Source of the DNA: Allobosea sp. CS1GBMeth4
GTDB taxonomy: Bacteria > Pseudomonadota > Alphaproteobacteria > Rhizobiales > Beijerinckiaceae
Reading direction: 5' to 3'
Length of the DNA: 64,000 nt
Assembly (NCBI RefSeq): GCF_900185715.1
Contig: NZ_FYAS01000030.1
Coordinates: forward strand, 62,001-126,000
The notes beneath the pieces were generated by a model. That model was not told the DNA's origin and did no database searches. It was given only the letters and a program-made list of their open reading frames with translations. Positions 1 to 64,000 of the stretch are shown here, one piece after another. The first letter of the stretch is position 1. Every line of letters starts with the position of its first letter. Both the position numbers and the translations under genes were made by a program.

Positions 1-1
1 C

Positions 2-343
2 CGCGAGGCACATCACGTCGTCGGCGGCGTGGTGCGCGCGGCAATGGATGCCGGCCTCGCGGCCGACGGCATCACCACGGAGATGGTCGATGCGGCAGCC
101 AGCCACCAGCTTGGCCGCCCGCTTGGCCTGCCTGCCGGCCGTATCCGCGAGAGCCTGGATCCCGCCGCGAGCGTCGCGGCGCGCCTCATGCCCGGCGGAC
201 CGGCGCCGGATGCGGTCGCGCGGACGGTGGAGGCGGCGCAGTCGCGGCTCGAAAGTCGCCGCGCTGCACTCGCGCGCAGGCGCAGCGACCTGCAGACGGC
301 ACGCGAGGGGCTGAAGCATGCGATCCGGGAGCTCGCCGCATGA
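2..343 (+). CDS. Argininosuccinate lyase-like protein, C-terminal part (cut by window start)
   Basis: The reading frame is open from the window edge to a TGA at 341-343, giving the last 113 residues of a larger protein. The visible start [18 protein letters not shown] and the later LGRPLGL resemble the C-terminal all-helical domain of argininosuccinate lyases, the fumarase/aspartase-superfamily enzymes that split argininosuccinate into arginine and fumarate. The catalytic domains lie outside the window, so activity cannot be judged. The gene overlaps the next one by ATGA (ABC transporter ATPase), followed by an FAD amine oxidase. This context suggests a catabolic or opine-type role rather than the housekeeping arginine enzyme; that is inference. 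The C-terminal tail after about residue 70 is a Lys/Arg/Ala-rich helix without a recognised motif. Confidence 0.7.
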
Positions 344-1104
344 GCGCCGCGCCGCTGATCAGCCTGCGCGGCATCGCCAAGCGCTTCGGCACGCATCAGG
401 CGCTGCACGGCATCGACCTCGATGTCGAGGCCGGCAGCGTCGTGGTGCTGATCGGGCCGAGCGGCTCCGGCAAGAGCACGCTGATCCGCTGCATCAACGG
501 CCTCGTCCGGCCGGACGAAGGCATGCTGCACGTCGCCGGCAGCCCGGTCGACATTCACCACGAGCGTGCCTGGCAGCGGATGCGGACCGAGGTCGGCATG
601 GTCTTCCAGGACTATGCGCTGTTCCCGCACCTGACCGTGCTGCGCAACATGACGATCACGCCGGAGCGCCGCCGCGGCATCCCGCGCGCGAAGGCGGAGG
701 AGGAGGCGCGCGCGCTGCTGACCCGCGTCGGCCTCGCCCACAAGGCTCTGGATTATCCCTCCGCCCTGTCCGGCGGGCAGCAGCAGCGCGTCGCCATCGT
801 CCGTGCGCTCGCCATGCGGCCGAAGGCGATCCTCTTCGACGAGCCGACCTCGGCGCTCGATCCCGAGACGATCGGCAGCGTCCTCGACGTGATGAAGGAC
901 CTCGCCCGCGAGGGCACGACCATGGTCGTGGTCACCCACGAGATGGGCTTCGCCCGCGAGGTCGCCGATCGCGTCGTGTTCATGGCCGAGGGACGGATCG
1001 TCGAGGAGGGGCCGCCGGATGCCCTCTTCGGTGCCCCCCGGCACGAGCGCACCCGTGCCTTCCTGTCCAGCATCAGATCCTTCGGAGAGGCCGTCCATGG
1101 CTGA
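340..1104 (+). CDS. Polar amino acid ABC transporter ATP-binding protein
   Basis: This 254-residue protein is a GlnQ/HisP-type ATPase that powers uptake of polar amino acids through a membrane permease. It has Walker [10 protein letters not shown] (residues 39-47), Q-loop region [13 protein letters not shown] signature LSGGQ (143-147), Walker B ILFDEP (164-169) and the H-loop VVTHEMGF. Length and motifs are typical of the family. Its ATG overlaps the stop of the lyase-like gene (ATGA), and its 3' end overlaps the following oxidase start by 8 nt, so the three genes are probably one translationally coupled operon. The permease and binding-protein genes are not visible and probably lie upstream of the window. 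The substrate cannot be read from the ATPase; the linked oxidase suggests an amino acid or amine. Confidence 0.93.
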
Positions 1105-2422
1105 ATCGCCCGGCGCCCTGGCGCCGAACTTCACCACCGATCCCTATTGGTGGGACGCGGCTCCGCCGGAAACCGCGCGCGAGCCGCTGCCGGAGGAGAC
1201 CGATGTCCTGGTCGTCGGCTCCGGCTATTGCGGCCTCTCGGCAGCGGCCGAACTGGCGCGCAACGGCGTCGACGTCACGGTCGTCGATGCGGAGGAACTC
1301 GGCGCCGGGGCCTCGACACGCTCGGGCGGCATGGTCTCCAGCGGCCAGAAGCTGGTCATCGGCGGCGCCGTCAGGGGGGTTGATGCCGCTCGCATGGAGC
1401 GGCTTCTGGAGGACTCGCTCTCCTCTTACGAGCACCTCAAGGCCCTGATCCGCGAGAAGGAACTCGATGCCGATCTCGGCGTCTTCGGCCGCTATTTCGG
1501 CGCCCATGTCCCCCGCCACTACGATCGGCTGCGCCGTCACGGCGAGTTGCTGGCCAAGCACACCGGGGTCACCGTCCACGAGATTCCAAAATCGCGGCAG
1601 CACGAGATCACCAGGACGGACTTCTACCATGGCGGCATCGTCATCGACGATTACGGCGGCCTGCATCCGGCGAAGTATCATCGCGCCTTGCGCCGCCTCG
1701 CGCAGGCCAGCGGGGCGAAGCTGCGCTCGCATGCTCCGGTCCTCCGGGTCAATTCGCTCGCAGACGGCCTTCACGACGTGCAGACCGGCCGCGGCACTGT
1801 TCGCGCGCGCCACGTCTTCTTCGGCACCAATGGCTACAGCGACGGAGCGAGCGGCTTCCTGCACAAGCGCATCGTCGCCGTGCGCAGCTACCAGATCGCG
1901 ACAGAGCCGCTGCCGCCGGAGCTGATGGCCGAGATCAATCCGGGCCGGCGCATGATCACCGATTCCAGGCGCGAGCTGATCTACACGCGGCCCTCGCCGG
2001 ACGGGACGCGCATCCTGTTCGGCAGCCGGCCCGGCATGTTCACCCTGCCGGAGCGCGAAGCGGCGCCCCGCCTTCACGCCATGATGCTGAAGGTCTGGCC
2101 GCAGCTCGCGCGCTACAAGGTGACGCATTGCTGGAGCGGCAAGGTCGGCATGACGGCCGACAAGATCGCGCATATGGGCAGGCTCGGCGGCATCGACTTC
2201 GCCGTCGGCTGCAACGGCAACGGCGTCGCGCTGATGACCTATCTCGGCCACCAGTCGGCGCTGAAGCTGCTCGGGAAGCAGAATCGCAGCAGCGCCTTCG
2301 ACGATCCTGCCTTCCCGGAGATTCCAGTGCCGCTTTATGACGGCCGCCCGTGGTTCCTGCCCATCGTCAGTGGCTGGTACCATCTGCAGGATGCGATAGA
2401 CCGCCATCTGGCCCGGTTTTGA
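1097..2422 (+). CDS. NAD(P)/FAD-dependent oxidoreductase, D-amino-acid-oxidase (DAO) family
   Basis: The 441-residue protein starts with a short leader and then an FAD-binding Rossmann motif [12 protein letters not shown] (GSGYCG at residues 41-46). An acidic end of beta-2 follows ([15 protein letters not shown]), as in the DAO superfamily: glycine oxidase, sarcosine oxidase beta, PuuB/OrdL-like gamma-glutamylputrescine oxidases. The C-terminal [14 protein letters not shown] is the second FAD-contacting segment. Length and layout fit PuuB/OrdL-like oxidases, which oxidise primary or secondary amines or amino acids to imines with release of H2O2. I chose the ATG at 1097 because the longer frame from 1019 would overlap the ATPase gene by 86 nt and its extra 26 residues are not like this family. 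It is the last gene of the operon; its substrate probably matches the linked transporter (inference). Confidence 0.85.
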
Positions 2423-2484
2423 GAGCGCTCGATCGCGGCTCGGACCTTGGTCTGTTCGCCATTGCCTGACCAGGGATCGTCGCT

Positions 2485-3405
2485 TCAGCTCTGCCGGATG
2501 AAGTCCACGATCAGCCTGCCGATCTCGTCTGGGGCGTCCTCGAGGCAGTAGTGACCGACGCCGGCCAGACGCCGCACCGGCGCGGACGGAAACAGCTGGG
2601 TGAAGAGCGGCAGGAAATGCTCGGCGTGGAGCGTTCGGTCCGCCTCGCCCCATAGGGCGATGGCGGGTCTGGAGCGGATGGTCCGGGCCGTGGCCGCGTC
2701 CGGCGTCTCGAACCGGTGCGCGCCCGTGGCGAAGCCCCTGGCCCAGCCGATCGCGCCGAGGCAATCGGCGGGGCTCGCGAAAGGCGATCCATAGGCGTCG
2801 AGCCACGTCTCCGTGATCAGCGTGTTGTCTTCGAAGCCGTTGAGCTTGAGCGTGCTCAGGATGTTGAAGCCGAGCTGGCCGAGGACCGGCTCGAGGCTGC
2901 CGTCGGCTTCCGCCTTGGCGATCCACCGGAACCACGGCGACATGGCGGCATTCGCCGTCACCCGTTCGAGGAGGTCGGCCTGGCCGAACGGGGTCGGCCC
3001 GTTTGTCGAGATCACGCGGTGAATGCGGGCGGGTTGCCGGGCGGCGAGCCCCATGCCGACGGGGCCTCCGAAGTCGTGCATGACGAGGGTGATGGCGTCG
3101 AGATCGAGCGCGAGAACGAAGCGCTCCAGATTGTCGATGTGATCCTGCAGCCAGTACGACCGATCCGGCGGCGTATCGCTCTTGCCGAAGCCCATATGGT
3201 CCGGAACGACGACCCGGTGCGTTGCGCTCAGTACGGGAACCAGATGGCGAAACAGATAGCCCCAGGTCGGCTCGCCATGCAGGCAGAGAACGACCTCTGC
3301 CCCGCGGGCCCCCTCGTCGACATAGTGCATCCGACAGCCGGGAGCATCGCTGAAATGCGGTGCGTACGGGAAGCTGCCGCCGAACGTGGCATCGGGCCTT
3401 ATCAT
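2485..3405 (-). CDS. Haloalkane dehalogenase-like alpha/beta-hydrolase
   Basis: The 306-residue protein has a complete alpha/beta-hydrolase catalytic set: oxyanion-hole motif HGEPTW (43-48), aspartate nucleophile in MHDFGGPVG (Asp111), probable acid Asp256 (WGEADRTL) and His285 (GVGHYCLED). An aspartate nucleophile and HGEPTW are typical of haloalkane dehalogenases of the DhlA type and of some epoxide hydrolases. The Trp that normally follows the nucleophile and helps bind the halide is Phe112 here, so true dehalogenase activity is uncertain. A good ribosome site, GGGAGGAG, precedes the ATG. It lies 69 nt downstream of an MDR oxidoreductase on the same strand and both probably answer to the divergent TetR regulator. 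It could instead be an epoxide or ester hydrolase. Confidence 0.75.
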   Translation of the reverse strand: MIRPDATFGGSFPYAPHFSDAPGCRMHYVDEGARGAEVVLCLHGEPTWGYLFRHLVPVLSATHRVVVPDHMGFGKSDTPPDRSYWLQDHIDNLERFVLALDLDAITLVMHDFGGPVGMGLAARQPARIHRVISTNGPTPFGQADLLERVTANAAMSPWFRWIAKAEADGSLEPVLGQLGFNILSTLKLNGFEDNTLITETWLDAYGSPFASPADCLGAIGWARGFATGAHRFETPDAATARTIRSRPAIALWGEADRTLHAEHFLPLFTQLFPSAPVRRLAGVGHYCLEDAPDEIGRLIVDFIRQS

Positions 3406-3474
3406 CGATGTCTCCTCCCTCGGAGCCTGCGCCTGCCGGAGCCCGGAGGCCGCGCCCCGGCGATGTCCCTGGCC

Positions 3475-4518
3475 TCAGAGGCGGATGACGAGCTTGCCGA
3501 AATGGCGGCCGCTCGTGAGTTCGTCATAGGCGGCCTCCGCCTCGTCGAAGGCGAAGCTCCTGTCGATGACCGGCCTGATGCGGTGTTCGACGAGGAAGGC
3601 GTTCATTGCCTCGAACTGCTCGGCCGACCCGACATTGATGCCGTCGATGGTGCCGTTGATCAGCTGAAGGCGAATGAGGTTCGAGCGCGGCCCGAAGCCG
3701 GTGAAGACACCGATCTGGGCGATGTGCCCCCAGGCCGCGAGCGCGCGCAGCGAGCGGTCGAAGGTGTCCGGCCCGCCGAGCTCGAGGATGTGCGAGACGC
3801 CGAGCCCGCCGGTCAGTTCGCGCACCGCGACGTCCCAGTCCGGCATGCCGCGGTAGTTCACCGTCGCGAAGGCGCCGAGCGCCTCGGCGCGCTCGCGCTT
3901 CTCGTCGGACGACGACAGCACGATCGTCCTCGCCCCGACGGCATTCGCGATCTGCAGCCCGAAGAGCGCGACGCCGCCGGTTCCCTGAACCAGAAGCGTG
4001 TCGCCGGCGGCGATGCCGCCGCGGACCATGAGCGCCTGCCAGGCGGTCAGGGCGGCGCATGGCAGGGTGGCGGCCTCCTCCGCGCTCAGCGCGTCGGGGA
4101 TGCGCACCAGCGAGGCTTCGGGAACCGTGATCAGCTCGGCGAGCACGCCATCGGTGTCGCCACCGCCGAGCGCTGAGGGCCCATACGCCTCGCGATAGGG
4201 ACCGGTGACCCAGTTGCGATAGAAGATCGGCGCCACCCGGTCTCCTTCGCGCCAGCGCGTCACGCTCCTGCCCGTCGCCACGACCCGCCCCGCGCCGTCG
4301 GAGAGCGAGACCAGCCCGGCACGCACGGGTCCGAGCTGGCCGCGCCGGACGAGCAGGTCGCGGTAGTTGAGGCTCGCAGCTTCCACCCTCACCAGCACAT
4401 CGCCCGGCCCGGGCACTGGCGCCGCATCCTCGACCCGGTCGAGACGGCTGCCGCCATCGGTCGGAACGAGCTGGTAGGCGCGGCGTGTGGCTGAGGACGA
4501 TAAGGCGGCTCGGGACAC
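3475..4518 (-). CDS. MDR-superfamily NAD(P)-dependent oxidoreductase (alcohol dehydrogenase/quinone reductase-like)
   Basis: A 347-residue medium-chain dehydrogenase/reductase. The N-terminal GroES-like domain contains NYRDLLVRRG (51-60), where Zn-dependent members have a catalytic Cys, and no structural four-Cys zinc lobe is present. The nucleotide-binding Rossmann motif is VQGTGGVALFG (177-187). Absence of zinc ligands favours a quinone-oxidoreductase or enoyl-reductase type activity, although database names often read 'zinc-dependent alcohol dehydrogenase family'. It is transcribed away from a TetR regulator, with an inverted repeat in the 86-bp gap, and towards the haloalkane-dehalogenase-like hydrolase. 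Together they look like a small, inducible detoxification or xenobiotic module (inference). Confidence 0.88.
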   Translation of the reverse strand: MSRAALSSSATRRAYQLVPTDGGSRLDRVEDAAPVPGPGDVLVRVEAASLNYRDLLVRRGQLGPVRAGLVSLSDGAGRVVATGRSVTRWREGDRVAPIFYRNWVTGPYREAYGPSALGGGDTDGVLAELITVPEASLVRIPDALSAEEAATLPCAALTAWQALMVRGGIAAGDTLLVQGTGGVALFGLQIANAVGARTIVLSSSDEKRERAEALGAFATVNYRGMPDWDVAVRELTGGLGVSHILELGGPDTFDRSLRALAAWGHIAQIGVFTGFGPRSNLIRLQLINGTIDGINVGSAEQFEAMNAFLVEHRIRPVIDRSFAFDEAEAAYDELTSGRHFGKLVIRL

Positions 4519-4540
4519 GGCCTTCTCCTTGCGACGATTA

Positions 4541-4564
4541 AACTAGTGATCGCTAGCTAATTAG
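4541..4564. promoter_or_regulatory. Probable TetR operator between divergent genes
   Basis: The AT-rich gap between the MDR gene start (4518) and the TetR start (4605) contains CTAGTGATCGCTAG at 4543-4556. It is a 14-bp inverted repeat with one mismatched pair, followed directly by a second CTA/TAG-rich stretch (CTAATTAG). It is the only low-GC, symmetric segment locally and sits where a TetR-type repressor would cover both divergent promoters. Operator function is inferred from position and symmetry. Confidence 0.5.
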
Positions 4565-4604
4565 GAGATTGCGCTCGGGTCAAGATATTTTTATATTGAC
4601 CGCT

Positions 4605-5228
4605 ATGAAAAGCACGGAGAGGCGACCCCGCGGGCGGCCGCGTGCACTCGACCGCGACGAGGCGCTCGAGACGGCGCTGCAGCTGTTCTGGCGGCACGGC
4701 TACGAGGGCACCTCCATCGCCGACCTGACCGCGGCCATGGGCGTGACCCCGCCCAGCCTCTACACCGCGTTCGGCAGCAAGGAGCGGCTCTATCAGGAGG
4801 CTCTGGACCGCTACGGCATGTCCTATGGGTCGTTCGTCGCCCTGGCGCTGGCCGAGGAGCCGACGGCGCGGCAGGCGATCGAACGCATCCTGCGGGAGGC
4901 GGTGGCGGTCTACTCCGAAGGCCCGGCCCCGCGCGGCTGCATGCTGGCCAGCGGCGCCGTGACCTGCGCACCCGAGCACGCCCCGGTGGTCGCGGACTTG
5001 TCCCGACGGAGATTGGCCACGATCGCCGGGATCAGGACGCGGTTCGATCGCGCTGTGGTCGAAGGCGAGCTCGCGCCCGCGACCGATACGGAGGCGCTCG
5101 CGGCCTTCTACGCCGCTATCGTTCAGGGCCTGTCGATCCAGGCGCGTGACGGCGCCGGCCGCGAGGTCCTGGAAGCCATCGCCGCCACGGCGCTGCGCGC
5201 CTGGCCAGGAGCAGCAGCCGGCCGCTGA
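4605..5228 (+). CDS. TetR/AcrR family transcriptional regulator
   Basis: A 207-residue regulator. The N-terminal helix-turn-helix (about residues 33-62) reads GTSIADLTAAMGVTPPSLYT followed by FGSKERLYQEAL, the classic TetR DNA-binding signature. The C-terminal ligand-binding part is a TetR_C type seen in the AcrR/YxaF-like group. I prefer the ATG at 4605 (MKSTERRPRGRPR) over a 12-residue longer start because the basic RPRGRPR run is normally at the N-terminus of this subgroup. It is divergent from the MDR oxidoreductase and hydrolase genes and probably represses them and itself through the palindrome in the shared gap. The inducer is unknown. Confidence 0.92.
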   Translation: MKSTERRPRGRPRALDRDEALETALQLFWRHGYEGTSIADLTAAMGVTPPSLYTAFGSKERLYQEALDRYGMSYGSFVALALAEEPTARQAIERILREAVAVYSEGPAPRGCMLASGAVTCAPEHAPVVADLSRRRLATIAGIRTRFDRAVVEGELAPATDTEALAAFYAAIVQGLSIQARDGAGREVLEAIAATALRAWPGAAAGR

Positions 5229-5418
5229 CATGACGGCCGTCGAACCGGCGGAATCGTTCGCCGCAGCCCATGGCCGCCGGGAAGCCGGGACTCAACCCTG
5301 CGTCACTCTGCCTCGCCATATTGCCTATCGGAAGTAGTGTCCGAAACGCGATTTTGTAGTGAACTGCGGATCGCTCAGGACACGCGACCATCCGGTGGGC
5401 GATCGGCGTCGATTTCGC

Positions 5419-5829
5419 ATGAATCGGGGTCGAATCATGATGTCCATGCCCGGTTCACTGCGCGGCTGCACGGCGTTGCTTTTCACGAGCTTGGCGACAC
5501 TCACCTTGGCCGCGTCCGTGCGAGCGGCGGACATGTCGGAGCCGAGCAGGCTCCAGACCCCAACCTTCGTCGCGCAAAAGGACTGGTCGCTCACCGTCAC
5601 GCCTTACCTTTGGGCAGCATCATCGGTGACCGAAGCCCTGGAGATGTGGACCATCTGGGCGGCGAAGCCCATGGGGGAAGATGCTTTCAAAGGCTCGATC
5701 GAGCCGGGCAAATACGCCGATATGGCTGTCCTGTCCGACGATGTCCTCACAATGCCGACGACGGGTCTCAAGGACGTCAAGGTCTTGAAGACCGTTCTCG
5801 GTGGCCGGACCGTCTACGAAGCCAGATAG
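5419..5829 (+). pseudogene. Chimeric remnant: outer-membrane protein N-terminus fused in frame to an amidohydrolase C-terminus
   Basis: The frame begins with a plausible secretion signal (hydrophobic TALLFTSLATLTLAASVRA, cleavage before ADM). It continues into DWSLTVTPYLWAAS, which resembles the first beta-strand of alphaproteobacterial outer-membrane proteins. At about nt 5617-5630 it switches without a stop to TEALEMWTIWAAKPMGED, then KGSIEPGKYADMAVLSDDVL, the extreme C-terminus of YtcJ-type metal-dependent amidohydrolases. Neither half could function alone: the barrel is missing, and so is the amidohydrolase catalytic domain. The simplest reading is that an internal deletion joined two formerly separate genes in frame. 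Start may be 5419 or the ATG at 5437. Whether it is expressed is unknown. Confidence 0.65.
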
Positions 5830-5922
5830 GACCGCAGGTTCGCCTGGACGCATCCTGCCGCTCCGATCGAAGTGTCTGGCCGGCCAGGTGGAGGCGTCGC
5901 AGACGGCCTGCGGGCCTGTTCC

Positions 5923-7080
5923 TCAATCGGCGCGCCCGCGCGCCTCGACATGCCAGAGCGCGACCAGTTCCTGGCCGCGCACGACGTGGAGTACGTCGTG
6001 CAGGTTGATCGTCGGATCGCAATGCGGAACCGTGCATTCGACGACCGAGCCGATCGACGGCGGGCCTCGTCCGTCGGCGGGAAGGATGCGACCGAACTCG
6101 TCCCCGCACCATTCGATTCGGCCGACCTGCTCGTCGCCGAGGAAGACGCGCGGCGGCGGGCCGTCGAGCGCGAAGCTCTTGCTGCCGCCGTCGGTGATGG
6201 CGAAGCCGAGCGAGCTGTGGCCGATCACGGTGACGGCGATGCGCAGCGCCGGTTTGAACTCCGGCCCGCCGCGCCCATGCATGTCGACGCTGCCATAGGC
6301 CTCGTCCATGAAGACATAGGAGCCGGCCTGGATTTCGGTCAGCAGCCGGTCCTCGCCGTCGAGGAGATGGCTGCCGGTGCCGCCGCCCGAGACGACCTCC
6401 GGCTGGAAGCCGGCCGCGCGTAAGGCGTCGAGCATGGAGGCGAGCAGACGACCCATCTCCCGGTTGGCGGCGCGGCGCGCGGCGAAATCGTCGATATGCT
6501 GGACGCGGCCCTGATAGGCCTGGACGCCGCGGTAGCGCAGCCCGTCCAGCCCGGAGACGAGCTTCGCCAGTTCGGTCGCCTCGGCCGGGGTCGCGACGCC
6601 GCTGCGCTTCAGTCCGACATCGAGATCGACCAGCACGTCCAATGTCGTGGCGTGTCGCCGCGCCGCCTCGGCATAGGCGGCGGCGAGGTCGGCCCGGTCC
6701 ACCACGACGCCGATACGCCCGCCGGCCGCTGCGGCTCGCGCCAGGGAATCGATCTTTGTCGAACTCGCGATCGGAGCACTGAGCAGGAGATCGCGGACGC
6801 CGCCCTCGAACAGCGCCAGCAGCTCGCCGGGCTTGGCGCAGCAGATGCCGAGCGCCCCGGCCGCGATCTGCCGGCGGGCGATCTCGGCGCACTTGTGCGA
6901 TTTCGCGTGCGGCCTGAGATTCAGTCCGGCGTCGCGGCAGGTCCGCGCCATCAGAGCGACATTATGCTCGAACAGGTCAAGGTCGAGGACGGCCGCCGGC
7001 GTCTCCAGCCGCGACCGGCTGCCCGGCTCGTTGACGAGCTTTTCGTTGAAGGCAGCCGCACCGAACAGTGCCTTGCTCAT
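5923..7080 (-). CDS. DSD1-family PLP-dependent enzyme (D-threonine aldolase / D-serine dehydratase-like)
   Basis: A 385-residue fold-type III (alanine-racemase-like) PLP enzyme. The N-terminal barrel has the Schiff-base lysine in LRPHAKSHKC (Lys60), and VVSGGGTGSH near the middle binds PLP phosphate. Near the C-terminus PHCDPTINLHD (from about residue 352) supplies the divalent-metal ligands expected of D-threonine aldolases and eukaryotic-type D-serine dehydratases. The family cleaves or dehydrates D-3-hydroxy-amino acids. The start overlaps the stop of the hydantoinase-B-like gene by ATGA, so it is the last cistron of the transporter-hydantoinase operon. That placement suggests it finishes breakdown of a D-amino acid released by the upstream enzymes (inference); the exact substrate cannot be told from sequence. 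Confidence 0.87.
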   Translation of the reverse strand: MSKALFGAAAFNEKLVNEPGSRSRLETPAAVLDLDLFEHNVALMARTCRDAGLNLRPHAKSHKCAEIARRQIAAGALGICCAKPGELLALFEGGVRDLLLSAPIASSTKIDSLARAAAAGGRIGVVVDRADLAAAYAEAARRHATTLDVLVDLDVGLKRSGVATPAEATELAKLVSGLDGLRYRGVQAYQGRVQHIDDFAARRAANREMGRLLASMLDALRAAGFQPEVVSGGGTGSHLLDGEDRLLTEIQAGSYVFMDEAYGSVDMHGRGGPEFKPALRIAVTVIGHSSLGFAITDGGSKSFALDGPPPRVFLGDEQVGRIEWCGDEFGRILPADGRGPPSIGSVVECTVPHCDPTINLHDVLHVVRGQELVALWHVEARGRAD

Positions 7081-8819
7081 GTCCCCGCCTCCGTGAGCAG
7101 GGCGCGTCGGCGGGCCGTGGCATCCCGATCGACGCTGACGCCGTCGGCGGCGAGAACCACGCCGTAGTCACGGACGGCCCCCGCCGCCGTGATCTTGCCC
7201 TCGCGCAGATCGTCCTCGACACGGATCGGGTCGCGCCGCACCGCATCGCCATAGCCGCCCCCTCCCGCGCCGATCAGCCGGAAGATCTCGCCGGGGCGCG
7301 CCGAGAAGCTCTCCATCGGCATGGTCGGCAGGCCCTGCTCCGTGCCGTCGGCGCGGATCAGGATGTGAGCCGAGGGCGCGCCGGGACTGCCGCCTTCGAA
7401 GCCGAAGGGAGGATGATCGCGACGGTCGCCACGCAGCACGAAACGGATCGGCGCGAGGAAGCGGAACTCGCGGATGAAGGAGAGCCCGCCGCGGAACTCG
7501 CCCGGCCCGCCCGTATCGGGCACCAGCCCGTAGCGCAGCACCTCGACCGGCATGTCGGCCTCGATCATCTCGACCGGCTGGTTGGAAAGGTTTGCGGCGG
7601 GGTTGGAGATGCCCTCGATGCCGTCCTTGCCGGCGCGCGCGCCCCAGGTGCCGACCACCATCTCGTTGAGCACGAACGGCCGGCCCTCATGGCTGCCGCC
7701 TGCGGCGAGCAGATAAGGCCCGCCCTCGGAGCCGCCGATGGCGCGCTCCGGCACGATCTGGGCGAGCGCCTGCATGATCGCGTCGAAGACGCGGTAGCCG
7801 ACGACGCCGCGCGCGCCGCAGGCGGCGGGATAGCGCGGATTGACCAGGCAGCCCTCGGGCGCTCGGACCGTGATCGGCCGCAGATAGCCCTCGCAATTCG
7901 GTATATCCTGCTGCGACAGGCAGCGGATCGCGCAAAAGGAGGCCGATTCCGGCAGCGAGATCGGGCAATTGATCGAGGCGGCGACCTGCTCGGCCGTGCC
8001 GGCGAAGTCGATGTCGATCGTGTCCTCGGCGACGGTCACCGTCGCGACGATCGGCAGCGGCTGCGGGTTCTCGCCGACGCCGTCGATATAGTCGGTGGCG
8101 CGATAGACGCCGTTCGGCAAAGCGCGGATGACGTCGCGCATCATCGCCTCGGCATGGTCGTGCAGCGCGTCGATATAGGCCTCCAGCGCCTTGGCTCCAT
8201 AGCGGCCGATCAGCGCCTTCAATCCCTCTTCGGCGACGTTGCACGCCGCGATCTGGGCGCGGATGTCGCCGAGCACCTCGACCGGCGAGCGGGTGTTCGC
8301 CTCCAGGATGCGGAAGACCGCTTCGACCGGCTCGCCGGCATCATAGAGTTTGAGCAGCGGGATACGCAGGCCTTCCTGCTGGATCTCGGTCGCGTAGATC
8401 GCGACGCTCCCGGGCACGATGCCGCCGAGATCGGTGTGATGCGCGACCGTCGCAGCGAATCCCGAGAGCCGGGCCGCCACGAAGATCGGCTTCAGGATGT
8501 AGATGTCGGGCAGATGCTGCCCGCCCGAGCCATAGGGGTCGTTGGCGATCAGCACGTCGCCGGGCTTCAGCCCGTCGCCATAGCGCTCGTGGACGAAGCC
8601 CATGATGCGCGGGAAGGAGCAGAGCTGGATCGGCAGCGTCAAACCCTGCGCGATCACCCGGCCCTGCGCGTCGCAGAGCGCGGTCGAGTAATCCATGATG
8701 TCGCGCACGACCGGCGAATAGGCGCTGCGCATCACGATGAGCGCCATCTCGTCGGCGGTTGAAGCCAGCGCGTTGCGGATCACTTCCAGCGTGATCGGGT
8801 CGATCTCGCGCATGCTCAT
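7077..8819 (-). CDS. hyuB: Hydantoinase B / oxoprolinase beta-type subunit
   Basis: A 580-residue member of the HyuB family (N-methylhydantoinase B, 5-oxoprolinase C-terminal half). The N-terminus MREIDPITLEVIRNAL and the segments VVRDIMDYSTALCD and LIANDPYGSGGQHLPD are characteristic. Together with subunit A these enzymes use ATP to open five-membered imide or lactam rings such as N-methylhydantoin or 5-oxoproline, or form acetone/acetophenone-carboxylase type complexes. Full length for the family. Its start overlaps the hyuA stop (ATGA) and its stop overlaps the downstream PLP enzyme start (ATGA), so the subunits are coupled. Substrate is unknown; the neighbouring peptide-type importer and D-amino acid enzyme favour a hydantoin or pyroglutamate-like compound. 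Confidence 0.92.
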   Translation of the reverse strand: MSMREIDPITLEVIRNALASTADEMALIVMRSAYSPVVRDIMDYSTALCDAQGRVIAQGLTLPIQLCSFPRIMGFVHERYGDGLKPGDVLIANDPYGSGGQHLPDIYILKPIFVAARLSGFAATVAHHTDLGGIVPGSVAIYATEIQQEGLRIPLLKLYDAGEPVEAVFRILEANTRSPVEVLGDIRAQIAACNVAEEGLKALIGRYGAKALEAYIDALHDHAEAMMRDVIRALPNGVYRATDYIDGVGENPQPLPIVATVTVAEDTIDIDFAGTAEQVAASINCPISLPESASFCAIRCLSQQDIPNCEGYLRPITVRAPEGCLVNPRYPAACGARGVVGYRVFDAIMQALAQIVPERAIGGSEGGPYLLAAGGSHEGRPFVLNEMVVGTWGARAGKDGIEGISNPAANLSNQPVEMIEADMPVEVLRYGLVPDTGGPGEFRGGLSFIREFRFLAPIRFVLRGDRRDHPPFGFEGGSPGAPSAHILIRADGTEQGLPTMPMESFSARPGEIFRLIGAGGGGYGDAVRRDPIRVEDDLREGKITAAGAVRDYGVVLAADGVSVDRDATARRRALLTEAGT

Positions 8820-10891
8820 GCGGCCTCCAGGGCGATGTCGATATTGCCGGCCTCGTCGAGCCTGGCGCTCTGGCCGGGGCCGACGACGCAGGTGCAGTCA
8901 TATTCCTCGACGACGAAGGGCCCGCGCCGTGCGGTACCGTCGAGATCGGCCCGGCCGATCACGGCGATGGCGACGGCAGGCGCTCCCGCCTTGAACGAGA
9001 CCGGCCGGTCGGCCCGGCGCATCGGCGCCTCCGCGGCGAATTTCTGGCGCGGCGCGGCCAGCGGCAGGCAGGCCGAGAGGCGGGCATTGACGAGGTGGAC
9101 CGCGTCCTTTTGCGAGCGATGGCCATAGGTGCGCTCGTGCTCGCGATGGAACAGCTCGCTGAGCTCGGCGATGTCGAAGCGCCTGGCCGACACGGTGAGC
9201 TCGTAGGCCTGGCCGACATAGCGCAGGTCGGCGGCATAGCGGAATTCTGCCTGCGCCAGGTCATAGCCTTCGAGCGCGAGGATGCGGCTGGCATCGGCGC
9301 CGAGCTCGGCGAAGAGCTGTTCGAGCCCGGCATTGTCGAGTTCTCCAGCCCGCCGGCGCGACGGCCGCACGAACTCCTGCTCGACATCGGAGCGCAGCAG
9401 GCCGAGCGCGCTGAAGACGCCCGCGGCGCGCGGGACGATGACGCGGCGGATGCCGAGCGCGCTCGCGACCTCGGCCGCGACGACCGGGCCGTTGCCGCCG
9501 AAGGCGACCAGAGTCGCCTGGCGCGGATCGCGGCCGCGATAGGTCGAGACCGCCTTGACCGCCCGCGTCATGGTGGTGACCGCGAGCGTCAGCACGCCGC
9601 GCGCCGTATGCTGGAGGTCGAGGCCGAGCGGGCGGGCGACCTGGTCGTTCAGTGCGGCGCGGCCCGCATCGGCGTGCAGAGGAAAGCTGCCGCCGGCGAG
9701 TGCGACGTCGTTGATATAGCCGAGCGTCAGGAAGGCGTCCGTCAGCGTCGCCTGCCGGCCGCCCAACCCGTAGCAGACGGGGCCGGGCCAGGCGCCGGCG
9801 CTCTGCGGGCCGACCGAAATCTGGTTCATCCGGTCGATCGCGACGATGCTGCCACCGCCCGCTCCGATCTCGGACACGTCGATGAACGGCATCTTGATCG
9901 GGTAGCCGCCGCCCTTGACCAGCTTGCTCGACAGGTTGATGCCGGCGCCGACCTCGTATTCGGTGGTGCGCGCCGGCTCGCCATGCTCGATCAGCGCCGC
10001 CTTGGCGGTGGTGCCGCCCATGTCGAAGGAGATGATGCTGGGCTCGTCGCTGCCCGAGACCAGGCGGGCGCAGGCGATGACACCGGCGGCGGGTCCGGAT
10101 TCGACCAGGGAGGCGGCTCGCTTCACGGCCGAGCCGAGGCGCATGATGCCGCCGCCGGAATGCATCATCTCGACCTGGCAGCCGACACCGATCGAGGCCA
10201 GTCGCGCCGTCAGCGCACTGGCATAGTTGCGCACGACCGGGCCGATATAGGCGTTCACCACCACGGTCGAGGTGCGCTCGTATTCGCGGATCTCGGGCAG
10301 GATCTCCGAGCCGCGGCAGATATAGACGCCCTCGCCGAGCTCGGCGCGCAGGATGTCCTCGGCCTCGATCTCGTGCCGGGGATTGGCGTAGGCATGCAGG
10401 AAGCTGATCGCGACAGCCTCGACGCCCTCCTCGCGGAAGCGCCGGGCGGCCGCCACGACATCCGCGCGAGAGAGCGGCACGCGCACCGCGCCGTCGGGAC
10501 CGAGCCGCTCGTTGACCTCGAGCCGCAGGCGCCGCGCCGCCAGCGGCTTCGGCTTGTCGTATTGCAGATCGTAGAGCACCGGGATGCGCAGGCGGCGCAT
10601 CTCGAGCACGTCCCGGAAACCGGCTGTGGTCAGGAGGCCGGTGCGGGCGCCCTTGTATTCCAGGATGGCGTTGGTCGCGACCGTCGTCGCATGGACGATG
10701 CCGGTGATGCGGTCCGGCGTCGTCTGATAGTCCTCGATCAGCGCCTTCAGCGCCTCGGCGATGCCCCGGCTGTAATCATCGGGCGTCGAGGGCACCTTGC
10801 GGGTCTCGACCAGCCCGTCATCGCGCGCGATCACGACGTCGGTGAAGGTGCCGCCGATGTCGATGCCGATCCTGTAGCTATGCTGCGCCAT
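8816..10891 (-). CDS. hyuA: Hydantoinase A / oxoprolinase alpha-type subunit
   Basis: A 691-residue HyuA-family ATPase subunit. The N-terminus YRIGIDIGGTFTDVV carries the ASKHA-type phosphate-binding loop DIGGTFTD (11-18). IISFDMGGTTAKAALI is the second phosphate motif, and VAFGGNGPVVAAEVASALGI completes the nucleotide fold. The ATG at 10891 is chosen because it places the phosphate-binding loop right at the N-terminus as in homologues; the longer frame to 11026 would add 45 proline-rich residues inside the upstream ABC gene. It overlaps the dppF-like gene by 14 nt and hyuB by ATGA. It forms the ATP-dependent ring-opening complex with hyuB; the actual substrate is not evident. Confidence 0.92.
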   Translation of the reverse strand: MAQHSYRIGIDIGGTFTDVVIARDDGLVETRKVPSTPDDYSRGIAEALKALIEDYQTTPDRITGIVHATTVATNAILEYKGARTGLLTTAGFRDVLEMRRLRIPVLYDLQYDKPKPLAARRLRLEVNERLGPDGAVRVPLSRADVVAAARRFREEGVEAVAISFLHAYANPRHEIEAEDILRAELGEGVYICRGSEILPEIREYERTSTVVVNAYIGPVVRNYASALTARLASIGVGCQVEMMHSGGGIMRLGSAVKRAASLVESGPAAGVIACARLVSGSDEPSIISFDMGGTTAKAALIEHGEPARTTEYEVGAGINLSSKLVKGGGYPIKMPFIDVSEIGAGGGSIVAIDRMNQISVGPQSAGAWPGPVCYGLGGRQATLTDAFLTLGYINDVALAGGSFPLHADAGRAALNDQVARPLGLDLQHTARGVLTLAVTTMTRAVKAVSTYRGRDPRQATLVAFGGNGPVVAAEVASALGIRRVIVPRAAGVFSALGLLRSDVEQEFVRPSRRRAGELDNAGLEQLFAELGADASRILALEGYDLAQAEFRYAADLRYVGQAYELTVSARRFDIAELSELFHREHERTYGHRSQKDAVHLVNARLSACLPLAAPRQKFAAEAPMRRADRPVSFKAGAPAVAIAVIGRADLDGTARRGPFVVEEYDCTCVVGPGQSARLDEAGNIDIALEAA

Positions 10892-11753
10892 GGATGTCTT
10901 CCCGGGTTTCTGGGTCCGCGCCAGCGTCGGCCAGTGCCGGCGACGGCGTCCGCCGGCCGGCGAGGCCCTTGGGCACGGCGGCGATGAGGGCTTGGGTGTA
11001 GGGATGCCGGGGACGCTCGAGCACATCGAGGCAGGGCCCCTGCTCGACGATCGCCCCCTTGCGCATCACGACGATGCGGCTGCACAGCGTGCGCACCAGT
11101 GCCAGGTCGTGGCTGATGAACAGCAGCGTCAGGCCGAGCTCGCGCGTGAGGCGAGACAGCAGGTTGATCACCTGGGCCTGCAGCGAGACGTCGAGCGCGG
11201 AGACCGGCTCGTCGGCGATCAGCACCTCCGGCTTCATTGCCAGTGCGCGCGCCAGGCCGATGCGCTGGCGCTGGCCGCCGGACAGCTCGTGCGGCAGGCG
11301 CGGCCCGATCTCGGGCCCGAGCCCGACCAGCGTCAGCAGCTCGGTGATCTCGCTTTCGCGCCGCACCTTTGGCACGCCGCGCAGCGCCAGCGTCTCGCCG
11401 AGGCAGCGCGCCACGCTCTTGCGTGGATTCAGCGCGCTGCTCGAATCCTGGAACACCATCTGCACGCGCCGGCGCCACGGCCCGGCATGGTTGCGCATCA
11501 GCTCCGTCATCGGCTGGCCGTCGAGCAGGACCTCGCCGGACGTCGGCCGCGCCAGTCCGACCGCGAGCCCGGCCAGGGTCGACTTGCCCGAACCGCTCTC
11601 GCCGACGATGCCGACGACATCGCCACGCATTACGTCGAGGCTGACATCGTCGAGCGCGACGAGCCGGCTGTCGCGTCCGAGCAGGCGATCGAGCAGCCCG
11701 CCCTGCGGGAAGGATTTGCAGACGCTGCGCAGCGAGAGGATCGGGCCGGTCAT
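10878..11753 (-). CDS. Dipeptide/oligopeptide ABC transporter ATP-binding protein (DppF/OppF-like)
   Basis: A 291-residue ATPase. Walker A is GESGSGKST (51-59), the signature LSGGQRQRIGLARAL, Walker B VLIADEPVSALD, and the C-terminal RPRHPYTQALIAAVP is the oligopeptide-type HPYT motif of the OppDF/DppDF subfamily. It pairs with the DppD-like ATPase encoded immediately upstream (ATGA overlap) as the heterodimeric motor of the importer. Its stop lies inside the start region of hyuA. The subfamily imports di-/oligopeptides but also opines, nickel and other solutes, so the substrate should be taken from the linked catabolic genes rather than the name. Confidence 0.93.
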   Translation of the reverse strand: MTGPILSLRSVCKSFPQGGLLDRLLGRDSRLVALDDVSLDVMRGDVVGIVGESGSGKSTLAGLAVGLARPTSGEVLLDGQPMTELMRNHAGPWRRRVQMVFQDSSSALNPRKSVARCLGETLALRGVPKVRRESEITELLTLVGLGPEIGPRLPHELSGGQRQRIGLARALAMKPEVLIADEPVSALDVSLQAQVINLLSRLTRELGLTLLFISHDLALVRTLCSRIVVMRKGAIVEQGPCLDVLERPRHPYTQALIAAVPKGLAGRRTPSPALADAGADPETREDIHGAA

Positions 11754-12715
11754 CGCGGCCTCCAGCAGGCCGTGCGATGCCCGGCATCGGCGACCAGCGC
11801 CGGCATCTCACTGGCGCAGGGCTCGACGGCGTCGGGGCAGCGCGGCGAGAACGGGCACCCCGCCGGCAGGCGGCCGAGCCGCGGCGGCGCGCCCTCGATC
11901 GCGGTGAGCGGGCCGACCGGGCCGGAGAGGCTCGGCACGCAGGCCTTCAGCAGGCCGGTATAGGGATGGCGCGGGGCAAGCTCGATCGCCTCGACCGGCC
12001 CGTCCTCGACGACCTTGCCGCCATACATCACCACGACGCGGTCGACGATCTCGGCGACGAGCTGGAGATTGTGCGAGATGAAGACGACGGCGAGGCCGAG
12101 CTCGCGACGCAATTCCGCGATCAGGTCGACGATCCGGGCCTGCACGGTGACGTCGAGCGCCGTGCTCGGCTCGTCGGCGATCAGCAGGCGCGGTCGGCAG
12201 GCAATCGCCATGGCGATCAGGACGCGCTGGCGCATGCCGCCCGAGAATTCGTGCGGATAGGAAGCGAGGCGTCCTGCCGCATCGCGAATGCCGACGCGCT
12301 CCAGCGCCTCGGCCGCGATGCGCCGTGCCTCGCGCGTCGAGACATTCCGGTGCGCGCCCACGACGTCGGTGATCTGGCGCCCGATGGTCAGCGCCGGGTT
12401 GAGCGAGCTCTGCGGGTCCTGGAAGACCATGGCGATGTCGCGCCCGCGCAGTGCCCGCATTCGCTTTTCGTCGACGGCGAGCAGATCCTCGCCGTCGAGG
12501 ATCACGCGTCCGCCGGTGACGCGCGCCGGCGCGCCGAGCAGGCGCATCACCGCGAGCATGCTGAGGCTCTTGCCCGAGCCCGATTCGCCGACGATGCCGA
12601 CGGCTTCGCCGGGCGCGACGGAGAAATCGACGCCACGCACCGCCTCGACCATGCCGCCATCGGCGGAGCGGAAGCCGACGCGCAGCCCCTCGACGCTGAG
12701 CAGGGCCGGGCTCAT
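11750..12715 (-). CDS. Dipeptide/oligopeptide ABC transporter ATP-binding protein (DppD/OppD-like)
   Basis: A 321-residue ATPase starting MSPALLSVEGLRVGFR. Walker A is GESGSGKS (43-50), signature FSGGMRQRVLIAMAI, Walker B LLIADEPSTALD. The C-terminal oligo/HPY domain contains HPYTGLLKACVPS and a four-cysteine cluster (GCPFSPRCPDAVEPC and a final Cys), the usual feature of DppD/OppD subunits. The ATG at 12715 overlaps the stop of the permease gene (ATGA). A longer open frame upstream to 13429 runs antiphase through the permease gene and is not real. It works with the DppF-like subunit. Confidence 0.94.
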   Translation of the reverse strand: MSPALLSVEGLRVGFRSADGGMVEAVRGVDFSVAPGEAVGIVGESGSGKSLSMLAVMRLLGAPARVTGGRVILDGEDLLAVDEKRMRALRGRDIAMVFQDPQSSLNPALTIGRQITDVVGAHRNVSTREARRIAAEALERVGIRDAAGRLASYPHEFSGGMRQRVLIAMAIACRPRLLIADEPSTALDVTVQARIVDLIAELRRELGLAVVFISHNLQLVAEIVDRVVVMYGGKVVEDGPVEAIELAPRHPYTGLLKACVPSLSGPVGPLTAIEGAPPRLGRLPAGCPFSPRCPDAVEPCASEMPALVADAGHRTACWRPR

Positions 12716-13596
12716 GCGACCAGTGTCCTGGCTTCGCTGCGCGGGTCGAGCAGATCCCGCACCGCATCGCCCAGCAGGTTGAAGCCGATCACGGTCAGCG
12801 AGATGGCGAGCCCCGGGAAGACCGGCAGCCACCATTCGCCGGAATAGATCGCGCTGCGCGCATCGGAAAGCATGGTGCCCCAGCTCGGCTGCGGCGGCTG
12901 CACGCCGAGGCCGACGAAGCTGATCGAGGCTTCGATGACGATGCCGATCGCGACCAGCAGCGTGCCCTGCACGATGATCGGCGAGAGGCAGTTCGGCAGC
13001 ACCTCGCCGGCGACGATCTGCCAATGCGAGGCGCCTTGCAGGAACCGGGCGCGGACATAGTCGGCCCCGGCGACGCGCTTGGCGACCGCATAGGTGACGC
13101 GGGCGAAGACGGGCGAGAACAGGCAGCCGACGAGGACGACGATCTTGACCTCGTTCGGCAGCAGCAGCGGGCCCACCGGCAGCGGTCCGACGCCGAGGAT
13201 GCCGACGATGGCGATGGCCCAGACCAGGAGCGGAATCGAGGCGACGCCGTCGACGACGCGCATCACCACCTGCTCGCCGAGCCCGCCTTTGTAAGCGGCG
13301 AAGATCCCGGCCGAGACACCAATCGCTGCGCCGATCAGCACGGCACCGATTCCGACCGAAAGCGAGGCGCGCGCTCCGAACAGGATGCGGCTCAACACGT
13401 CCCGGCCGCCCTGGTCGGTGCCGAGCCAATGGCTTCCGTCGGGGGCCGCCAGCCTGTCCTCGATATCGAGCGCGAGCGGGTCGTAAGGCGCGATCAGCGG
13501 CGCGAAGACCGCGGCGAACAGGATCAGCCCGACGATCCCGGCCCCGAGCCAGCCGCTCCAGTCGAGGTCATCGAGGGCGTTGCGCAGGCCGCTCAT
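12712..13596 (-). CDS. ABC transporter permease (DppC-like)
   Basis: A 294-residue inner-membrane permease. It has an N-terminal membrane segment (GIVGLILFAAVFAPLIAPYD), the DppC-type segment HWLGTDQGGRDVLSRILFGA and several later hydrophobic helices (VVMRVVDGVASIPLLVWAIA, FPGLAISLTVIGFNLLGDAV). The EAA-type cytoplasmic loop follows ADYVRARFLQGAS. The protein ends LLDPRSEART, the usual DppC terminus. Start and stop overlap both neighbours by ATGA, consistent with stoichiometric production of both permeases and ATPases. Confidence 0.94.
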   Translation of the reverse strand: MSGLRNALDDLDWSGWLGAGIVGLILFAAVFAPLIAPYDPLALDIEDRLAAPDGSHWLGTDQGGRDVLSRILFGARASLSVGIGAVLIGAAIGVSAGIFAAYKGGLGEQVVMRVVDGVASIPLLVWAIAIVGILGVGPLPVGPLLLPNEVKIVVLVGCLFSPVFARVTYAVAKRVAGADYVRARFLQGASHWQIVAGEVLPNCLSPIIVQGTLLVAIGIVIEASISFVGLGVQPPQPSWGTMLSDARSAIYSGEWWLPVFPGLAISLTVIGFNLLGDAVRDLLDPRSEARTLVA

Positions 13597-14537
13597 GCCG
13601 CCGCCCTCTGGCGCGGATCGAGCACGCGGTTGATCAGGTCGGCGCCGAGATTGGCGAAGACGAAGATCGCGGTGAACAGGAAGACGATGCCCTGCAGCAG
13701 CAGGAAGTCGCGCTGCGAGATTGCGTTCAGCAGGGCCCGCGACAGGCCGGGGATGTTGAAGACCTGCTCGATGATCAGCGCCCAGCCGAACATGTAGCCG
13801 AAGGAGAGCGCCGCGAGATTGACCACCGGCGGCAGCGCGTTGACCAGCGCATAGAACACCACCTGGCGGGGAGAGAGCCCCATGGCACGGGCGGTGCGGA
13901 CATAGTCGCCGCGCAGGGTCTCCTGCAGGCTCGCCTGCGTCATCCGCGCCAGCACGGCGATGTAGTAGACCGCGAGCGAGAGCGAGGGCATCAGGATGCT
14001 CTGCAGGTGCAACGACAGGCCGGCCGCGAGCGGAAAATATCCGCCCGGCGGCAACAGGCGCAGATCGACGGCGAGGAAGCGGATCAGCACGATGCCGAGC
14101 CAGAAGGCCGGGATCGACAGGCCGAGCACGGATGCGAAGCGGCTCACCCTGTCGAAGACGCCGCCTGGCTTGAGCGCGGCAAGGACGCCGATGCCGAGGC
14201 CGAAGACGAGCGCGATCAGGAAGGCGAAGAGCACGATCGCCAGCGTCACCGGCAGCGCATTGGCGATCTCGGCGGCGACGTCGCGGCCGGTGACGAAGGA
14301 CCTGCCGAAATCCCCGCGCGCCACGTCGCCGAGCCAGGCGGCGTATTGCGACAGGAACGGCCGGTCGAGGCCGTGCGCCTGCTCGAACTGCGCGATCTGC
14401 TCGCTCGTCGCGTCGGCCCCGAGCACGATCCGGGCCGGGGAGCCCGGCCCGGAGCGCGTCAGCGCGAACAGCGCGAGGCCGACGAAGAGCAGCGTGCCGA
14501 TCGAGGAGACGATGCGACCTGCGACGAGGCGGAGCAT
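13593..14537 (-). CDS. ABC transporter permease (DppB-like)
   Basis: A 314-residue permease with the DppB N-terminal arrangement: one membrane helix (IVSSIGTLLFVGLALFALTR), a periplasmic stretch with HGLDRPFLSQYAAWL and GDFGRSF, then about five more helices. The EAA loop sequence is LRGDYVRTARAMGLSPRQVV. The end DLINRVLDPRQRAAA is typical. It starts 12 nt after the stop of the binding-protein gene and overlaps the DppC-like gene by ATGA. Confidence 0.94.
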   Translation of the reverse strand: MLRLVAGRIVSSIGTLLFVGLALFALTRSGPGSPARIVLGADATSEQIAQFEQAHGLDRPFLSQYAAWLGDVARGDFGRSFVTGRDVAAEIANALPVTLAIVLFAFLIALVFGLGIGVLAALKPGGVFDRVSRFASVLGLSIPAFWLGIVLIRFLAVDLRLLPPGGYFPLAAGLSLHLQSILMPSLSLAVYYIAVLARMTQASLQETLRGDYVRTARAMGLSPRQVVFYALVNALPPVVNLAALSFGYMFGWALIIEQVFNIPGLSRALLNAISQRDFLLLQGIVFLFTAIFVFANLGADLINRVLDPRQRAAA

Positions 14538-14549
14538 GGCGGGCCCGGT

Positions 14550-16109
14550 TCAGACCTTGATCTCGCCGGGCGCGATGGTCAGGCCCTGATTGACCTTCAC
14601 GTCCTGGAGAGACTGCCGCCAGAGATTGGAGGCGTGGACATAGCCGAGCACGCCGAGCGGCGCGTCGCGCGCCGCCAGCATCTGCAGCTTGCCGTAGAGC
14701 GCCTTGAGCTTTGGCTGCTCGGTCTCGGCGAAGGCGGCGGCGAGCGTCTGGTTGAACTCGGGGTTATTGTAGCCCGTGCTCTTGGAGAGCACCTGCTCCG
14801 GCGTCAGGCAGACCTGCATGATGTAGCTCGGCTCGCCCGGCGACATGAAGACCTGCAGCGCCGCCTGGTGCTCGCCACGGATCGCCTGCTGGATCAGCAC
14901 GGAGAATTCATGGACCTTGAGATTGACCTTGATGCCGATCTTGGCGAGCTGCGCCTGCACGAAGATCGCGGCATCCTTGGTGTCGAGCAGATAGGGCTCG
15001 GCCTGGATGCTGAGGTCGAACTCGACTCCGCCGGCGTATTTCGACTTGGCGAGGAAGGCCTTGGCCTTGTCGAGGTCGAAGCCGAGTTCCTTGTCGGCTT
15101 CGGCATTGAACCACCAGCCGCGCGAGGGTGCCGGCACCGCCGAAGGATCGAGCAGTCCGTAATAGACCTTATCGCCGATCGTCTTGCGGTCGATCGCGGC
15201 GGAGACCGCCTTGCGGAAGTTCAGGTCGTCGAAGGGCGGCTTCAGATTGTTGGTGTACATCAGCAGCGCGCCGCCAAGCGTCGGGCGCGAGGCGCCGGTG
15301 ATGCCCGGCATCGTCTTCAGCCGGCTGAACTCGCGCGGCGGCGGCGCGCTGATCAGGTCGACCTGGCCGGTGAGCAGATAGGCGACGCGGGTCGCGTCTT
15401 CCGGGATCATCTTGACGACGAGCCGGTCCCAGCGCGGCAGGCCCTTGCGCCAGTAGGTCGGGTTCTTCCTGAAGCTGATATAGTCGTTCGGCTTCCACTC
15501 CTCGAAGACGCCGAAGCCGGTGCCGACCCCGGCAGGCTTCGACTTGAAATAGTCGTCGCCATGCTCCTTGCGCGAGCCGGCCGGGTAGATGCCCATGTAC
15601 TTGGTCAGGAAATAGAGCCAGGGGCCGTAGGGCTCCGTGAGCTCGAACTGCACCTTGAGCGGGTCCAGCACGGTGACCTTGGCGATGCGGGTGAAGAGCG
15701 AGCGGCGGGCCGCCTTGTTGGCGGGGTCGAGCAGATAATCGAAGGAATATTTCACATCCTCCGCCGTCATCTTCTTGCCGTTGTGGAAGGTGACGCCGTC
15801 GCGCAGCTCGAAAGTATATGTCCTCTTGTCGGCCGAGATCGTCGGCAGCGCCGTGGCGAGCTGCGGCTTCAGCACGCCGTCGACATCGTACTCGACAAGG
15901 TTCTCGAACACGGTCTGGCCGAGCACCATGGCGTCGTGATTGAGCTGGTTAATCGGATCGATGGTGATCGGGTTGCTCGGCAGGACGATTGTCAGCGTCT
16001 TGCCGTTGTTCGGTTGCGCGTGGAGCAGGCTTGCCGGAAGCAGGCCGCCAAGGGCGCCGCCGGCAGCGGTCGCGATGAATGCGCGGCGATTTGTCGGCCT
16101 GGTCAGCAT
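14550..16109 (-). CDS. ABC transporter substrate-binding protein, peptide/nickel family 5
   Basis: A 519-residue periplasmic binding protein. The N-terminus MLTRPTNRRAFIATAAGG, ending at LLHAQ, has a twin-arginine-like NRRAF followed by a hydrophobic core, so export may use Tat. The mature part contains the SBP_bac_5 hallmarks: LRDGVTFHNGKKMTAEDVKY, the DPLKVQFELTEPYGPWLYFL region and the C-terminal lobe. It is the first gene of a probable nine-step import and degradation operon (SBP, DppB, DppC, DppD, DppF, HyuA, HyuB, DSD1 enzyme) running from about 16.1 to 5.9 kb, and is divergent from a LysR regulator 139 bp away. Ligand unknown. Confidence 0.93.
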   Translation of the reverse strand: MLTRPTNRRAFIATAAGGALGGLLPASLLHAQPNNGKTLTIVLPSNPITIDPINQLNHDAMVLGQTVFENLVEYDVDGVLKPQLATALPTISADKRTYTFELRDGVTFHNGKKMTAEDVKYSFDYLLDPANKAARRSLFTRIAKVTVLDPLKVQFELTEPYGPWLYFLTKYMGIYPAGSRKEHGDDYFKSKPAGVGTGFGVFEEWKPNDYISFRKNPTYWRKGLPRWDRLVVKMIPEDATRVAYLLTGQVDLISAPPPREFSRLKTMPGITGASRPTLGGALLMYTNNLKPPFDDLNFRKAVSAAIDRKTIGDKVYYGLLDPSAVPAPSRGWWFNAEADKELGFDLDKAKAFLAKSKYAGGVEFDLSIQAEPYLLDTKDAAIFVQAQLAKIGIKVNLKVHEFSVLIQQAIRGEHQAALQVFMSPGEPSYIMQVCLTPEQVLSKSTGYNNPEFNQTLAAAFAETEQPKLKALYGKLQMLAARDAPLGVLGYVHASNLWRQSLQDVKVNQGLTIAPGEIKV

Positions 16110-16248
16110 CGGGATCCCCTCTTTTCTGCAATGCCTTGGCGACGGCCCGCAGGCGTCGCGCCGAACGAGGGGAGGCTAGAGTGCTGGGGCGACGAATAAA
16201 AATAAGAAGTGGTTGCCGCTCGATTGTCTGCCGCTATCATCTCGAGCG

Positions 16249-17163
16249 ATGCGCTATACCTTTGGTCAGGCGGAAGCGTTCTATTGGGTGGCCCGGCTGG
16301 GCGGCTTCCGTTCCGCCGCCCAGCATCTCAACCTGTCGCAGCCGACGGTCAGCCTGCGCATCAAGGAGCTCGAACGCACCTTGGGTGGGGAGCTGTTCGA
16401 TCGCTCGCTCTACCGCCCGGTGCCGACGACGCTCGGCAGCGCCATCTATGCCGATATCGAGCGCATGCTGGCCCATGCCGAGCAGGTCCAGCGCCATGGC
16501 AAGGACGGCTTGCGCGGCAAGAGCCTGCTCCGCATCGGCGCCGCGGATTCCTTCGCGGCTTCGATCCTGCCCGATCTGCTCGCCCAGCTGGCGCGCCGCC
16601 ACGCCGAATTGCAGGTCGACGTCACCGTCGATTTCAGCACCAGGCTGGAGCAGCTGCTGCTCGACCGGTCGATCGACATCGCCTTCCTGTCGCAGCCGCG
16701 CGCTCATGACGGGATCACCATCGTCCCGCTCTGGCTGATCGATCTCGTCTGGGTGGTCGGAGAAGGGCTGCCCTTCGCCGGCAACGTCGCGACGCCGGAG
16801 AGGCTCGTCGACCTGCCGATCTTCACCAACAGCTCGCCATCCGGCCTGTTCACCACCATTCAGATGTGGTTCGGCGCGCATGGTTTGAAACCGCGACGGC
16901 TCAACACCTGTAACCCGCTGACGGTGATCGCTCGCCTCGCCAGCGCCGGCACCGGCGCAGCGATGATACCGCGCGAGATGATCCATCTCTCGGGCGACAG
17001 GCTCGCGCTGCGCGTGCTCGAGGCCAATCCGCCGATCCCGTCGCATAATCTCTGCGCGATGTGGTGGAACAACGAATCCGCGGACGAGTGCGGCGACCTT
17101 GCCAATCTCGCCCGCGAGATTGCGGCGGGCGGCGGGGCAGCGACGCCCAAGGACAGAGGCTAG
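16249..17163 (+). CDS. LysR family transcriptional regulator
   Basis: A 304-residue LysR-type regulator. The winged HTH lies at residues 1-60 (EAFYWVARLGGFRSAAQHLN, then SQPTVSLRIKELERTLGG), followed by the substrate-sensing periplasmic-binding-like domain (KSLLRIGAADSFAASILPDL onwards). The ATG at 16249 (MRYTFGQAEAFYW) fits LysR alignments; an upstream in-frame start would add 12 residues. It is divergent from the SBP gene of the transporter-hydantoinase operon and is the obvious candidate to regulate it. Its TAG stop lies within a palindromic TAGAGCATGCTCTA repeat. Confidence 0.93.
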   Translation: MRYTFGQAEAFYWVARLGGFRSAAQHLNLSQPTVSLRIKELERTLGGELFDRSLYRPVPTTLGSAIYADIERMLAHAEQVQRHGKDGLRGKSLLRIGAADSFAASILPDLLAQLARRHAELQVDVTVDFSTRLEQLLLDRSIDIAFLSQPRAHDGITIVPLWLIDLVWVVGEGLPFAGNVATPERLVDLPIFTNSSPSGLFTTIQMWFGAHGLKPRRLNTCNPLTVIARLASAGTGAAMIPREMIHLSGDRLALRVLEANPPIPSHNLCAMWWNNESADECGDLANLAREIAAGGGAATPKDRG

Positions 17164-17174
17164 AGCATGCTCTA
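17161..17174. repeat. Palindrome TAGAGCATGCTCTA at the end of the LysR gene
   Basis: A perfect 14-bp palindrome whose first three bases are the TAG stop codon of the LysR gene. The same end motif, TAGAGC...GCTCTA, brackets the repeat at 56007-56057, which likewise supplies a stop codon. I read it as a short form of the same dispersed element. Confidence 0.55.
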
Positions 17175-17227
17175 GCTCTCGCCAGGAAGCCGATATGCGC
17201 GCCAGGTCCCCGATGCCTCGATCCCGG

Positions 17228-18361
17228 TCAGGGCGTGATAGCGACCTTGAGGACGCCGTCGCGCTGCGCGCCGAAGAGTTCGTACGCCTCCTTGATGCGC
17301 TCCAGCGGGAAGCGATGCGTGACCAGCCCGCCGAGATCGACACGCCCGGCGTCGACGACGTCGATCAGGCGGCGCATCCGCTCCTTCCCGCCGGGACACA
17401 GCGTGGTGACGATGCGATGGTCGCCGAGCCCCGCGGCGAAGGCGCCGAGCGGAATCGTCAGGTCACCCGAATAGACGCCGAGCGAGGACAGCGTTCCACC
17501 GGGGCGCAAGACAGCTAGGGCGGCGGCGAACGTCTCCTGCTTGCCGAGCGCCTCGATCGCGACGTCGACGCCGCGTCCATCCGTCAGCCGCATGATCTCG
17601 GCGACGGGATCGCCCTTGCTGAAATCGACGATCTCGTCCGCGCCGAGCCGCCGCGCCATCTGCTGGCGCTCCGGAATGCTTTCCACGGCGATGATGCGGG
17701 TCGCTCCCATCAGCCGGGCGCCCGCCGTCGCGCACAGGCCGATCGGCCCCTGCGCGAAGATGGCAACGCAATCGCCGATCTTCACTCGGCCGCTCTCGGC
17801 CCCGGAGAAACCGGTCGACATAATGTCGGGACACATCAGCACCTGCTCGTCGGTCAAGCCTGACGGCACATGCGCGAGATTGGCCATCGCGTCGGGCACG
17901 AGCAGGTACTCAGCCTGCGCCCCGTCGATGGTATTGCCGAAGCGCCAGCCACCCATGGCCTTGAAGCCGTGCCGCTCGCCAGGCCCGTCCTGCGAGAGGC
18001 AGCCGCAGAGGCAGGCGGCGCTGTGCCCCGATGGCGTGATCGCACCGGCGATCACGCGCTGGCCCTCCCGGAAACCCTTCACCTCCGAGCCGAGCTTCTC
18101 GATCACGCCGACCGGCTCGTGACCGATAGTCAGCCCGCGCGCCACGGGATACTCGCCCTTGAGGATATGGACATCGGTCCCGCAGATCGTCGTGGTCGTG
18201 ATGCGCAGCAAGGCATCGAGCGGACCGGGCTCAGGTATCGGCTTGTCCTCGAGCTCGATGCGGCCGGGCTCCACGAACACGGCTGCGCACATCATCTGGG
18301 GCCGGCGCTCCCGCCCAGGCTGCGTTGCGGTCAGGGTTTGAGGCTCAGCTGCCTGCGTCAT
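17228..18361 (-). CDS. Zinc-dependent secondary-alcohol-type dehydrogenase
   Basis: A 377-residue MDR alcohol dehydrogenase. Catalytic zinc ligands are visible as Cys60 in TICGTDVHI and His81-Glu82 in TIGHEPVG. The Rossmann segment is IFAQGPIGLCATAGARLMGA. The structural-zinc lobe is replaced by an insertion GHSAACLCGCLSQDGPGERH with three Cys, as in several isopropanol/secondary-alcohol dehydrogenases. It probably oxidises a secondary or short-chain alcohol with NAD(P)+. Start 18361 (MTQAAEPQTL) is chosen because the conserved AAVFVEPGRIELED begins soon after; the frame upstream is low-complexity and Arg-rich. It stands alone on this strand, convergent to the LysR gene; no operon partner is apparent. 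Confidence 0.9.
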   Translation of the reverse strand: MTQAAEPQTLTATQPGRERRPQMMCAAVFVEPGRIELEDKPIPEPGPLDALLRITTTTICGTDVHILKGEYPVARGLTIGHEPVGVIEKLGSEVKGFREGQRVIAGAITPSGHSAACLCGCLSQDGPGERHGFKAMGGWRFGNTIDGAQAEYLLVPDAMANLAHVPSGLTDEQVLMCPDIMSTGFSGAESGRVKIGDCVAIFAQGPIGLCATAGARLMGATRIIAVESIPERQQMARRLGADEIVDFSKGDPVAEIMRLTDGRGVDVAIEALGKQETFAAALAVLRPGGTLSSLGVYSGDLTIPLGAFAAGLGDHRIVTTLCPGGKERMRRLIDVVDAGRVDLGGLVTHRFPLERIKEAYELFGAQRDGVLKVAITP

Positions 18362-18618
18362 GGTCGCGCTCCGAAATCTCGTCGGACGATGCGACCGAAG
18401 ACTGCCGCAGATCCGGGCCACTGCATTGATGCAGCGCAACGACCTGGACGGGCAGGTCGGCCTTCTCAGCGGCCTGCGCGAACAGCTCGCCATCCCGACG
18501 CGCCTGGCCTTCGCCCGGCTGCTCGCCGGGCACGGTCAACTCGGCGGCTTGTGCTGCCGGCGATGGCGCAGAACAAGCCTTGCTTTTGCCAATCCCCGCG
18601 CACTGGTCGTCGTGTCCG

Positions 18619-19311
18619 TCACTGCACCCGACGCGGTTCGAATGCGAAGACGCTGAGCCCCAGCCATTGCTGCATGGTGCGAGCCAGGGCCTGATCGCCG
18701 TCGATCTCCAATTGACCGGTATCGGCCTCCTTCTTGATCGTCGTCAGCCCCATCCAGATCGCCGTCATCGTGCGCAGGGAACTCGTGACCAGCAGGTCAA
18801 GCTGATGACCGGGATCGAAATTGCAGAGGTCGACGGTGCCGTCGGTCACCACCAGCCACCACCGCTTCTGCGACCCCGGAAGTTCGGGGTACAGAAACTG
18901 TATCGTGCAGCGATGCGCCGGCAGCAGCTTGACGTTGAGGCTCCGGCGCATGTCCCACATCAGCAGCGAAGGGTCGAGATTTCGGAGCGAAAGCCGCGAT
19001 TCCATCCAGCGCTGCGCCCAGTTGCCGAGGCCCATGATCAACGATCGCAACTCCTCGCCCGCCTCTGACAGGTGATATTCGACCGAGCCTTTCGTCTTGC
19101 GCGATACGGTGACGACCCCGGCCTGCTGCAGTTCCTTGAGCCGTTTCGAGAGCAGGGCTGGAGACATTTTCGGCAGGCCGCGCCGCAAATCATTGAAGCG
19201 GGTACTGCCGCAGAGCAGTTCTCGCACGACCAGCGTCGTCCATCGACTGCACAATATCTCCGAGGCCATCGACACCGGGCAGAACTGGCCATAGCCGCCG
19301 CGATCGTTCAT
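18619..19311 (-). CDS. HxlR-family winged-helix transcriptional regulator
   Basis: A 230-residue regulator. Residues about 10-100 form the HxlR winged helix: CPVSMASEILCSRWTTLVVR, ELLCGSTRFNDLRRGLPKMS, PALLSKRLKELQQAGVV. The C-terminal half (VTDGTVDLCNFDPGHQLDLL) is the SCP2-like extension found in some HxlR members, longer than the usual 110-150-residue forms. The ATG at 19311 is selected because the HTH follows directly. It is divergent from the acyl-CoA dehydrogenase-like gene at 19445, which is its likely target. Confidence 0.88.
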   Translation of the reverse strand: MNDRGGYGQFCPVSMASEILCSRWTTLVVRELLCGSTRFNDLRRGLPKMSPALLSKRLKELQQAGVVTVSRKTKGSVEYHLSEAGEELRSLIMGLGNWAQRWMESRLSLRNLDPSLLMWDMRRSLNVKLLPAHRCTIQFLYPELPGSQKRWWLVVTDGTVDLCNFDPGHQLDLLVTSSLRTMTAIWMGLTTIKKEADTGQLEIDGDQALARTMQQWLGLSVFAFEPRRVQ

Positions 19312-19444
19312 GGCGAACCCCGTTTTTCTTTTCGGGAATGGTATCAGATCGGGGTCGTACGGAAAACGCCGGCGGTTCAGATGCTGAACTGGAAGCTCGA
19401 GGCCACAGCGGTGATCCTTCTGCCTCGCAGCAATGGAGGGCACC

Positions 19445-20617
19445 ATGTCGACGATCACCGCTTCGAAAGCCTCGGCGCCGTCGTTCGGCGCAGGCATCGC
19501 ATCTGCCACCAATGTCGTGGAGACGGCGCGCCATCTCGCGCCGAAACTCGCCGCGCGTGCCGCCGAGATCGACCAGAATGACCGTTTCGTCAGCGAGAAC
19601 TATTCCCTGCTGAAGGAGGCCGGCCTCGTCGAGGCAGGCGTCCCGCGCGAACTCGGCGGCGGCGGCGCCGAGATATCCGAGCTCGCCGAGATGCTGCGCG
19701 TGCTCGCAAGGGCCTGCGGCTCCACGGCACTCGCTTTTTCCATGCACACCCATCAGGTCGCCATCCCCGCCTGGCGTTGGCGACACCAGAAGGTCGCCGC
19801 TGTGGAGCCCCTGCTGAAACGGATCGCCGCGGAGAGGATCATCCTGTTGTCGTCCGGCGGGTCCGACTGGATCGGCGGATCCGGAAAGGCCGAGCGGGAC
19901 GGCGACGGCTACCGCATCACCGCGCGGAAGGTATTCACCTCCGGCGCCGAAGCCGGTGACGTGCTGATGACCGGAGCGATCTATGAGGGAGAAGACGGGA
20001 ATCGGTCGGTCATCCACTTCGGCGCGCCGATGAAATCCTCGGCAGTGCGCATCGAGGACACCTGGCGCACGCTGGGCATGCGCGGCACCGCGTCGAACGA
20101 TGTCGTGATCGAGGATCTCTTCATTCCCGCCGCGAATGTCGCGTTTTCGCGCAAGGCCGGCGAGTGGCACCCTGTTTTCGAGACGATCGCGACCATCGCC
20201 TTCCCGCTGATCTATGCGGTCTACCTCGGCGTTGCCGAGAGCGCCCGCGACATCGCCATCGAGATCGCCAAGAAGAAGCCGATGTCGGATCAATTACTCG
20301 CCGGACGCATGGACACCGAATTGCGGGCCGCGCAGCTCGCACACCGTTGGATGATGGATACCGTGGCGCGCAACGCGCCATGTGCTGAAACGGTCAACGA
20401 GGTCATGATCGGGCGCACTCTGGTCGCTCGCCACGCGATTGCGGCCGTTGATCTGGCGATGGAACTGGCGGGCGGCGCGTCATTCTACCGGGCGACAGGG
20501 CTGGAGCGGCGCTTCCGTGACATCCAAGGTGCGCGTTTCCATCCGCTCCAGGCCGGCCCGCAGGCCCGCTATGCGGGTGCGATGGCGCTCGGCCTGCCGA
20601 CGGGGACGATTTTCTGA
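19445..20617 (+). CDS. Acyl-CoA dehydrogenase family flavoenzyme
   Basis: A 390-residue protein of the acyl-CoA dehydrogenase fold. N-terminal helical domain (ENYSLLKEAGLVEAGVPREL), beta domain with KAERDGDGYRITARKVFTSG and RTLGMRGTASNDVVIEDLFI, and C-terminal four-helix bundle. The usual catalytic Glu region is not obvious, so it may belong to the DszC/HpaH-like flavin monooxygenase or DH-related branch. GGAGGG four bases upstream makes 19445 the best start rather than the in-frame ATG at 19433. It is divergent from the HxlR regulator. Substrate not predictable. Confidence 0.85.
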   Translation: MSTITASKASAPSFGAGIASATNVVETARHLAPKLAARAAEIDQNDRFVSENYSLLKEAGLVEAGVPRELGGGGAEISELAEMLRVLARACGSTALAFSMHTHQVAIPAWRWRHQKVAAVEPLLKRIAAERIILLSSGGSDWIGGSGKAERDGDGYRITARKVFTSGAEAGDVLMTGAIYEGEDGNRSVIHFGAPMKSSAVRIEDTWRTLGMRGTASNDVVIEDLFIPAANVAFSRKAGEWHPVFETIATIAFPLIYAVYLGVAESARDIAIEIAKKKPMSDQLLAGRMDTELRAAQLAHRWMMDTVARNAPCAETVNEVMIGRTLVARHAIAAVDLAMELAGGASFYRATGLERRFRDIQGARFHPLQAGPQARYAGAMALGLPTGTIF

Positions 20618-21171
20618 CAAGCCATACGGGCCGGAGAAGGAAGCCGCCTCTCGAGCCTCCTTCGGTCCTATGGCCTGTTCGAACGCGCCGAGCGCGGCGT
20701 TCAGGGGCTCTTCTCCAGCAGCCGGCGCAGGCTCATCATCTCGCCGGTCATCGGGGATCTCTCCGTTCAGGGTTAGCGTTCGCAAGCCAAAACTAACCGG
20801 CAATCGCCGATGACCACCTCGGCTACACCAGCCCACGTGACACGACGACCGAGGGCTGCCCCAGCAATGCGGCTCGGCAGCCACTCGCGAGATGATCAAG
20901 CACGTGTGCGGACGCCCCAATCTCTCGCGCAACCCTCATCCCGGCGAGATGCGGTTCGGAAGTTCGCAGCGAACAGGTGATCTTCCGGCGCCCGAAGCGA
21001 GGACGCAGGTCAGGCGGGGTGGCGCGTCGGAAGTGGAAGATGCGGTTGCGCCGACCGACGTTGCGAAGAAGACCCGCCGAACGGTGCATTGTAGCAACCG
21101 GACGGGCAAATCGCTTTGCCGGCCCGGAGACGGCAGACGAACCGCTTTAATATCAAGAGCTTGAACGAAAT
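20618..21171. other. Largely non-coding stretch with an IS256-type remnant
   Basis: About 550 bp between the acyl-CoA dehydrogenase-like gene and tRNA-Gln. The only interpretable content is the short transposase start on the minus strand at 20701-20751 and its probable upstream leader to about 20820. Open frames here (for example minus 20823-21089) show no recognisable domain and no convincing ribosome site, and I do not call them genes. Confidence 0.5.
20701..20751 (-). mobile_element. IS256-family transposase N-terminal remnant
   Basis: Minus-strand frame encoding MTGEMMSLRRLLEKSP and then an in-frame TGA. This is the conserved start of alphaproteobacterial IS256-family (mutator-type) transposases, which normally continue with DADLLREMI. 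A ribosome site (GGAGAG) precedes the ATG, so the element's leader is preserved as well, but everything after residue 16 has been lost. I infer a deletion-scarred insertion sequence; terminal inverted repeats could not be located. Confidence 0.55.
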
Positions 21172-21246
21172 TGGCTGGGGCGCCAGGATTCGAACCTGGG
21201 AATGGCGGTACCAAAAACCGCTGCCTTACCGCTTGGCGACGCCCCA
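21172..21246 (-). tRNA. tRNA-Gln (anticodon TTG)
   Basis: Read on the minus strand, the 5' acceptor strand TGGGGCG pairs with CGCCCCA. The anticodon arm GCGGT-TTTTGGT-ACCGC carries TTG, the T-arm contains GGTTCGAATCC, and CCA is encoded (21172-21174). All four arms fold. 75 nt including CCA. Confidence 0.96.
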
Positions 21247-21425
21247 ATGCGCGTTGCCTTCTAGTGCGCGCAGCCGTGCCGCGCAACATCGGATCGGCCG
21301 GCCTGCGAGCGATCGCCGCCGGAGCGCCGGACCAGTACCGGCCTTCCCGAAAAAGATTGCGCATCCGGCCTGCTTGGCTGTTGCACCGCGGCGGCCGGCT
21401 GGCTATAAGCCGGCCACCAGTTGAT

Positions 21426-21502
21426 CGGAGTGTGGCTCAGCCTGGTAGAGCACCTCGTTCGGGACGAGGGGGTCGCAGGTTCAAATCCTGCCACTCCGAC
21501 CA
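21426..21502 (+). tRNA. tRNA-Pro (anticodon CGG)
   Basis: Acceptor CGGAGTG (21426-21432) pairs with CACTCCG (21492-21498). The anticodon loop TTCGGGA gives CGG (proline), the T-arm is CAGGTTCAAATCCTG, and CCA is encoded. 77 nt. It is divergent from tRNA-Gln, separated by about 180 bp. Confidence 0.96.
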
Positions 21503-21715
21503 AAATTTCCCGAGATATCGCCAGAGATCGAGAGCGGCCTCCCGGCCGGGTCCCCCGGCTTCGGGCTCATGCTCCGAACGGTCTAACCCGCGCGCGGTCC
21601 CGGACCCTCGCGCCCGGGCAGCGTCCGTAGCCGCCGCTCGCCTCCGACTGCATCATCCGTGGCGCGGCGGCGAGCGCTTCGCTATGCTCGCGCCACAATC
21701 TGGAGCAGCCCCTGC

Positions 21716-21859
21716 ATGAAGTCCGCCTTGCGCCTCATCGCCGTCCTCGGCCTCACGACCCTGCTCGCCGGCTGCGACCGCTGCGGCAACATGATGGAGC
21801 TCGACATGTTCCTGCAGCCGGTGAAGAAGGTCTGCACCGGCCAGAAGCCGCAGGGCTGA
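21716..21859 (+). CDS. Small lipoprotein (47 residues)
   Basis: The frame encodes a lysine-containing n-region, a hydrophobic segment and a lipobox LLAGC (Cys20), then a short mature part CDRCGNMMELDMFLQPVKKV with two further cysteines. It is predicted to be lipid-anchored to a membrane. GGAGCAG lies about 10 nt before the ATG, and a strong hairpin terminator follows 30 nt after the stop, supporting a real monocistronic gene. I do not recognise the family. The upstream in-frame extension to 21659 lacks signal-peptide character. Confidence 0.7.
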   Translation: MKSALRLIAVLGLTTLLAGCDRCGNMMELDMFLQPVKKVCTGQKPQG

Positions 21860-21888
21860 CGCCTTTCGCGCAATCCAAGGCGAACAAA

Positions 21889-21912
21889 AAAGCCGGGGCG
21901 GACCCCGGCTTT
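21889..21912. terminator. Bidirectional hairpin terminator
   Basis: Perfect 10-bp stem AAAGCCGGGG / CCCCGGCTTT with a CGGA loop, with a short A run before and T run after. It sits between the convergent small lipoprotein gene and bioY and can serve both. Confidence 0.85.
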
Positions 21913-21937
21913 CCGATTCTGGACCAGGCCGCCCGGC

Positions 21938-22564
21938 TCAGCCGCGGCGCTTCAGCACCGACCAGCCGGCGCCGACCAGGCTCGCCGCCAGCGCCGCCTT
22001 GATCAGGTCGCCGAGCAGGAAGGGCGCGACGCCCGCCGCCCAGGCCTTTGCGAAGCCGATGCCGGACGCCCCGCCCGCCATCTGCGCGCCGAGCGCCAGC
22101 CAGGCGAAGCCGAGCGCCATCAGCGCGATCTCGGCCAGCAGCACGCCGCCGGCGAGGCGCCAGAGCGAGGCGCCGCGCGAGCCGGCCCAGCCGGCGATCG
22201 CGGCGGCGAAGACGAAGCCGATCAGGAAGCCGCCGGTCGGCCCGAGCAGGTAGAGCGGGCCGGCCGCGACCGGCGGGGTGTTGGTGAAGACCGGCAGGCC
22301 GAACAGGCCGTAGGCGATGTAGAGCGCCACGGTCGCGGCGCCGAGGCGGGCGCCATAGGCGGCGCCGAGGCCGAGCACGGCCAGCGTCTGCAGCGTCATC
22401 GGCACCGGCCAGAACGGCACCTTGGCCTTGGCGGCGGCGATGATCAGCAGGCTGCCGGCGACGGCGAGGGCCGCATTGCGCAGGAAACGGCTGCGCCGGT
22501 CCGACAGGGCCGGCAGGGCCGCGTTGACCATGGTGGTGGCAGACAGGGGCAGCGTCTCGGCCAT
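21938..22564 (-). CDS. bioY: Biotin transporter BioY (ECF S component)
   Basis: A 208-residue integral membrane protein with about six hydrophobic helices. The segment AKVPFWPVPMTLQTLAVLGL is the BioY hallmark, followed by GLPVFTN and GPLYLLGPTGGFLIGF, which form the biotin-binding part of this family. BioY captures biotin, alone or with a BioMN energising module; no bioM or bioN is seen here, so it may work with a distant shared module or alone. A -35/-10-like pair (TTGTGA, 16 bp, CTATAG) reads toward it from the 111-bp gap shared with the next gene. Confidence 0.92.
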   Translation of the reverse strand: MAETLPLSATTMVNAALPALSDRRSRFLRNAALAVAGSLLIIAAAKAKVPFWPVPMTLQTLAVLGLGAAYGARLGAATVALYIAYGLFGLPVFTNTPPVAAGPLYLLGPTGGFLIGFVFAAAIAGWAGSRGASLWRLAGGVLLAEIALMALGFAWLALGAQMAGGASGIGFAKAWAAGVAPFLLGDLIKAALAASLVGAGWSVLKRRG

Positions 22565-22675
22565 CGGGGATCTCGTCCTTCTTCTTCGGGCGCCGTCGAC
22601 GCCCGGCCCGTTCGTCTATAGGGAATGGCCCGCCGGCTCACAAGCCGGCGATCCTGCCCGCTTCCGGATGCGCAG

Positions 22676-23611
22676 ATGACCAGCTCCACAGCAGATGACG
22701 GCGACGCCCTCGACTTCGATCGCGACCCCGGCGCCGCCGCCGGCGAGCTCGTCCAGCTCTCGCCGCTGGTGCGCCGCCTGATCGCCGGCAATGGCGGACC
22801 GATGACCTTCACCGGCACCTGCAGCTATGTGGTCGGCCGCGGCCGAGTCGCGATCATCGATCCGGGGCCGGACGATCCCGGCCATGTCGGGCGCCTGCTC
22901 GCGAGCATCGCGGGCGAGACCGTCACCGACATCGTCGTCACCCACACCCACCGCGATCATTCGCCCGCCGCGCGCGCGCTCAAGGCCGCCACCGGCGCCC
23001 GCATCGTCGGCTGCGGCCCGCACCGTCCGGCGCGCGAGCTCGTCCTCGGGGAGATCAACCCGCTCGACGCCTCCGCCGACAAGGACCATGCGCCCGATCT
23101 CGTCATGACCGAGGGCGACGCCGTCTCCGGCCCCGGCTGGACGCTCCAGGCGCTCGAGACGCCCGGCCATACCGCCAATCACCTCGCCTTCGCCCTGCCG
23201 GAGGAGGACACGCTGTTCTCCGGGGACCACGTCATGGCCTGGTCGACCTCGATCGTCGCCCCGCCCGACGGCTCGATGGCCGCCTACATGGCCTCGGTCG
23301 AGAAACTGCGCGGCCGCGAGGACAGGCGCTACTGGCCCGGCCATGGCGGGCCGGTGCGCGAGCCGCAGCGCTTCCTGCGCGGCCTGGTCCAGCATCGCCG
23401 CCTGCGCGAAGCGGCGATCCTCGGCCGCCTGCAGGCCGGCGACGAGACCATTCCCGCGATGGTGCCGCCGATCTACCAGGAGCTGCCGGCCGCCCTGCGC
23501 GGCGCCGCCTCGCTCTCGGTGCTGGCGCAGCTCGAGGACCTGGTCGCGCGCGGCGTCGTGCTCTGCGACGACGAGGCGCCGGCGCTGACGAGCCGCTACC
23601 GGCTGGCCTGA
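22676..23611 (+). CDS. MBL-fold metallo-hydrolase (LACTB2-like)
   Basis: A 311-residue metallo-beta-lactamase-fold protein. Metal ligands are visible in VVTHTHRDHSPAA (HxHxDH), TPGHTANHLAF and SGDHVMAWST, with a further histidine at PGHGGP. A C-terminal winged-helix region (about 230-311) after the catalytic domain resembles LACTB2/beta-lactamase-like hydrolases, which act on RNA or thioesters. The start MTSSTADDGD at 22676 is favoured over 22625, whose extra residues are Arg-rich. It is divergent from bioY. Substrate unknown. Confidence 0.88.
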   Translation: MTSSTADDGDALDFDRDPGAAAGELVQLSPLVRRLIAGNGGPMTFTGTCSYVVGRGRVAIIDPGPDDPGHVGRLLASIAGETVTDIVVTHTHRDHSPAARALKAATGARIVGCGPHRPARELVLGEINPLDASADKDHAPDLVMTEGDAVSGPGWTLQALETPGHTANHLAFALPEEDTLFSGDHVMAWSTSIVAPPDGSMAAYMASVEKLRGREDRRYWPGHGGPVREPQRFLRGLVQHRRLREAAILGRLQAGDETIPAMVPPIYQELPAALRGAASLSVLAQLEDLVARGVVLCDDEAPALTSRYRLA

Positions 23612-23618
23612 AGCCCTG

Positions 23619-23702
23619 CCGTCATTGCGAGGAGCGTAGCGACGAAGCAATCCAGGAAGACGTAGCGCTCCGCCGCTCCTGCCTGCTCCGCTACGCTCGC
23701 AT
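23619..23702. repeat. Intergenic REP-like palindrome (GTCATTGCGAGGAGCGTAGC type)
   Basis: The stretch CGTCATTGCGAGGAGCGTAG, followed by CGACGAAGCAATCCAG, is a familiar dispersed intergenic repeat of Hyphomicrobiales genomes. The end at 23687-23700 contains CGCTACGCTCGC, complementary to GCGAGgaGCGTAGCG at the start, giving a long imperfect hairpin. It separates two convergent genes. Confidence 0.6.
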
Positions 23703-23723
23703 TGCCGACGTCGGCGACGCAGT

Positions 23724-24500
23724 TCAGCGCAGTTCCACCAGCAGCTTCACCTCCTCCTCGAACGCGGCGATATGGCGGGCATTGCTGCCGAAATCGAAGC
23801 CGCCGAGCCGCGAGGCGGAGCGGATGTCGATGCGGCTGCCGTCGGCGCGCGGACGGATGCGGATGGTGATGTCGTCCTGAAGGCGCAGCACGCGCGATGT
23901 CGCGACCGCGTCGAGCCGGCCGGCACCGCTGCGCCCGCCGGGCGCCGCCCCTTCCAGCACCCGCCAGCCGAGATTGACGCAGGCCTTGCGGGCGATGTCG
24001 TAGGCGACCTCGGCCGGCAGCTCGAGCACGATCGGCAGCGCCTTCGGATAGCCCTGGCGCTGCGCCCTGCGCCGCTCGCCCGGCAGATCCGGCGGCACGC
24101 GCCCCTCCCGCGCCGCCAGCACGACGCGCGAACGGCTGAAGGCGGGCGGCTCGTCGACATCGGTCGAGACGTCGCTGATCAGCGGCAGGGTCGCGAGCTG
24201 GAATCCGGCATAGGCGACCGGGGCGAGCAGCAGCAGGCAGAGCAGGAAGGCCTGCACGGCGATGCCGACGCCACGGTGCCCGTCCTGCCAGATCCTGATG
24301 AAGGCCGCGAGCGACAGCAGGAAGGCCAGCAGCACGAAGACATAGGCGCCGGCGATCGGCGCCAGCCTTTCGAGCGAGGGCTGGCCGAAGCGGAAGACCA
24401 GCACGGCCAGCAGCACGACCGTCAGCCCGAACAGAGCCAGCCGCCGGCTCCAGAGCGCGGCGCGCGAGACGGGCTCTTCCAGGACGAGGCGCCGGTGCAT
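23724..24500 (-). CDS. DUF1499-domain membrane protein
   Basis: A 258-residue protein with three N-terminal membrane helices (ALFGLTVVLLAVLVFRFG, PIAGAYVFVLLAFLLSLAAF, GIAVQAFLLCLLLLAPVAYA). A soluble part (about residues 105-258) follows, with IRIRPRADGSRIDIRSASRL and GSNARHIAAFEEEV, which match the DUF1499 domain of unknown function. The start at 24500 directly precedes the first helix region. It lies between REP-like repeats and downstream of ilvD on the same strand (107 bp gap). Function unknown. Confidence 0.8.
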   Translation of the reverse strand: MHRRLVLEEPVSRAALWSRRLALFGLTVVLLAVLVFRFGQPSLERLAPIAGAYVFVLLAFLLSLAAFIRIWQDGHRGVGIAVQAFLLCLLLLAPVAYAGFQLATLPLISDVSTDVDEPPAFSRSRVVLAAREGRVPPDLPGERRRAQRQGYPKALPIVLELPAEVAYDIARKACVNLGWRVLEGAAPGGRSGAGRLDAVATSRVLRLQDDITIRIRPRADGSRIDIRSASRLGGFDFGSNARHIAAFEEEVKLLVELR

Positions 24501-24552
24501 CCCTCTTAGGTGGCCGAGCGCCGGAGCGAAGGCAAGCGGGGAACTCCTCCCC

Positions 24553-24595
24553 CGTCGTTCCGGGGCGCTGCGCCAGCAGCGAGCCCGGAACGACG
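24553..24595. repeat. REP-like hairpin between ilvD and the DUF1499 gene
   Basis: Perfect 12-bp arms CGTCGTTCCGGG (24553-24564) and CCCGGAACGACG (24584-24595) around a 19-nt GC-rich loop. It belongs to the same CGTCGTTCCGG/CCGGAA class as the repeats at 39208, 40870 and 42344. Confidence 0.65.
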
Positions 24596-24607
24596 AAACG
24601 GCCCGTC

Positions 24608-26449
24608 TCAGTCGATCGCCCTGACCGCCCCCTTCGCCGCGCTGGTCGCCAGCGCCGCATAGGCCTTGAGCGCCGTCGAGACCTTGCGCTTGCGCGGCGC
24701 CCCCGGCTTCCAGGCCTGCTTGCCCCTGGCCTCCATCGCGGCGCGTCGGGCCGCCAGCTCCTCGTCGGAGACCTTGAGCTCGATCCTGCGGCCGGGGATG
24801 TCGATCTCGATCACGTCGCCGCTCTCGACCAGGCCGATCGCGCCGCCCTCGGCCGCCTCGGGCGAGACATGGCCGATCGAGAGGCCGGAGGAACCGCCGG
24901 AGAAGCGCCCGTCGGTGACCAGCGCGCACAGCTTGCCGAGGCCTTTCGACTTCAGATAGCTGGTCGGATAGAGCATCTCCTGCATGCCCGGCCCGCCGCG
25001 CGGCCCCTCATAGCGGATCAGCACGATCTCGCCGGCCTTGACCTTGTTGTTGAGAATGCCCTCGACCGCCGCGTCCTGGCTCTCGAAGATCACCGCCTTG
25101 CCGGAGAAGGTCAGGATCGAGGCATCGACGCCCGCCGTCTTCACGATGCAGCCGTCCTGCGCGATGTTGCCGTAGAGCACGGCGAGCCCGCCATCCTGCG
25201 AATAGGCATGCGCCCTGTCGCGGATCACGCCGGCCTGCCGGTCGAGGTCGAGCTCCGCGAAGCGCCGGTCCTGGCTGAAGGCTTCCTGCGTCGGCACCCC
25301 GCCGGGCGCGGCGCTGTAGAAGCTCTTCACCGCCTCGCTCGCAGTGCGCTTGACGTCCCAGCGCTCCAGCGCCTCGGCCATGCTGGCGCTGTGCACGGTC
25401 GGCAGCGAGGTGTCGATCAGCCCGGCGCGGTCGAGCTCGCCGAGGATCGCCATGATGCCGCCGGCGCGGTGGACGTCTTCCATATGGACGTTGGCGACCG
25501 CCGGGGCGACCTTGCACAGCACCGGCACGCGCCGCGACAGCCGGTCGATGTCGGCCATGGTGAAGTCGACCTCGGCCTCGTGCGCCGCGGCGAGCAGATG
25601 CAGCACCGTATTGGTCGACCCGCCCATGGCGATGTCGAGCGTCATCGCGTTCTCGAAGGCCTTGAAGCTCGCGACGTTGCGCGGCAGCACCGTGGCGTCG
25701 TCCTGCTCGTACCAGCGCCTGGCGATGTCGACGATCAGATGCCCGGCCTCGACGAAGAGGCGCTTGCGGTCGGCATGGGTCGCCAGCGTCGAGCCGTTGC
25801 CGGGCAGCGCCAGGCCCAGCGCCTCGGTCAGGCAGTTCATCGAATTGGCGGTGAACATGCCCGAGCACGAGCCGCAGGTCGGGCAGGCCGAGCGCTCGAT
25901 CACCTCGACCTCGGTATCGCTGTACTTGTCGTCGGCGGCGGCGACCATGGCGTCGACCAGGTCGACCTTCTTCAACACGCCCTCGGCGATGAACTTGCCG
26001 GCTTCCATCGGCCCGCCCGAGACGAACACGGTCGGGATGTTGAGGCGCATCGCCGCCATCAGCATGCCGGGCGTGATCTTGTCGCAATTGGAGATGCAGA
26101 CCATCGCGTCGGCGCAATGGGCGTTGACCATGTACTCGACGCTGTCGGCGATCAGTTCGCGCGAGGGCAGCGAATAGAGCATGCCGTCATGGCCCATGGC
26201 GATGCCGTCATCGACCGCGATGGTGTTGAACTCCTTGGCGACGCCGCCGGCCTTCTCGATCTCGCGCGCCACCAGCTGGCCGAGGTCCTTGAGGTGGACA
26301 TGGCCGGGCACGAACTGGGTGAAGGAGTTCACCACCGCGATGATCGGCTTGCCGAAATCCGAATCCTTCATGCCGGTGGCGCGCCAGAGGCCTCGCGCGC
26401 CGGCCATGTTGCGGCCATGGGTGGTGGTGGCGGATCTCAGCCTCGGCAT
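24608..26449 (-). CDS. ilvD: Dihydroxy-acid dehydratase
   Basis: A 613-residue IlvD, which dehydrates 2,3-dihydroxy-isovalerate and -methylvalerate in branched-chain amino acid synthesis. Fe-S cluster cysteines are in [10 protein letters not shown] (Cys122) and [11 protein letters not shown] (Cys195), at the same positions as in the E. coli enzyme. [20 protein letters not shown] and [20 protein letters not shown] are E. coli-type [4Fe-4S] IlvD sequences. It starts [20 protein letters not shown], the conserved beginning. It is divergent from a LysR regulator with a strong palindrome in the 135-bp gap, which may control ilvD as well as the regulator (inference). Confidence 0.97.
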
Positions 26450-26519
26450 GCTTGACCTCGTTGACGCTACATCCGAACAGAAGGGCTCGCCCTATAGCTA
26501 GCGGGCGCGCCCGGCCAGC

Positions 26520-26542
26520 CAAAATTGAATTATTCGATTTTG
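26520..26542. promoter_or_regulatory. LysR-type T-N11-A palindrome
   Basis: CAAAAT (26520-26525), 11 bp, ATTTTG (26537-26542): a perfect 6-bp inverted repeat with the LysR spacing. The spacer is itself nearly symmetric (TGAATTATTCG), giving a 23-bp near-palindrome in an otherwise GC-rich gap. It lies 42 bp before the LysR start and 70 bp before the divergent ilvD start. Probable autoregulatory site of the adjacent LysR protein. Confidence 0.7.
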
Positions 26543-26584
26543 ACCATCGGCGCCGTCCATGCTGCGGGCGCGAAAGGCCTTGCG

Positions 26585-27445
26585 ATGCTGCGCAATATCG
26601 ACATCGACCTGCTGCGTTCCTTCGTCACCATCGCGGAGCTGCGCTCCTTCACCCGCGCCGCGGCCGCCCTCGCCCGCACGCAGTCGACCATCTCGACACA
26701 GGTGCGCAAGCTCGAGCAGATCGTCGGCCAGGCCTTGTTGCTGCGTTCGCCGCAGGAGGTGTTGCTGACCCGCGCCGGAGAGGATTTCCTGTCTTACGCC
26801 CGCCGCATCGTCGCGCTCCACGACGAGGCGCTCGATGTCGTCAGGGCCCAGAGCGTCTCCGGCCGGGTTCGCCTCGCGGTGATGGACGATTACGCCACCA
26901 TCGTCCTGCCGGAGACGCTCGCGCGCTTCGCCCGTTCGCATCCCGAGGTCGAGCTCGAGGTCACCACCGGCTTCACCCGCGACCTGATCGCCAGCCTCGG
27001 CGAGGCCTTCGACCTCGTCTTGGCGACACAGAAAGCCGGCGACGGCAGCGGCGAGGTGCTGCGGGCCGAGCGCACCGCCTGGGCCTGGTCCGACCGGCAC
27101 GACTTCCCGCCGGCAGGGCCGCTGCCGCTGGCCCTGCTGAAGGCGCCGAACATGTATCGCGAATGGGCCCTCGCCGCCCTGAACGAGGCCGGCCTGCCCT
27201 GGCGCATCCTGTTCTCCTCCTCCAGCATCGGCGCGGTCGAGGCCGTCGCCGCCGCCGGCGCGGCGCTGACCGTGGTCAAGGCGGGCACGGCCCGCCAAGG
27301 CCTCCGGCTCATCGGAGAGGCGGAAGGACTGCCCCCTTTGCCCGCCTCCGAGATCGCGCTTCACCTCGCCCCCGGCCGCACCGGCCCCGCGGCGCGCGCG
27401 CTGGCCGGCTTCCTGGCGCAGGAGCTGCGGATCGCGGGCGGCTGA
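26585..27445 (+). CDS. LysR family transcriptional regulator (next to ilvD)
   Basis: A 286-residue LysR regulator. HTH at residues 1-60 (DIDLLRSFVTIAELRSFTRA, AAALARTQSTISTQVRKLEQ), then the effector domain beginning GRVRLAVMDDYATIVLPETL. The ATG at 26585 (MLRNIDIDLLRSF) is the family-typical start; the longer frame begins at a TTG inside the palindrome. The effector domain is slightly short. Target is unknown; it is divergent from ilvD with a near-perfect LysR box between them. Confidence 0.92.
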   Translation: MLRNIDIDLLRSFVTIAELRSFTRAAAALARTQSTISTQVRKLEQIVGQALLLRSPQEVLLTRAGEDFLSYARRIVALHDEALDVVRAQSVSGRVRLAVMDDYATIVLPETLARFARSHPEVELEVTTGFTRDLIASLGEAFDLVLATQKAGDGSGEVLRAERTAWAWSDRHDFPPAGPLPLALLKAPNMYREWALAALNEAGLPWRILFSSSSIGAVEAVAAAGAALTVVKAGTARQGLRLIGEAEGLPPLPASEIALHLAPGRTGPAARALAGFLAQELRIAGG

Positions 27446-27576
27446 GCGCCGGCGGCGAGATCGCCGCCGCGGCCGAGAGGCCGACTTTTGGTGGTCTCGC
27501 CATGCCGCCGCACCTGTGGAACCATGCCACCCGGACGTGACGGGCGGTGCAGAACGAGAACGACCGGGAGGAGGCG

Positions 27577-28539
27577 ATGCGGCATCCCGAGCGGCGCCAG
27601 CATGCGGACAGGATCCATCGCGCCATCGAGGCGGGCGAGGCCGCGATGTCGGCTCTCGTCGCATCCTGGAAGCGCTCGGCCGCCCTGCACCGGCTCGATC
27701 CCGCCGAGCGCCGGCTGCCGCAGCGGCTCGGCGATCACGACCTCGCCATGGCCCGGGAGCACGTCGCGCCGCTGCTCAGGGCCGCCCAGACGACCCTGGA
27801 CCGCCTCTTTCTCGCCGTCGGCGGCATGGGCTGCTGCGTCCTGCTGGCGGATCGGCACGGTGTCCCGGTCGAGCGCCGCGGCGCGCCCGGCGACGACGGA
27901 ACCTTCGAGAGCTGGGGGCTGTGGACGGGCTGCGTCTGGAGCGAGGACAGCGAGGGCACCAACGGCATCGGCACCTGCCTCGTCGAGCAGCGCGCCCTGA
28001 CCATTCACCGCCATCAGCACTTCTTCACGCGCAACACCCTGCTCTCCTGCACGACCGCGCCGATCTACGATCACGAGGGCCGTCTCGCCGGCGCGCTCGA
28101 CGTCTCCTCCTGCCGTGCCGATCTCGGCGACGACCTCGTCAATCTCGTCGCGGTCGCCGTCGGCGACGCCGCCCGCCGGATCGAGGCCGAAGCCTTCCGT
28201 CTCGCCTATCCGCAGGCCCGGATCGTCGTGGCGCCCGCGGCGGACTGGACGCCCAACGCCCTCCTCGCGGTCGACAGGGACGATCTCGTGATCGGCGCCA
28301 CGCGCGCGGCGCGCCAGGCCTATCGCCATCGCGGCGACCTGATCGGCAGGCCGGTGCCCGCCAGCGACGACGCCGAAGCGCGCTACGAGGACGGGCTGCG
28401 CCATGCCGAGCGCGTCATCGTCGAACGCGCCCTGATCCGCTCCGGCGGGAACGTCACGGCCGCGGCGCGCCAGCTCGGCCTCTCGCGCGCCACCCTGCAT
28501 CGCAAGCTCGGCCGGCTCGGGCTCGAGCGCCCGCACTGA
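27577..28539 (+). CDS. GAF-HTH (AcoR-like) regulator lacking the AAA+ domain
   Basis: A 320-residue protein with the N-terminal AcoR-type sequence [13 protein letters not shown] and a GAF sensor ([40 protein letters not shown]). A C-terminal Fis-type HTH follows ([20 protein letters not shown]). Full-length AcoR activators carry a central sigma-54-interacting AAA+ domain of about 240 residues; here GAF leads straight to the HTH. It therefore cannot drive sigma-54 open-complex formation and probably works on ordinary promoters. Start 27577 is preceded by GGGAGGAGG. It lies immediately upstream, same strand, of a perfect 24-bp palindrome and an aldehyde dehydrogenase/alcohol dehydrogenase/DUF779 cluster, which it probably regulates. 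Confidence 0.85.
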
Positions 28540-28553
28540 AATATTGCACCGCA

Positions 28554-28577
28554 CAGTGTCGCAGCGCTGCGACACTG
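28554..28577. promoter_or_regulatory. Perfect 24-bp palindrome upstream of aldehyde dehydrogenase
   Basis: The core is TGTCGCAGCGCTGCGACA, extended by CAG and CTG on the two sides to a perfect 24-bp inverted repeat. It begins 15 bp after the regulator stop codon and lies 98 bp before the aldehyde dehydrogenase ATG. The form TGTCGCA-N4-TGCGACA resembles sites used by Fis-type HTH activators such as AcoR. A rho-independent terminator is less likely because no T run follows. Confidence 0.65.
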
Positions 28578-28675
28578 GGCCGGTGCCCGTTGCGCCGGCG
28601 GGGCTGACAGGGCTGCGGCGTCGGCGACACTTCCAGGCAGGACGCGGATGTCAGCGTCGTTCCAGGGAGGTCAGC

Positions 28676-30193
28676 ATGAACAAGCCCGAATTCGTCCATT
28701 CCGCCGCCGCGCCGTTCAAGGCACGCTACGGCAACTTCATCGGCGGCAAATGGACCGAGCCGGCGGCGGGCCGCTATTTCGAGAACCGGTCGCCGATCAA
28801 TGGCCAGCTCCTCTGCGAGGTCGCCCGCTCGGACGCGGCCGACATCGAGGCCGCGCTCGACGCCGCCCATGCCGCCAGGGAGGCCTGGGGCCGCACCAGC
28901 GCCGCCGAGCGCGCCCTGCTGCTCAACCGCATCGCCGACCGGATCGAGGACAATCTCGGCACGCTCGCCCTCGCCGAGACCTGGGACAACGGCAAGCCGA
29001 TCCGCGAGACCACGGCAGCCGACCTGCCGCTCGCCATCGACCATTTCCGTTACTTCGCCGGCGCCGTCCGCGCCCAGGAAGGCGGCATCTCCGAGATCGA
29101 CCACGACACCGTGGCCTATCATTTCCACGAGCCGCTCGGCGTCGTCGGCCAGATCATCCCCTGGAACTTCCCGCTGCTGATGGCGGTGTGGAAGCTCGCG
29201 CCGGCTCTGGCGGCCGGCAACTGCGTCGTGCTCAAGCCGGCCGAGCAGACGCCCGCCTCGATCCTGGTGCTGGCCGAGCTGATCGCGGACATCCTGCCGC
29301 CCGGCGTCCTCAACATCGTCAACGGCTTCGGCCTGGAAGCAGGCAAGCCGCTCGCCTCCAGCCCGCGCATCGCCAAGATCGCCTTCACCGGCGAGACGAC
29401 GACGGGGCGGCTGATCATGCAGTACGCCTCGCAGAACCTGATCCCGGTGACGCTGGAGCTCGGCGGCAAGTCGCCGAACATCTTCTTCCAGGACGTCGCG
29501 GCGGAGGATGACGACTTCCTCGACAAGGCCATCGAGGGCTTCGTCATGTTCGCGCTGAACCAGGGCGAGGTCTGCACCTGCCCGAGCCGGGCGCTGATCC
29601 ACGAGACGATCTACGACCGCTTCATGGAGAAGGCGCTGAAGCGGGTCGAGGCGATCGTGCTCGGCGACCCGCGCAATCCCGCGACCATGGTCGGCGCGCA
29701 GGCCTCCGGCGAGCAGCTGGAGAAGATCCTCTCCTATATCGACATCGGCCGGAAGGAGGGCGCCGAGGTCCTGATCGGCGGCGAGCGCAACCAGCTGCCG
29801 GGCGACCTCGCCGGCGGCTACTACGTCAAGCCGACCGTGTTCCGCGGCCACAACCGGATGCGCATCTTCCAGGAGGAGATCTTCGGCCCGGTCGTCTCGG
29901 TGACGACCTTCAGGGACGACGAGGAGGCGCTGTCGATCGCCAACGACACGCTCTACGGCCTCGGCGCCGGCGTCTGGACCCGCGACGGCACCCGCGCCTA
30001 CCGCTTCGGCCGCGCCATCCAGGCCGGCCGCGTCTGGACCAACTGCTACCACGCCTATCCGGCCCATGCGGCCTTCGGCGGCTACAAGCAGTCCGGCATC
30101 GGCCGCGAAAACCACAAGATGATGCTCGACCATTACCAGCAGACCAAGAATCTCCTGGTCAGCTACGCCCCGAAGAAGCTCGGCTTCTTCTGA
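28676..30193 (+). CDS. NAD-dependent aldehyde dehydrogenase (acetaldehyde dehydrogenase type)
   Basis: A 505-residue ALDH. Catalytic Cys300 lies in [14 protein letters not shown] and the general-base Glu in [10 protein letters not shown]; the NAD-binding segment is [20 protein letters not shown]. Length and the GEVCTCPSR variant match the ExaC/AldA/AcoD group that oxidises acetaldehyde and other short aldehydes to acids. The ATG at 28676 has GGGAGG seven bases upstream. It is downstream of a GAF-HTH regulator and upstream of a Zn-alcohol dehydrogenase and a DUF779 protein, a common set for ethanol or short-alcohol oxidation. Confidence 0.95.
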
Positions 30194-30349
30194 TCCCGCG
30201 CCGGGAGGGAAGCCGATCGCCGCGCAGCTTGCGCTGCATCAAGGATCCCCTCCCGGACCGCGACCACCATGCGTCGAGGGTGCAGGACCATTCCGGAGCG
30301 ATGCTCACGGACGCCGGCCCGACCAGTCGAAAACGGAGGTTTCCCAGCC

Positions 30350-31381
30350 ATGGCCAGGACGATGAAGGCCGCCGTCGTGCGGATGTTCGGAAAGCCGTTG
30401 ACGATCGACGAGGTGCCGGTGCCCGAGCCCGGCCCGGGCATGATCCAGGTCGCCATCAAGGCTTCCGGCGTCTGCCATACCGATCTCCACGCCGCCGAAG
30501 GCGATTGGCCGGTGAAGCCGAACCCGCCCTTCATTCCGGGCCATGAGGGCGTCGGCTTCGTCTCGGCGGTCGGGGCCGGCGTCAAGCACGTCAAGGAGGG
30601 CGACCGCGTCGGCGTGCCCTGGCTCTACACCGCCTGCGGCCATTGCCGGCACTGCCTCGGCGGCTGGGAGACCTTGTGCGAGGCCCAGCAGAACACCGGC
30701 TATTCGGTCAATGGCGGCTTCGCCGAATACGTCGTCGCCGACCCGAACTATGTCGGGCACCTGCCGGACAACATTGCCTTCACCGAGATCGCCCCCGTGC
30801 TGTGCGCCGGCGTCACGGTCTACAAGGGCCTCAAGGTCACCGACACCAAGCCGGGCGACTGGGTCGTGATCTCCGGCATCGGCGGCCTCGGCCACATGGC
30901 GGTGCAATACGCCAGGGCGATGGGCCTCAACGTCGCCGCGGTCGACATCGACGACGCCAAGCTCGATCTGGCGCGGCGCCTGGGCGCGACCGTCACCGTC
31001 AACGCCCGGAACGAGGATCCCCGCAGCGTGATCCGCCGCGAGACCGGCGGCGGCGCCCAGGGCGTGCTCGTCACCGCGGTCAGCCCCAAGGCCTTCGAGC
31101 AGGCCATCGGCATGGTCTCCCGCGGCGGCACGATCTCGCTCAACGGCCTGCCGCCCGGCGGCTTCCCGCTCGACATCTTCGGCATGGTGCTGAACGGCAT
31201 CACGGTGCGCGGCTCGATTGTCGGGACGCGGCTCGATCTGCAGGAATCGCTCGACTTCGCCGCCGACGGCAAGGTCAAGGCGACGATCTCCACGGCGAAG
31301 CTCGAGGACATCAACGAGGTCTTCGAGCGGATGCACAAGGGCCAGATCGAGGGCCGCATCGTGCTCGACCTGGCGGCCTGA
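30350..31381 (+). CDS. Zinc-dependent alcohol dehydrogenase (AdhP-like)
   Basis: A 343-residue bacterial class alcohol dehydrogenase. Catalytic zinc: Cys42 ([19 protein letters not shown]) and His65-Glu66 (PGHEGVG). Structural zinc: Cys96, Cys99, Cys102 and Cys110 ([16 protein letters not shown]). Rossmann motif [19 protein letters not shown]. Sequence style and length match AdhP/AdhA ethanol dehydrogenases. It lies 156 bp after the aldehyde dehydrogenase and is followed after 2 bp by DUF779, so alcohol to aldehyde to acid oxidation is encoded in order. Start 30350 ([10 protein letters not shown]) has GGAGG upstream; an internal ATG at 30362 is also possible. Confidence 0.95.
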
Positions 31382-31383
31382 GG

Positions 31384-31746
31384 GTGGCCCAGCAGGCCTC
31401 GTCCGCAGGGGCGCAACCCGCGGTCCGGGCGACGCCTGCCGCCATCGCGCTGCTCGACGAGATCATCGCCGAGTACGGCCCGGTGCTGTTCCACCAGTCC
31501 GGCGGCTGCTGCGATGGCTCCTCGCCGATGTGCTATGCGCGCGGCGACTTCATCCTCGGCGACCGCGACGTGCTGCTCGGCACGATCGGCGGGACGCCGT
31601 TCTATATCGGCGCCGCGCAATATGAAGCCTGGAAGCACACGACGCTGACCATCGACGTCGTGCCGGGCCGCGGCGGCATGTTCTCGCTCGACAATGGCCG
31701 CGAACGCCGCTTCCTCGTCCGCTCGGAGATCTGCCGGATCGATTGA
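31384..31746 (+). CDS. DUF779 domain protein
   Basis: A 120-residue protein from a GTG start two bases after the alcohol dehydrogenase stop. The sequence [20 protein letters not shown] and the C-terminal [13 protein letters not shown] define the DUF779 family, small proteins usually encoded beside NAD-dependent acetaldehyde dehydrogenases. Conserved cysteines suggest metal binding or redox activity, but the function is not established. Placement at the end of the ALDH-ADH cluster supports a helper role in aldehyde oxidation (inference). Confidence 0.88.
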
Positions 31747-31755
31747 GGCCGGTGC

Positions 31756-33378
31756 TCAGGCGCCCGGCAGCCGGTACGTCCTGAACATCTCCCTGAGCGC
31801 CGTCTTCTGGATCTTGCCGGTCGCCGTGTGCGGGATCGCCTCGACCAGCACGACATCGTCCGGCAGCCACCATTTCGCGACCTTGCCGCTGAGATAGGCC
31901 AGCATCTCCTCGCGGCCGGGCGAACGCCCCGGCCTGGGCACGATCACCAGCAGCGGCCGCTCGTCCCATTTCGGATGGGAAACGCCGATCACCGCCGCCT
32001 CCGCCACATCGGGATGGCCGATGGCGAGGTTTTCGAGCTCGATCGAGGAGATCCACTCGCCGCCGGACTTGATCACGTCCTTGGAGCGGTCCGTGACCTG
32101 CATGTAGCCGTGCGGGTCGATGGTCGCGACGTCGCCGGTGTCGAAGAAGCCGTGCTCGTCGAGGATCTGGTCGTATTGGTAATAGGCCCCGGCGACGGCC
32201 GGCCCGCGCACCTTGAGCCGGCCGAAGGTCTTGCCGTCCCAGGGCAGGTCGCGTCCGTCATCGTCGGTCAGGCGGAACTCGACGGTGAAGGGCGGATGGC
32301 CTTGCTTGACCTTGAGATCGTAGAGCGCCTCGCCCGCGAGCCCGTCATAGACCGGCTTGATCGAGCAGAACGAGCCGATCGGGCTCATCTCCGTCATCCC
32401 CCAGGCATGGTCGACTGTGACGCCGTACCGGGTCTCGAACGCCTCGGTCATCGCCCGCGGGCAGGCCGAGCCGCCGATCACGACGCGCTTCAGCGTGTCG
32501 AGCCTGCCGCCGGTCGCTTCGAGATGCTGCAGCAGGCCGAGCCAGACGGTCGGCACCGCCGCGGTCAGCGTCACCTTTTCGCCGTTGAGCAGTTCCAGCA
32601 GCGAGGCACCGTCGAGCTTCATGCCCGGCATGACCAGCTTCGCCCCGGTCATCGGCGCCGAGTAGGCGAGCGACCAGCTGTTGGCGTGGAAGAGCGGCAC
32701 CACCGGCATGACGACGGTGCGTGCCGACAGGCCCATATAGTCCGGCTGGGCGCAGGCCATGGCGTGCAGCACGTTCGAGCGGTGCGAGTAGAGCACGCCC
32801 TTGGGCCCGCCGGTCGTGCCCGAGGTGTAGCAGAGCCCGGCCGCGGTGTTCTCGTCGAACTGCGCCCAGGCGAAATCGGCGTCGGCCCCGGCGAGCCAGT
32901 CCTCATAGGGCACCGCGTTCCTGAGCGAAGTCTGCGGCATATGCGCGGCGTCGGTCAGCACGACATAGCGTTCGACGCTCGGCAGCTTGTCCTGCAGGCC
33001 CTCCATCAGGGAGATGAAGGTGAGGTCGAGAAAGACCAGCCGGTCCTCGGCATGGTTGATCAACTGCGCGATCTGCTCGGGAAAGAGCCGCGGATTGACG
33101 GTGTGGGTGATCGCGCCCATGCCGCTGATGCCGTACCAGAGCGCGAGATGCCGGTCGGTGTTCCAGGCCAGCGTCGCGACGCGGTCGCCGAGACGGATGC
33201 CGTCCCGCGTCAGCCGCTTGGCGATAGTCAGCGCATTCCGGCGAATTCCGGCGTAATCCGTGCGTCGGACCGGCCCTTCGACGCTGCGGGAGACGACTTC
33301 GCGGCCGCCATGCTGGATCGCCGCGTGGTCGATGATCCGGTGGATCAGCAGCGGCCAATGCTGCATCAGCCCGAGCAT
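31756..33378 (-). CDS. Fatty-acid/acyl-CoA ligase (AMP-forming)
   Basis: A 540-residue ANL-superfamily enzyme. The AMP-binding P-loop is [19 protein letters not shown]5-type motif [16 protein letters not shown], the hinge and C-terminal domain [20 protein letters not shown], and the catalytic lysine region [14 protein letters not shown]. Length and motifs fit medium/long-chain fatty-acid-CoA ligases (AlkK/FadD-like), which activate a fatty acid to acyl-CoA via an acyl-adenylate. It is divergent from a MarR regulator with an overlapping inverted repeat in the gap; the MarR and patatin genes beyond suggest a lipid-related unit. Confidence 0.93.
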
Positions 33379-33469
33379 GCGTTTCTCCCTGTCGTCTCGC
33401 CTCGGTTTTTGGCAGCATAGCGAGCGGGCGCCGCGCGGCGAAAGCCCTCGCGCCCGATTGGGGGATGAG

Positions 33470-33486
33470 TTAGTTTAGAACTAAAC
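33470..33486. promoter_or_regulatory. Overlapping inverted repeats before marR (probable MarR operator)
   Basis: TTAGTT-TAG-AACTAA (33470-33484) and GTTTAG-AA-CTAAAC (33473-33486) are two perfect 6-bp inverted repeats interleaved in one 17-bp AT-rich stretch, ending 10 bp before the MarR start codon. Such a site would block translation-proximal promoter elements and fits autorepression by a MarR dimer. It may also affect the divergent acyl-CoA ligase promoter 92 bp away. Confidence 0.65.
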
Positions 33487-33496
33487 GATCTAGGGA

Positions 33497-33973
33497 ATGA
33501 ACGCCTTGTCTCTGCCGCGCCCTGCCCCCGTCCCGGAGCCCGTCGAGCCGGACCGCGTCTGGTTCCGCTTCATGCGGCTGCATCAGCGCATGCTCGGGCA
33601 GATGACGGTGCGCATCCGCGAGCTCGGGCTCTCCATCCCGCAGTTCGACCTGCTCTCGACCCTGACCGAGCGCGAGGGCATCAGCCAGTCCGAGCTCGCC
33701 GAGCGGCTCTACGTCACCAAGGGCAACGTCTCCGGCCTGGTCGACCGGCTGGTCCAGGCCGGGCTGGTCGAGCGCCGCGCCATCGTCGGCGACCGGCGCT
33801 CCTATGCGATGCATCTGACCCCCGAGGGCCGGCGCCTCGCCGAGGCCGGCATCGCGGCGCAGCGCGACTATGTCGCGCAGACGCTGGGCAAGCTGCCGGC
33901 GGAGGATATCGCCGAGCTCGACCGCCTCGTCCTCGCCTGGCGCGAGCGCGCCCGCGCCGTCGACGCGCCCTGA
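33497..33973 (+). CDS. MarR family transcriptional regulator
   Basis: A 158-residue winged-helix regulator. The DNA-binding part is GISQSELAERLYVTKGNVSG followed by LVDRLVQAGLVERR and the wing GDRRSYAMHLTPEGRRLAEA, typical of MarR. N- and C-terminal helices provide dimerisation. Its stop overlaps the patatin start (TGATG), so the two are co-translated. It probably controls itself, the patatin gene and the divergent acyl-CoA ligase, with a fatty acid or aromatic ligand as possible effector (inference). Confidence 0.93.
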   Translation: MNALSLPRPAPVPEPVEPDRVWFRFMRLHQRMLGQMTVRIRELGLSIPQFDLLSTLTEREGISQSELAERLYVTKGNVSGLVDRLVQAGLVERRAIVGDRRSYAMHLTPEGRRLAEAGIAAQRDYVAQTLGKLPAEDIAELDRLVLAWRERARAVDAP

Positions 33974-34821
33974 TGTTCCAGGGTCTCGCCTATGCCGGCG
34001 GCGGCAATCGCTGCTACTGGCAGGGCGGCTTCCACGAGACGGTGGCGCCCCGGCTCGCCCTGAAGCCGCGCCGGGTCGTCGGCGCCAGCGCCGGCGCCTT
34101 CGCCATGCTCTATACCGCTCTCGGCCTCGGGCCGACCGTGCGCGAGCTGGTGCGCGAGGCCTGCATCGGCCGCACCTCCGATCTCGACTGGGCAGCCTTC
34201 CGCCGCGGCGGGCGGCTCTTCCCGGTCGGCGAGATGTATCGCGACATGCTTCGCCTGCTGTTCACACCCGGGCGGCTGGCCGAACTCGGGGCGCAGGCCG
34301 ACTTCCTGATCGCGGTCTCGCGGCCGCCGCGCTTCTGGCCGCTGCCGCTGATCGCGGCGCTCGGCATCGGCGCCTATCAGCTCGAGAAGCGCCTGCGCCG
34401 CCCGGTCCACCCGACCGCCGGGCGCCGCCTCGGCTTCCGGCCCGATCTGATCCGCATCGCCGATTGCGCCGGCCCGGACGAGCTCGTCGCGGCGCTGATG
34501 GCGAGCGCTTCGGTGCCGCCCTTCATGCCCGCCGGCGCCGTCGCCAGCCGCGCCGCACTCGATGGCGGGCTGGTCGACAGCGCCCCGGCCTGGGCGCTCG
34601 CCGACGTGGAAGCCGCCGGCGCGCCGACGCTCGTGCTGCTGACGCGCCCCTTCGCCGAGGTGCCGCAGGTCGAAGGCCGCACCTATGCCCGCCCGTCGCA
34701 GCCGATCCCGGTCAGCCAGTTCACCATCAGCAACTGGGAGGGCATCCGTTTCGCCTATGAGCTCGGTGTGAAGGACGGCGAGGATTTCCTGAGGACGATG
34801 GAGCAGCGGATGGCGGGGTAG
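33973..34821 (+). CDS. Patatin-like phospholipase family protein
   Basis: A 282-residue patatin-fold acyl hydrolase. Oxyanion loop LAYAGGGNRCYWQGGF (G-G-G/R-N-R type), nucleophile Ser39 in VVGASAGAFAM (GxSxG), and catalytic Asp197 in ALDGGLVDSAP (the DG[G/A] motif) form the expected Ser-Asp dyad. No signal peptide; probably cytoplasmic. Patatins cleave acyl groups from phospholipids or other esters. It is co-translated with MarR and close to the divergent acyl-CoA ligase, so released fatty acids could be activated by that ligase (inference). Confidence 0.9.
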   Translation: MFQGLAYAGGGNRCYWQGGFHETVAPRLALKPRRVVGASAGAFAMLYTALGLGPTVRELVREACIGRTSDLDWAAFRRGGRLFPVGEMYRDMLRLLFTPGRLAELGAQADFLIAVSRPPRFWPLPLIAALGIGAYQLEKRLRRPVHPTAGRRLGFRPDLIRIADCAGPDELVAALMASASVPPFMPAGAVASRAALDGGLVDSAPAWALADVEAAGAPTLVLLTRPFAEVPQVEGRTYARPSQPIPVSQFTISNWEGIRFAYELGVKDGEDFLRTMEQRMAG

Positions 34822-34852
34822 AGAGCCGAACATGAAAGAAGTGCGCGGGGAA

Positions 34853-34983
34853 CCCTTCTCCCGCGTGGGAGAAGGGCAGGGATGAGGGCCTGCCCTATCC
34901 GATTGAGGTCGCAGCGGCAGCCGCGGCACCCAACGATCAGCGGCGGTCCCTCACCCCTGCCCCTCTCCCATCCGGGAGAGGGG
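34853..34983. repeat. Paired REP-like hairpins in opposite orientation
   Basis: First hairpin CCCTTCTCCC-GCGT-GGGAGAAGGG (34853-34876), followed by GCAGGGATGAGGG; second hairpin CCCCTCTCCC-ATCC-GGGAGAGGGG (34960-34983), preceded by CCCTCACCCCTGC. Each has a perfect 10-bp stem and a 4-nt loop, and the two units face each other, so the whole 131 bp forms a larger inverted structure, similar to paired REP (BIME-like) elements. It fills most of the 248-bp gap between patatin and amidase. Confidence 0.75.
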
Positions 34984-35069
34984 TTTGCGCACTCCGCTAC
35001 GCACAGCACTTCATTGTCCCGGCCCACACCCCTGGTCTACGATTCAAGTCCCCTCCGCCGGACCCCCCG

Positions 35070-36542
35070 ATGGCCTCGATCGACCTCACCGCCTCAGCAA
35101 CCAGCCTGCGCGCCGATCTGCTGGCCCGCCGCTTCAGCGCCACCGAGTTGCTCGAGGCGACCTTCGCCCGCATCGACGCGCTGAACCCTTCCCTCAACGC
35201 CGTCGTCGCGCAGGATCGCGCGGCGGCACGAAGCATGGCGGCGGAATCGGACCGGCGCATCGCCGCCGGCGAGGCCCGCCCGCTCGAAGGCCTGCCGATC
35301 ACGATCAAGGACGCTTTCGACGTCGCCGGACTGCCCTCCTCCGGCGGCCTGCCCGCCTATAAGGAGCGCGTCCCGCAAGAGGACGCTGCCGCCGTCGCCC
35401 GCCTGCGCGCCGCCGGCGCGGTCATCCTCGGCAAGACGCTTGTGCCGGTCTTCTCCGGCGACTTCCAGAGCTACAACCCGGCCCATGGCGTCGCCAGAAA
35501 TCCCTGGAATCCCGAGTATTCGCCCGGCGGCTCCTCGGGCGGCGCGGCGGTGGCGGTCGCGACGGGGATGAGCGCCTTCGAGCTCGGCTCCGATCTCGGC
35601 TCCTCGATCCGCTGGCCGGCCCAGGCCTGCGGCGTCTTCGGCCTCAAGACCAGCTGGGGCCTGGTCTCGACGTGGGGGCTGATCCCGCCGCCGCCGGAGC
35701 GGCGCACTTTACGCAATGCCGACCTCGTCGTCGCCGGTCCGATCGCACGGGCAACCGAGGATCTCGACCTGATCCTGCCGGTGCTGACCGGCCCGCGCGA
35801 TCCGAATGTCGTCGGAGCCGCCCTGCCCGCCCCGCGCAAGCTAGACGCAAAGGGCCTGCGCGTCGCGGTCTGGGCGCAGGAGCCGTTCGCCCCGGTCACG
35901 CGCGAGGTCTCGGACGCGGTGCGCGAAGCCGGACGACGCCTGGCCGAAGCCGGCGCGATCGTCGACGAGACCGCCCGCCCCGGCTTCCGCTTCAGCGAGG
36001 CCTATGAGGTCTATGCCCTCCTGAACCACGCCGTCGTCGCCTATGGCCTGCCGCCCAAGGTGCGCGCCCGTATCCAGGCGCAGGCGGCGAAATTCGCGCC
36101 CGGCGACCTCTCGCATCAGGCGCTGCAGGCCCGCGGCGCGAGAATGACGCCCGGCCTCTACCAGCAGCTCCATCAGCGCCGCCTCGCGCTGAAGCGGCAA
36201 TGGGCCCGCTTCTTCCAGAACTGGGACGTGCTGCTCTGCCCGCCGGCGCCGGTGGCAGCGTTGAAGCACGATCATCTGCCCGATTTCCACACCCGCCGGC
36301 TCGACATCGACGGCACCCCGCGCCCCTATCTCGATTTCCTGTGCTGGGCGAGCCTCGCCACCGGCTCCGACCTGCCTTCGCTCTCGGCTCCCGTCGGGCT
36401 GTCGCAAGCGGGATTGCCGACCGGCGTGCAGATCATCGCGCCCTTCGGCGAGGACCGCACTGCGATCGCTGTCGGGGCGATGCTGGAGAAGTCGGGCGGC
36501 GGCTTCAGAGTGCCGACGAGCCTCGGCAACTCACTTAGGTAA
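35070..36542 (+). CDS. Amidase (amidase signature family)
   Basis: A 490-residue amidase-signature enzyme. The Ser-cisSer-Lys triad is readable: Lys80 in LPITIKDAFDVAG, cis-Ser155 in SPGGSSGGAAVAVATG, and nucleophile Ser179 in GSDLGSSIRWPA; the 24-residue spacing between the two serines is the same as in characterised members. Residues after about 200 form the substrate-specific lobe. These enzymes hydrolyse amides to acid and ammonia or amine. No operon partner; its 3' end overlaps the convergent downstream gene by 12 nt. Substrate unknown. Confidence 0.94.
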   Translation: MASIDLTASATSLRADLLARRFSATELLEATFARIDALNPSLNAVVAQDRAAARSMAAESDRRIAAGEARPLEGLPITIKDAFDVAGLPSSGGLPAYKERVPQEDAAAVARLRAAGAVILGKTLVPVFSGDFQSYNPAHGVARNPWNPEYSPGGSSGGAAVAVATGMSAFELGSDLGSSIRWPAQACGVFGLKTSWGLVSTWGLIPPPPERRTLRNADLVVAGPIARATEDLDLILPVLTGPRDPNVVGAALPAPRKLDAKGLRVAVWAQEPFAPVTREVSDAVREAGRRLAEAGAIVDETARPGFRFSEAYEVYALLNHAVVAYGLPPKVRARIQAQAAKFAPGDLSHQALQARGARMTPGLYQQLHQRRLALKRQWARFFQNWDVLLCPPAPVAALKHDHLPDFHTRRLDIDGTPRPYLDFLCWASLATGSDLPSLSAPVGLSQAGLPTGVQIIAPFGEDRTAIAVGAMLEKSGGGFRVPTSLGNSLR

Positions 36543-37025
36543 AAGACCTCGGTAGTAGAAGGCGATATTCTCTGCGGGGCCGTCCTTGATCCGCTTCAGA
36601 GCTTTTCCGATAGGCCAGAAGACTGCTCCCGATTTTGCCTGCACGGCTGGGAAGCTGCCGCCCTCGATCGTCATCGTGCCCCACTCGGCACCGTGATGAC
36701 GGCGATACACCTCACCGACATAGCTGCCATAAGCCTTTGCGACCGCGGAAATTTCTTCCTCAGACGGGCGGGGGTTGGATCCGACATACATGCGGTTCAT
36801 CTGCGCGAGGAGTTGCTCAACCGCCTCGACACTCCGCTCCGACCAATCCAGCTCGATTCCGAAATGTGCCTTGGCATGGTCAACCGCGTCGAGCGAATAC
36901 GCCTCCGTCATCGCTCGAACTTTGGGGTCAGCAGAGAAGGCTTGCTTGAGAGCGTTTTGAGCCATTGTCATCCCTGCGAAGACAAGAGCTGACAGTACAA
37001 CCGTCAAAAACAGGCGGACGTTCAT
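36531..37025 (-). CDS. Secreted hypothetical protein
   Basis: A 164-residue protein when begun at the ATG at 37025 (MNVRLFLTVVLSALVFAG, then MTMAQ), which gives a clean signal peptide with cleavage after about MAQ; an in-frame ATG six codons earlier is also possible. The mature part is helical and then has GSYVGEVYRRHHGAEWGTMT and VFWPIGKALKRIKDGPAENI, a pattern seen in DUF3806-like proteins, but I am not sure of the family. Lower GC than its neighbours and a convergent 12-nt overlap with the amidase gene hint at later acquisition. Confidence 0.7.
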   Translation of the reverse strand: MNVRLFLTVVLSALVFAGMTMAQNALKQAFSADPKVRAMTEAYSLDAVDHAKAHFGIELDWSERSVEAVEQLLAQMNRMYVGSNPRPSEEEISAVAKAYGSYVGEVYRRHHGAEWGTMTIEGGSFPAVQAKSGAVFWPIGKALKRIKDGPAENIAFYYRGLLPK

Positions 37026-37113
37026 GCTCTCGATTCCGATCACCGGTCGGTACGCAACAGACTAATAGCAGCTCAACTTTCGCGTGCAATCCGCGCTTCG
37101 CCCCAGCCTTCTT

Positions 37114-38142
37114 TCATAGGAAATCCGCCAGCGACGGCCGGCGATTGCCGTCGCGCCCGATCGTCTCCGGCGCGGCCAGCATGGCGTTCAGCACCGCCTC
37201 CTGCGTCGCCTCGGCCGCGGCGCGGAAGGGCAGGTCGATCCGGTTCTCGTTGAGCACGGTGAGCGGCACGAGATCGGCCTCGTCGAAATGCGCGATCCGG
37301 CCGACGGTCGAGAAGCCGATGGCGATGTCGCCGCTGCCATTGCCCCAGAAGGCGCCGAGCCGCGCCAACCCCGCGCCGCAGCGCCGGGCGATGCGGGTGA
37401 GCTGCCGGCTCTCCAATGGCAGGTCGGTCGCCAGGATGATGATCACCGAGCCGCGCTCCGGCGCCTGGGCCGGGCTCGCGGCCGGTGGCACCGGGCGGCG
37501 GCCATCGGGCAGGACGAGATCGCCGGCATTGCCGAAATTCGCCTGCACCAGCACGGCGACGGTGAAGCTGCGGCCATCGAGTTCGATCAGGCGCGAGGCG
37601 GTGCCGATGCCGCCCTTGAAGCCGAAGGCGCTCATGCCGGTGCCGGCGCCGACCGCGCCCTCCTCGACCGGCCCGCCGCCGGCGGCATCGAGCGCCGCGC
37701 CCGCATCCGCCACGGTCAGGCGGCGGGCGCGGATGTCGGAGAGGAAACCGTCATTGCATTCGAGCACGACCGAGTTGACCGTGCCGGTGCCGCGGCCGAT
37801 CTCCGGATTGCCGGCGAGCGCCCGCCCGACCAGCGCCTCGATGCCGGTGGCGACGGAGAAGGTGTTGCCGAGCAGGAGCGGCGTCTCGATCTGGCCGAGC
37901 TCGGCGAGCTGCATCAGCCCGGCGCTCTTGCCGAAGCCGTTGATCACCTCGACGCCGGCCCTCACCTTCTCGCGGAAGAGGTCGCCCTGATGCGGCAGCA
38001 CCGCCGTGAAGCCGGTGAGGATCTCGCCCTCCCGCACGGTGCGATGGCCGACGGCGACGCCGGCCACATCGGTGATCGCGTTGAGCGGGCCGGGCGGCAG
38101 CGCGCCGCAGATCAGGCCGTAGTCGCGCGCCCGCTTGCTCAA
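37114..38142 (-). CDS. P1 family peptidase (DmpA/BapA-type aminopeptidase)
   Basis: A 342-residue Ntn-type hydrolase. The self-cleavage site is expected before Ser232 in PERGSVIIILATDLPL, giving an alpha chain (1-231) and a beta chain with an N-terminal serine nucleophile. N-terminal features NAITDVAGVAVGHRTV, NDGFLSDIRARRL and the GTGM glycine-rich segment match DmpA and BapA, which release N-terminal L- or D-amino acids or beta-amino acids from peptides and amides. No signal peptide, so cytoplasmic. It stands before the VOC gene on the same strand with a 24-bp gap. Confidence 0.9.
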   Translation of the reverse strand: MSKRARDYGLICGALPPGPLNAITDVAGVAVGHRTVREGEILTGFTAVLPHQGDLFREKVRAGVEVINGFGKSAGLMQLAELGQIETPLLLGNTFSVATGIEALVGRALAGNPEIGRGTGTVNSVVLECNDGFLSDIRARRLTVADAGAALDAAGGGPVEEGAVGAGTGMSAFGFKGGIGTASRLIELDGRSFTVAVLVQANFGNAGDLVLPDGRRPVPPAASPAQAPERGSVIIILATDLPLESRQLTRIARRCGAGLARLGAFWGNGSGDIAIGFSTVGRIAHFDEADLVPLTVLNENRIDLPFRAAAEATQEAVLNAMLAAPETIGRDGNRRPSLADFL

Positions 38143-38166
38143 GGGCGTTCTCCTGTCTTGGTAACG

Positions 38167-38583
38167 CTACACCGCCGCGTTGAACACGGCCTCGATGGCG
38201 TGTCCGTCGGGATCGATGACGAAGGCTGCATAATAATGCGGGCCGTAATGCGCCCGCAGGCCGGGCCCGCCATTGTCGCGGCCACCATGCTGGAGCGCCA
38301 CGCGATGGAAGGCATCGACGGCCCGCCGGTCGGGTGCGGCGAAGGCGACATGGAAGCCCGGCCCCGGGGGCCGCTGCCCGTCCGGACGGTGCTTCAGCGC
38401 CAGCTTGTCGCGGCCATCCGGCATACCATAGCCGACCGCCTGATCGGCCTCGCCGGGCCGAAGGTCGCTCCAGACCCGGACATAGCCGAGCGGCGCGAGC
38501 ACCGCATCGTAGAATGCGCTCGCACGGTCGAGATCGGCGACACCGAGCGAGAGGTGGTGCAGCATGGGGCTCGGCCCGCTCAT
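38167..38583 (-). CDS. VOC family (glyoxalase-fold) protein
   Basis: A 138-residue single-domain vicinal-oxygen-chelate protein: it begins MLHHLSLGVADLDRASAFYD shortly after the start and ends YYAAFVIDPDGHAIEAVF, the two conserved VOC half-motifs (His and Glu metal ligands). Similar small VOC proteins are annotated as glyoxalase or lactoylglutathione-lyase-like; the actual substrate is unknown. Its ATG overlaps the stop of the upstream cysteine-cluster protein (ATGA). Confidence 0.88.
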   Translation of the reverse strand: MSGPSPMLHHLSLGVADLDRASAFYDAVLAPLGYVRVWSDLRPGEADQAVGYGMPDGRDKLALKHRPDGQRPPGPGFHVAFAAPDRRAVDAFHRVALQHGGRDNGGPGLRAHYGPHYYAAFVIDPDGHAIEAVFNAAV

Positions 38584-39110
38584 GCGGCCGCCCGGACCTT
38601 CACAACCGTCATTCGCGGCCGCCCGGCGGCGAGCTCCTCGCGCAGCACCAGCCGCTCGTCGGGCGTGATCGTCCCGAGCGGCACGTCATGGTCCGGCATC
38701 ACCGCGGTCGCCGATCTGTTGAGAAAGACGATCACCGGGCGGTTGCCGGCCGCGGCCCAGCGGCGCAGCTGCGTCAGATAGGGCTCCTTGCGCCAGGCCT
38801 GCGGCGCGCCGGGATCGAGCTGGACGAACAGCCAGTTCGTCGCCGGGTCCATGGTCAGCACGAAGCGCGCCTTGTCGGGCTTCCATTCCGGCCCGAGGAA
38901 GCCTTGCGTCATCCACAGGCAGAAGAAGGCCCGGCAGTGCTCCGGCCGCGTCGCATGGATGGCGCAACCCCGGCCGGGCTGGCAATGCCTGCACCAGCTG
39001 CCGGCGAGGCTCTCCACCGCCGGCACATCATAGACCTTGCAGCACAGCGTGCAGCTGCCGCAGTCGCGGCCGGGCGCCGGCTGGTTCGCCATGCGGGCGG
39101 GATCGATCAT
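38580..39110 (-). CDS. Cysteine-cluster protein (YkgJ-like, zinc/iron-chelating)
   Basis: A 176-residue protein whose N-terminal half has a dense cysteine pattern: DCGSCTLCCKVYDV, then WCRHCQPGRGCAIHATRPEH and CRAFFC. This is the YkgJ (CxxCxxCC) putative metal-chelating family. The C-terminal half (RPVIVFLNRSATAVMPDHDV) is less conserved. I chose ATG 39110; MANQPAP at 39092 is an alternative. It overlaps the VOC gene by ATGA. Function unknown, probably Zn or Fe binding. Confidence 0.82.
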   Translation of the reverse strand: MIDPARMANQPAPGRDCGSCTLCCKVYDVPAVESLAGSWCRHCQPGRGCAIHATRPEHCRAFFCLWMTQGFLGPEWKPDKARFVLTMDPATNWLFVQLDPGAPQAWRKEPYLTQLRRWAAAGNRPVIVFLNRSATAVMPDHDVPLGTITPDERLVLREELAAGRPRMTVVKVRAAA

Positions 39111-39207
39111 GCGTGACCTCTCGGACGGGCGCGGAACCATGCGCATCCGGGCTGCGGCTGGCAAGCGGGTTTGGAGGCGTTTGAAAGTTGCTCTGCGTCC
39201 CCTCACC

Positions 39208-39327
39208 GTCGTTCCGACAAGCCGCGATAGCGGCGCAGCTCCGGAATCCATCGCGGATCTCCGGTCGTAGGGCCCCGGAGCCCTATGATGGATTCCGGCG
39301 CTCCGCTTCGCTGCGGCCGGAATGACG
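39208..39327. repeat. 120-bp REP-like element, copy A
   Basis: Starts CGTCGTTCCGACAAGCCGCG, contains inverted arms CCGGAATCCATC and GATGGATTCCGG, and ends with CTCCGCTTCGCTGCGGCCGG and AATGACG. A second copy at 42344-42451 shares the same order of modules. It lies between the cysteine-cluster gene and the aminotransferase gene. Confidence 0.75.
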
Positions 39328-39466
39328 GTGAACGGTTCGGCAGGACGCAGCGAGGAAGGCCCGCCCCGCGCCAGACTCTGCTCCGCTCTGCAGGAAAATC
39401 GCTCAGCGCTTGCGCGGGTCGCGGTCTATGCTCGCATAATCCACGCATAAGCACCGGGAGCCGGGA

Positions 39467-40849
39467 ATGCTGACCAACCTTGCCGTCCGTGACATCGAGA
39501 CGCTCGTCCACCCCTACACCAACCTCGCCACCCATCGCGAGGTCGGCCCGCTGGTGCTCGAGCGCGGCAAGGGCGTGTTCGTCTACGACGTCTCGGGCAA
39601 GGACTATATCGAGGGCATGGCCGGCCTCTGGTGCACCTCCCTCGGCTATTCCAACGAGGAGCTCTGCGACGTCGCCTATGAGCAGCTGAAGAAGCTGCCC
39701 TTCACCCACATCTTCTCCGGCCGCAGCCACGACCCGGCGATCGAGCTGGCCGAGAAGCTGAAGGAGATCGCCCCGGTGCCGATCTCCAAGGTGTTCTACG
39801 GCGCCTCCGGCTCGGACGCGAACGACACCCAGGTCAAGCTGGTCTGGTATGTGAACAATGCGCTCGGCCGGCCGAAGAAGAAGAAGATCATCTCGCGGCT
39901 GAAGGCCTATCACGGCGTCACCGTCGCCTCGGCCTCGCTGACCGGCCTGCCGGCCAATCACACCGATTTCGACCTGCCGATCCCGAACGTCCTGCACACC
40001 TCCTGCCCGCATCATTACCGTTTTGCGCAGGCGGGCGAGAGCGAGCTCGACTTCTCGGCGCGCCTCGCCGCCGAGCTCGACGAGATGATCCAGCGCGAGG
40101 GGCCGGACACGGTCGCCGCCTTCATCGCGGAGCCGGTGATGGGCGCCGGCGGCGCGGTCACCCCGCCGGAGGGCTATTTCGAGGCGATCAACGCCGTGCT
40201 CGCCAAATACGACATCCTGTTCATCGCCGACGAGGTCATCACCGGCTTCGGCCGCACCGGCGAGATGTTCGGCACCACCACCTACAAGATGAAGGCCGAC
40301 ACGCTCTCCTGCGCCAAGGCGCTGACCTCGGCCTATTTCCCGCTCAGCGCGGTGCTGATCAACGAGCCGGTCTACCAAGTGCTGGTCGACCAGAGCAGGA
40401 AGATCGGCACTTTCGGCCATGGCAACACCTATGCCGGACACCCGGTCGGCTGCGCGGTCGCGGTCAAGACGCTGGAGATCTACCAGCGTGACCGGATCGT
40501 CGAGCGCGTGCGCTCGATCGCGCCGAAATTCCTCCAGCGCCTCGGCAGGCTCGCCGACCATCCGCTGATCGGCGAGGCGCGCGGCGTCGGCCTGATCGGC
40601 GGCGTCGAGTTCGTCAGGGACAAGGCGAGCAAGGCGCAGTTCGAGGCCAAGAAGGGCGTCGCCGCCAAATCGGTCTCCTTCGCCCAGGAGGAAGGCGTGA
40701 TCCTGCGCGCCATGGGCGGTGACCGCGTCGCCTTCTGCCCGCCGCTGGTGATCAGCGAAGCCGAAATCGACGAGATGTTCGACCGCTATGAGCGGGCGCT
40801 CGCCAAGACCCTGGACTGGGTCAAGGCCGAAGGGCTGCTGGCGGGCTGA
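39467..40849 (+). CDS. Class III (omega-amino acid type) aminotransferase
   Basis: A 460-residue PLP-dependent fold-type I aminotransferase. PLP lysine Lys284 in SCAKALTSAYFPLSAV; VFYGASGSDANDTQVKLVWY is the PLP-phosphate region; AFIAEPVMGAGGAVTPPEGY and LFIADEVITGFGRTGEMFGT are class III hallmarks, the latter with the PLP-N1 binding Asp. Sequence flavour (HIFSGRSHDPAIELAEKLKE) matches omega-amino acid:pyruvate / taurine- or putrescine-pyruvate transaminases. No operon partner; REP-like repeats on both sides. Amino donor not determinable. Confidence 0.94.
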   Translation: MLTNLAVRDIETLVHPYTNLATHREVGPLVLERGKGVFVYDVSGKDYIEGMAGLWCTSLGYSNEELCDVAYEQLKKLPFTHIFSGRSHDPAIELAEKLKEIAPVPISKVFYGASGSDANDTQVKLVWYVNNALGRPKKKKIISRLKAYHGVTVASASLTGLPANHTDFDLPIPNVLHTSCPHHYRFAQAGESELDFSARLAAELDEMIQREGPDTVAAFIAEPVMGAGGAVTPPEGYFEAINAVLAKYDILFIADEVITGFGRTGEMFGTTTYKMKADTLSCAKALTSAYFPLSAVLINEPVYQVLVDQSRKIGTFGHGNTYAGHPVGCAVAVKTLEIYQRDRIVERVRSIAPKFLQRLGRLADHPLIGEARGVGLIGGVEFVRDKASKAQFEAKKGVAAKSVSFAQEEGVILRAMGGDRVAFCPPLVISEAEIDEMFDRYERALAKTLDWVKAEGLLAG

Positions 40850-40869
40850 AGGATGGCGCCGGAATCACG

Positions 40870-41018
40870 CCGTCATTCCGGGGCGCCGCGCAGCGGCGTG
40901 CCCGGAACCCATGAACACGGGTGAAGCCGGTCTCAATACCGCGGTCATCGCTCTTCTGAAATCTGCCGGTGTTCATGGCTTCCGGGCTCAGCGCTTCGCG
41001 CTGCCCCGGAAAGACGGT
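40870..41018. repeat. Long REP-like palindrome
   Basis: Starts CGCCGTCATTCCGGGGCGCC and ends CTGCCCCGGAAAGACGG. Internal arms CCATGAACAC (40909-40918 region) and GTGTTCATGG (near 40970-40980) together with flanking CCGGAA/TTCCGG make a long imperfect hairpin. It occupies nearly half of the 343-bp gap after the aminotransferase gene. The rest of the gap (41019-41192) shows nothing recognisable. Confidence 0.65.
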
Positions 41019-41192
41019 GGTGGTTGCCACCTCCCCGCGAAACTGTGCCAAAGCTGACCAAAGCCTCGGTGTGACACGAAAAATGTCACGACAAATTCAA
41101 AATGCCGCCGCCGGTGCGACCCGATCGACAGCGACATTGGCAGTGCCGGCGGCCCAGGAACCGCCGGCACGACGAACTGGAAACCGAGGATC

Positions 41193-41390
41193 ATGTCCAC
41201 GCATAAGCCGCGCCAGCCGGCGCACCGTTCCGCCAGCTTCCATGATGCCAGCGCCCGGGAGGCCTATGCGTCGCGCTTCCGTCCGATCGCGATTCCTGCC
41301 ATCCTGGCTGGAACCCGCTGGACCCCGACCGCGTTGACCGCCCAGCACAGGGACGTTCCGGCGCTCCTGCGCAACGGTTTCGAAGATTGA
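41193..41390 (+). CDS. Small protein of unknown function (65 residues)
   Basis: The frame begins MSTHKPRQPAHRSASFHDAS, is Arg/Ala-rich with an amphipathic middle (AREAYASRFRPIAIPAILAG), and ends RDVPALLRNGFED. A purine-rich CCGAGGA lies just before the ATG, and a metallophosphoesterase gene begins 27 nt after its stop. I do not recognise a family and the composition is compatible with chance coding in GC-rich DNA, so this is a tentative gene. Confidence 0.4.
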   Translation: MSTHKPRQPAHRSASFHDASAREAYASRFRPIAIPAILAGTRWTPTALTAQHRDVPALLRNGFED

Positions 41391-41417
41391 TACGACGACC
41401 TCCGACCGAGACCCTCC

Positions 41418-42314
41418 ATGCTTGACCGGCGCAGAGTCCTCCGGACTCTCGCCGGTCTTTTTCTGTCCGGTTTCGGGCTCGGCGGATATGCCTATGCCTG
41501 GGAGCCGGCGCGGCAGGGCGTGACGCGCTATCGCCTCAAGCCGGCGGGCTGGCCCGATGGCAAGCAGCTTCGGCTCGCCGTGATCTCGGACCTGCATGTC
41601 GGCGGCGTCCATATGCCGCTCTCCCGTGTCGGCGCCATCGTCGATCAGGTTAATCTGCTGAAACCGGACCTCGTGCTGCTGCTCGGCGATTTCGTCGCCA
41701 GCCGCGCCCGCCGTCCCGGCGATCCCGCGCCATCCGAATGGGCTTCCGAACTCGCCCGCCTCGCGGCGCCCGCCGGCCGCTTCGCTGTGCTCGGCAACCA
41801 CGACTGGTGGCAGGATGAACGTGCCCAGCACAGGCTCGGAGGCCCGACGCAGGCCGGCCTCGCGCTCGAGACCGCGGGCATCCCGGTCCTCGAGAACCGC
41901 GCTCTCAGGCTCGAGACCGGCGCCGGTCCGCTCTGGCTCGCCGGCTTGGGCGATCAGGAGGCCTTCGCCATGCGGCGCAGGCCTCGCGGCCGCCGCTACG
42001 GCATCGACGATCTGCCCGCGACGCTCGCCATGTTCGAGGACGATGCGCCGCTGATCCTGATGGCCCACGAGCCCGACATCTTTGCCGGCGCTCCGGCGCG
42101 GATCACGCTCACCCTGTCGGGCCACACCCATGGCGGCCAGGTCAGGCTGTTCGGCTGGTCGCCTCTGGTGCCGTCGCGCTACGGCAACCGCTATGCCTAC
42201 GGCCATGTGCGGGAGAACGGCCGCGACCTCATCGTCTCGGCCGGGCTCGGCACCAGCAAGCTGCCGATCCGGCTGGGCGCGCCGCCGGAGATCGTGCTGG
42301 TCGAGCTGGGGTGA
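41418..42314 (+). CDS. Metallophosphoesterase (YkuE/calcineurin-like)
   Basis: A 298-residue calcineurin-fold phosphoesterase. The five metal-binding blocks are visible: VISDLHVGG, LLGDFVA, LGNHDWWQDE, LMAHEPDI and SGHTHGGQVRLFGWSP. The N-terminus MLDRRRVLRTLAGLFLSGFG is a twin-arginine-like signal or membrane anchor, so it acts at or outside the inner membrane. This arrangement resembles YkuE/UDP-diacylglucosamine-pyrophosphatase-like or phosphodiesterase YaeI types; substrate unknown. Confidence 0.92.
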   Translation: MLDRRRVLRTLAGLFLSGFGLGGYAYAWEPARQGVTRYRLKPAGWPDGKQLRLAVISDLHVGGVHMPLSRVGAIVDQVNLLKPDLVLLLGDFVASRARRPGDPAPSEWASELARLAAPAGRFAVLGNHDWWQDERAQHRLGGPTQAGLALETAGIPVLENRALRLETGAGPLWLAGLGDQEAFAMRRRPRGRRYGIDDLPATLAMFEDDAPLILMAHEPDIFAGAPARITLTLSGHTHGGQVRLFGWSPLVPSRYGNRYAYGHVRENGRDLIVSAGLGTSKLPIRLGAPPEIVLVELG

Positions 42315-42343
42315 AACGGCTCGCCGCCGCCTTCATGGAGCTC

Positions 42344-42451
42344 CGTCGTTCCGGACGAGCCGCGATGGCGGCACCGATCCGGAATCCATCGCAGAGTACA
42401 GGAGCCCTGCGATCGATTCCGGCGTTCCGCTTCGCTGCGGCCGGAATGACG
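42344..42451. repeat. 108-bp REP-like element, copy B
   Basis: Second copy of the 39208-39327 element: CGTCGTTCCGGACGAGCCGC, arms around CCGGAATCCATCGCAG and CTGCGATCGATTCCGG, and the end TTCCGCTTCGCTGCGGCCGG plus AATGACG. Divergence from copy A is concentrated in the loop. It lies between the convergent metallophosphoesterase and L,D-transpeptidase genes. Confidence 0.75.
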
Positions 42452-42474
42452 AGGTTGATGCGAGAAGGCGAGCC

Positions 42475-43071
42475 CTACCGGACGATGACCTTCCCGCCGA
42501 CCTGGGCGCGGTTGTAGAGGTCGATCGCATCGATATTGCGCATCCGGATGCAGCCGGACGAAGCCGAGCGGCCGATCGTCTCCGGCTCGTTGGTGCCGTG
42601 GATGCGGTAGAGCGTGTCCTTGCCGTTCTGATAGAGATAGAGGGCGCGGGCGCCGAGCGGATTGTCCGGCCCGCCCTCCATGCCGCCGGCACGCGGCGCC
42701 AGATGCGGCCAGCGCGCGATCATCTCCGCCGGCGGGGTCCAGCGCGGCCACTCGGCCTTGCGCTGCATCACCGCCGTCCCGGTCCAGCCGAAGGCCTCGT
42801 CGCCGGTCGCGACGCCGTAGCGGATCGCCTTCCTGTTGGGCAGGACGAAGTAGAGGAACTTCTCCGTCGTATCGACAACGATGGTGCCCGGCTCTTCGCC
42901 AGTCGGGTCGTTGATCTCGTAGGGCAGATGCGTGATCTGCGTCTCGAAGTTCGGCACCAGCGCCATGTATTCGGCATCGCGCGTCGACAGGGCCGGAGCG
43001 CTGACGCTCTTGTACTGGCAGGCGCCGAGCAGAACCGACAGGCCGAGCACCGCAACGAAAGTCTGCTTCAT
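42475..43071 (-). CDS. L,D-transpeptidase (YkuD domain) lipoprotein
   Basis: A 198-residue protein. The N-terminus MKQTFVAVLGLSVLLGACQY is a lipoprotein signal with lipobox LGAC (Cys18). The YkuD catalytic motif is readable as YRIHGTNEPETIG followed by RSASSGCIRMRNIDAIDLYN, with catalytic His and Cys. Such enzymes form 3-3 cross-links in peptidoglycan or attach proteins to it. It ends GGKVIVR. Monocistronic; the start at 43071 is the only one giving a signal peptide. Confidence 0.93.
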   Translation of the reverse strand: MKQTFVAVLGLSVLLGACQYKSVSAPALSTRDAEYMALVPNFETQITHLPYEINDPTGEEPGTIVVDTTEKFLYFVLPNRKAIRYGVATGDEAFGWTGTAVMQRKAEWPRWTPPAEMIARWPHLAPRAGGMEGGPDNPLGARALYLYQNGKDTLYRIHGTNEPETIGRSASSGCIRMRNIDAIDLYNRAQVGGKVIVR

Positions 43072-43402
43072 GGTTTCCACCGCCGGCACCGGAACGGCGC
43101 TCGTTATGATGAATGCTTCGTTAAGAATCGGTGACCCGACAGGACAGGACCCGGGCCGAACACAGGCCGGTCTTACGGTGCAAACGATGTTGAGGCAATG
43201 AAGTTGATGGACCGCTCTGGCGTCTTGCCGCGTTGCAGTGACAATATGGTCACGCTTCGGGTCGGGGCTCCTGCAGGTCGGCATGCATGGCGGGGCGACC
43301 GGGAAACCAGGTCCCGTCGGAAGCGAGAGGGGGCGCTGGTCGGATCGAGTCGGTCCGGCCCGAGCCCCCCTGATGTTGATGCCGCCCTTCGGAGAGCCGT
43401 GC

Positions 43403-44332
43403 GTGACGACGCTGCTGATCAGCCATCCCTCCAGCCTTCGCCATGTCACGCCGCCGGGTCATCCCGAGCGGCCGGACCGCATCCGCGCCGTCGAGCAGGC
43501 GCTGGAGGAGGAGCGCTTCGCCGCGCTCCAGCGCGTCGAGGCGCCGGAAGGGACGCTCGCCCAGATCGGCCTCTGCCATCCCGCCGCCTATGCGCAGGCG
43601 ATCGTCTCTGCGGCGCCGCAGGACGGCATGGTCCAGGTCGATGCCGACACGATCATGTCGCCAGGTACGCTCTCGGCCGCGCTGCATGGTGTCGGAGCCG
43701 CGACCCTCGCCGTCGACGAGGTGATGACGCAGCGCGCCCGCAACGCCTTCAGCGCCATGCGCCCGCCCGGGCACCATGCCGAGAGCGACAAGGCGATGGG
43801 CTTCTGCTTCTTCAACAACGCCGCCATCGCCGCGCGCCATGCGCAATCGGCCCATGGCGCCGAACGCGTCGCCATCGTCGACTGGGACGTCCATCACGGC
43901 AACGGCACGCAGGAGATCTTCTGGTCCGACGCCAGCGTGCTCTACGCCTCGACCCATGAGATGCCGCTCTATCCCGGCACAGGCGCTCCTTCCGAGCGTG
44001 GCGAGCACGGCACCATCGTCAACGTCCCGCTCAGGGCGGGAGACGGGGGCGAGGCCTTCCGGGACGCCTTCGAGAGCGCGATCCTGCCGCGGCTGGACGC
44101 CTTCCGGCCCGATCTCGTCATCATCTCGGCCGGCTTCGACGCGCATTGGCGCGATCCGCTCGCCAACCTCAATCTGAAGGAATCGGACTTCGCCTGGGCG
44201 ACGCGGCAGCTGATGGAGGTCGCCGACCGCCATGCCGGCGGGCGCCTCGTCTCGGTGCTGGAAGGCGGCTACGACCTCGAGGGCCTGTCGAAATCGGCCG
44301 CCGCCCACGTCATGGCGCTGATGCGGGGGTGA
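43403..44332 (+). CDS. Histone deacetylase-family (acetoin utilisation/acetylpolyamine amidohydrolase-like) protein
   Basis: A 309-residue arginase/deacetylase-fold hydrolase. Zn ligands and catalytic residues are visible: FSAMRPPGHHAESDKAMGF, AIVDWDVHHGNGTQEIF, IISAGFDAHWRDPLANL and LEGGYDLEGL. Length and motifs match bacterial AcuC/APAH-like deacetylases that remove acetyl groups from amines or lysines. I favour the GTG at 43403 (VTTLLISHPSSLRHVTPPGH) because GGAGAG precedes it and the fold starts there; in-frame ATGs exist at 43373 and further upstream. It is convergent with ribB. Confidence 0.9.
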   Translation: MTTLLISHPSSLRHVTPPGHPERPDRIRAVEQALEEERFAALQRVEAPEGTLAQIGLCHPAAYAQAIVSAAPQDGMVQVDADTIMSPGTLSAALHGVGAATLAVDEVMTQRARNAFSAMRPPGHHAESDKAMGFCFFNNAAIAARHAQSAHGAERVAIVDWDVHHGNGTQEIFWSDASVLYASTHEMPLYPGTGAPSERGEHGTIVNVPLRAGDGGEAFRDAFESAILPRLDAFRPDLVIISAGFDAHWRDPLANLNLKESDFAWATRQLMEVADRHAGGRLVSVLEGGYDLEGLSKSAAAHVMALMRG

Positions 44333-44376
44333 ATGGCGACAGTAGGCAGCCGGGGAGACCTACTGCCTGCTGCCCG

Positions 44377-45657
44377 CTACTCCAGCGGCGCGGTCTCGGC
44401 GATCTCGATGCCGAAGCCGGAGAGGCCGACGAAGGCGCGGGTCGAGGACGCCAGGTTGACGATCGAGGCGACGCCGAGATCGCGCAGGATCTGGGCGCCG
44501 AGGCCGACCTCGCGCCATTGCTGCGAGCGCAGCGCATCCGAGGAGCCCTCGTCCTCGACGCTGTTGATCGGCACGCCGGCCGAGCCGTCGCGCAGATAGA
44601 TCAGCACGCCCCGGCCCTCCTGCTGGAACCGGCGCAGCGCGCACTGGATCGTCGAGGCGCCGCCGAGCACGTCGGCGACGACATTGGCGCGGTGCAGCCG
44701 GGCCGGCACCTTCTCGCCGTCGCCGAGCTTGCCCATGACGAAGGCGAAATGCTGGGTGTCGTCGAAGGGCGTGACATAGACATGGCCGGTCATCTCGCCG
44801 AACTCGGTCTTGACCGGGAAGGAGTGCACGCGCTCGACCAGCTTCTCGCGCGCCTGGCGATAGGCGATCAGATCGGCGACCGTGATCTGCTTGAGACCGT
44901 GCTTCTGCGCGAAGGCGGTGATCTGCGCGCCCTTCATCACCGTGCCGTCGTCATTCGCGAGCTCGCAGATCACGCCGACGGGCGGCAGCTCGGCGAGTTT
45001 GCACAGGTCGACGGCAGCCTCGGTATGGCCCGAGCGCATCAGGACGCCGCCATCCTTGGCGATCAGCGGGAAGACATGGCCGGGGCGGACGAAGTCGGCG
45101 GCGCCCATATTGCCGTTGGCGAGCGCACGCACCGTGTTGGTGCGCTGCTCGGCCGAGATGCCGGTGGTGAGCCCGTGCTTGACGTCGACGGTGATGGTGA
45201 AGGCGGTGCCGAGCGGGGCGTCGTTGGACGAGACCATCGGGTCGAGCCGCAGGCGTCTCGCCTCGCTCGCCGTCAGCGGCGCGCAGACGATGCCGCAGGT
45301 GTTGCGGATGATGAACGCCATCTTCTCCGGCGTGCACAGCGAGGCGGCGACGATGAGGTCGCCCTCGTTCTCGCGGTCGTCGTCATCGGTGACGATGACG
45401 ATCTCACCGCGCGCGAAGGCTTCGATGGCTTCGGTGACGTGGCTCATGCCGGTTCCTCGCGAGCCCTGCAGGCCCAGAAAGTCGTTGGGGGTGACGGCGC
45501 CGCCGGTCGCGGTGGCGATGCGCTCGGCGCTCTCGCGCGAGATCCAGGCGGACGGATCGTTGCAGAGCGCCGTGACGCTGGCCGGCGACAGGCCGACCTG
45601 CCGGGCAAAGGCGCTGCGCGCGGTTTTGGTCTGAAGGAGCCAGGCGTCGAGCTTCAT
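44377..45657 (-). CDS. ribB: RibB (3,4-dihydroxy-2-butanone 4-phosphate synthase) with N-terminal HTH and degenerate C-terminal RibA-like domain
   Basis: A 426-residue fusion. Residues 1-65 look like a Cro/XRE helix-turn-helix: FARQVGLSPASVTALCNDPS, then SAERIATATGGAVTPNDF. Met71 begins a normal RibB domain (IVIVTDDDDRENEGDLIVAA; DFVRPGHVFPLIAKDGGVLM), which makes dihydroxybutanone phosphate from ribulose 5-phosphate for riboflavin. From about residue 285 comes a GTP-cyclohydrolase-II-like domain (EGRGVLIYLRDG), but its three zinc cysteines are absent. If Met71 (nt 45447) were the true start there would be no HTH, but the upstream frame keeps clear HTH character. An inverted repeat 52-68 bp upstream may be its own operator. 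Confidence 0.88.
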   Translation of the reverse strand: MKLDAWLLQTKTARSAFARQVGLSPASVTALCNDPSAWISRESAERIATATGGAVTPNDFLGLQGSRGTGMSHVTEAIEAFARGEIVIVTDDDDRENEGDLIVAASLCTPEKMAFIIRNTCGIVCAPLTASEARRLRLDPMVSSNDAPLGTAFTITVDVKHGLTTGISAEQRTNTVRALANGNMGAADFVRPGHVFPLIAKDGGVLMRSGHTEAAVDLCKLAELPPVGVICELANDDGTVMKGAQITAFAQKHGLKQITVADLIAYRQAREKLVERVHSFPVKTEFGEMTGHVYVTPFDDTQHFAFVMGKLGDGEKVPARLHRANVVADVLGGASTIQCALRRFQQEGRGVLIYLRDGSAGVPINSVEDEGSSDALRSQQWREVGLGAQILRDLGVASIVNLASSTRAFVGLSGFGIEIAETAPLE

Positions 45658-45708
45658 GAGCCGAAGCTAATACGGCTTTGGTTCAGCTGCAATGAATGAA
45701 ATCGAATT

Positions 45709-45725
45709 TTTCAGCGATACTGAAA
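45709..45725. promoter_or_regulatory. Inverted repeat in the ribB promoter region
   Basis: TTTCAG-CGATA-CTGAAA, perfect 6-bp arms with a 5-bp spacer, in an AT-rich stretch 52-68 bp upstream of the HTH-ribB start; an extra TTCAG half-site occurs at 45682-45686. No FMN riboswitch consensus is present in this leader, so control by a DNA-binding protein, possibly the HTH domain of RibB itself, is plausible. Confidence 0.45.
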
Positions 45726-45810
45726 TGCTGATTTGAAGTCGTCCTGGTCGGGCTCGCCCCCCACCAGCTCAGGCCGCAAGAGGCTCCAATTGCAGCCTTC
45801 TCGTCAGGAG

Positions 45811-45844
45811 ATTCTCGGGTCTGCGTTTCGCTTCGCCCGAGAAT
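45811..45844. repeat. REP-like hairpin ATTCTCGGG...CCCGAGAAT
   Basis: Perfect 9-bp arms ATTCTCGGG (45811-45819) and CCCGAGAAT (45836-45844) with a 16-nt loop, located 12 bp beyond the aroC stop. It may act in 3'-end formation as well; no U-tract follows on either strand. Confidence 0.6.
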
Positions 45845-45855
45845 GACGCCTCTGG

Positions 45856-46974
45856 TCACCCCCCGAACGGCCAGCGCGGCTCGATCACGCCGACCTGGGC
45901 ACGGTGGCGCAGGAACTGGTCGGCGAGCACGCAGGCGACCATGGCCTCGCCCACCGGCACGGCGCGGATGCCGACGCAGGGGTCGTGCCGCCCCTTCGTG
46001 AACATCTCGGCCTCGCCGCCGGTGCGGGTCACGGTGGCGCGGGGCGACAGGATCGACGAGGTCGGCTTCACCGCGAAGCGCGCCACGATCGGCTGACCGG
46101 TCGCGATGCCGCCGAGGATGCCGCCGGCATGGTTCGACAGGAACAGCGGCCGGCCGTCATTGCCGGCGCGCATCTCGTCGGCGTTCTCCTCGCCGGAAAG
46201 CTCGGCCGCGCCGAAGCCGTCACCGATCTCGACCCCCTTGACCGCGTTGATGCTCATCAGCGCCGCCGCGATCTCGGCGTCGAGCTTGCCGTAGATCGGC
46301 GCGCCCAGCCCCGCCGGCACGCCTTCCGCGACGATCTCCAGCACCGCCCCGATCGAGGACCCGGCCTTGCGGATGCCGTCGAGATAATCGGCGAAGCGCT
46401 CGGCCGCCTTCGCGTCCGGGCAGAAGAAGGGATTGCGGCCGACCTCGTCCCAATCCCAATTGCCGCGATCGATCCTGTGCGGCCCCATCTGGACGAGGGC
46501 GCCGCGCACGACCAGGCCCGGCACGACCTTGCGGGCGATCGCCCCGGCCGCGACCCGCATCGCCGTCTCGCGCGCCGACGAGCGCCCGCCGCCGCGATAG
46601 TCGCGAATGCCGTATTTCACGTCATAGGTGAAATCGGCATGGCCGGGACGGTACTTGTCCTTGATCTCGGAATAGTCCTTCGAGCGCTGGTCGACATTGT
46701 CGATCATCAGCCCGATCGAGGTTCCCGTCGTGACCTGCTCGCCATCGGCCTCCCGGGCGAAGACGCCGGAGACGATCCGGACCTGGTCCGGCTCCTGGCG
46801 CTGCGTCGTGTAGCGCGACTGGCCGGGCCGCCGCCGGTCGAGCTCGCGCTGGATCTCGGCCTCGCTCAGCGGGATCAGCGGCGGGCAGCCGTCGACGACG
46901 CAGCCGATAGCAGGCCCATGGCTCTCGCCGAAGGTGGTGACGCGGAAGAGATGGCCGAAACTGTTGTGGGACAT
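45856..46974 (-). CDS. aroC: Chorismate synthase
   Basis: A 372-residue AroC, which converts 5-enolpyruvylshikimate 3-phosphate to chorismate using reduced FMN. Signature segments are visible: [75 protein letters not shown] and the C-terminal [18 protein letters not shown]. Length and motif order are normal. ATG 46974 ([10 protein letters not shown]) is the family start; the longer frame adds a Cys/Arg-rich tail. It sits 31 bp downstream of the toxin-antitoxin pair, same strand. Confidence 0.97.
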
Positions 46975-47005
46975 GAGTGCCTGGCGAGACTGGAGCGCTC
47001 GCTTC

Positions 47006-47452
47006 TTATCCGGTTTCCGGCAGCGGCGGCAGCCCCTGAAACGGATCGAATGCGGAAACACCCAAGGGTGCGAAATGCCTCAGGTTTCTGGTCAGCACGG
47101 TCAAGCCGTGCGCCTTGGCCGTCGCGGCGATGGCGATATCCTCGAAGCCCGGCCGATGAGCCCGTGCCCGGTCGATCAGGTCCCCGGCAAACTGCGCGCA
47201 GCGCAGGTCGAACGGGAGCACCTTCTCGCCATAGAAGTGCTCGACCGCCTGCCACCACGCGGCGAGCGCGCGTGCCTTGGCGCCTGCACCTTCCCGCTCC
47301 GCCTTCGCGATGCCGGCCTGCACCTCGGCCGCCGTGACAACCGAGAGAAAGAGCTGCGCGCTCGCCCGATCGAGCCAGACGGCCAGCTCCGTCGTCTCCA
47401 TCCGCTTCGAGGGGGCGAGCGCCGAGATCACATTGGTGTCGACCAGGAACAT
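47006..47452 (-). CDS. VapC-type PIN-domain ribonuclease toxin
   Basis: A 148-residue PIN-domain protein. Acidic residues of the active site are Asp5 ([11 protein letters not shown]), Glu43 ([11 protein letters not shown]) and Asp105 ([13 protein letters not shown]), and the closing motif is [11 protein letters not shown]. VapC toxins cleave tRNA or other RNA. Length and order are typical. Its start codon shares one base with the stop of the Phd-type antitoxin upstream, the usual antitoxin-first arrangement. Lies between aroC and a lipoprotein gene, in a stretch that looks inserted relative to the housekeeping genes on both sides. Confidence 0.92.
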
Positions 47453-47694
47453 CAGAGATCGGCAGGCGAACGGAGCTCTCCGCTTCGGGCAGGGATGTCC
47501 TCCGCCTCCCCCGGAAACGCCGCCAGCAGATGCCCGAAGCTCGGCGAGCGCGCGAGCCGCTCATACTCCGCGAACGACATGACCACCGCGTCCTTGCGGC
47601 CATGCCGTGTGATGATCGACGGCTTCCCGCGAACGGCCTGGTCGACCACCGCGGACAAGGTCGCCTTCGCATCCTTGAGCTGGATCTCACGCAT
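47452..47694 (-). CDS. Phd/YefM-family antitoxin
   Basis: An 80-residue protein beginning MREIQLKDAKATLSAVVDQA, then VRGKPSIITRHGRKDAVVMS and FAEYERL, the Phd/YefM DNA-binding fold. The C-terminal tail (about residues 55-80) would wrap and neutralise the PIN toxin encoded immediately downstream. Phd-type antitoxins also repress their own operon; a short inverted repeat precedes the gene. The pairing of a Phd/YefM antitoxin with a PIN (VapC) toxin is a well-known hybrid arrangement. Confidence 0.92.
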   Translation of the reverse strand: MREIQLKDAKATLSAVVDQAVRGKPSIITRHGRKDAVVMSFAEYERLARSPSFGHLLAAFPGEAEDIPARSGELRSPADL

Positions 47695-47708
47695 CGCCGC
47701 CTCCGATA

Positions 47709-47723
47709 TGACCAGAGTGGTTA
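47709..47723. promoter_or_regulatory. Possible antitoxin operator
   Basis: TGACCA-GAG-TGGTTA, a 6-bp inverted repeat with one mismatch, 15 bp upstream of the antitoxin ATG and next to an AT-rich promoter-like stretch (TTATTTATTG). Position fits Phd autoregulation; evidence is symmetry only. Confidence 0.35.
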
Positions 47724-47777
47724 TTTATTGTGGCCCCGGACTCTGGGCAATAGGGCTGGCCGCGCCTGGAGCGCCGT

Positions 47778-48173
47778 TCACTTCACGTCGATGACGATGT
47801 CCTTGCTCGTGACAAAGCGCCCGCCGCCATCGTTGCGGATGCCGTCATACTTCAAAGTCAGCCGATCTTGGCCGCGAAAGCCGGAACTGGGCGTGTAGAT
47901 CGACACGCGATAGTCGACGACTTTGCCGTCGCATCTGTCGCCGGGCAGCTTGAGCGGGTGCTTGACCAGCGTATGGGTCACCCGCCCATGTGCCGGCGCT
48001 GTCTCGATCGAAACCTCGGGCGGTTCCCACGCCCAGCACGATCCGTCCGTGTACATCGTAAACGCATAGGCAACGACAGGGGTATTCACCTTCGTCGTTG
48101 TCGTATGGGCAGCGTTGCAGCCAGCCAACACGATCGCCGCAACGCCGAGCCCGGCGCAAATCCTGATCGTCAT
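47778..48173 (-). CDS. Hypothetical lipoprotein
   Basis: A 131-residue protein with signal MTIRICAGLGVAAIVLAGCN and lipobox LAGC (Cys19). The mature part (YAFTMYTDGSCWAWEPPEVS, then SSGFRGQDRLTLKYDGIRND) looks like a small all-beta domain of the Ig-like type; a Cys pair (in GSCWAW and GDRCDG) may form a disulfide. I do not recognise a specific family. GC is lower than the surroundings. It is upstream of the Phd/VapC pair and downstream of the large NRPS-like gene, same strand, with no overlap. Confidence 0.75.
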   Translation of the reverse strand: MTIRICAGLGVAAIVLAGCNAAHTTTTKVNTPVVAYAFTMYTDGSCWAWEPPEVSIETAPAHGRVTHTLVKHPLKLPGDRCDGKVVDYRVSIYTPSSGFRGQDRLTLKYDGIRNDGGGRFVTSKDIVIDVK

Positions 48174-48243
48174 GGTATCCCCCAGCCCGGAATGGGCCGG
48201 GACACCTAATGCAATCGTGAGTTGCGGCGCAAGTGCATCGAGC

Positions 48244-51200
48244 TCAATGCTGCGAGGCTGCCGCCGGCACCGCAGGCGCGCCCTCCCAGCGCGTGTTCGC
48301 CGGCAGGCTCTCGCCCTTCATGATCACGGTCAGCAGGCCGATCTGGGCGTAGTCGCCGACATGGGTGTCGTAGAGCACGGTCGCGCCGGCGCCGACGCAG
48401 ACGCCCTTGCCGAGCGTGACCTTGCCGACCTTCATCACCCGGTCCTCGTAGAGATGGGTCTGCAGCGCCGAATGGGCGTTGACGGTGCAGAAATCGCCGA
48501 CCTTGATGCAGTCGAACTCGGTGATGTCGGTCGAGTCCAGCCACACGCCCTGCCCGTATTGCGCCCCGAACAGGCGCAGGAACCAGGGCAGGAACGGCGT
48601 GCCGCGCAGATAGTCGAGCAGCACCTTGCCGCCGAGCCCCCAGTAGAGCACCGCGACCGCCTCGGTGCGCATCGCCCAGAACGACCACATCGGCTTCATC
48701 ACCGGCCTGTAGACGCCCATCAGCAGCCATTTCATCAGCGCGCAGATCAGCGTCTGCACGACGGCGATGACCACGGCGCAGCCCATGAAGGCGAGCGCGA
48801 GGCCAGCCCAGTCGCGATCGAAGATCTTCTGCTGGAGCACGAGGTCGACGGCGAGCGTGCCGAAGGTGATGAACAGCATCGCCGGGAAGGAGGTGTGCAG
48901 CGCCTCGAAGGCAGCGCGCCCCAGCTGCTTGCCGAGCGAGGGCTTGTAGGTCCAGTCGACGCCGAGATCGACCTTCTGCCGCGTCGGCAGCCTGATCGGC
49001 GGCGAGCCGAACCAGGTGTCGCCGGCGCTCATCAGCGCGTTCGCCGGCGGCTTCGACTTGATGCCGATCAGCACCCGGTCGGGAATCACGGTGCCGGGCG
49101 GCACCACCGCGTCGTTGCCGACGAAGACCTGTTCGCCGGTAAGGGTCATGTCGAGGCGCATATAGCCGCGCCGCATGTCCTCGTCGCCGAAGATCACCTC
49201 GTCGGCGATGAAGTTGCCGGCGCCGATGCCGGTGATGTCGTAGCGGCCGGACAGATTGGTCGAGATCTCGGCGCCCTGCCCGATCCTGGCGCCCATCATC
49301 CGGTACCAGAAGCGCATGTAGATCGTGGCGAACAGCGAGGACAGCGTCTCCAGCGTCACCTCCGTCGCCAGCGCCACCGTCCATTTGCGGGCATAGAAGC
49401 TCGAATGGATCGAATAGGAGCCCGAGGAGACGCGCGGCAGGATCGCCCAGCGCAGGGCCGCGATCAGGAACACGGTGATCGCGATCAGGCCGATCGCCGT
49501 CGGCCAGGTCAGCAATGGCAGGTACCAGAGATAGCTGACGTCCGACCAGGTCGCGACCCAGTTGTCGATCCTGTCGAACAGCCAGAAGGCCGGGAAGATC
49601 GGCAGCAGGCTGATCGGCGGCAGGGCGATCAGCATGACGACGTAGAACAGCGTCATCGCCGCCCGCCTGCGGCTGCTCGCCTGCGCCTGCTCGGGCAGCG
49701 CCGCGAGATCGACCTGGCCGGTCCTGCGCGCCGGCGAGCCGTCCCAGATCTCGGCCTCGCCGATCCTGGCGCCCGGCGCGATCGCGGTCAGGTCGCAGAT
49801 CTCGGCATGGTCGCCGACCTCGCAGCCATGGCCGAACACCACGGACGAGCCTGCATAGACGTCCTTGCCGAGCGTGATGCGGCCGATGACGAAATCGGCC
49901 CCGATCGCCTCGGCATTGGCGAAGGTCGTCTTCGAGCCGAGCGTGGTGCCGTCGCCGATCTCGATGAGGTCGACGGCGCCGGCCTCGTAATCGGAAATGA
50001 TGACGTCGCGCCCGACTCTGGCGCCGAGCAGGCGCCAGTAGAAGCGCATCACCGGCGTGCCCTGCAGCCATTTGATGTGCACGAGCCCGGCGACCCGTGA
50101 TGCGAACCACCAGCGGAAATAGTAGACGCCCCAGAGCGGATAGGTGCCGGGCTTCGTCCGGCCGAGCACCAGCCATTTCAGGCCGATCGAGATGAAGCCG
50201 GTGGCGATCGTGATCGCGACATAGATGCCGAGCAGCGCGAAGACCTGCGCCATCGCCGACAATTCCTCGCCGGAGAGCAGCATGTAGCTGACGAAGATGC
50301 CGAGCCATTGCGCCGTCGACAGGCTGATGATGACCGGCAGCGCGACCGCCTGCGCCAGCCCGCACAGGAAGCGGCGCAGCAGCGGCGGCGGCGTGAAGGA
50401 GAGGTCCTCTTCGGCCCGCGCGCCGCGCGCGTCGAGCAGCGCCGCCATCGCCCGCAGGGTGCGCGCGCCATAGACGTCCTGCAGCGTGATCCCGGCATGG
50501 GCCGGCGTCTCGCGCACGATCGAGATGAAGCGCGCCGCCAGCAGCGAATGGCCGCCGAGGTCGACGAAGAAATCGGCCTCCAGCGGCAGCGCCTGCGCGC
50601 CGAGCACGCGCTTGGCCGCGTCGAGCAGGGCCGCCTCGGTCTCGTTGCGCGGCGGCTCCTGCTGGCCGCTCGCAGCCGGGGCGGTCAGCGGCGCCGCCTT
50701 CAGCATCTTGCGGTCGACCTTGCCGGAGACCATGCGCGGCAGCGAGCCGATCGGCTCGAAATGCGCAGGGATCATGTAGGGCGGCAGCCTCTCGCGCAGC
50801 GAGGCGCGCAGCACGGCGCCTTCCATCTGGACCCCCGGCTCGCCGACCAGGAAGGCGACGAGCCGCTCGATGCCGTCATCGGTGCGCAGGACCACCGCCG
50901 CCTGGCCGACGCCGGCCTCGTCGGTGAGCGCCGTCTCGATCTCGCCGAGCTCGACCCGGAAGCCGCGGATCTTGACCTGGTCGTCGATGCGCCCGTGGAA
51001 GACGATATTGCCGTTCTCGTCCAGGCTGACCGCGTCGCCGGAACGGTAGAGGATCGGATCGTCGCCGCTGGTGCCGAACGGGTTGGCGATGAACTTCTCG
51101 GCGGTCAGCTCCGGCCGCAGATGGTAGCCCTTCGCCACGCCGGGGCCGCCGATCAGCAATTCGCCCTGCTGGCCGATGCCGGCCAGCTTCATCTCCTCGT

Positions 51201-52257
51201 CGACGATATAGGCGGTGTAGTTCGGAATCGGCCGGCCGATCGTCACGGTCTGGCCGGGCTCGACCGGAGCGGCGGTCGCCACCACCGTCGCCTCCGTCGG
51301 CCCGTAGGTGTTGAAGATGCGCCGGCCCGGTCTCGACCATTTCTGCACGATCGAGGGCGGCAGCGCCTCGCCGCCGAGCAGGATCAGCTTCAGCGAGGGC
51401 ACGTCGGCGGGCAGGATGCCGAGCAGGGTCGGCACGGTATCGATCACGGTGACACCGGCCTCGGCCAGGATGGCCGGCAGCATCTCGGCGTCGCCCATCA
51501 TCTGCGGCGTCGCGACGAACAGGGTCGCGCCGACGAGATAAGGCGTCCAGATCTCCTCCATCGACAGGTCGAAGGCGACCGAGGCACCCTGGAAGACCAC
51601 GTCCTGCGGACCCATGCCGTAGATCGCGTTTCCGGAGCGCAGGAAATGGCAGATGTTGCGATGGCTGATGACGATCGCCTTCGGCGTGCCGGTCGAGCCC
51701 GAGGTGTAGATCAGATAGGCCGGGTGATCGGGCGTGAGCCCCGGCGCCCGCGCCGGCAGCGCCTGCCCGTCGCTCGCCTGCGCCAGCTGTTGCGGGCACC
51801 AGACCGTGCGACCGGTCGCCGCCGCGCGCGTCTTCCAGTCGGTCTGCGTCACCAGCCCCTTGGCGCTGGCGTCCTCGAGGCAGACGGCGATGCGCTCGAC
51901 CGGCGCCTCGGCATCGAAAGGCAGCCAGGCCGCCCCCGACAGCGTGATCGCGATCTGCGCCACGAGCAGCTCGATGCCGCGCGGCATCCACAGGCCGACC
52001 ATGTCGCCCGGGCCGACGCCGGCCAGCACGAGCCCGCGCGCCTGCGCCTGCGCCTGCTGCCAGACCTGCGCATAGCTCAGCCGCAGCTCGCCCGAGATCA
52101 TCGCGACATGGTCGGGACGCGCGGAGACGCTCGCCGCGAAGATCTCGGCGAGCACCTCGTCGCGCAGCAAGTCCGGCCGCTTCTCGCCCGCCAACATCGC
52201 GAGCGCGGTCGCGGCCGAGTCGGCGGTGCCCGCCGAAACCGTGGTGATATCGTTCAT
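48244..52257 (-). CDS. Pls/PosA-family membrane NRPS-like poly(amino acid) synthetase
   Basis: A 1337-residue single-module enzyme. Residues about 20-525: adenylation domain with YTSGSTGTPK (184-193), FDLSMEEIW (229-237), NTYGPTE (316-322) and the catalytic Lys513 (SGKVDRK). Residues 540-610: carrier domain with phosphopantetheine Ser571 in DLGGHSLLAARF. The rest holds three pairs of membrane helices (about 629-697, 868-938, 1125-1172), each followed by a soluble domain with left-handed beta-helix (hexapeptide) character. This A-T-(TM2-C)x3 layout is that of the epsilon-poly-lysine synthetase Pls family. There is no thioesterase. The start at 52257 begins just before the A domain; an upstream extension to 52350 is Arg-rich. 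It is monocistronic, flanked by a lipoprotein and a phosphatase gene. A cationic isopeptide homopolymer is the likely product (inference). Confidence 0.85.
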   Translation of the reverse strand: MNDITTVSAGTADSAATALAMLAGEKRPDLLRDEVLAEIFAASVSARPDHVAMISGELRLSYAQVWQQAQAQARGLVLAGVGPGDMVGLWMPRGIELLVAQIAITLSGAAWLPFDAEAPVERIAVCLEDASAKGLVTQTDWKTRAAATGRTVWCPQQLAQASDGQALPARAPGLTPDHPAYLIYTSGSTGTPKAIVISHRNICHFLRSGNAIYGMGPQDVVFQGASVAFDLSMEEIWTPYLVGATLFVATPQMMGDAEMLPAILAEAGVTVIDTVPTLLGILPADVPSLKLILLGGEALPPSIVQKWSRPGRRIFNTYGPTEATVVATAAPVEPGQTVTIGRPIPNYTAYIVDEEMKLAGIGQQGELLIGGPGVAKGYHLRPELTAEKFIANPFGTSGDDPILYRSGDAVSLDENGNIVFHGRIDDQVKIRGFRVELGEIETALTDEAGVGQAAVVLRTDDGIERLVAFLVGEPGVQMEGAVLRASLRERLPPYMIPAHFEPIGSLPRMVSGKVDRKMLKAAPLTAPAASGQQEPPRNETEAALLDAAKRVLGAQALPLEADFFVDLGGHSLLAARFISIVRETPAHAGITLQDVYGARTLRAMAALLDARGARAEEDLSFTPPPLLRRFLCGLAQAVALPVIISLSTAQWLGIFVSYMLLSGEELSAMAQVFALLGIYVAITIATGFISIGLKWLVLGRTKPGTYPLWGVYYFRWWFASRVAGLVHIKWLQGTPVMRFYWRLLGARVGRDVIISDYEAGAVDLIEIGDGTTLGSKTTFANAEAIGADFVIGRITLGKDVYAGSSVVFGHGCEVGDHAEICDLTAIAPGARIGEAEIWDGSPARRTGQVDLAALPEQAQASSRRRAAMTLFYVVMLIALPPISLLPIFPAFWLFDRIDNWVATWSDVSYLWYLPLLTWPTAIGLIAITVFLIAALRWAILPRVSSGSYSIHSSFYARKWTVALATEVTLETLSSLFATIYMRFWYRMMGARIGQGAEISTNLSGRYDITGIGAGNFIADEVIFGDEDMRRGYMRLDMTLTGEQVFVGNDAVVPPGTVIPDRVLIGIKSKPPANALMSAGDTWFGSPPIRLPTRQKVDLGVDWTYKPSLGKQLGRAAFEALHTSFPAMLFITFGTLAVDLVLQQKIFDRDWAGLALAFMGCAVVIAVVQTLICALMKWLLMGVYRPVMKPMWSFWAMRTEAVAVLYWGLGGKVLLDYLRGTPFLPWFLRLFGAQYGQGVWLDSTDITEFDCIKVGDFCTVNAHSALQTHLYEDRVMKVGKVTLGKGVCVGAGATVLYDTHVGDYAQIGLLTVIMKGESLPANTRWEGAPAVPAAASQH

Positions 52258-52464
52258 CCTGCCCCGCCGCGGGCCGGAATCCGCCGGACCGCGCCTCATG
52301 CCGAACGTCCGCCCCCCGCGGCGCGTCCCCTGGATCCTCGAACCGGGCACCCGCTGACATGCGGGAGCTGGCCTGCCGGCCCTACCTGCGCAGATGTGAC
52401 TGAACCAGGGCTGAACGGCAAGCGTGAAGACCGGATGCGGTTAAGCCCGGCCCGGCTCGCCCCG

Positions 52465-53061
52465 TCACATCCATGTTGCCCTGGCGCCCTCGACCACCAG
52501 GATCTTGCCCTGCCAGATCTCGATACGGGCGGCGTCCGCGGTGCCGACCGCGCCGATCAGCGCCAGCACCGCCCGCGCCACGCCACCATGGCTGACCATC
52601 ACCGTATCCGGCGCCAGGCTTTCGATCGCCGGCCTGATCCGCTCCGCCAGCATGCGATAGCTCTCGCCGCCGGGCGGCACGAAGCCCCATTTGTCGCGCT
52701 CCCGGGCCTGGGCGAGCTCGCGCTCGCGGCTGCGGATCTCGCGCCAGGTGAAGCCCTCCCAGGCACCGAAGGTCAGTTCGCGCAGCCGCTCGTCGATGCG
52801 GAAGCGCTCGGGCTCCAGGCCGAGCTCCCGACGCATGATCGTCATCGTGTCGCGGGCGCGCAGCATCGGCGAGCAGACATAGTCGACCGCGGCGTAGTCC
52901 GGCGTCAGCTTCTTCAGCCGTCGCGCCGCCTCCTCGGCCTGCATGCGGCCGAGCGCGTTCAGCGGGATGTCCTGCCCGCCCTGCAGCCGGCCTTCCCGAT
53001 TCCAGTCGGTCTCGCCGTGGCGGACGAGGAAAAGGCGACCTGGAATCGTCAAGGCAGTCAT
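52465..53061 (-). CDS. Histidine phosphatase family protein (phosphoglycerate-mutase-like)
   Basis: A 198-residue phosphatase. The catalytic motif is RLFLVRHGETDWNREGRLQG (RHG), and VMVSHGGVARAVLALIG supplies the second histidine; EAWEGF-type GAWEGFTWREI lies between. This is the cofactor-independent-looking histidine phosphatase group (CobC/PGAM-like). ATG 53061 (MTALTIPGRLFLVRHG) is more credible than the 12-residue longer start. In Hyphomicrobiales such a gene commonly lies near fabI and aroC, as here. Substrate not clear. Confidence 0.9.
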   Translation of the reverse strand: MTALTIPGRLFLVRHGETDWNREGRLQGGQDIPLNALGRMQAEEAARRLKKLTPDYAAVDYVCSPMLRARDTMTIMRRELGLEPERFRIDERLRELTFGAWEGFTWREIRSRERELAQARERDKWGFVPPGGESYRMLAERIRPAIESLAPDTVMVSHGGVARAVLALIGAVGTADAARIEIWQGKILVVEGARATWM

Positions 53062-53206
53062 ACCCTGCCTCATGCACGTTGAGCACCGCCACGTCAAAGC
53101 GGCGAAAGCGCCGCGCAGGCGTCCTCACTGCCTCGTGAGCTTTGTGGTGGCCGTCCCCCATGGGCCTGTGTAAGAGGCGGGCATCTCTCCTCGACGTGTC
53201 GACCAC

Positions 53207-54040
53207 ATGAACGCCACGCTGACATTGCCGGATGGCCGCAGGCTCGACCTCGGCGCCAGACCCCTGCTGATGGGCGTGGTCAACGTCACCCCGGATTCCT
53301 TTTCCGACGGCGGCCTCTTCGCCGACCCGGCGCTCGCCGTCGCGCACGGGCTGACGCTGGCGCGGCAGGGCGCCGACATCGTCGACGTCGGCGGCGAGTC
53401 GACCCGGCCCGACCATACCCGCCTCGATGCCGCGGCCGAGCTCGCCCGGGTGATGCCGGTGATCGCCGGCATCGCCGCCGGGAGCGACGTGCCGATCTCG
53501 ATCGACACCTACAAGGCCGAAGTCGCCGAGGCGGCGCTCGCGGCCGGCGCCTCGATCGTCAACGACGTCTGGGGCGCGCAGCGCGAGCCCGCCATCGCCG
53601 CCGTCGCCGCGCGCCATGGCGCGCCGATCATCCTGATGCACAATCGCGAGGAGGTCGATCCGGCGCTCGACATCCTCGCCGAGGTCATGCGCTTCCTCGA
53701 GCGCTCGATCGCGATCGCGATCGAAGCCGGCGTGCCGCGCGGCCAGATCGTCGTCGATCCCGGCATCGGCCGTTTCGGCAAGACCGCCGAGCAGTCGCTG
53801 CGGCTGATGAAGCAGCTCGGCCGCCTCGCCGAGCTCGGCTGCCCCATCCTGCTCGGCGCCTCGCGCAAATCGGTGCTCGGCCACGTCACCGGCAAGGCGG
53901 TTCCCGCGCAGCGCGTCGCCGCCAGCATCGCCGCGCATCTCTATGGCGTGATGTGCGGCGCCGCCATCATCCGCGCCCACGACGTCGACGAACATGTCGA
54001 CGCGCTCAAGGTCTGGGCGGCGATCGGAGAGGCGCGATGA
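53207..54040 (+). CDS. folP: Dihydropteroate synthase
   Basis: A 277-residue DHPS, joining p-aminobenzoate to dihydropterin pyrophosphate in folate synthesis. Motifs GVVNVTPDSFSDGG (the pyrophosphate loop), DVGGESTRPDHTRLD, ASIVNDVWGAQ, ILMHNR and ILLGASRKSVLGHVTG are all present. First gene of a folP-folB-folK operon with ATGA overlaps throughout. Confidence 0.96.
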   Translation: MNATLTLPDGRRLDLGARPLLMGVVNVTPDSFSDGGLFADPALAVAHGLTLARQGADIVDVGGESTRPDHTRLDAAAELARVMPVIAGIAAGSDVPISIDTYKAEVAEAALAAGASIVNDVWGAQREPAIAAVAARHGAPIILMHNREEVDPALDILAEVMRFLERSIAIAIEAGVPRGQIVVDPGIGRFGKTAEQSLRLMKQLGRLAELGCPILLGASRKSVLGHVTGKAVPAQRVAASIAAHLYGVMCGAAIIRAHDVDEHVDALKVWAAIGEAR

Positions 54041-54405
54041 GCGCGACCGGACAGATCTTCATCGAGGCGCTCGACCTCTACGCCTATCACGGCCATTTCG
54101 CCGAGGAGGGCCGGCTCGGCCAGCGCTTCTCGATGGACCTCGTGCTCGACTGCGACCTGCGCGCCTCCTCGCTCAGCGACGACCTGTCCGACACGGTCGA
54201 TTACGGCGAGGTCGTCGCGCTGGTGACGCGCACCTTCTCGGCCAGGCGCTTCAAGCTGCTGGAGGCCGCCGCCCGCGCGCTCGCCGAGGCGATCCTCGCT
54301 GAATATCCGGCCGTGAGCCGCGTCGCGGTCACGCTGCGCAAGCCGGCTCCGCCGATTCCGGGCCGCATGGAATCGGTCGGCATCAAGCTGGACTTCAGCC
54401 GATGA
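54037..54405 (+). CDS. folB: Dihydroneopterin aldolase
   Basis: A 122-residue FolB, which converts dihydroneopterin to hydroxymethyl-dihydropterin. It begins IFIEALDLYAYHGHFAEEGR (the HG and following Glu of the active site), contains SDTVDYGEVVALVTRTFSAR, and ends SRVAVTLRKPAPPIPGRMES with the catalytic lysine. ATG overlaps the folP stop and its stop overlaps the folK ATG. Confidence 0.95.
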   Translation: MSATGQIFIEALDLYAYHGHFAEEGRLGQRFSMDLVLDCDLRASSLSDDLSDTVDYGEVVALVTRTFSARRFKLLEAAARALAEAILAEYPAVSRVAVTLRKPAPPIPGRMESVGIKLDFSR

Positions 54406-54926
54406 CGGTCGAGGCCGCGCTCGGCCTGGGCGGCAATCTCGGCGATCCGGTCGCGGCCTTCGCGGCGGCGCTGGCGCGGCTGCGCGCCCATGCCGGCATC
54501 GAGCTGAAAGCCGTCTCCTCGGTCTGGCGCACCGCGCCCTGGGGCAAGCTCGACCAGCCCGAATTCCGCAACATGGCGGTGCTGGTCGAAACCTCGCTGT
54601 CCGCCGAGGACCTGCTCGCGCTCTGCCTCGCGATCGAGCGCGAGAGCGGCCGTGAGCGGCGCGAGCGCTGGGGGCCGCGCACGCTCGACATCGACATCCT
54701 GACCTATGGCGATGAGGCGATCGACCGGCCCGGCCTGCAGGTCCCGCATCCGCGCATCGCCGAGCGCGCCTTCGTGCTGGCGCCGCTGGCGGAGATCGCG
54801 CCGGAAATCATGATCGGAGGCCGCAGCGTCGCGACGCTCCGAGCGGCGATCGCAAGCCAGGATGTCAGCCGCGATGCCGACGATTCGGCGCGGCTGAAGG
54901 ACCAGCAGGCAGACCAGAGAGGCTGA
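54402..54926 (+). CDS. folK: 2-Amino-4-hydroxy-6-hydroxymethyldihydropteridine pyrophosphokinase
   Basis: A 174-residue HPPK. LGLGGNLGDPVAAFAAALAR is the N-terminal motif, SSVWRTAPWGKLDQPEFRNM the central one, and RRERWGPRTLDIDILTYG carries the metal-binding DIDIL and pyrophosphate residues. It closes the folPBK operon; the convergent fabI gene ends 5 bp away. The order HPPK last, after DHPS and DHNA, is usual in alphaproteobacteria. Confidence 0.96.
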   Translation: MTVEAALGLGGNLGDPVAAFAAALARLRAHAGIELKAVSSVWRTAPWGKLDQPEFRNMAVLVETSLSAEDLLALCLAIERESGRERRERWGPRTLDIDILTYGDEAIDRPGLQVPHPRIAERAFVLAPLAEIAPEIMIGGRSVATLRAAIASQDVSRDADDSARLKDQQADQRG

Positions 54927-54930
54927 GCTC

Positions 54931-55770
54931 TCACTCGCCCTTGTCGAGCGAGATGTCCGGCGCGGTCGGAACCTTCATGCCGACGACGTGGTAGCCGGCA
55001 TCGACATGCATCACCTCGCCGGTGATGCCGCGCGACATGTCGGAGACCAGGAACACCGCCGTCTCGCCGACCTCCTCGATGGTGACGGTGCGGCGCAGCG
55101 GCGAGTTGTACTCGTTCCAGCGCAGGATATAGCGGAAATCGCCGATGCCCGAGGCCGCCAGCGTCTTGATCGGGCCGGCGGAGATCGCGTTGACCCGGAT
55201 CTTCGAGGGGCCGAGATCCGCGGCGAGATACTGCACGCTCGACTCCAGAGCCGCCTTGGCCACACCCATGACGTTGTAGTGCGGCATCCACTTCTCGGCG
55301 CCGTAATAGGTCAAGGTCAGCAGCGAGCCCCCGTCCGGCATCAGCTTCTCGGCGCGCTGGGTGATCGCCGTGAAGGAATAGCAGGAGATCAGCAGCGACT
55401 TGGAGAAGTTCGCCTCGGTCGTGTCGACATAGCGTCCGGTCAGCTCGTCCTTGTCGGAGAAGGCGATGCAGTGGACGACGAAGTCGAGCTTGCCCCAGAG
55501 CCGTTCGACCTCGGCGAAGACCGCGTCGATCGTCGCCGGATCGGTGACGTCGCAATGGCCGACGACATGCCCGCCGAGTTCCCTGGCCAGCGGTTCGACC
55601 CGCTTCTTCAGCGCATCGCCCTGATAGGTGAAAGCGAGCTCGGCGCCGGCGTCCGCGGCCGCCTTGGCGATGCCCCAGGCGATCGAGCGGTTGTTGGCGA
55701 CGCCCATGACGAGACCGCGCTTGCCCCGGAGCAGATTGGCGGTCGGGGCGGCGCTGCTGGATTCAGGCAT
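54931..55770 (-). CDS. fabI: Enoyl-ACP reductase (NADH)
   Basis: A 279-residue FabI catalysing the last step of the fatty-acid elongation cycle. The nucleotide-binding loop GVANNRSIAWGIAKAA (23-38), DVTDPATID, LTYYGAEKWMPHYNVMGVAK (Tyr and Lys of the Y-x6-K active site) and INAISAGPIKTLAASGIGDF are diagnostic. It starts MPESSSAAPTANLLRGKRGL. Convergent to folK. In many Hyphomicrobiales it lies near gpm/aroC, consistent with the layout here. Confidence 0.96.
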   Translation of the reverse strand: MPESSSAAPTANLLRGKRGLVMGVANNRSIAWGIAKAAADAGAELAFTYQGDALKKRVEPLARELGGHVVGHCDVTDPATIDAVFAEVERLWGKLDFVVHCIAFSDKDELTGRYVDTTEANFSKSLLISCYSFTAITQRAEKLMPDGGSLLTLTYYGAEKWMPHYNVMGVAKAALESSVQYLAADLGPSKIRVNAISAGPIKTLAASGIGDFRYILRWNEYNSPLRRTVTIEEVGETAVFLVSDMSRGITGEVMHVDAGYHVVGMKVPTAPDISLDKGE

Positions 55771-55942
55771 CTGAGACCTTCGAACTGAACGAACCGGCGA
55801 AAGAACCGGACGGTCTCATAACTGAGGTGGCGAAGCGGTGGAAGCGTCCTCTGCCGAAATCCTGTCCGGAGCCTGCCGGACCCCCGGCATGTCGCGCGAA
55901 TGTCCTCCGCCGATCGCGTCGGATCGAACGGAGGCGCGCTGA

Positions 55943-55992
55943 ATCACGTTGTCTGCATTTGGACGGAATCGTCCAAATGCAGACAACGTGAT
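55943..55992. repeat. Perfect 23-bp inverted repeat with 4-nt loop
   Basis: Left arm 55943-55965 (ATCACGTTG...TTTGGACG), loop GAAT, right arm 55970-55992, fully complementary over 23 bp. No T run follows, so it is not an ordinary terminator. It is followed 14 bp later by the TAGAGC repeat and together they fill most of the gap between fabI and the DnaJ-like gene. Probably one composite intergenic element. Confidence 0.8.
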
Positions 55993-56006
55993 CGATTCCA
56001 AGAGCT

Positions 56007-56057
56007 TAGAGCATGCTCGATGCGAAAACCGTTGCCACTTTTTCGCAGCGCGCTCTA
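56007..56057. repeat. TAGAGC...GCTCTA repeat overlapping the DnaJ-like gene stop
   Basis: Outer arms TAGAGC (56007-56012) and GCTCTA (56052-56057), inner arms TGCGAAAA (56021-56028) and TTTTCGCA (56040-56047). This resembles the AGAGCAT...-type dispersed repeat of Hyphomicrobiales. Its last three bases, read on the minus strand, are the TAG stop of the DnaJ-like gene. Confidence 0.65.
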
Positions 56058-56972
56058 GCTCGCGCGCGCCTTCATCAACGCGGTGAGCTCGGCATCCTCC
56101 GTCGGCATCTCGATGTCGATCGAGACGAAGAGATCGCCATGCACGCCCTTCTTCTCGCCGGGCAGCCCCTTGCCGCGCAGGCGGAACTGGCGCGCCGTGC
56201 CGGTCATCGGCGGCACCTTCATCTCGACGGCGCCACCGAGCGTCGGCACATGGATCGGCCCGCCCAGCACCGCCGTCGCCAGCGGGACCGCGACGCGCGT
56301 GCGCAGGTCGAGGCCGTCGACGCTGAAGCGCGGATCGGGCCGGACCTTGATCGTCATCAGCACGTCGCCGGCCTCGCCGGTCAGCGGATGCGTCTGGCCG
56401 AGGCCGCGCAGGCGCATGACCTTGCCGTCGGCGACGCCTTCGGGGATCGTCACCTCGACCTCGCGCCCGCCCGGCAGCTTCACCCGGCGGGTGCCGCCAT
56501 TGACCGCCTCCGCCAGGGCGACCTCCAGAGTGAAGCTCTGCTCCGGCGGCTTCTGCGGCTGGCTCGTCCGGCCCCGGCCGCCGCGCCGGGCCGCATCGCC
56601 GAAGAGCGAGCCGAAGATGTCGGCCGGGTCGAAACCGGCCTCGCCGCCCCGGCCGAAAGGTGCCCCCCCGCCGTCGAAATGGAAGTCGAAGCCGCCCTGG
56701 CGCGCGCCGCCGCGTCCAGCCCCCATGCCCTCGAAGCCGGTGAAGCGCGGCTTGCCTTCGGCGTCGATCTCGCCACGGTCGAACTGCTTGCGCTTGTCCG
56801 CGTCGCCGAGGATCTCATAGGCCGTATTCAGCTCGGAGAAGCGCTCCTGCGCCTTCGGATCCTTCTGGTTGCGGTCGGGATGCAGGTCCTTGGCGCGGCG
56901 GCGATAGGCCTTCTTGATCTCGGCCTCGTCGGCCGATTTCGACACGCCCAGAATCTGATATGGATCACGCAT
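56055..56972 (-). CDS. DnaJ C-terminal domain (CbpA-like) co-chaperone
   Basis: A 305-residue J-protein. J domain at residues 1-65 with HPD at 31-33 ([20 protein letters not shown]), a Gly/Phe-rich linker ([20 protein letters not shown]) and the C-terminal substrate-binding domain ([32 protein letters not shown]). No zinc-finger, so it is the class-II CbpA/DnaJ2 type that stimulates DnaK. ATG 56972 is preferred over an upstream GTG. The stop codon lies in the TAGAGC repeat. Confidence 0.92.
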
Positions 56973-57058
56973 TCGCAACACCCCCGGAAGGCTTCGTCTC
57001 CGACGTACCGGAACCGCCTCCTAGATGGGAAGACTGTGGCGCAGTTGCAACAGAGGGC

Positions 57059-57598
57059 TCAGGCCGCCGCCTTCCATGGCCTGGCGTCCTTGACGACCCA
57101 CTCGCCGCCGGACGGGCGGCAGGCCGTGCCCTGCACTTTCACCGGCCCGCGCTGCAGGCTCATCGAGGCGAGGAAGGCGCGGCAGATCTCGTCCGCTTTC
57201 AGAAACGGGCCGCCGACCGGGGTGAAGGTGCCCTTCATGCCGCTCTGGGCATTGTCCCAGGACACCGGTGCGCCATTGCCCTGCGGATCGAGCGCCAGCG
57301 CCAGCGCGCCTTCCGCCCGCCGCCAGTCCTCCGGCCCGAGATCGGGCGCGAGCGCGACCAGCGGGCTGCTGCCGTCGCTGCCCCGGGCGGGCAGCACCGA
57401 GGCCGTGGTCATCGCGGCCTCGTCCTCGCCCTTGCCGGCGAGGCCGATCATCGGAACGGAGATCGAGCAGCCCGCCACGGCCGTCGCGAGCAGCAGCATG
57501 CCGAGAAGCGATGCCCCGCGCGCAAGGGGACTGCGCTCACGCGGCCTCTGGCTCCGCTGCACGCGGGGCTTATATATGACTGCCGACTCAAACCGCAT
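57059..57598 (-). CDS. RT0821/Lpp0805-type surface lipoprotein
   Basis: A 179-residue protein. After a basic N-terminus a hydrophobic stretch ends in lipobox VAGC (about residue 44; SLLGMLLLATAVAGC), so lipid-anchored. The C-terminal part ALDPQGNGAPVSWDNAQSG, TFTPVGGPFLKADEICRAFL and VQGTACRPSGGEWVVKDA matches the RT0821/Lpp0805-type surface-antigen family of alphaproteobacteria. The real start may be an internal Met (MLLLATAV) nearer the signal. Divergent from pdxH. Function unknown, presumably outer-membrane associated. Confidence 0.82.
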   Translation of the reverse strand: MRFESAVIYKPRVQRSQRPRERSPLARGASLLGMLLLATAVAGCSISVPMIGLAGKGEDEAAMTTASVLPARGSDGSSPLVALAPDLGPEDWRRAEGALALALDPQGNGAPVSWDNAQSGMKGTFTPVGGPFLKADEICRAFLASMSLQRGPVKVQGTACRPSGGEWVVKDARPWKAAA

Positions 57599-57646
57599 TG
57601 CGGATCGCGCTCGCCCGACGCTTCCTGAACTTGCGAGGATTAAGCA

Positions 57647-58261
57647 GTGAATCCGTTAATGAGCGGTGACTTCACCCAGGCCGAAGACCCCTTCGCGCTG
57701 TTCGCCGGCTGGCTCGAGGAGGCCCGGGCCTCGGAGCCGAACGACCCGAACGGCATGGCCCTCTCGACGGTCGACGCCGACGGCCTGCCCAATGTCCGCA
57801 TGGTGCTGCTGAAGGACCATGGCCCGGACGGCTTCGTCTTCTACACCAACACCCAGAGCCAGAAGGGCGAGGAGCTCACCGGCCAGCCCAGGGCGGCGGC
57901 GCTGTTCCACTGGAAGAGCCTGCGCCGGCAGGTCCGTGTCCGCGGGCCCGTCAGCCTCGTCAGCGATGCCGAGGCCGACGCCTATTTCCAGTCGCGCCCG
58001 CGCGACAGCCGGATCGGCGCCTGGGCCTCGCAGCAGTCGCGCGCCCTGGAGAGCAGGTTCGCGCTCGAAAAGGCGGTGGCGGGGTACGCGCTGAAATTCG
58101 GCGTCGGCGAGATCCCGCGCCCGCCGCACTGGACCGGCTTCCGCATCGCGCCGGTCTATATCGAGTTCTGGCGCGACGGCGCCTTCCGCCTGCACGACCG
58201 CGTCGTCTTCCGCCGCGCCACTCCCGGCGAGGCCTGGGCGAAGACCCGACTCTACCCCTGA
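57647..58261 (+). CDS. pdxH: Pyridoxamine 5'-phosphate oxidase
   Basis: A 204-residue FMN enzyme oxidising pyridoxine/pyridoxamine phosphate to [60 protein letters not shown] and the C-terminal [20 protein letters not shown] are diagnostic; the last residues RLYP end as in E. coli PdxH. Start [10 protein letters not shown] at 57647 has AGGA upstream; an internal ATG (MSGDFT) at 57659 is also possible. Followed in the same direction by an SDR and a Nudix gene. Confidence 0.96.
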
Positions 58262-58273
58262 GGATCAGCCCGC

Positions 58274-59050
58274 ATGGCCATGCCCAAATTCGACATTCCG
58301 AAGACGGAGCCGGGCAAGCGCCCGGTGATGCTGCTGACCGGCGCCAGCCGCGGCATCGGCCACGCCACGGTGAAGCAGTTCGCCATGGCCGGCTGGCGCA
58401 TCCTGTCCTGCTCGCGCCAGGCCTTCTCCGAAAAGTGCCCCTGGCCGTCGGGCGCGGACGACCACGTCCAGATCGATCTCGGCGATCCCGAGGACACGAT
58501 GCGCGGCATCGCCGAGATCAAGAAGCGCCTCGCCGCCGAGGGCGGCAAGCTCAACGCCCTCGTCAACAATGCCGGCATCTCGCCCAAGGGGCCGGGCGGC
58601 GCCAGGCTCGGCGCCGCGACCACCTCCTTCAACGACTGGCACCAGGTCTTCCAGGTCAATTTCTTCGCGCCGATCATGCTGGCGCGCGGCCTGCTCGACG
58701 AGCTCAAGGTGGCGAAGGGCACGATCGTCAACGTCACCTCGATCGCCGGCTCCCGCGTCCATCCGTTCGCCGGCGCCGCCTATGCGACCTCGAAGGCGGC
58801 GCTCGCCAGCCTGACCCGCGAGATGGCCGCCGATTTCGGCCCGCTCGGCATCCGGGTCAACGCGATCTCGCCGGGCGAGATCGATACCGCGATCCTCTCC
58901 CCCGGCACCGACAAGATCGTCGAGAGGCTGCCGCTGCAGCGCCTCGGCCGCACCGAGGAGGTCGCCAAGGCGATCTACTTCCTCTGCACCGACGCCTCGA
59001 GCTACGTCACCGGCGCCGAGCTCCACATCAATGGCGGGCAGCACGTGTGA
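58274..59050 (+). CDS. SDR family oxidoreductase
   Basis: A 258-residue classical short-chain dehydrogenase. TGASRGIGHATVKQFAM is the Rossmann loop, NNAGISPKG the central motif, and AYATSKAALASLTREMAADF supplies the catalytic Tyr-x3-Lys; VNAISPGEIDTAI and the C-terminal GAELHINGG are typical of the FabG-like clan. 12 bp after pdxH and overlapping the Nudix gene by GTGA. Substrate unknown. Confidence 0.92.
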   Translation: MAMPKFDIPKTEPGKRPVMLLTGASRGIGHATVKQFAMAGWRILSCSRQAFSEKCPWPSGADDHVQIDLGDPEDTMRGIAEIKKRLAAEGGKLNALVNNAGISPKGPGGARLGAATTSFNDWHQVFQVNFFAPIMLARGLLDELKVAKGTIVNVTSIAGSRVHPFAGAAYATSKAALASLTREMAADFGPLGIRVNAISPGEIDTAILSPGTDKIVERLPLQRLGRTEEVAKAIYFLCTDASSYVTGAELHINGGQHV

Positions 59051-59532
59051 GCGCAGCCGGCAGCGACGCCAGCCAGGTCATCCGCTTCCCCGGTCCGTCG
59101 CGGGCGGCGCGCCCGGTGCTCGCCGCCTCGATCGCCGTCTTCCGCGACGGCAAGGTGCTGCTGGCGACGCGGACGAAGCCGCCGGCCGACCAGCTCTGGT
59201 CGCTGCCCGGCGGCAAGGTCGAGGCCGGCGAGAGCCTCGAGGACGCGGCGCTGCGCGAGCTCGGCGAGGAGGTCGGCGTCAGCGCCCGCATCCTCGGCTT
59301 CAACCGCCATGTCGAGATCGTCGGCCGCGACCCCGGGGGCGCGGTGACCCATCATTTCGTCATCGCCTCCTTCGTCGGCGCCTGGCTCTCCGGCGAGCCG
59401 CGGGCGGGGCCGGAAGCCGGGGCGGTGATGTGGGCCGACCCGCTGAGGCTCGCGGGCCTGCCGACGACGCGTGAGCTCGGCGACGTGCTGCGCCGTGCAG
59501 CCGCCATTTTCGCGCGCGACGCTGGTGCATGA
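59047..59532 (+). CDS. NUDIX hydrolase
   Basis: A 161-residue Nudix protein read from a GTG that overlaps the SDR stop (GTGA). The Nudix box is LPGGKVEAGESLEDAALREL plus GEEVGV, matching GX5EX7REUXEEXGU. It hydrolyses a nucleoside-diphosphate-linked compound; ADP-ribose or an oxidised nucleotide are common substrates. Its stop overlaps the next gene by ATGA, giving a four-gene coupled set after pdxH. Confidence 0.9.
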   Translation: MSAAGSDASQVIRFPGPSRAARPVLAASIAVFRDGKVLLATRTKPPADQLWSLPGGKVEAGESLEDAALRELGEEVGVSARILGFNRHVEIVGRDPGGAVTHHFVIASFVGAWLSGEPRAGPEAGAVMWADPLRLAGLPTTRELGDVLRRAAAIFARDAGA

Positions 59533-59978
59533 CGAAGCGCGCGCTCGCAGGCCTGATCCTCGCCGCGCTGGCGGCGAGCCCGGAGGCGCCGCTGGCCCAG
59601 GCGCGGCGCCAGGTTCCGCCGCCGCCCGCGCAGCAGAAGCCCGCCGAGCCGGCTCCGCCGGAACCCGAGGCGCCGCCGCCGCCCTATGAGCCGCAACTGC
59701 TCCAGCTCGCCGAGATCATCGGCTCGCTCTCCTATCTGCGCACGCTCTGCGAGGCTCGCGAGGCGAACGACTGGCGCGAGCGCATGGCCGCGCTGCTCGA
59801 TTCGGAAGGGGGCACGCCGCTGCGGCGCGAGCGGCTGGCGAATGCCTACAATCGCGGTTTCCGCGCCTATTCTGCGACGCACCGCACCTGCAGCGAGGGC
59901 AGCCAGGAGGCCTCGGCCCGCCTCGCCCAGGAGGGCGAGAAGCTGGCCAAGGCGCTGGCCGGCCGCTTCGGCGGCTAG
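59529..59978 (+). CDS. TIGR02301-family secreted protein
   Basis: A 149-residue protein with a signal peptide (LAGLILAALAASPEAPLAQA), a proline-rich linker (PPPAQQKPAEPAPPEPEAPP) and a conserved helical part: LLQLAEIIGSLSYLRTLCEA and RERLANAYNRGFRAYSATHR with two cysteines. This matches the TIGR02301 family, periplasmic proteins of unknown function widespread in Hyphomicrobiales. Last gene of the pdxH-side operon. Confidence 0.85.
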   Translation: MTKRALAGLILAALAASPEAPLAQARRQVPPPPAQQKPAEPAPPEPEAPPPPYEPQLLQLAEIIGSLSYLRTLCEAREANDWRERMAALLDSEGGTPLRRERLANAYNRGFRAYSATHRTCSEGSQEASARLAQEGEKLAKALAGRFGG

Positions 59979-60017
59979 CTGCCCGCCTGCTGGGCGCGAT
60001 CCCGGCGCCGCGCCGGC

Positions 60018-60647
60018 TCAGCCGGCCGTGACGGTGCAGCCGAACTCCGCCGCCGAGGCCGAGAACCAGGACCAGAAGCTGCCCGCCATGCTGCGCGCCA
60101 CCAGGATCTCGAACACCGGCCCATCCGGCCCGTCGGGGAGCCGCCAGAGCTGCACGCCGACATGGGCGATGCTCGTCAGGGCCGCATCGCCGACCGCGAA
60201 GGCGGCGGGGTGAAGATCGAGCATCACGCCCTTGGCCAGCACCTTGCGGACCTGCGACCCCGACAGGCGCAGCGCCGCGCGGGCGTCGCTCTGCTCGCTG
60301 ACGGCGGCATGGGCCGCGAGCTCGCCGAGGAGCGCGGACCAGCCGTCGCGCGAGGCCGCGCGCAGCAGCCATTGCTCCGGCCCCGACCAGATCGCGTCAT
60401 GCGTCTGCCCCCGGACGATCCTCGGCGTCGCCGGCAGGACGATGCCGAGCCGGCGTTCGACCGCCTGCGACAGGCTGCTCGCGCCGCCTGTGCCGGCGAT
60501 CAGCGTCGCCAGGCCGAAGCCGCCGAGCAGCGTCGCGATGATGCCGGATACCCCTTCCGCTCCGAAGGATCCGGCCCGTGTGCTGCCGCTCCAGGCGCCG
60601 CGCGGCACCCAGGCGATCGCGGTCGGCGAGGTCGCTGTCTCAGCCAT
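60018..60647 (-). CDS. soxG: Sarcosine oxidase subunit gamma
   Basis: A 209-residue SoxG, part of the heterotetrameric sarcosine oxidase that demethylates sarcosine, passing the methyl group to tetrahydrofolate. The C-terminal half has the family pattern: SGSQVRKVLAKGVMLDLHPA, ALTSIAHVGVQLWRL and FEILVARSMAGSFWSWF. Start overlaps the soxA stop by 8 nt. It is the last gene of the D-A-G set and is convergent with the TIGR02301 gene. Confidence 0.9.
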   Translation of the reverse strand: MAETATSPTAIAWVPRGAWSGSTRAGSFGAEGVSGIIATLLGGFGLATLIAGTGGASSLSQAVERRLGIVLPATPRIVRGQTHDAIWSGPEQWLLRAASRDGWSALLGELAAHAAVSEQSDARAALRLSGSQVRKVLAKGVMLDLHPAAFAVGDAALTSIAHVGVQLWRLPDGPDGPVFEILVARSMAGSFWSWFSASAAEFGCTVTAG

Positions 60648-63621
60648 GGAGGCGGGCTCCTTCGGGATCGACGAAGACGGGCGAGCAGATCTCGACGACG
60701 ACGTCGCCGTTCCGGACCGGGTCGTAGGCGCGCACGCGCTCGCCGATGCGGGCAGCGCCGCCCCTGATCAGGCCGAGGCCGATCCAGTGGTTGAGGTGCG
60801 GGGAGTAGGCGACCGAGGTCATGTAGCCCTCGTCATTCGCCATCTCCGCCGATCGGCCGATGCCGATGAAATGCGCGCCGGCGCGCAGGCGCTGGCCGGG
60901 CTCGGCCGGCTTGAAGCCGACCAGGGCAGGCCGGTCCTGATCGAGCAGGGCCGCGCGGCCCGCCATCAGCCGGCCGATGAAATCCTTCTTCGACGACATC
61001 ATCCGGCCGAGGCCGAGATCGCGCGCCGTGGTCTGGCCGTTGAGCTCGTTGCCGGCGACATGGCCTTTCTCGATGCGCAGCACGCCGAGCGCCTCGGTGC
61101 CGTAGGGCGTGATGCCGAAGGCCGCCCCCGCTTGCATCAGCCCCCGCATCATCGCGTCGCCATGGTCGGCCGGCACGGCCAGCTCATAGGCCAGTTCGCC
61201 CGAGAAGGAGATGCGGAACAGCCGCGCCGGGATGCCGCCGCCGACCGTGACGGCGCGCGCCGCCAGATAGGGGAAGGCCGCGTCCGACAAATCGTGCTCG
61301 GGATCGACGACGCCCCGCAGGGTCTCGCGCGCCTTCGGCCCGGCGATCGCGGCCTGCGCCCATTGTTCGGAGACCGAGACCATGCGCAGGTCGAGCTCCG
61401 GCCAGAGCACCTGATGGCAGAATTCGAGATGCTGCATCACCTTGCCGGCATTGGCGGTGGTGGTGGTCATCAGGAAATGCTGCTCGCCGAGGCGGGAGGT
61501 GGTGCCGTCATCCATCACGAAACCGTCCTCGCGCAGCATCAGCCCGTAGCGCGCCTTGCCGACCGGGAGCGCCTTCCAGCCATTGCTGTAGACCCGCTCC
61601 AGGAACTCGGCGGCGTCGGCGCCCTGGATGTCGATCTTGCCGAGCGTCGAGACGTCGCACAGGCCGACGCTGCTGCGGACCGCGCGGACTTCCCGGTTGA
61701 CCGTCGTCAGCCAGTCGGTCTCGCCGGGCTTCGGATAATACTGCGCCCGCAGCCATGGCCCGGCCTCGACGAAGACGGCGCCCTGCTCCTTCGACCACTC
61801 ATGCGTCGGGGCGAGCCGGACCGGCCTGAAATCCTTGCCGCGATGATGGCCGGCGAGCGCCCCGATCGCGACCGGCGTGTAGGGTGGCCGGAACGTGGTC
61901 GTGCCGGTCTGCGGGATCGTCCTGCCCGTCTGCTCGGCCATGATGGCGAGGCCAGCCAGATTCGAGGTCTTGCCCTGGTCGGTCGCCATGCCGAGCGTGG
62001 TGTAGCGCTTGAGATGCTCCACCGGCCGGAAGCCCTCGCGGGCGGCGAGCTCGACGTCCTTGTCGGTGACGTCGTTCTGATAGTCGACGAAGGCTTTGCC
62101 CTTGCCGCCGCTCACCCGCCAGACCGGCGAAAGCCCGTTGGTCTCCGGATCGGTCGTCAGGGTGGGCTCTGCCGGCTTGGCGGCAAGGCCCGCCTCGGCC
62201 GTTGCCTCGCGCCCGAGCCTGGCACCGTCCTCCAGCGCCTGCGCCAGGGTGAAGCGCCCGGCGGCGCTGCCCGCGACCGCAAGCCCTGCCGGGAGGGCAG
62301 CCGGCACGAAGCAGTGCAGCTCCTCGTTCCAGGCCGGCTTGCCGTTCTGATGCGATGTCAGATGCAGCGTCGGATTCCAGCCGTTCGAGACGGCGAGCAG
62401 GTCGCAGGCAAGCTCGGTCACGGCTCCGGATGCATCGCGGATCGTCACAGCGCGAAGCTGCCGCCCGCCGCGCGCGCGCAGCACGGCGCCCCCGGCGAAG
62501 AGCCGCGCGCCAATCTTGTCGGCCAGCGCCTTGCGTGCCGGGTCATCCGGACGGGAATCGACGATCGCGGCCACCCTGCCGCCGGCGGCGGCGATGTCGC
62601 GCGCCGTCCTCCAGCCGTCGTCGCCGGCGGTGAAGAGCACGCTCTCGCGGCCGGGCAAGACGCCATGGCGGTTGACATAGGATCGCACCGCCCCGGCCAG
62701 CATGACGCCCGGCAGGTCATTGCCCGCAAAGACGATCGGCCGCTCCAGCGCCCCGGCGGCAAGGATCGCCCGCCTGGCATGGATGCGCCAGCCGCGCTGG
62801 CGCGGCTGATGCGCCGGCGGCTCCGGCAGGTGGTCGGCGACGCGCTCGACCGCGCCGTAGACGCCGTGGTCATAGAGGCCGAACACGGTGGTGCGCGGCA
62901 TGATCCGCACCTCCGGCAGGCTTGCGAGCTCGGCCAGCGTCGCGGCGAGCCATTCGGAGCCCGGCCTGCCGCCGATCTCGCGCCGCTCCGCCAGCAGCCG
63001 CCCGCCCAGCCGGAAATCCTCGTCGCAGAGGATGACGCGGGCGCCGCTGCGCCCTGCCGCCAGCGCGGCGGAAAGACCGGCGGGGCCGGCGCCGATCACC
63101 AGCACGTCGCAGAAGGCGAAGGCCTTCTCGTAATGGTCCGGATCCTCCGCGCCGGCGGCGCGGCCGAGACCGGCGGCGCGCCGGATCAGCGGCTCGTAGA
63201 GCTTCTCCCAGAAGGAGGCCGGCCACATGAAGGTCTTGTAGTAGAAGCCGGCGACGAGGGCCGGCGAGACCAGCCCGTTGAGCGAGAGCAGGTCGAAGGC
63301 GAGCGAAGGCCAGCGGTTCTGGCTCGAGGCGGCGAGACCGGCGAACAATTCGACGACCGTCGCGCGGCTGTTCGGCTCCCGGCGCGCACCGGAGCGCAGC
63401 TCGACCAGCGCGTTCGGCTCCTCTGGCCCGGCCGAGAGGATGCCGCGCGGGCGGTGATATTTGAACGAGCGGCCGACCAGGCGCACGCCATTGGCGAGCA
63501 GCGCCGAGGCGAGCGTGTCGCCGGCATAGCCGCGATAGGAGGTGCCGTCGAAGCTGAACTCCAGCTGATGGCCGCGATCGATCAGCCCGCCGGAGGCGAG
63601 GCGGAAAGGTTGCGCGCTCAT
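60640..63621 (-). CDS. soxA: Sarcosine oxidase subunit alpha
   Basis: A 993-residue SoxA. Residues about 15-95: ferredoxin-like HcnA-type domain (LEFSFDGTSYRGYAGDTLAS; RSFKYHRPRGIL). Then an NAD-binding region (VLVIGAGPAGLSAALAAGRS) and a C-terminal aminomethyltransferase (GCV_T) domain (TDWLTTVNREVRAVRSSVGL; YGTEALGVLRIEKGHVAGNE) that hands the methyl group to tetrahydrofolate. ATG 63621 (MSAQPFRLASGG) overlaps the soxD stop by ATGA; the longer frame runs over soxD. Confidence 0.95.
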   Translation of the reverse strand: MSAQPFRLASGGLIDRGHQLEFSFDGTSYRGYAGDTLASALLANGVRLVGRSFKYHRPRGILSAGPEEPNALVELRSGARREPNSRATVVELFAGLAASSQNRWPSLAFDLLSLNGLVSPALVAGFYYKTFMWPASFWEKLYEPLIRRAAGLGRAAGAEDPDHYEKAFAFCDVLVIGAGPAGLSAALAAGRSGARVILCDEDFRLGGRLLAERREIGGRPGSEWLAATLAELASLPEVRIMPRTTVFGLYDHGVYGAVERVADHLPEPPAHQPRQRGWRIHARRAILAAGALERPIVFAGNDLPGVMLAGAVRSYVNRHGVLPGRESVLFTAGDDGWRTARDIAAAGGRVAAIVDSRPDDPARKALADKIGARLFAGGAVLRARGGRQLRAVTIRDASGAVTELACDLLAVSNGWNPTLHLTSHQNGKPAWNEELHCFVPAALPAGLAVAGSAAGRFTLAQALEDGARLGREATAEAGLAAKPAEPTLTTDPETNGLSPVWRVSGGKGKAFVDYQNDVTDKDVELAAREGFRPVEHLKRYTTLGMATDQGKTSNLAGLAIMAEQTGRTIPQTGTTTFRPPYTPVAIGALAGHHRGKDFRPVRLAPTHEWSKEQGAVFVEAGPWLRAQYYPKPGETDWLTTVNREVRAVRSSVGLCDVSTLGKIDIQGADAAEFLERVYSNGWKALPVGKARYGLMLREDGFVMDDGTTSRLGEQHFLMTTTTANAGKVMQHLEFCHQVLWPELDLRMVSVSEQWAQAAIAGPKARETLRGVVDPEHDLSDAAFPYLAARAVTVGGGIPARLFRISFSGELAYELAVPADHGDAMMRGLMQAGAAFGITPYGTEALGVLRIEKGHVAGNELNGQTTARDLGLGRMMSSKKDFIGRLMAGRAALLDQDRPALVGFKPAEPGQRLRAGAHFIGIGRSAEMANDEGYMTSVAYSPHLNHWIGLGLIRGGAARIGERVRAYDPVRNGDVVVEICSPVFVDPEGARLHG

Positions 63622-63911
63622 GCCTTTGCTCCGACCTTTGCCGCCGCTCCCGCCTTGCGCGCCTTGGCGACCTCGACCGCCGCGATCGCATGGGTGCGGG
63701 TGTCGCGGGTCACGACCAGCCAGGCATGGCAGCCGGCGCCGTGATACCAGAGCTCGCGATGGCGGCCGGCGGGGTTGTCGCGCTGATAGACATATTCGGC
63801 CATGGCGGCCGCGCTCGCCGCCATGCCGTCCGGCCGCTTCGGATCGGCAGCGCCCAGATAGCTGAATTCCTGGGCGTCGCGCGCGCCGCAATGGGGACAG
63901 GTGATGCGCAT
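63618..63911 (-). CDS. soxD: Sarcosine oxidase subunit delta
   Basis: A 97-residue SoxD. Zinc ligands Cys5, Cys8 (TCPHCG), His57 and Cys61 (LWYHGAGCHAWLVVTRD) are as expected. This small subunit binds structural zinc at the tetramer interface. ATG 63911 (MRITCPHCGARDAQEF) is the family start; it overlaps soxA by ATGA. Typical gene order is soxB-soxD-soxA-soxG; immediately upstream of soxD I see no SoxB C-terminus, only a repeat. Confidence 0.94.
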   Translation of the reverse strand: MRITCPHCGARDAQEFSYLGAADPKRPDGMAASAAAMAEYVYQRDNPAGRHRELWYHGAGCHAWLVVTRDTRTHAIAAVEVAKARKAGAAAKVGAKA

Positions 63912-63950
63912 GGTCAGGCTTCCACGATCGTCGGGATGCGACGCGCCGCC

Positions 63951-64000
63951 ACCGTCATGCTCGCCCTTGTGGCGAGCATCCACGTCTTGAACACCACGCT
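63951..64000. repeat. REP-like repeat at the window end (GTCATGCTCG...type)
   Basis: ACCGTCATGCTCGCC followed by the loop CTTGT and GGCGAGCATCCACGTCTTGA. ATGCTCGCC (63957-63965) and GGCGAGCAT (63971-63979) form a perfect 9-bp stem with a 5-nt loop. This is the familiar GTCATGCTCG-CTTGT-CGAGCATCCACGTC class of intergenic repeat and shows that the sequence upstream of soxD is intergenic. It is cut by the window edge. Confidence 0.65.

Follow-up and report, generated by a model that had tools for sequence, protein, structure and literature searches.

Domain organization of the synthetase

The stretch of DNA analysed here (the window, 64,000 nucleotides from Allobosea sp. CS1GBMeth4) carries on its minus strand, at 48244..52257, a gene with an ATG start whose 1337-residue product resembles the synthetases of the Pls/PosA family. 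The original prediction placed the gene at exactly these coordinates but gave no strand; all other features described below also lie on the minus strand. Its reading of the domains as one adenylation (A) domain, one carrier domain with Ser571, no thioesterase and three repeats was borne out by Pfam and profile comparison. The A domain (residues 41-513, 50719..52137) matches PF00501 with 270.8 bits and PF13193 with 39.3 bits. The carrier (PP-binding) domain (residues 543-608, 50434..50631) matches PF00550 with 32.3 bits, and Ser571 in its GGHS motif (codon 50545..50547) is the predicted phosphopantetheine attachment site. Matches that pass the Pfam cut-offs are AMP-binding (41-379), AMP-binding_C (439-513), PP-binding (543-608) and Hexapep (794-821). 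Neither a thioesterase nor a condensation domain was detected with Pfam at E values up to 0.01. A single A domain and a serine-bearing carrier without either of these is the layout of Pls and PosA.

A terminal membrane domain follows (residues 635-1329, 48271..50355). In the TIGR02353 search proposed along with the original prediction, it scored 581.5 bits (cut-off 423.1), and positions 2-695 of the 695 in this NCBIfam model of the Pls/PosA family were matched. The C-terminal half is made up of three tandem repeats, each a helix pair and a beta-helix domain, as seen in profile comparisons and in profile matches to solved chains: repeat 1 with C1 (residues 626-863, 49669..50382), repeat 2 with C2 (residues 861-1107, 48937..49677) and repeat 3 with C3 (residues 1105-1337, 48247..48945). 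Comparison of the repeat profiles with one another gave E values of 3.8e-25 (repeats 1 and 2), 1e-24 (1 and 3) and 3e-12 (2 and 3). Hydropathy suggests six membrane helices, at residues 630-660, 673-691, 870-888, 922-940, 1123-1141 and 1153-1171; the repeats, helices and beta-helix domains together are a trait of Pls and PosA. Searched against solved chains, a profile of the C-terminal half gave 77 matches; the best 60 of these, going by their names, are presumably all left-handed-beta-helix proteins. We take the listed chains to include gamma-carbonic anhydrases, LpxD, LpxA, serine acetyltransferases, dynactin subunits and the like.

Most of the invariant polar residues are found in repeat 3. 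The histidine of its QTHLYED motif, His1268 (codon 48454..48456), is a proposed catalytic base, given its conservation: it is invariant in the 20 members of alignment A1, with an invariant glutamate four residues on, and is histidine in 80 of 80 close relatives. At the aligned place repeat 1 has alanine and repeat 2 glutamate. Estimates of dN/dS against three relatives at 81-92% identity (0.17, 0.27 and 0.24) fit purifying selection on the synthetase. A simple estimate against two distant relatives (L162 and L157), where dS is poorly estimated, gave 0.47 and 0.57.

Taken together, domains, repeats and the TIGR02353 match support membership of the Pls/PosA family. The A-T-(TM2-beta-helix)x3 layout is shared with PosA of Acinetobacter baumannii, as described in passages of PMC10522769, and family and layout are likewise shared with the epsilon-poly-L-lysine synthetase Pls of Streptomyces albulus as the literature describes it.

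Specificity pocket and closest relatives

The ten specificity residues of the A domain (D230, L231, E234, D273, L293, G295, T317, V325, V326 and K513) lie within 50719..51570 and give the code DLEDLGTVVK. The first nine were obtained by alignment to PosA (8g97) and Pls (7wew), and K513 was read separately. This code differs from those of the Lys, Orn, beta-Lys and Dap/Dab enzymes. Aspartate at position 1 (D230) and glutamate at position 3 (E234), both typical of the Pls/PosA family, occupy the places of D217 and E221 in PosA, reported in passages of PMC10522769 as the residues that bind the alpha-amine and the amine of the side chain, respectively. Elsewhere the PosA ornithine code, D-M-E-H-N-G-T-V-S, is replaced by Leu, Asp, Leu and Val at positions 2, 4, 5 and 9. 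Valine thus stands for Ser313, whose removal lowered PosA activity 183-fold (PMC10522769), and aspartate for His260, so a change of monomer may have taken place. The Pls lysine code, D-A-E-S-I-G-T-V-V, has a small residue at position 2; the synthetase has Leu for this Ala and Asp for the Ser that follows at position 4. The poly-Dap/poly-Dab and epsilon-poly-beta-lysine synthetases belong to the same family and share Glu at position 3 but, unlike the window protein, have Phe or Gly at position 2 (passages of PMC10522769).

By sequence, PosA is a nearer relative of the synthetase than Pls is. Among solved chains, the best single-stretch match of the A domain is PosA (441 bits; GrsA gives 302 and Pls 267), and a protein in Acinetobacter baumannii records, taken as PosA, shares 43.9% identity with the full-length synthetase over 98%. 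In the tree, where lysine-type and ornithine-type rows are labelled by code only and include no characterised enzymes, the DLED and DLES proteins form one clade of 23 rows (SH-aLRT 100), separate from the PosA-code rows but nested among rows with the ornithine code DMEHNG, so that the ancestor was probably of the ornithine type. The clade stands inside this ornithine-code grade and not beside the two lysine-code rows, and rows with Dap/Dab- or beta-Lys-type codes are on other branches. The pocket code and this position beside PosA-code proteins are the grounds for rejecting a lysine-type Pls. Of the Pls architecture first proposed for this gene, membership of the wider Pls/PosA family therefore stands and the lysine type does not. 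The original prediction also took the product class as one described mainly from actinomycetes and fungi; it is not confined there, since a paper of 2023 described PosA from Acinetobacter and noted homologues across many phyla (passages of PMC10522769).

The same passages of Patel & Gulick 2023 list 'D L E D I G T V T/V/I K' homologues from Archaea, Rhizobia and Methylobacterium, there without an assigned substrate. The window protein, with a nearly identical pocket, is a member of this set. Clade, frequency, synteny and transferase linkage of the DLED set are additions to what those passages hold.

Neighbouring genes and distribution

The synthetase gene is flanked upstream by a histidine phosphatase gene (52465..53097, PF00300) and downstream by aroC, for chorismate synthase (45856..46980, PF01264). 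Both are conserved neighbours by synteny, and in loci of the host's family the synthetase gene is often found between them. Neither is a proposed partner. In the 60 family genomes with no TIGR02353 match, aroC was present in 17 of the 17 examined, and in three synthetase-less loci (L241, L244 and L248) the phosphatase gene directly adjoins aroC, with ribB beyond; the remaining ones have a longer gap, or no phosphatase gene within the 1.5 kb fetched. Given this persistence in genomes that lack the synthetase, the neighbours were rejected as pathway partners. Four of 33 DLED loci of the family (L068, L082, L096 and L100) have none of the window's neighbours.

A Pfam scan of seven neighbours identified six, with one left without a match, and found neither a self-protection nor a monomer-supply gene, and no peptidase. 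Thus no degrading gene of the pldII type, named in passages of PMC8117764 as context of the Pls gene, was seen among them; for PosA, a single-gene operon is described (passages of PMC10522769). In a few relatives, of 140 loci searched, a phosphopantetheinyl transferase gene adjoins the synthetase gene, and none was found in the genome neighbourhood of the window's synthetase.

The synthetase is not rare in the host's family: TIGR02353 is present in 139 of 199 genomes, and the DLED code in 33 of 35 sampled loci. The enzyme family is already known, and its DLED branch is common in the host's family. Plasmid copies occur in Azospirillum and Rhizobium. Identity of the synthetase correlates with that of aroC at a Spearman coefficient of 0.24 (25 proteins; reached in 51 of 2000 permutations) and with that of fabI at 0.36 (24 proteins; reached in 3 of 2000). 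Set beside the plasmid copies and the DLED loci without the window's neighbours, these values lend strict vertical descent weak support. A viral origin was set aside, as one scan of viral contigs found no relative.

Proposed product, monomer and role

The protein is probably a membrane-bound, single-module synthetase that makes a short cationic isopeptide homo-oligomer. The A domain would adenylate a basic diamino acid and load it onto Ser571 of the carrier, itself phosphopantetheinylated, we infer, by a transferase encoded elsewhere in the host genome. The pseudo-trimeric beta-helix domain on the membrane would then move amino-acid units onto the growing chain via isopeptide bonds. A single active site most likely does this, suggested by conservation to lie in the third repeat around His1268. 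This reading draws support from the TIGR02353 score, the full-length match in A. baumannii records, the scarcity of a Dab transaminase among carriers, the transferase gene adjoining the synthetase gene in several relatives, the invariant His and Glu of repeat 3, and the two DLES members of the clade, which depart from the Pls code chiefly in having Leu where Pls has Ala at the chain-length position. Against it stand Val for Ser313 and Asp for His260, the absence of self-protection and monomer-supply genes among the seven neighbours scanned, and the small number of loci with an adjoining transferase. The cationic homo-poly(amino acid) of the original prediction survives as the best inference, shorn of the lysine-type enzyme.

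L-Ornithine is the leading candidate for the monomer, at a little under even odds. It is favoured by PosA as the best single-stretch A-domain match among solved chains, the retention of D230 and E234, and the nesting of the clade among DMEHNG rows. L-Lysine, with epsilon-poly-L-lysine as product, is rather unlikely. Its supply in cells is constant, code positions 5-9 match those of Pls (I-G-T-V-V) up to Leu for Ile, and the DLES variants of the clade have the Pls-like Ser at position 4. The leucine that replaces the Pls alanine at position 2, the chain-length position, however, leaves less room; residue size there is linked to chain length, and the M218A change in PosA raised lysine use nearly 10-fold (passages of PMC10522769). 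The clade also lies away from the two lysine-code rows, themselves uncharacterised.

It is improbable that the enzyme, instead of polymerising, passes a single aminoacyl unit on to a lipid, polyamine or surface polymer. The terminal domain does resemble acyltransferase-type beta-helices, and the near-core distribution and housekeeping setting would suit maintenance more than antibiosis, but members with Pls, PosA and Dap/Dab codes have the layout and the repeat-3 QxH motif in common, and the products of PosA in vitro are 7-12-mers (PMC10522769). As monomer, arginine or another basic amino acid bound by E234 and D273 is a still poorer prospect: a Bdellovibrionales homologue is modestly active with L-Arg (PMC10522769), and Asp at position 4 is restricted to the DLED clade among the surveyed codes, but Leu231 narrows the pocket. 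This Asp may moreover not be essential, since, of the 76 close relatives whose code could be read, two have Ser at position 4. D-L-E is also the start of the code in the Dab module of PvdL, a likeness that would favour 2,4-diaminobutyrate (Dab). Dab is nonetheless very unlikely, having been lowered from first choice because its transaminase is wanting (TIGR00709 is above cut-off in 12 of 139 carriers and has no match at E<=1e-60 in the host genome, though other enzymes could supply Dab); the Dat and aspartate kinase genes drawn as context of a poly-Dab synthetase (passages of PMC8117764) are absent among the seven neighbours scanned, and Dap/Dab-type enzymes have Phe at position 2 (passages of PMC10522769) where Leu stands here.

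For the short cationic homo-oligomer preferred here, a tentative proposal, on balance doubtful, is that the DLED clade makes one undescribed so far, or uses a new pocket to make a known one, and that this product belongs to the normal, near-core make-up of cells in Bosea, Methylobacterium and other family members and is not a sporadic antibiotic; it might for example be a surface polycation, with two-component control in rhizobia. Cationic homo-poly(amino acid)s serve, or are under study, as preservatives, antifungals and cell-penetrating carriers, and the DLED synthetase may add a new polymer. It is kept by most sampled genomes of a family that includes plant-associated, genetically tractable bacteria, and would offer a direct route to the role of the polymer for the cell that makes it.

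Architecture and the C-terminal half

The gene at 48244-52257 on the minus strand encodes a 1337-residue protein in which Pfam places an AMP-binding domain (residues 41-379), an AMP-binding C-terminal part (439-513), a carrier domain (543-608) and a hexapeptide stretch. Ser571 is the carrier serine, as in the original prediction, and the terminal-domain search agrees with its assignment to the Pls/PosA family: TIGR02353, the NCBIfam model of that domain, spans residues 635-1329 at 581.5 bits, above the cut-off of 423.1. Judged by this architecture, the protein truly belongs to a known family and is an ordinary representative of it.

The three repeats proposed for the C-terminal half (R1 to R3, from residue 626) were borne out by profile comparison in an alignment of 58 sequences (E of 3.8e-25 for R1-R2, 1e-24 for R1-R3 and 3e-12 for R2-R3). 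Each contains two hydrophobic helix candidates. Among solved chains, 77 matched a profile of the half; the 60 listed, which from their names we take to be left-handed-beta-helix proteins throughout, include matches in R1, in R2 and in R3. R3 alone gave a weak match to a gamma-carbonic anhydrase and serine acetyltransferases (E about 0.001). The repeats and the beta-helix matches agree with the modelling by Patel & Gulick 2023 (PMC10522769).

R3 is also richest in polar residues that are invariant among 20 aligned members. In the numbering of the half these are E574, T595, Q641, H643, E646, K651, Y671, K689 and E691, with Q11, K69 and R90 in R1 and D394 and N423 in R2. H643, in the motif QTHLYED, is residue 1268 of the whole protein and is His in all of the 80 best-matching named relatives; the carrier Ser is kept in 79, the remaining one being a shortened sequence. 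In the repeat alignments the place of His1268 is taken by Ala in R1 and Glu in R2. Because the invariant polar residues crowd R3 and these counterparts differ, the half is predicted to be a pseudo-trimer that has retained one active site.

Adenylation pocket and monomer

Aligned to PosA, the delta-poly-L-ornithine synthetase of Acinetobacter baumannii (8g97), and to Pls, the epsilon-poly-L-lysine synthetase of Streptomyces albulus (7wew), the first nine places of the pocket code read D-L-E-D-L-G-T-V-V, compared with D-M-E-H-N-G-T-V-S in PosA and D-A-E-S-I-G-T-V-V in Pls; the tenth is K513. For PosA, PMC10522769 reports Glu221 as the residue that binds the side-chain amine and residue 218 as the one that limits chain length, with Ser313 and Thr304 assisting. 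Among the signatures of unknown substrate in the same source is 'D L E D I G T V T/V/I K', from Archaea, Rhizobia and Methylobacterium. Since that signature is nearly identical, this kind of pocket has already been published, and the window protein, judged by its pocket, is a member of the listed set and of an unstudied subgroup.

Another 20 TIGR02353 proteins had their codes read and were placed with others in a 45-row tree (ten code columns excluded, truncated row L102 dropped; a quick tree with SH-aLRT support only). The 23 rows with DLED or DLES codes form one side of a branch with SH-aLRT 100 and sit within a grade of seven rows of the DMEHNG (PosA, ornithine) type. Because of this nesting, descent of the clade from ornithine-type enzymes is the simplest reading, the rows being named by code and none characterised. 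The code was readable in 76 of the 80 named relatives (74 DLED, 2 DLES), a uniformity partly due to their selection as best matches; two plasmid copies, one from Rhizobium and the other from Azospirillum, are DLED too. In the dropped locus L102 (7090-17514, minus strand), a 3474-residue stop-free frame includes the C-terminal part of a DLED-clade protein, with 63% identity from residue 385 onward; residues 1-385 of the window protein have no match in it, leaving its code unreadable, and the frame is possibly a frameshift or fusion. A Phe-type member, L099 (5772-12008, plus strand), has about 760 additional in-frame residues ahead of the A domain, to which Pfam matched nothing.

Ornithine is the first choice of monomer, tentatively and at a little under an even chance, because Leu stands at the chain-length position and the ancestor appears to be of ornithine type. 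Against it, the protein has lost Ser313 relative to PosA and gained a second acid in the pocket, and a Dab code also opens D-L-E. Lysine would come second. The Dab transaminase TIGR00709 was above cut-off in 12 of the 139 family genomes carrying TIGR02353, with any match at E<=1e-60 in 37; at that limit none was found in the window's genome. In the contexts drawn in PMC8117764, a poly-Dab synthetase has dat and an aspartate kinase, and pls has pldII; none of these was among seven window neighbours scanned with Pfam. Given the rare transaminase and these absent neighbours, a monomer taken from primary metabolism is favoured.

Neighbouring genes

Pfam identifies chorismate synthase, histidine phosphatase, folP, folB and folK among the window's neighbours; others we take, from reading the sequence, to be fabI, ribB, dnaJ and pdxH. 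In 17 of 33 DLED loci of the host's family the synthetase gene is flanked as in the window, by the phosphatase gene a short way upstream and aroC a short way downstream, all on one strand. The other 16 lack this arrangement, and four (L068, L082, L096, L100) have none of the window's neighbours. aroC was found in all 17 genomes checked from the 60 family genomes without a TIGR02353 match, and in three of them (L241, L244, L248) the phosphatase gene directly adjoins it. At this place the synthetase gene appears to be of long standing in the family. Horizontal transfer is also possible, since synthetase and neighbour-gene identities correlate weakly (0.24 and 0.36) and plasmid copies exist.

Between the synthetase and aroC lies a toxin-antitoxin-like pair (47006-47694, minus strand), a PIN-domain toxin-like gene (47006-47452, PF01850) overlapped by a small ORF (47452-47694) that, from reading, resembles a Phd/YefM-type antitoxin. 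A small lipoprotein-like ORF (47778-48173, minus strand) follows the synthetase at a distance of about 70 bases; a Pfam search matched nothing to it.

The DLED gene stands next to a gene for a 4'-phosphopantetheinyl transferase at L082, L213 and L100 (PF01648, above cut-off), and in Rhizobium sp. CCGE531 such a gene lies 8 bases downstream of it. With the CCGE531 transferase as query, a match lay within 2.5 kb in 5 of 140 loci (L234, L082, L239 on the opposite strand, and L213 with L101, both marking a single place); clustering added L171 and L177. This is a minority arrangement. Three loci in the window's genome match the transferase family, all of them off the window's contig. A two-component system lies divergently upstream of the synthetase in Rhizobium, L234 and L211. 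In Rhizobium this is on a plasmid (L260, 4382-6698), where a sensor kinase and a response regulator, together with a small hypothetical protein, are divergently upstream of the synthetase-transferase pair; such a set could possibly regulate the polymer.

Distribution

The named relatives are led by Bosea, followed by Methylobacterium, Methylocella, Methylosinus, Rhodoblastus, Beijerinckia and Chelatococcus, then Azospirillum, (Para)Magnetospirillum and others; the window is taken to come from Bosea. TIGR02353 was found in 139 of 199 sampled genomes of the host's family, Beijerinckiaceae (136 above cut-off), and in 34 of its 43 genera. In an order-wide draw it was present in 32 of 199 genomes (7 of the 32 from this family), and in a phylum-wide draw in 26 of 398 (12 of the 26 from this family). 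One of 14 named control genomes, Corynebacterium glutamicum, matched; only strong matches were counted because at a loose limit 13 of the 14 did so, 1 above cut-off. A class-wide search with the window protein matched 44 of 385 genomes; 10 of these matches, the window's own included, extend into the terminal domain, the others being to A and carrier domains. Full reading of 35 family loci chosen by the authors gave 33 DLED and 2 Phe-type members. One genome of the host's genus (G513) has two DLED synthetases (L068 and L069), which share 55.5% and 81.3% identity with the window protein, with none of the window's neighbour genes beside the 55.5% copy.

No described alphaproteobacterial product of the Pls/PosA family was found in the open-access literature searched. 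What is odd about this synthetase is mainly how widely one bacterial family keeps it.
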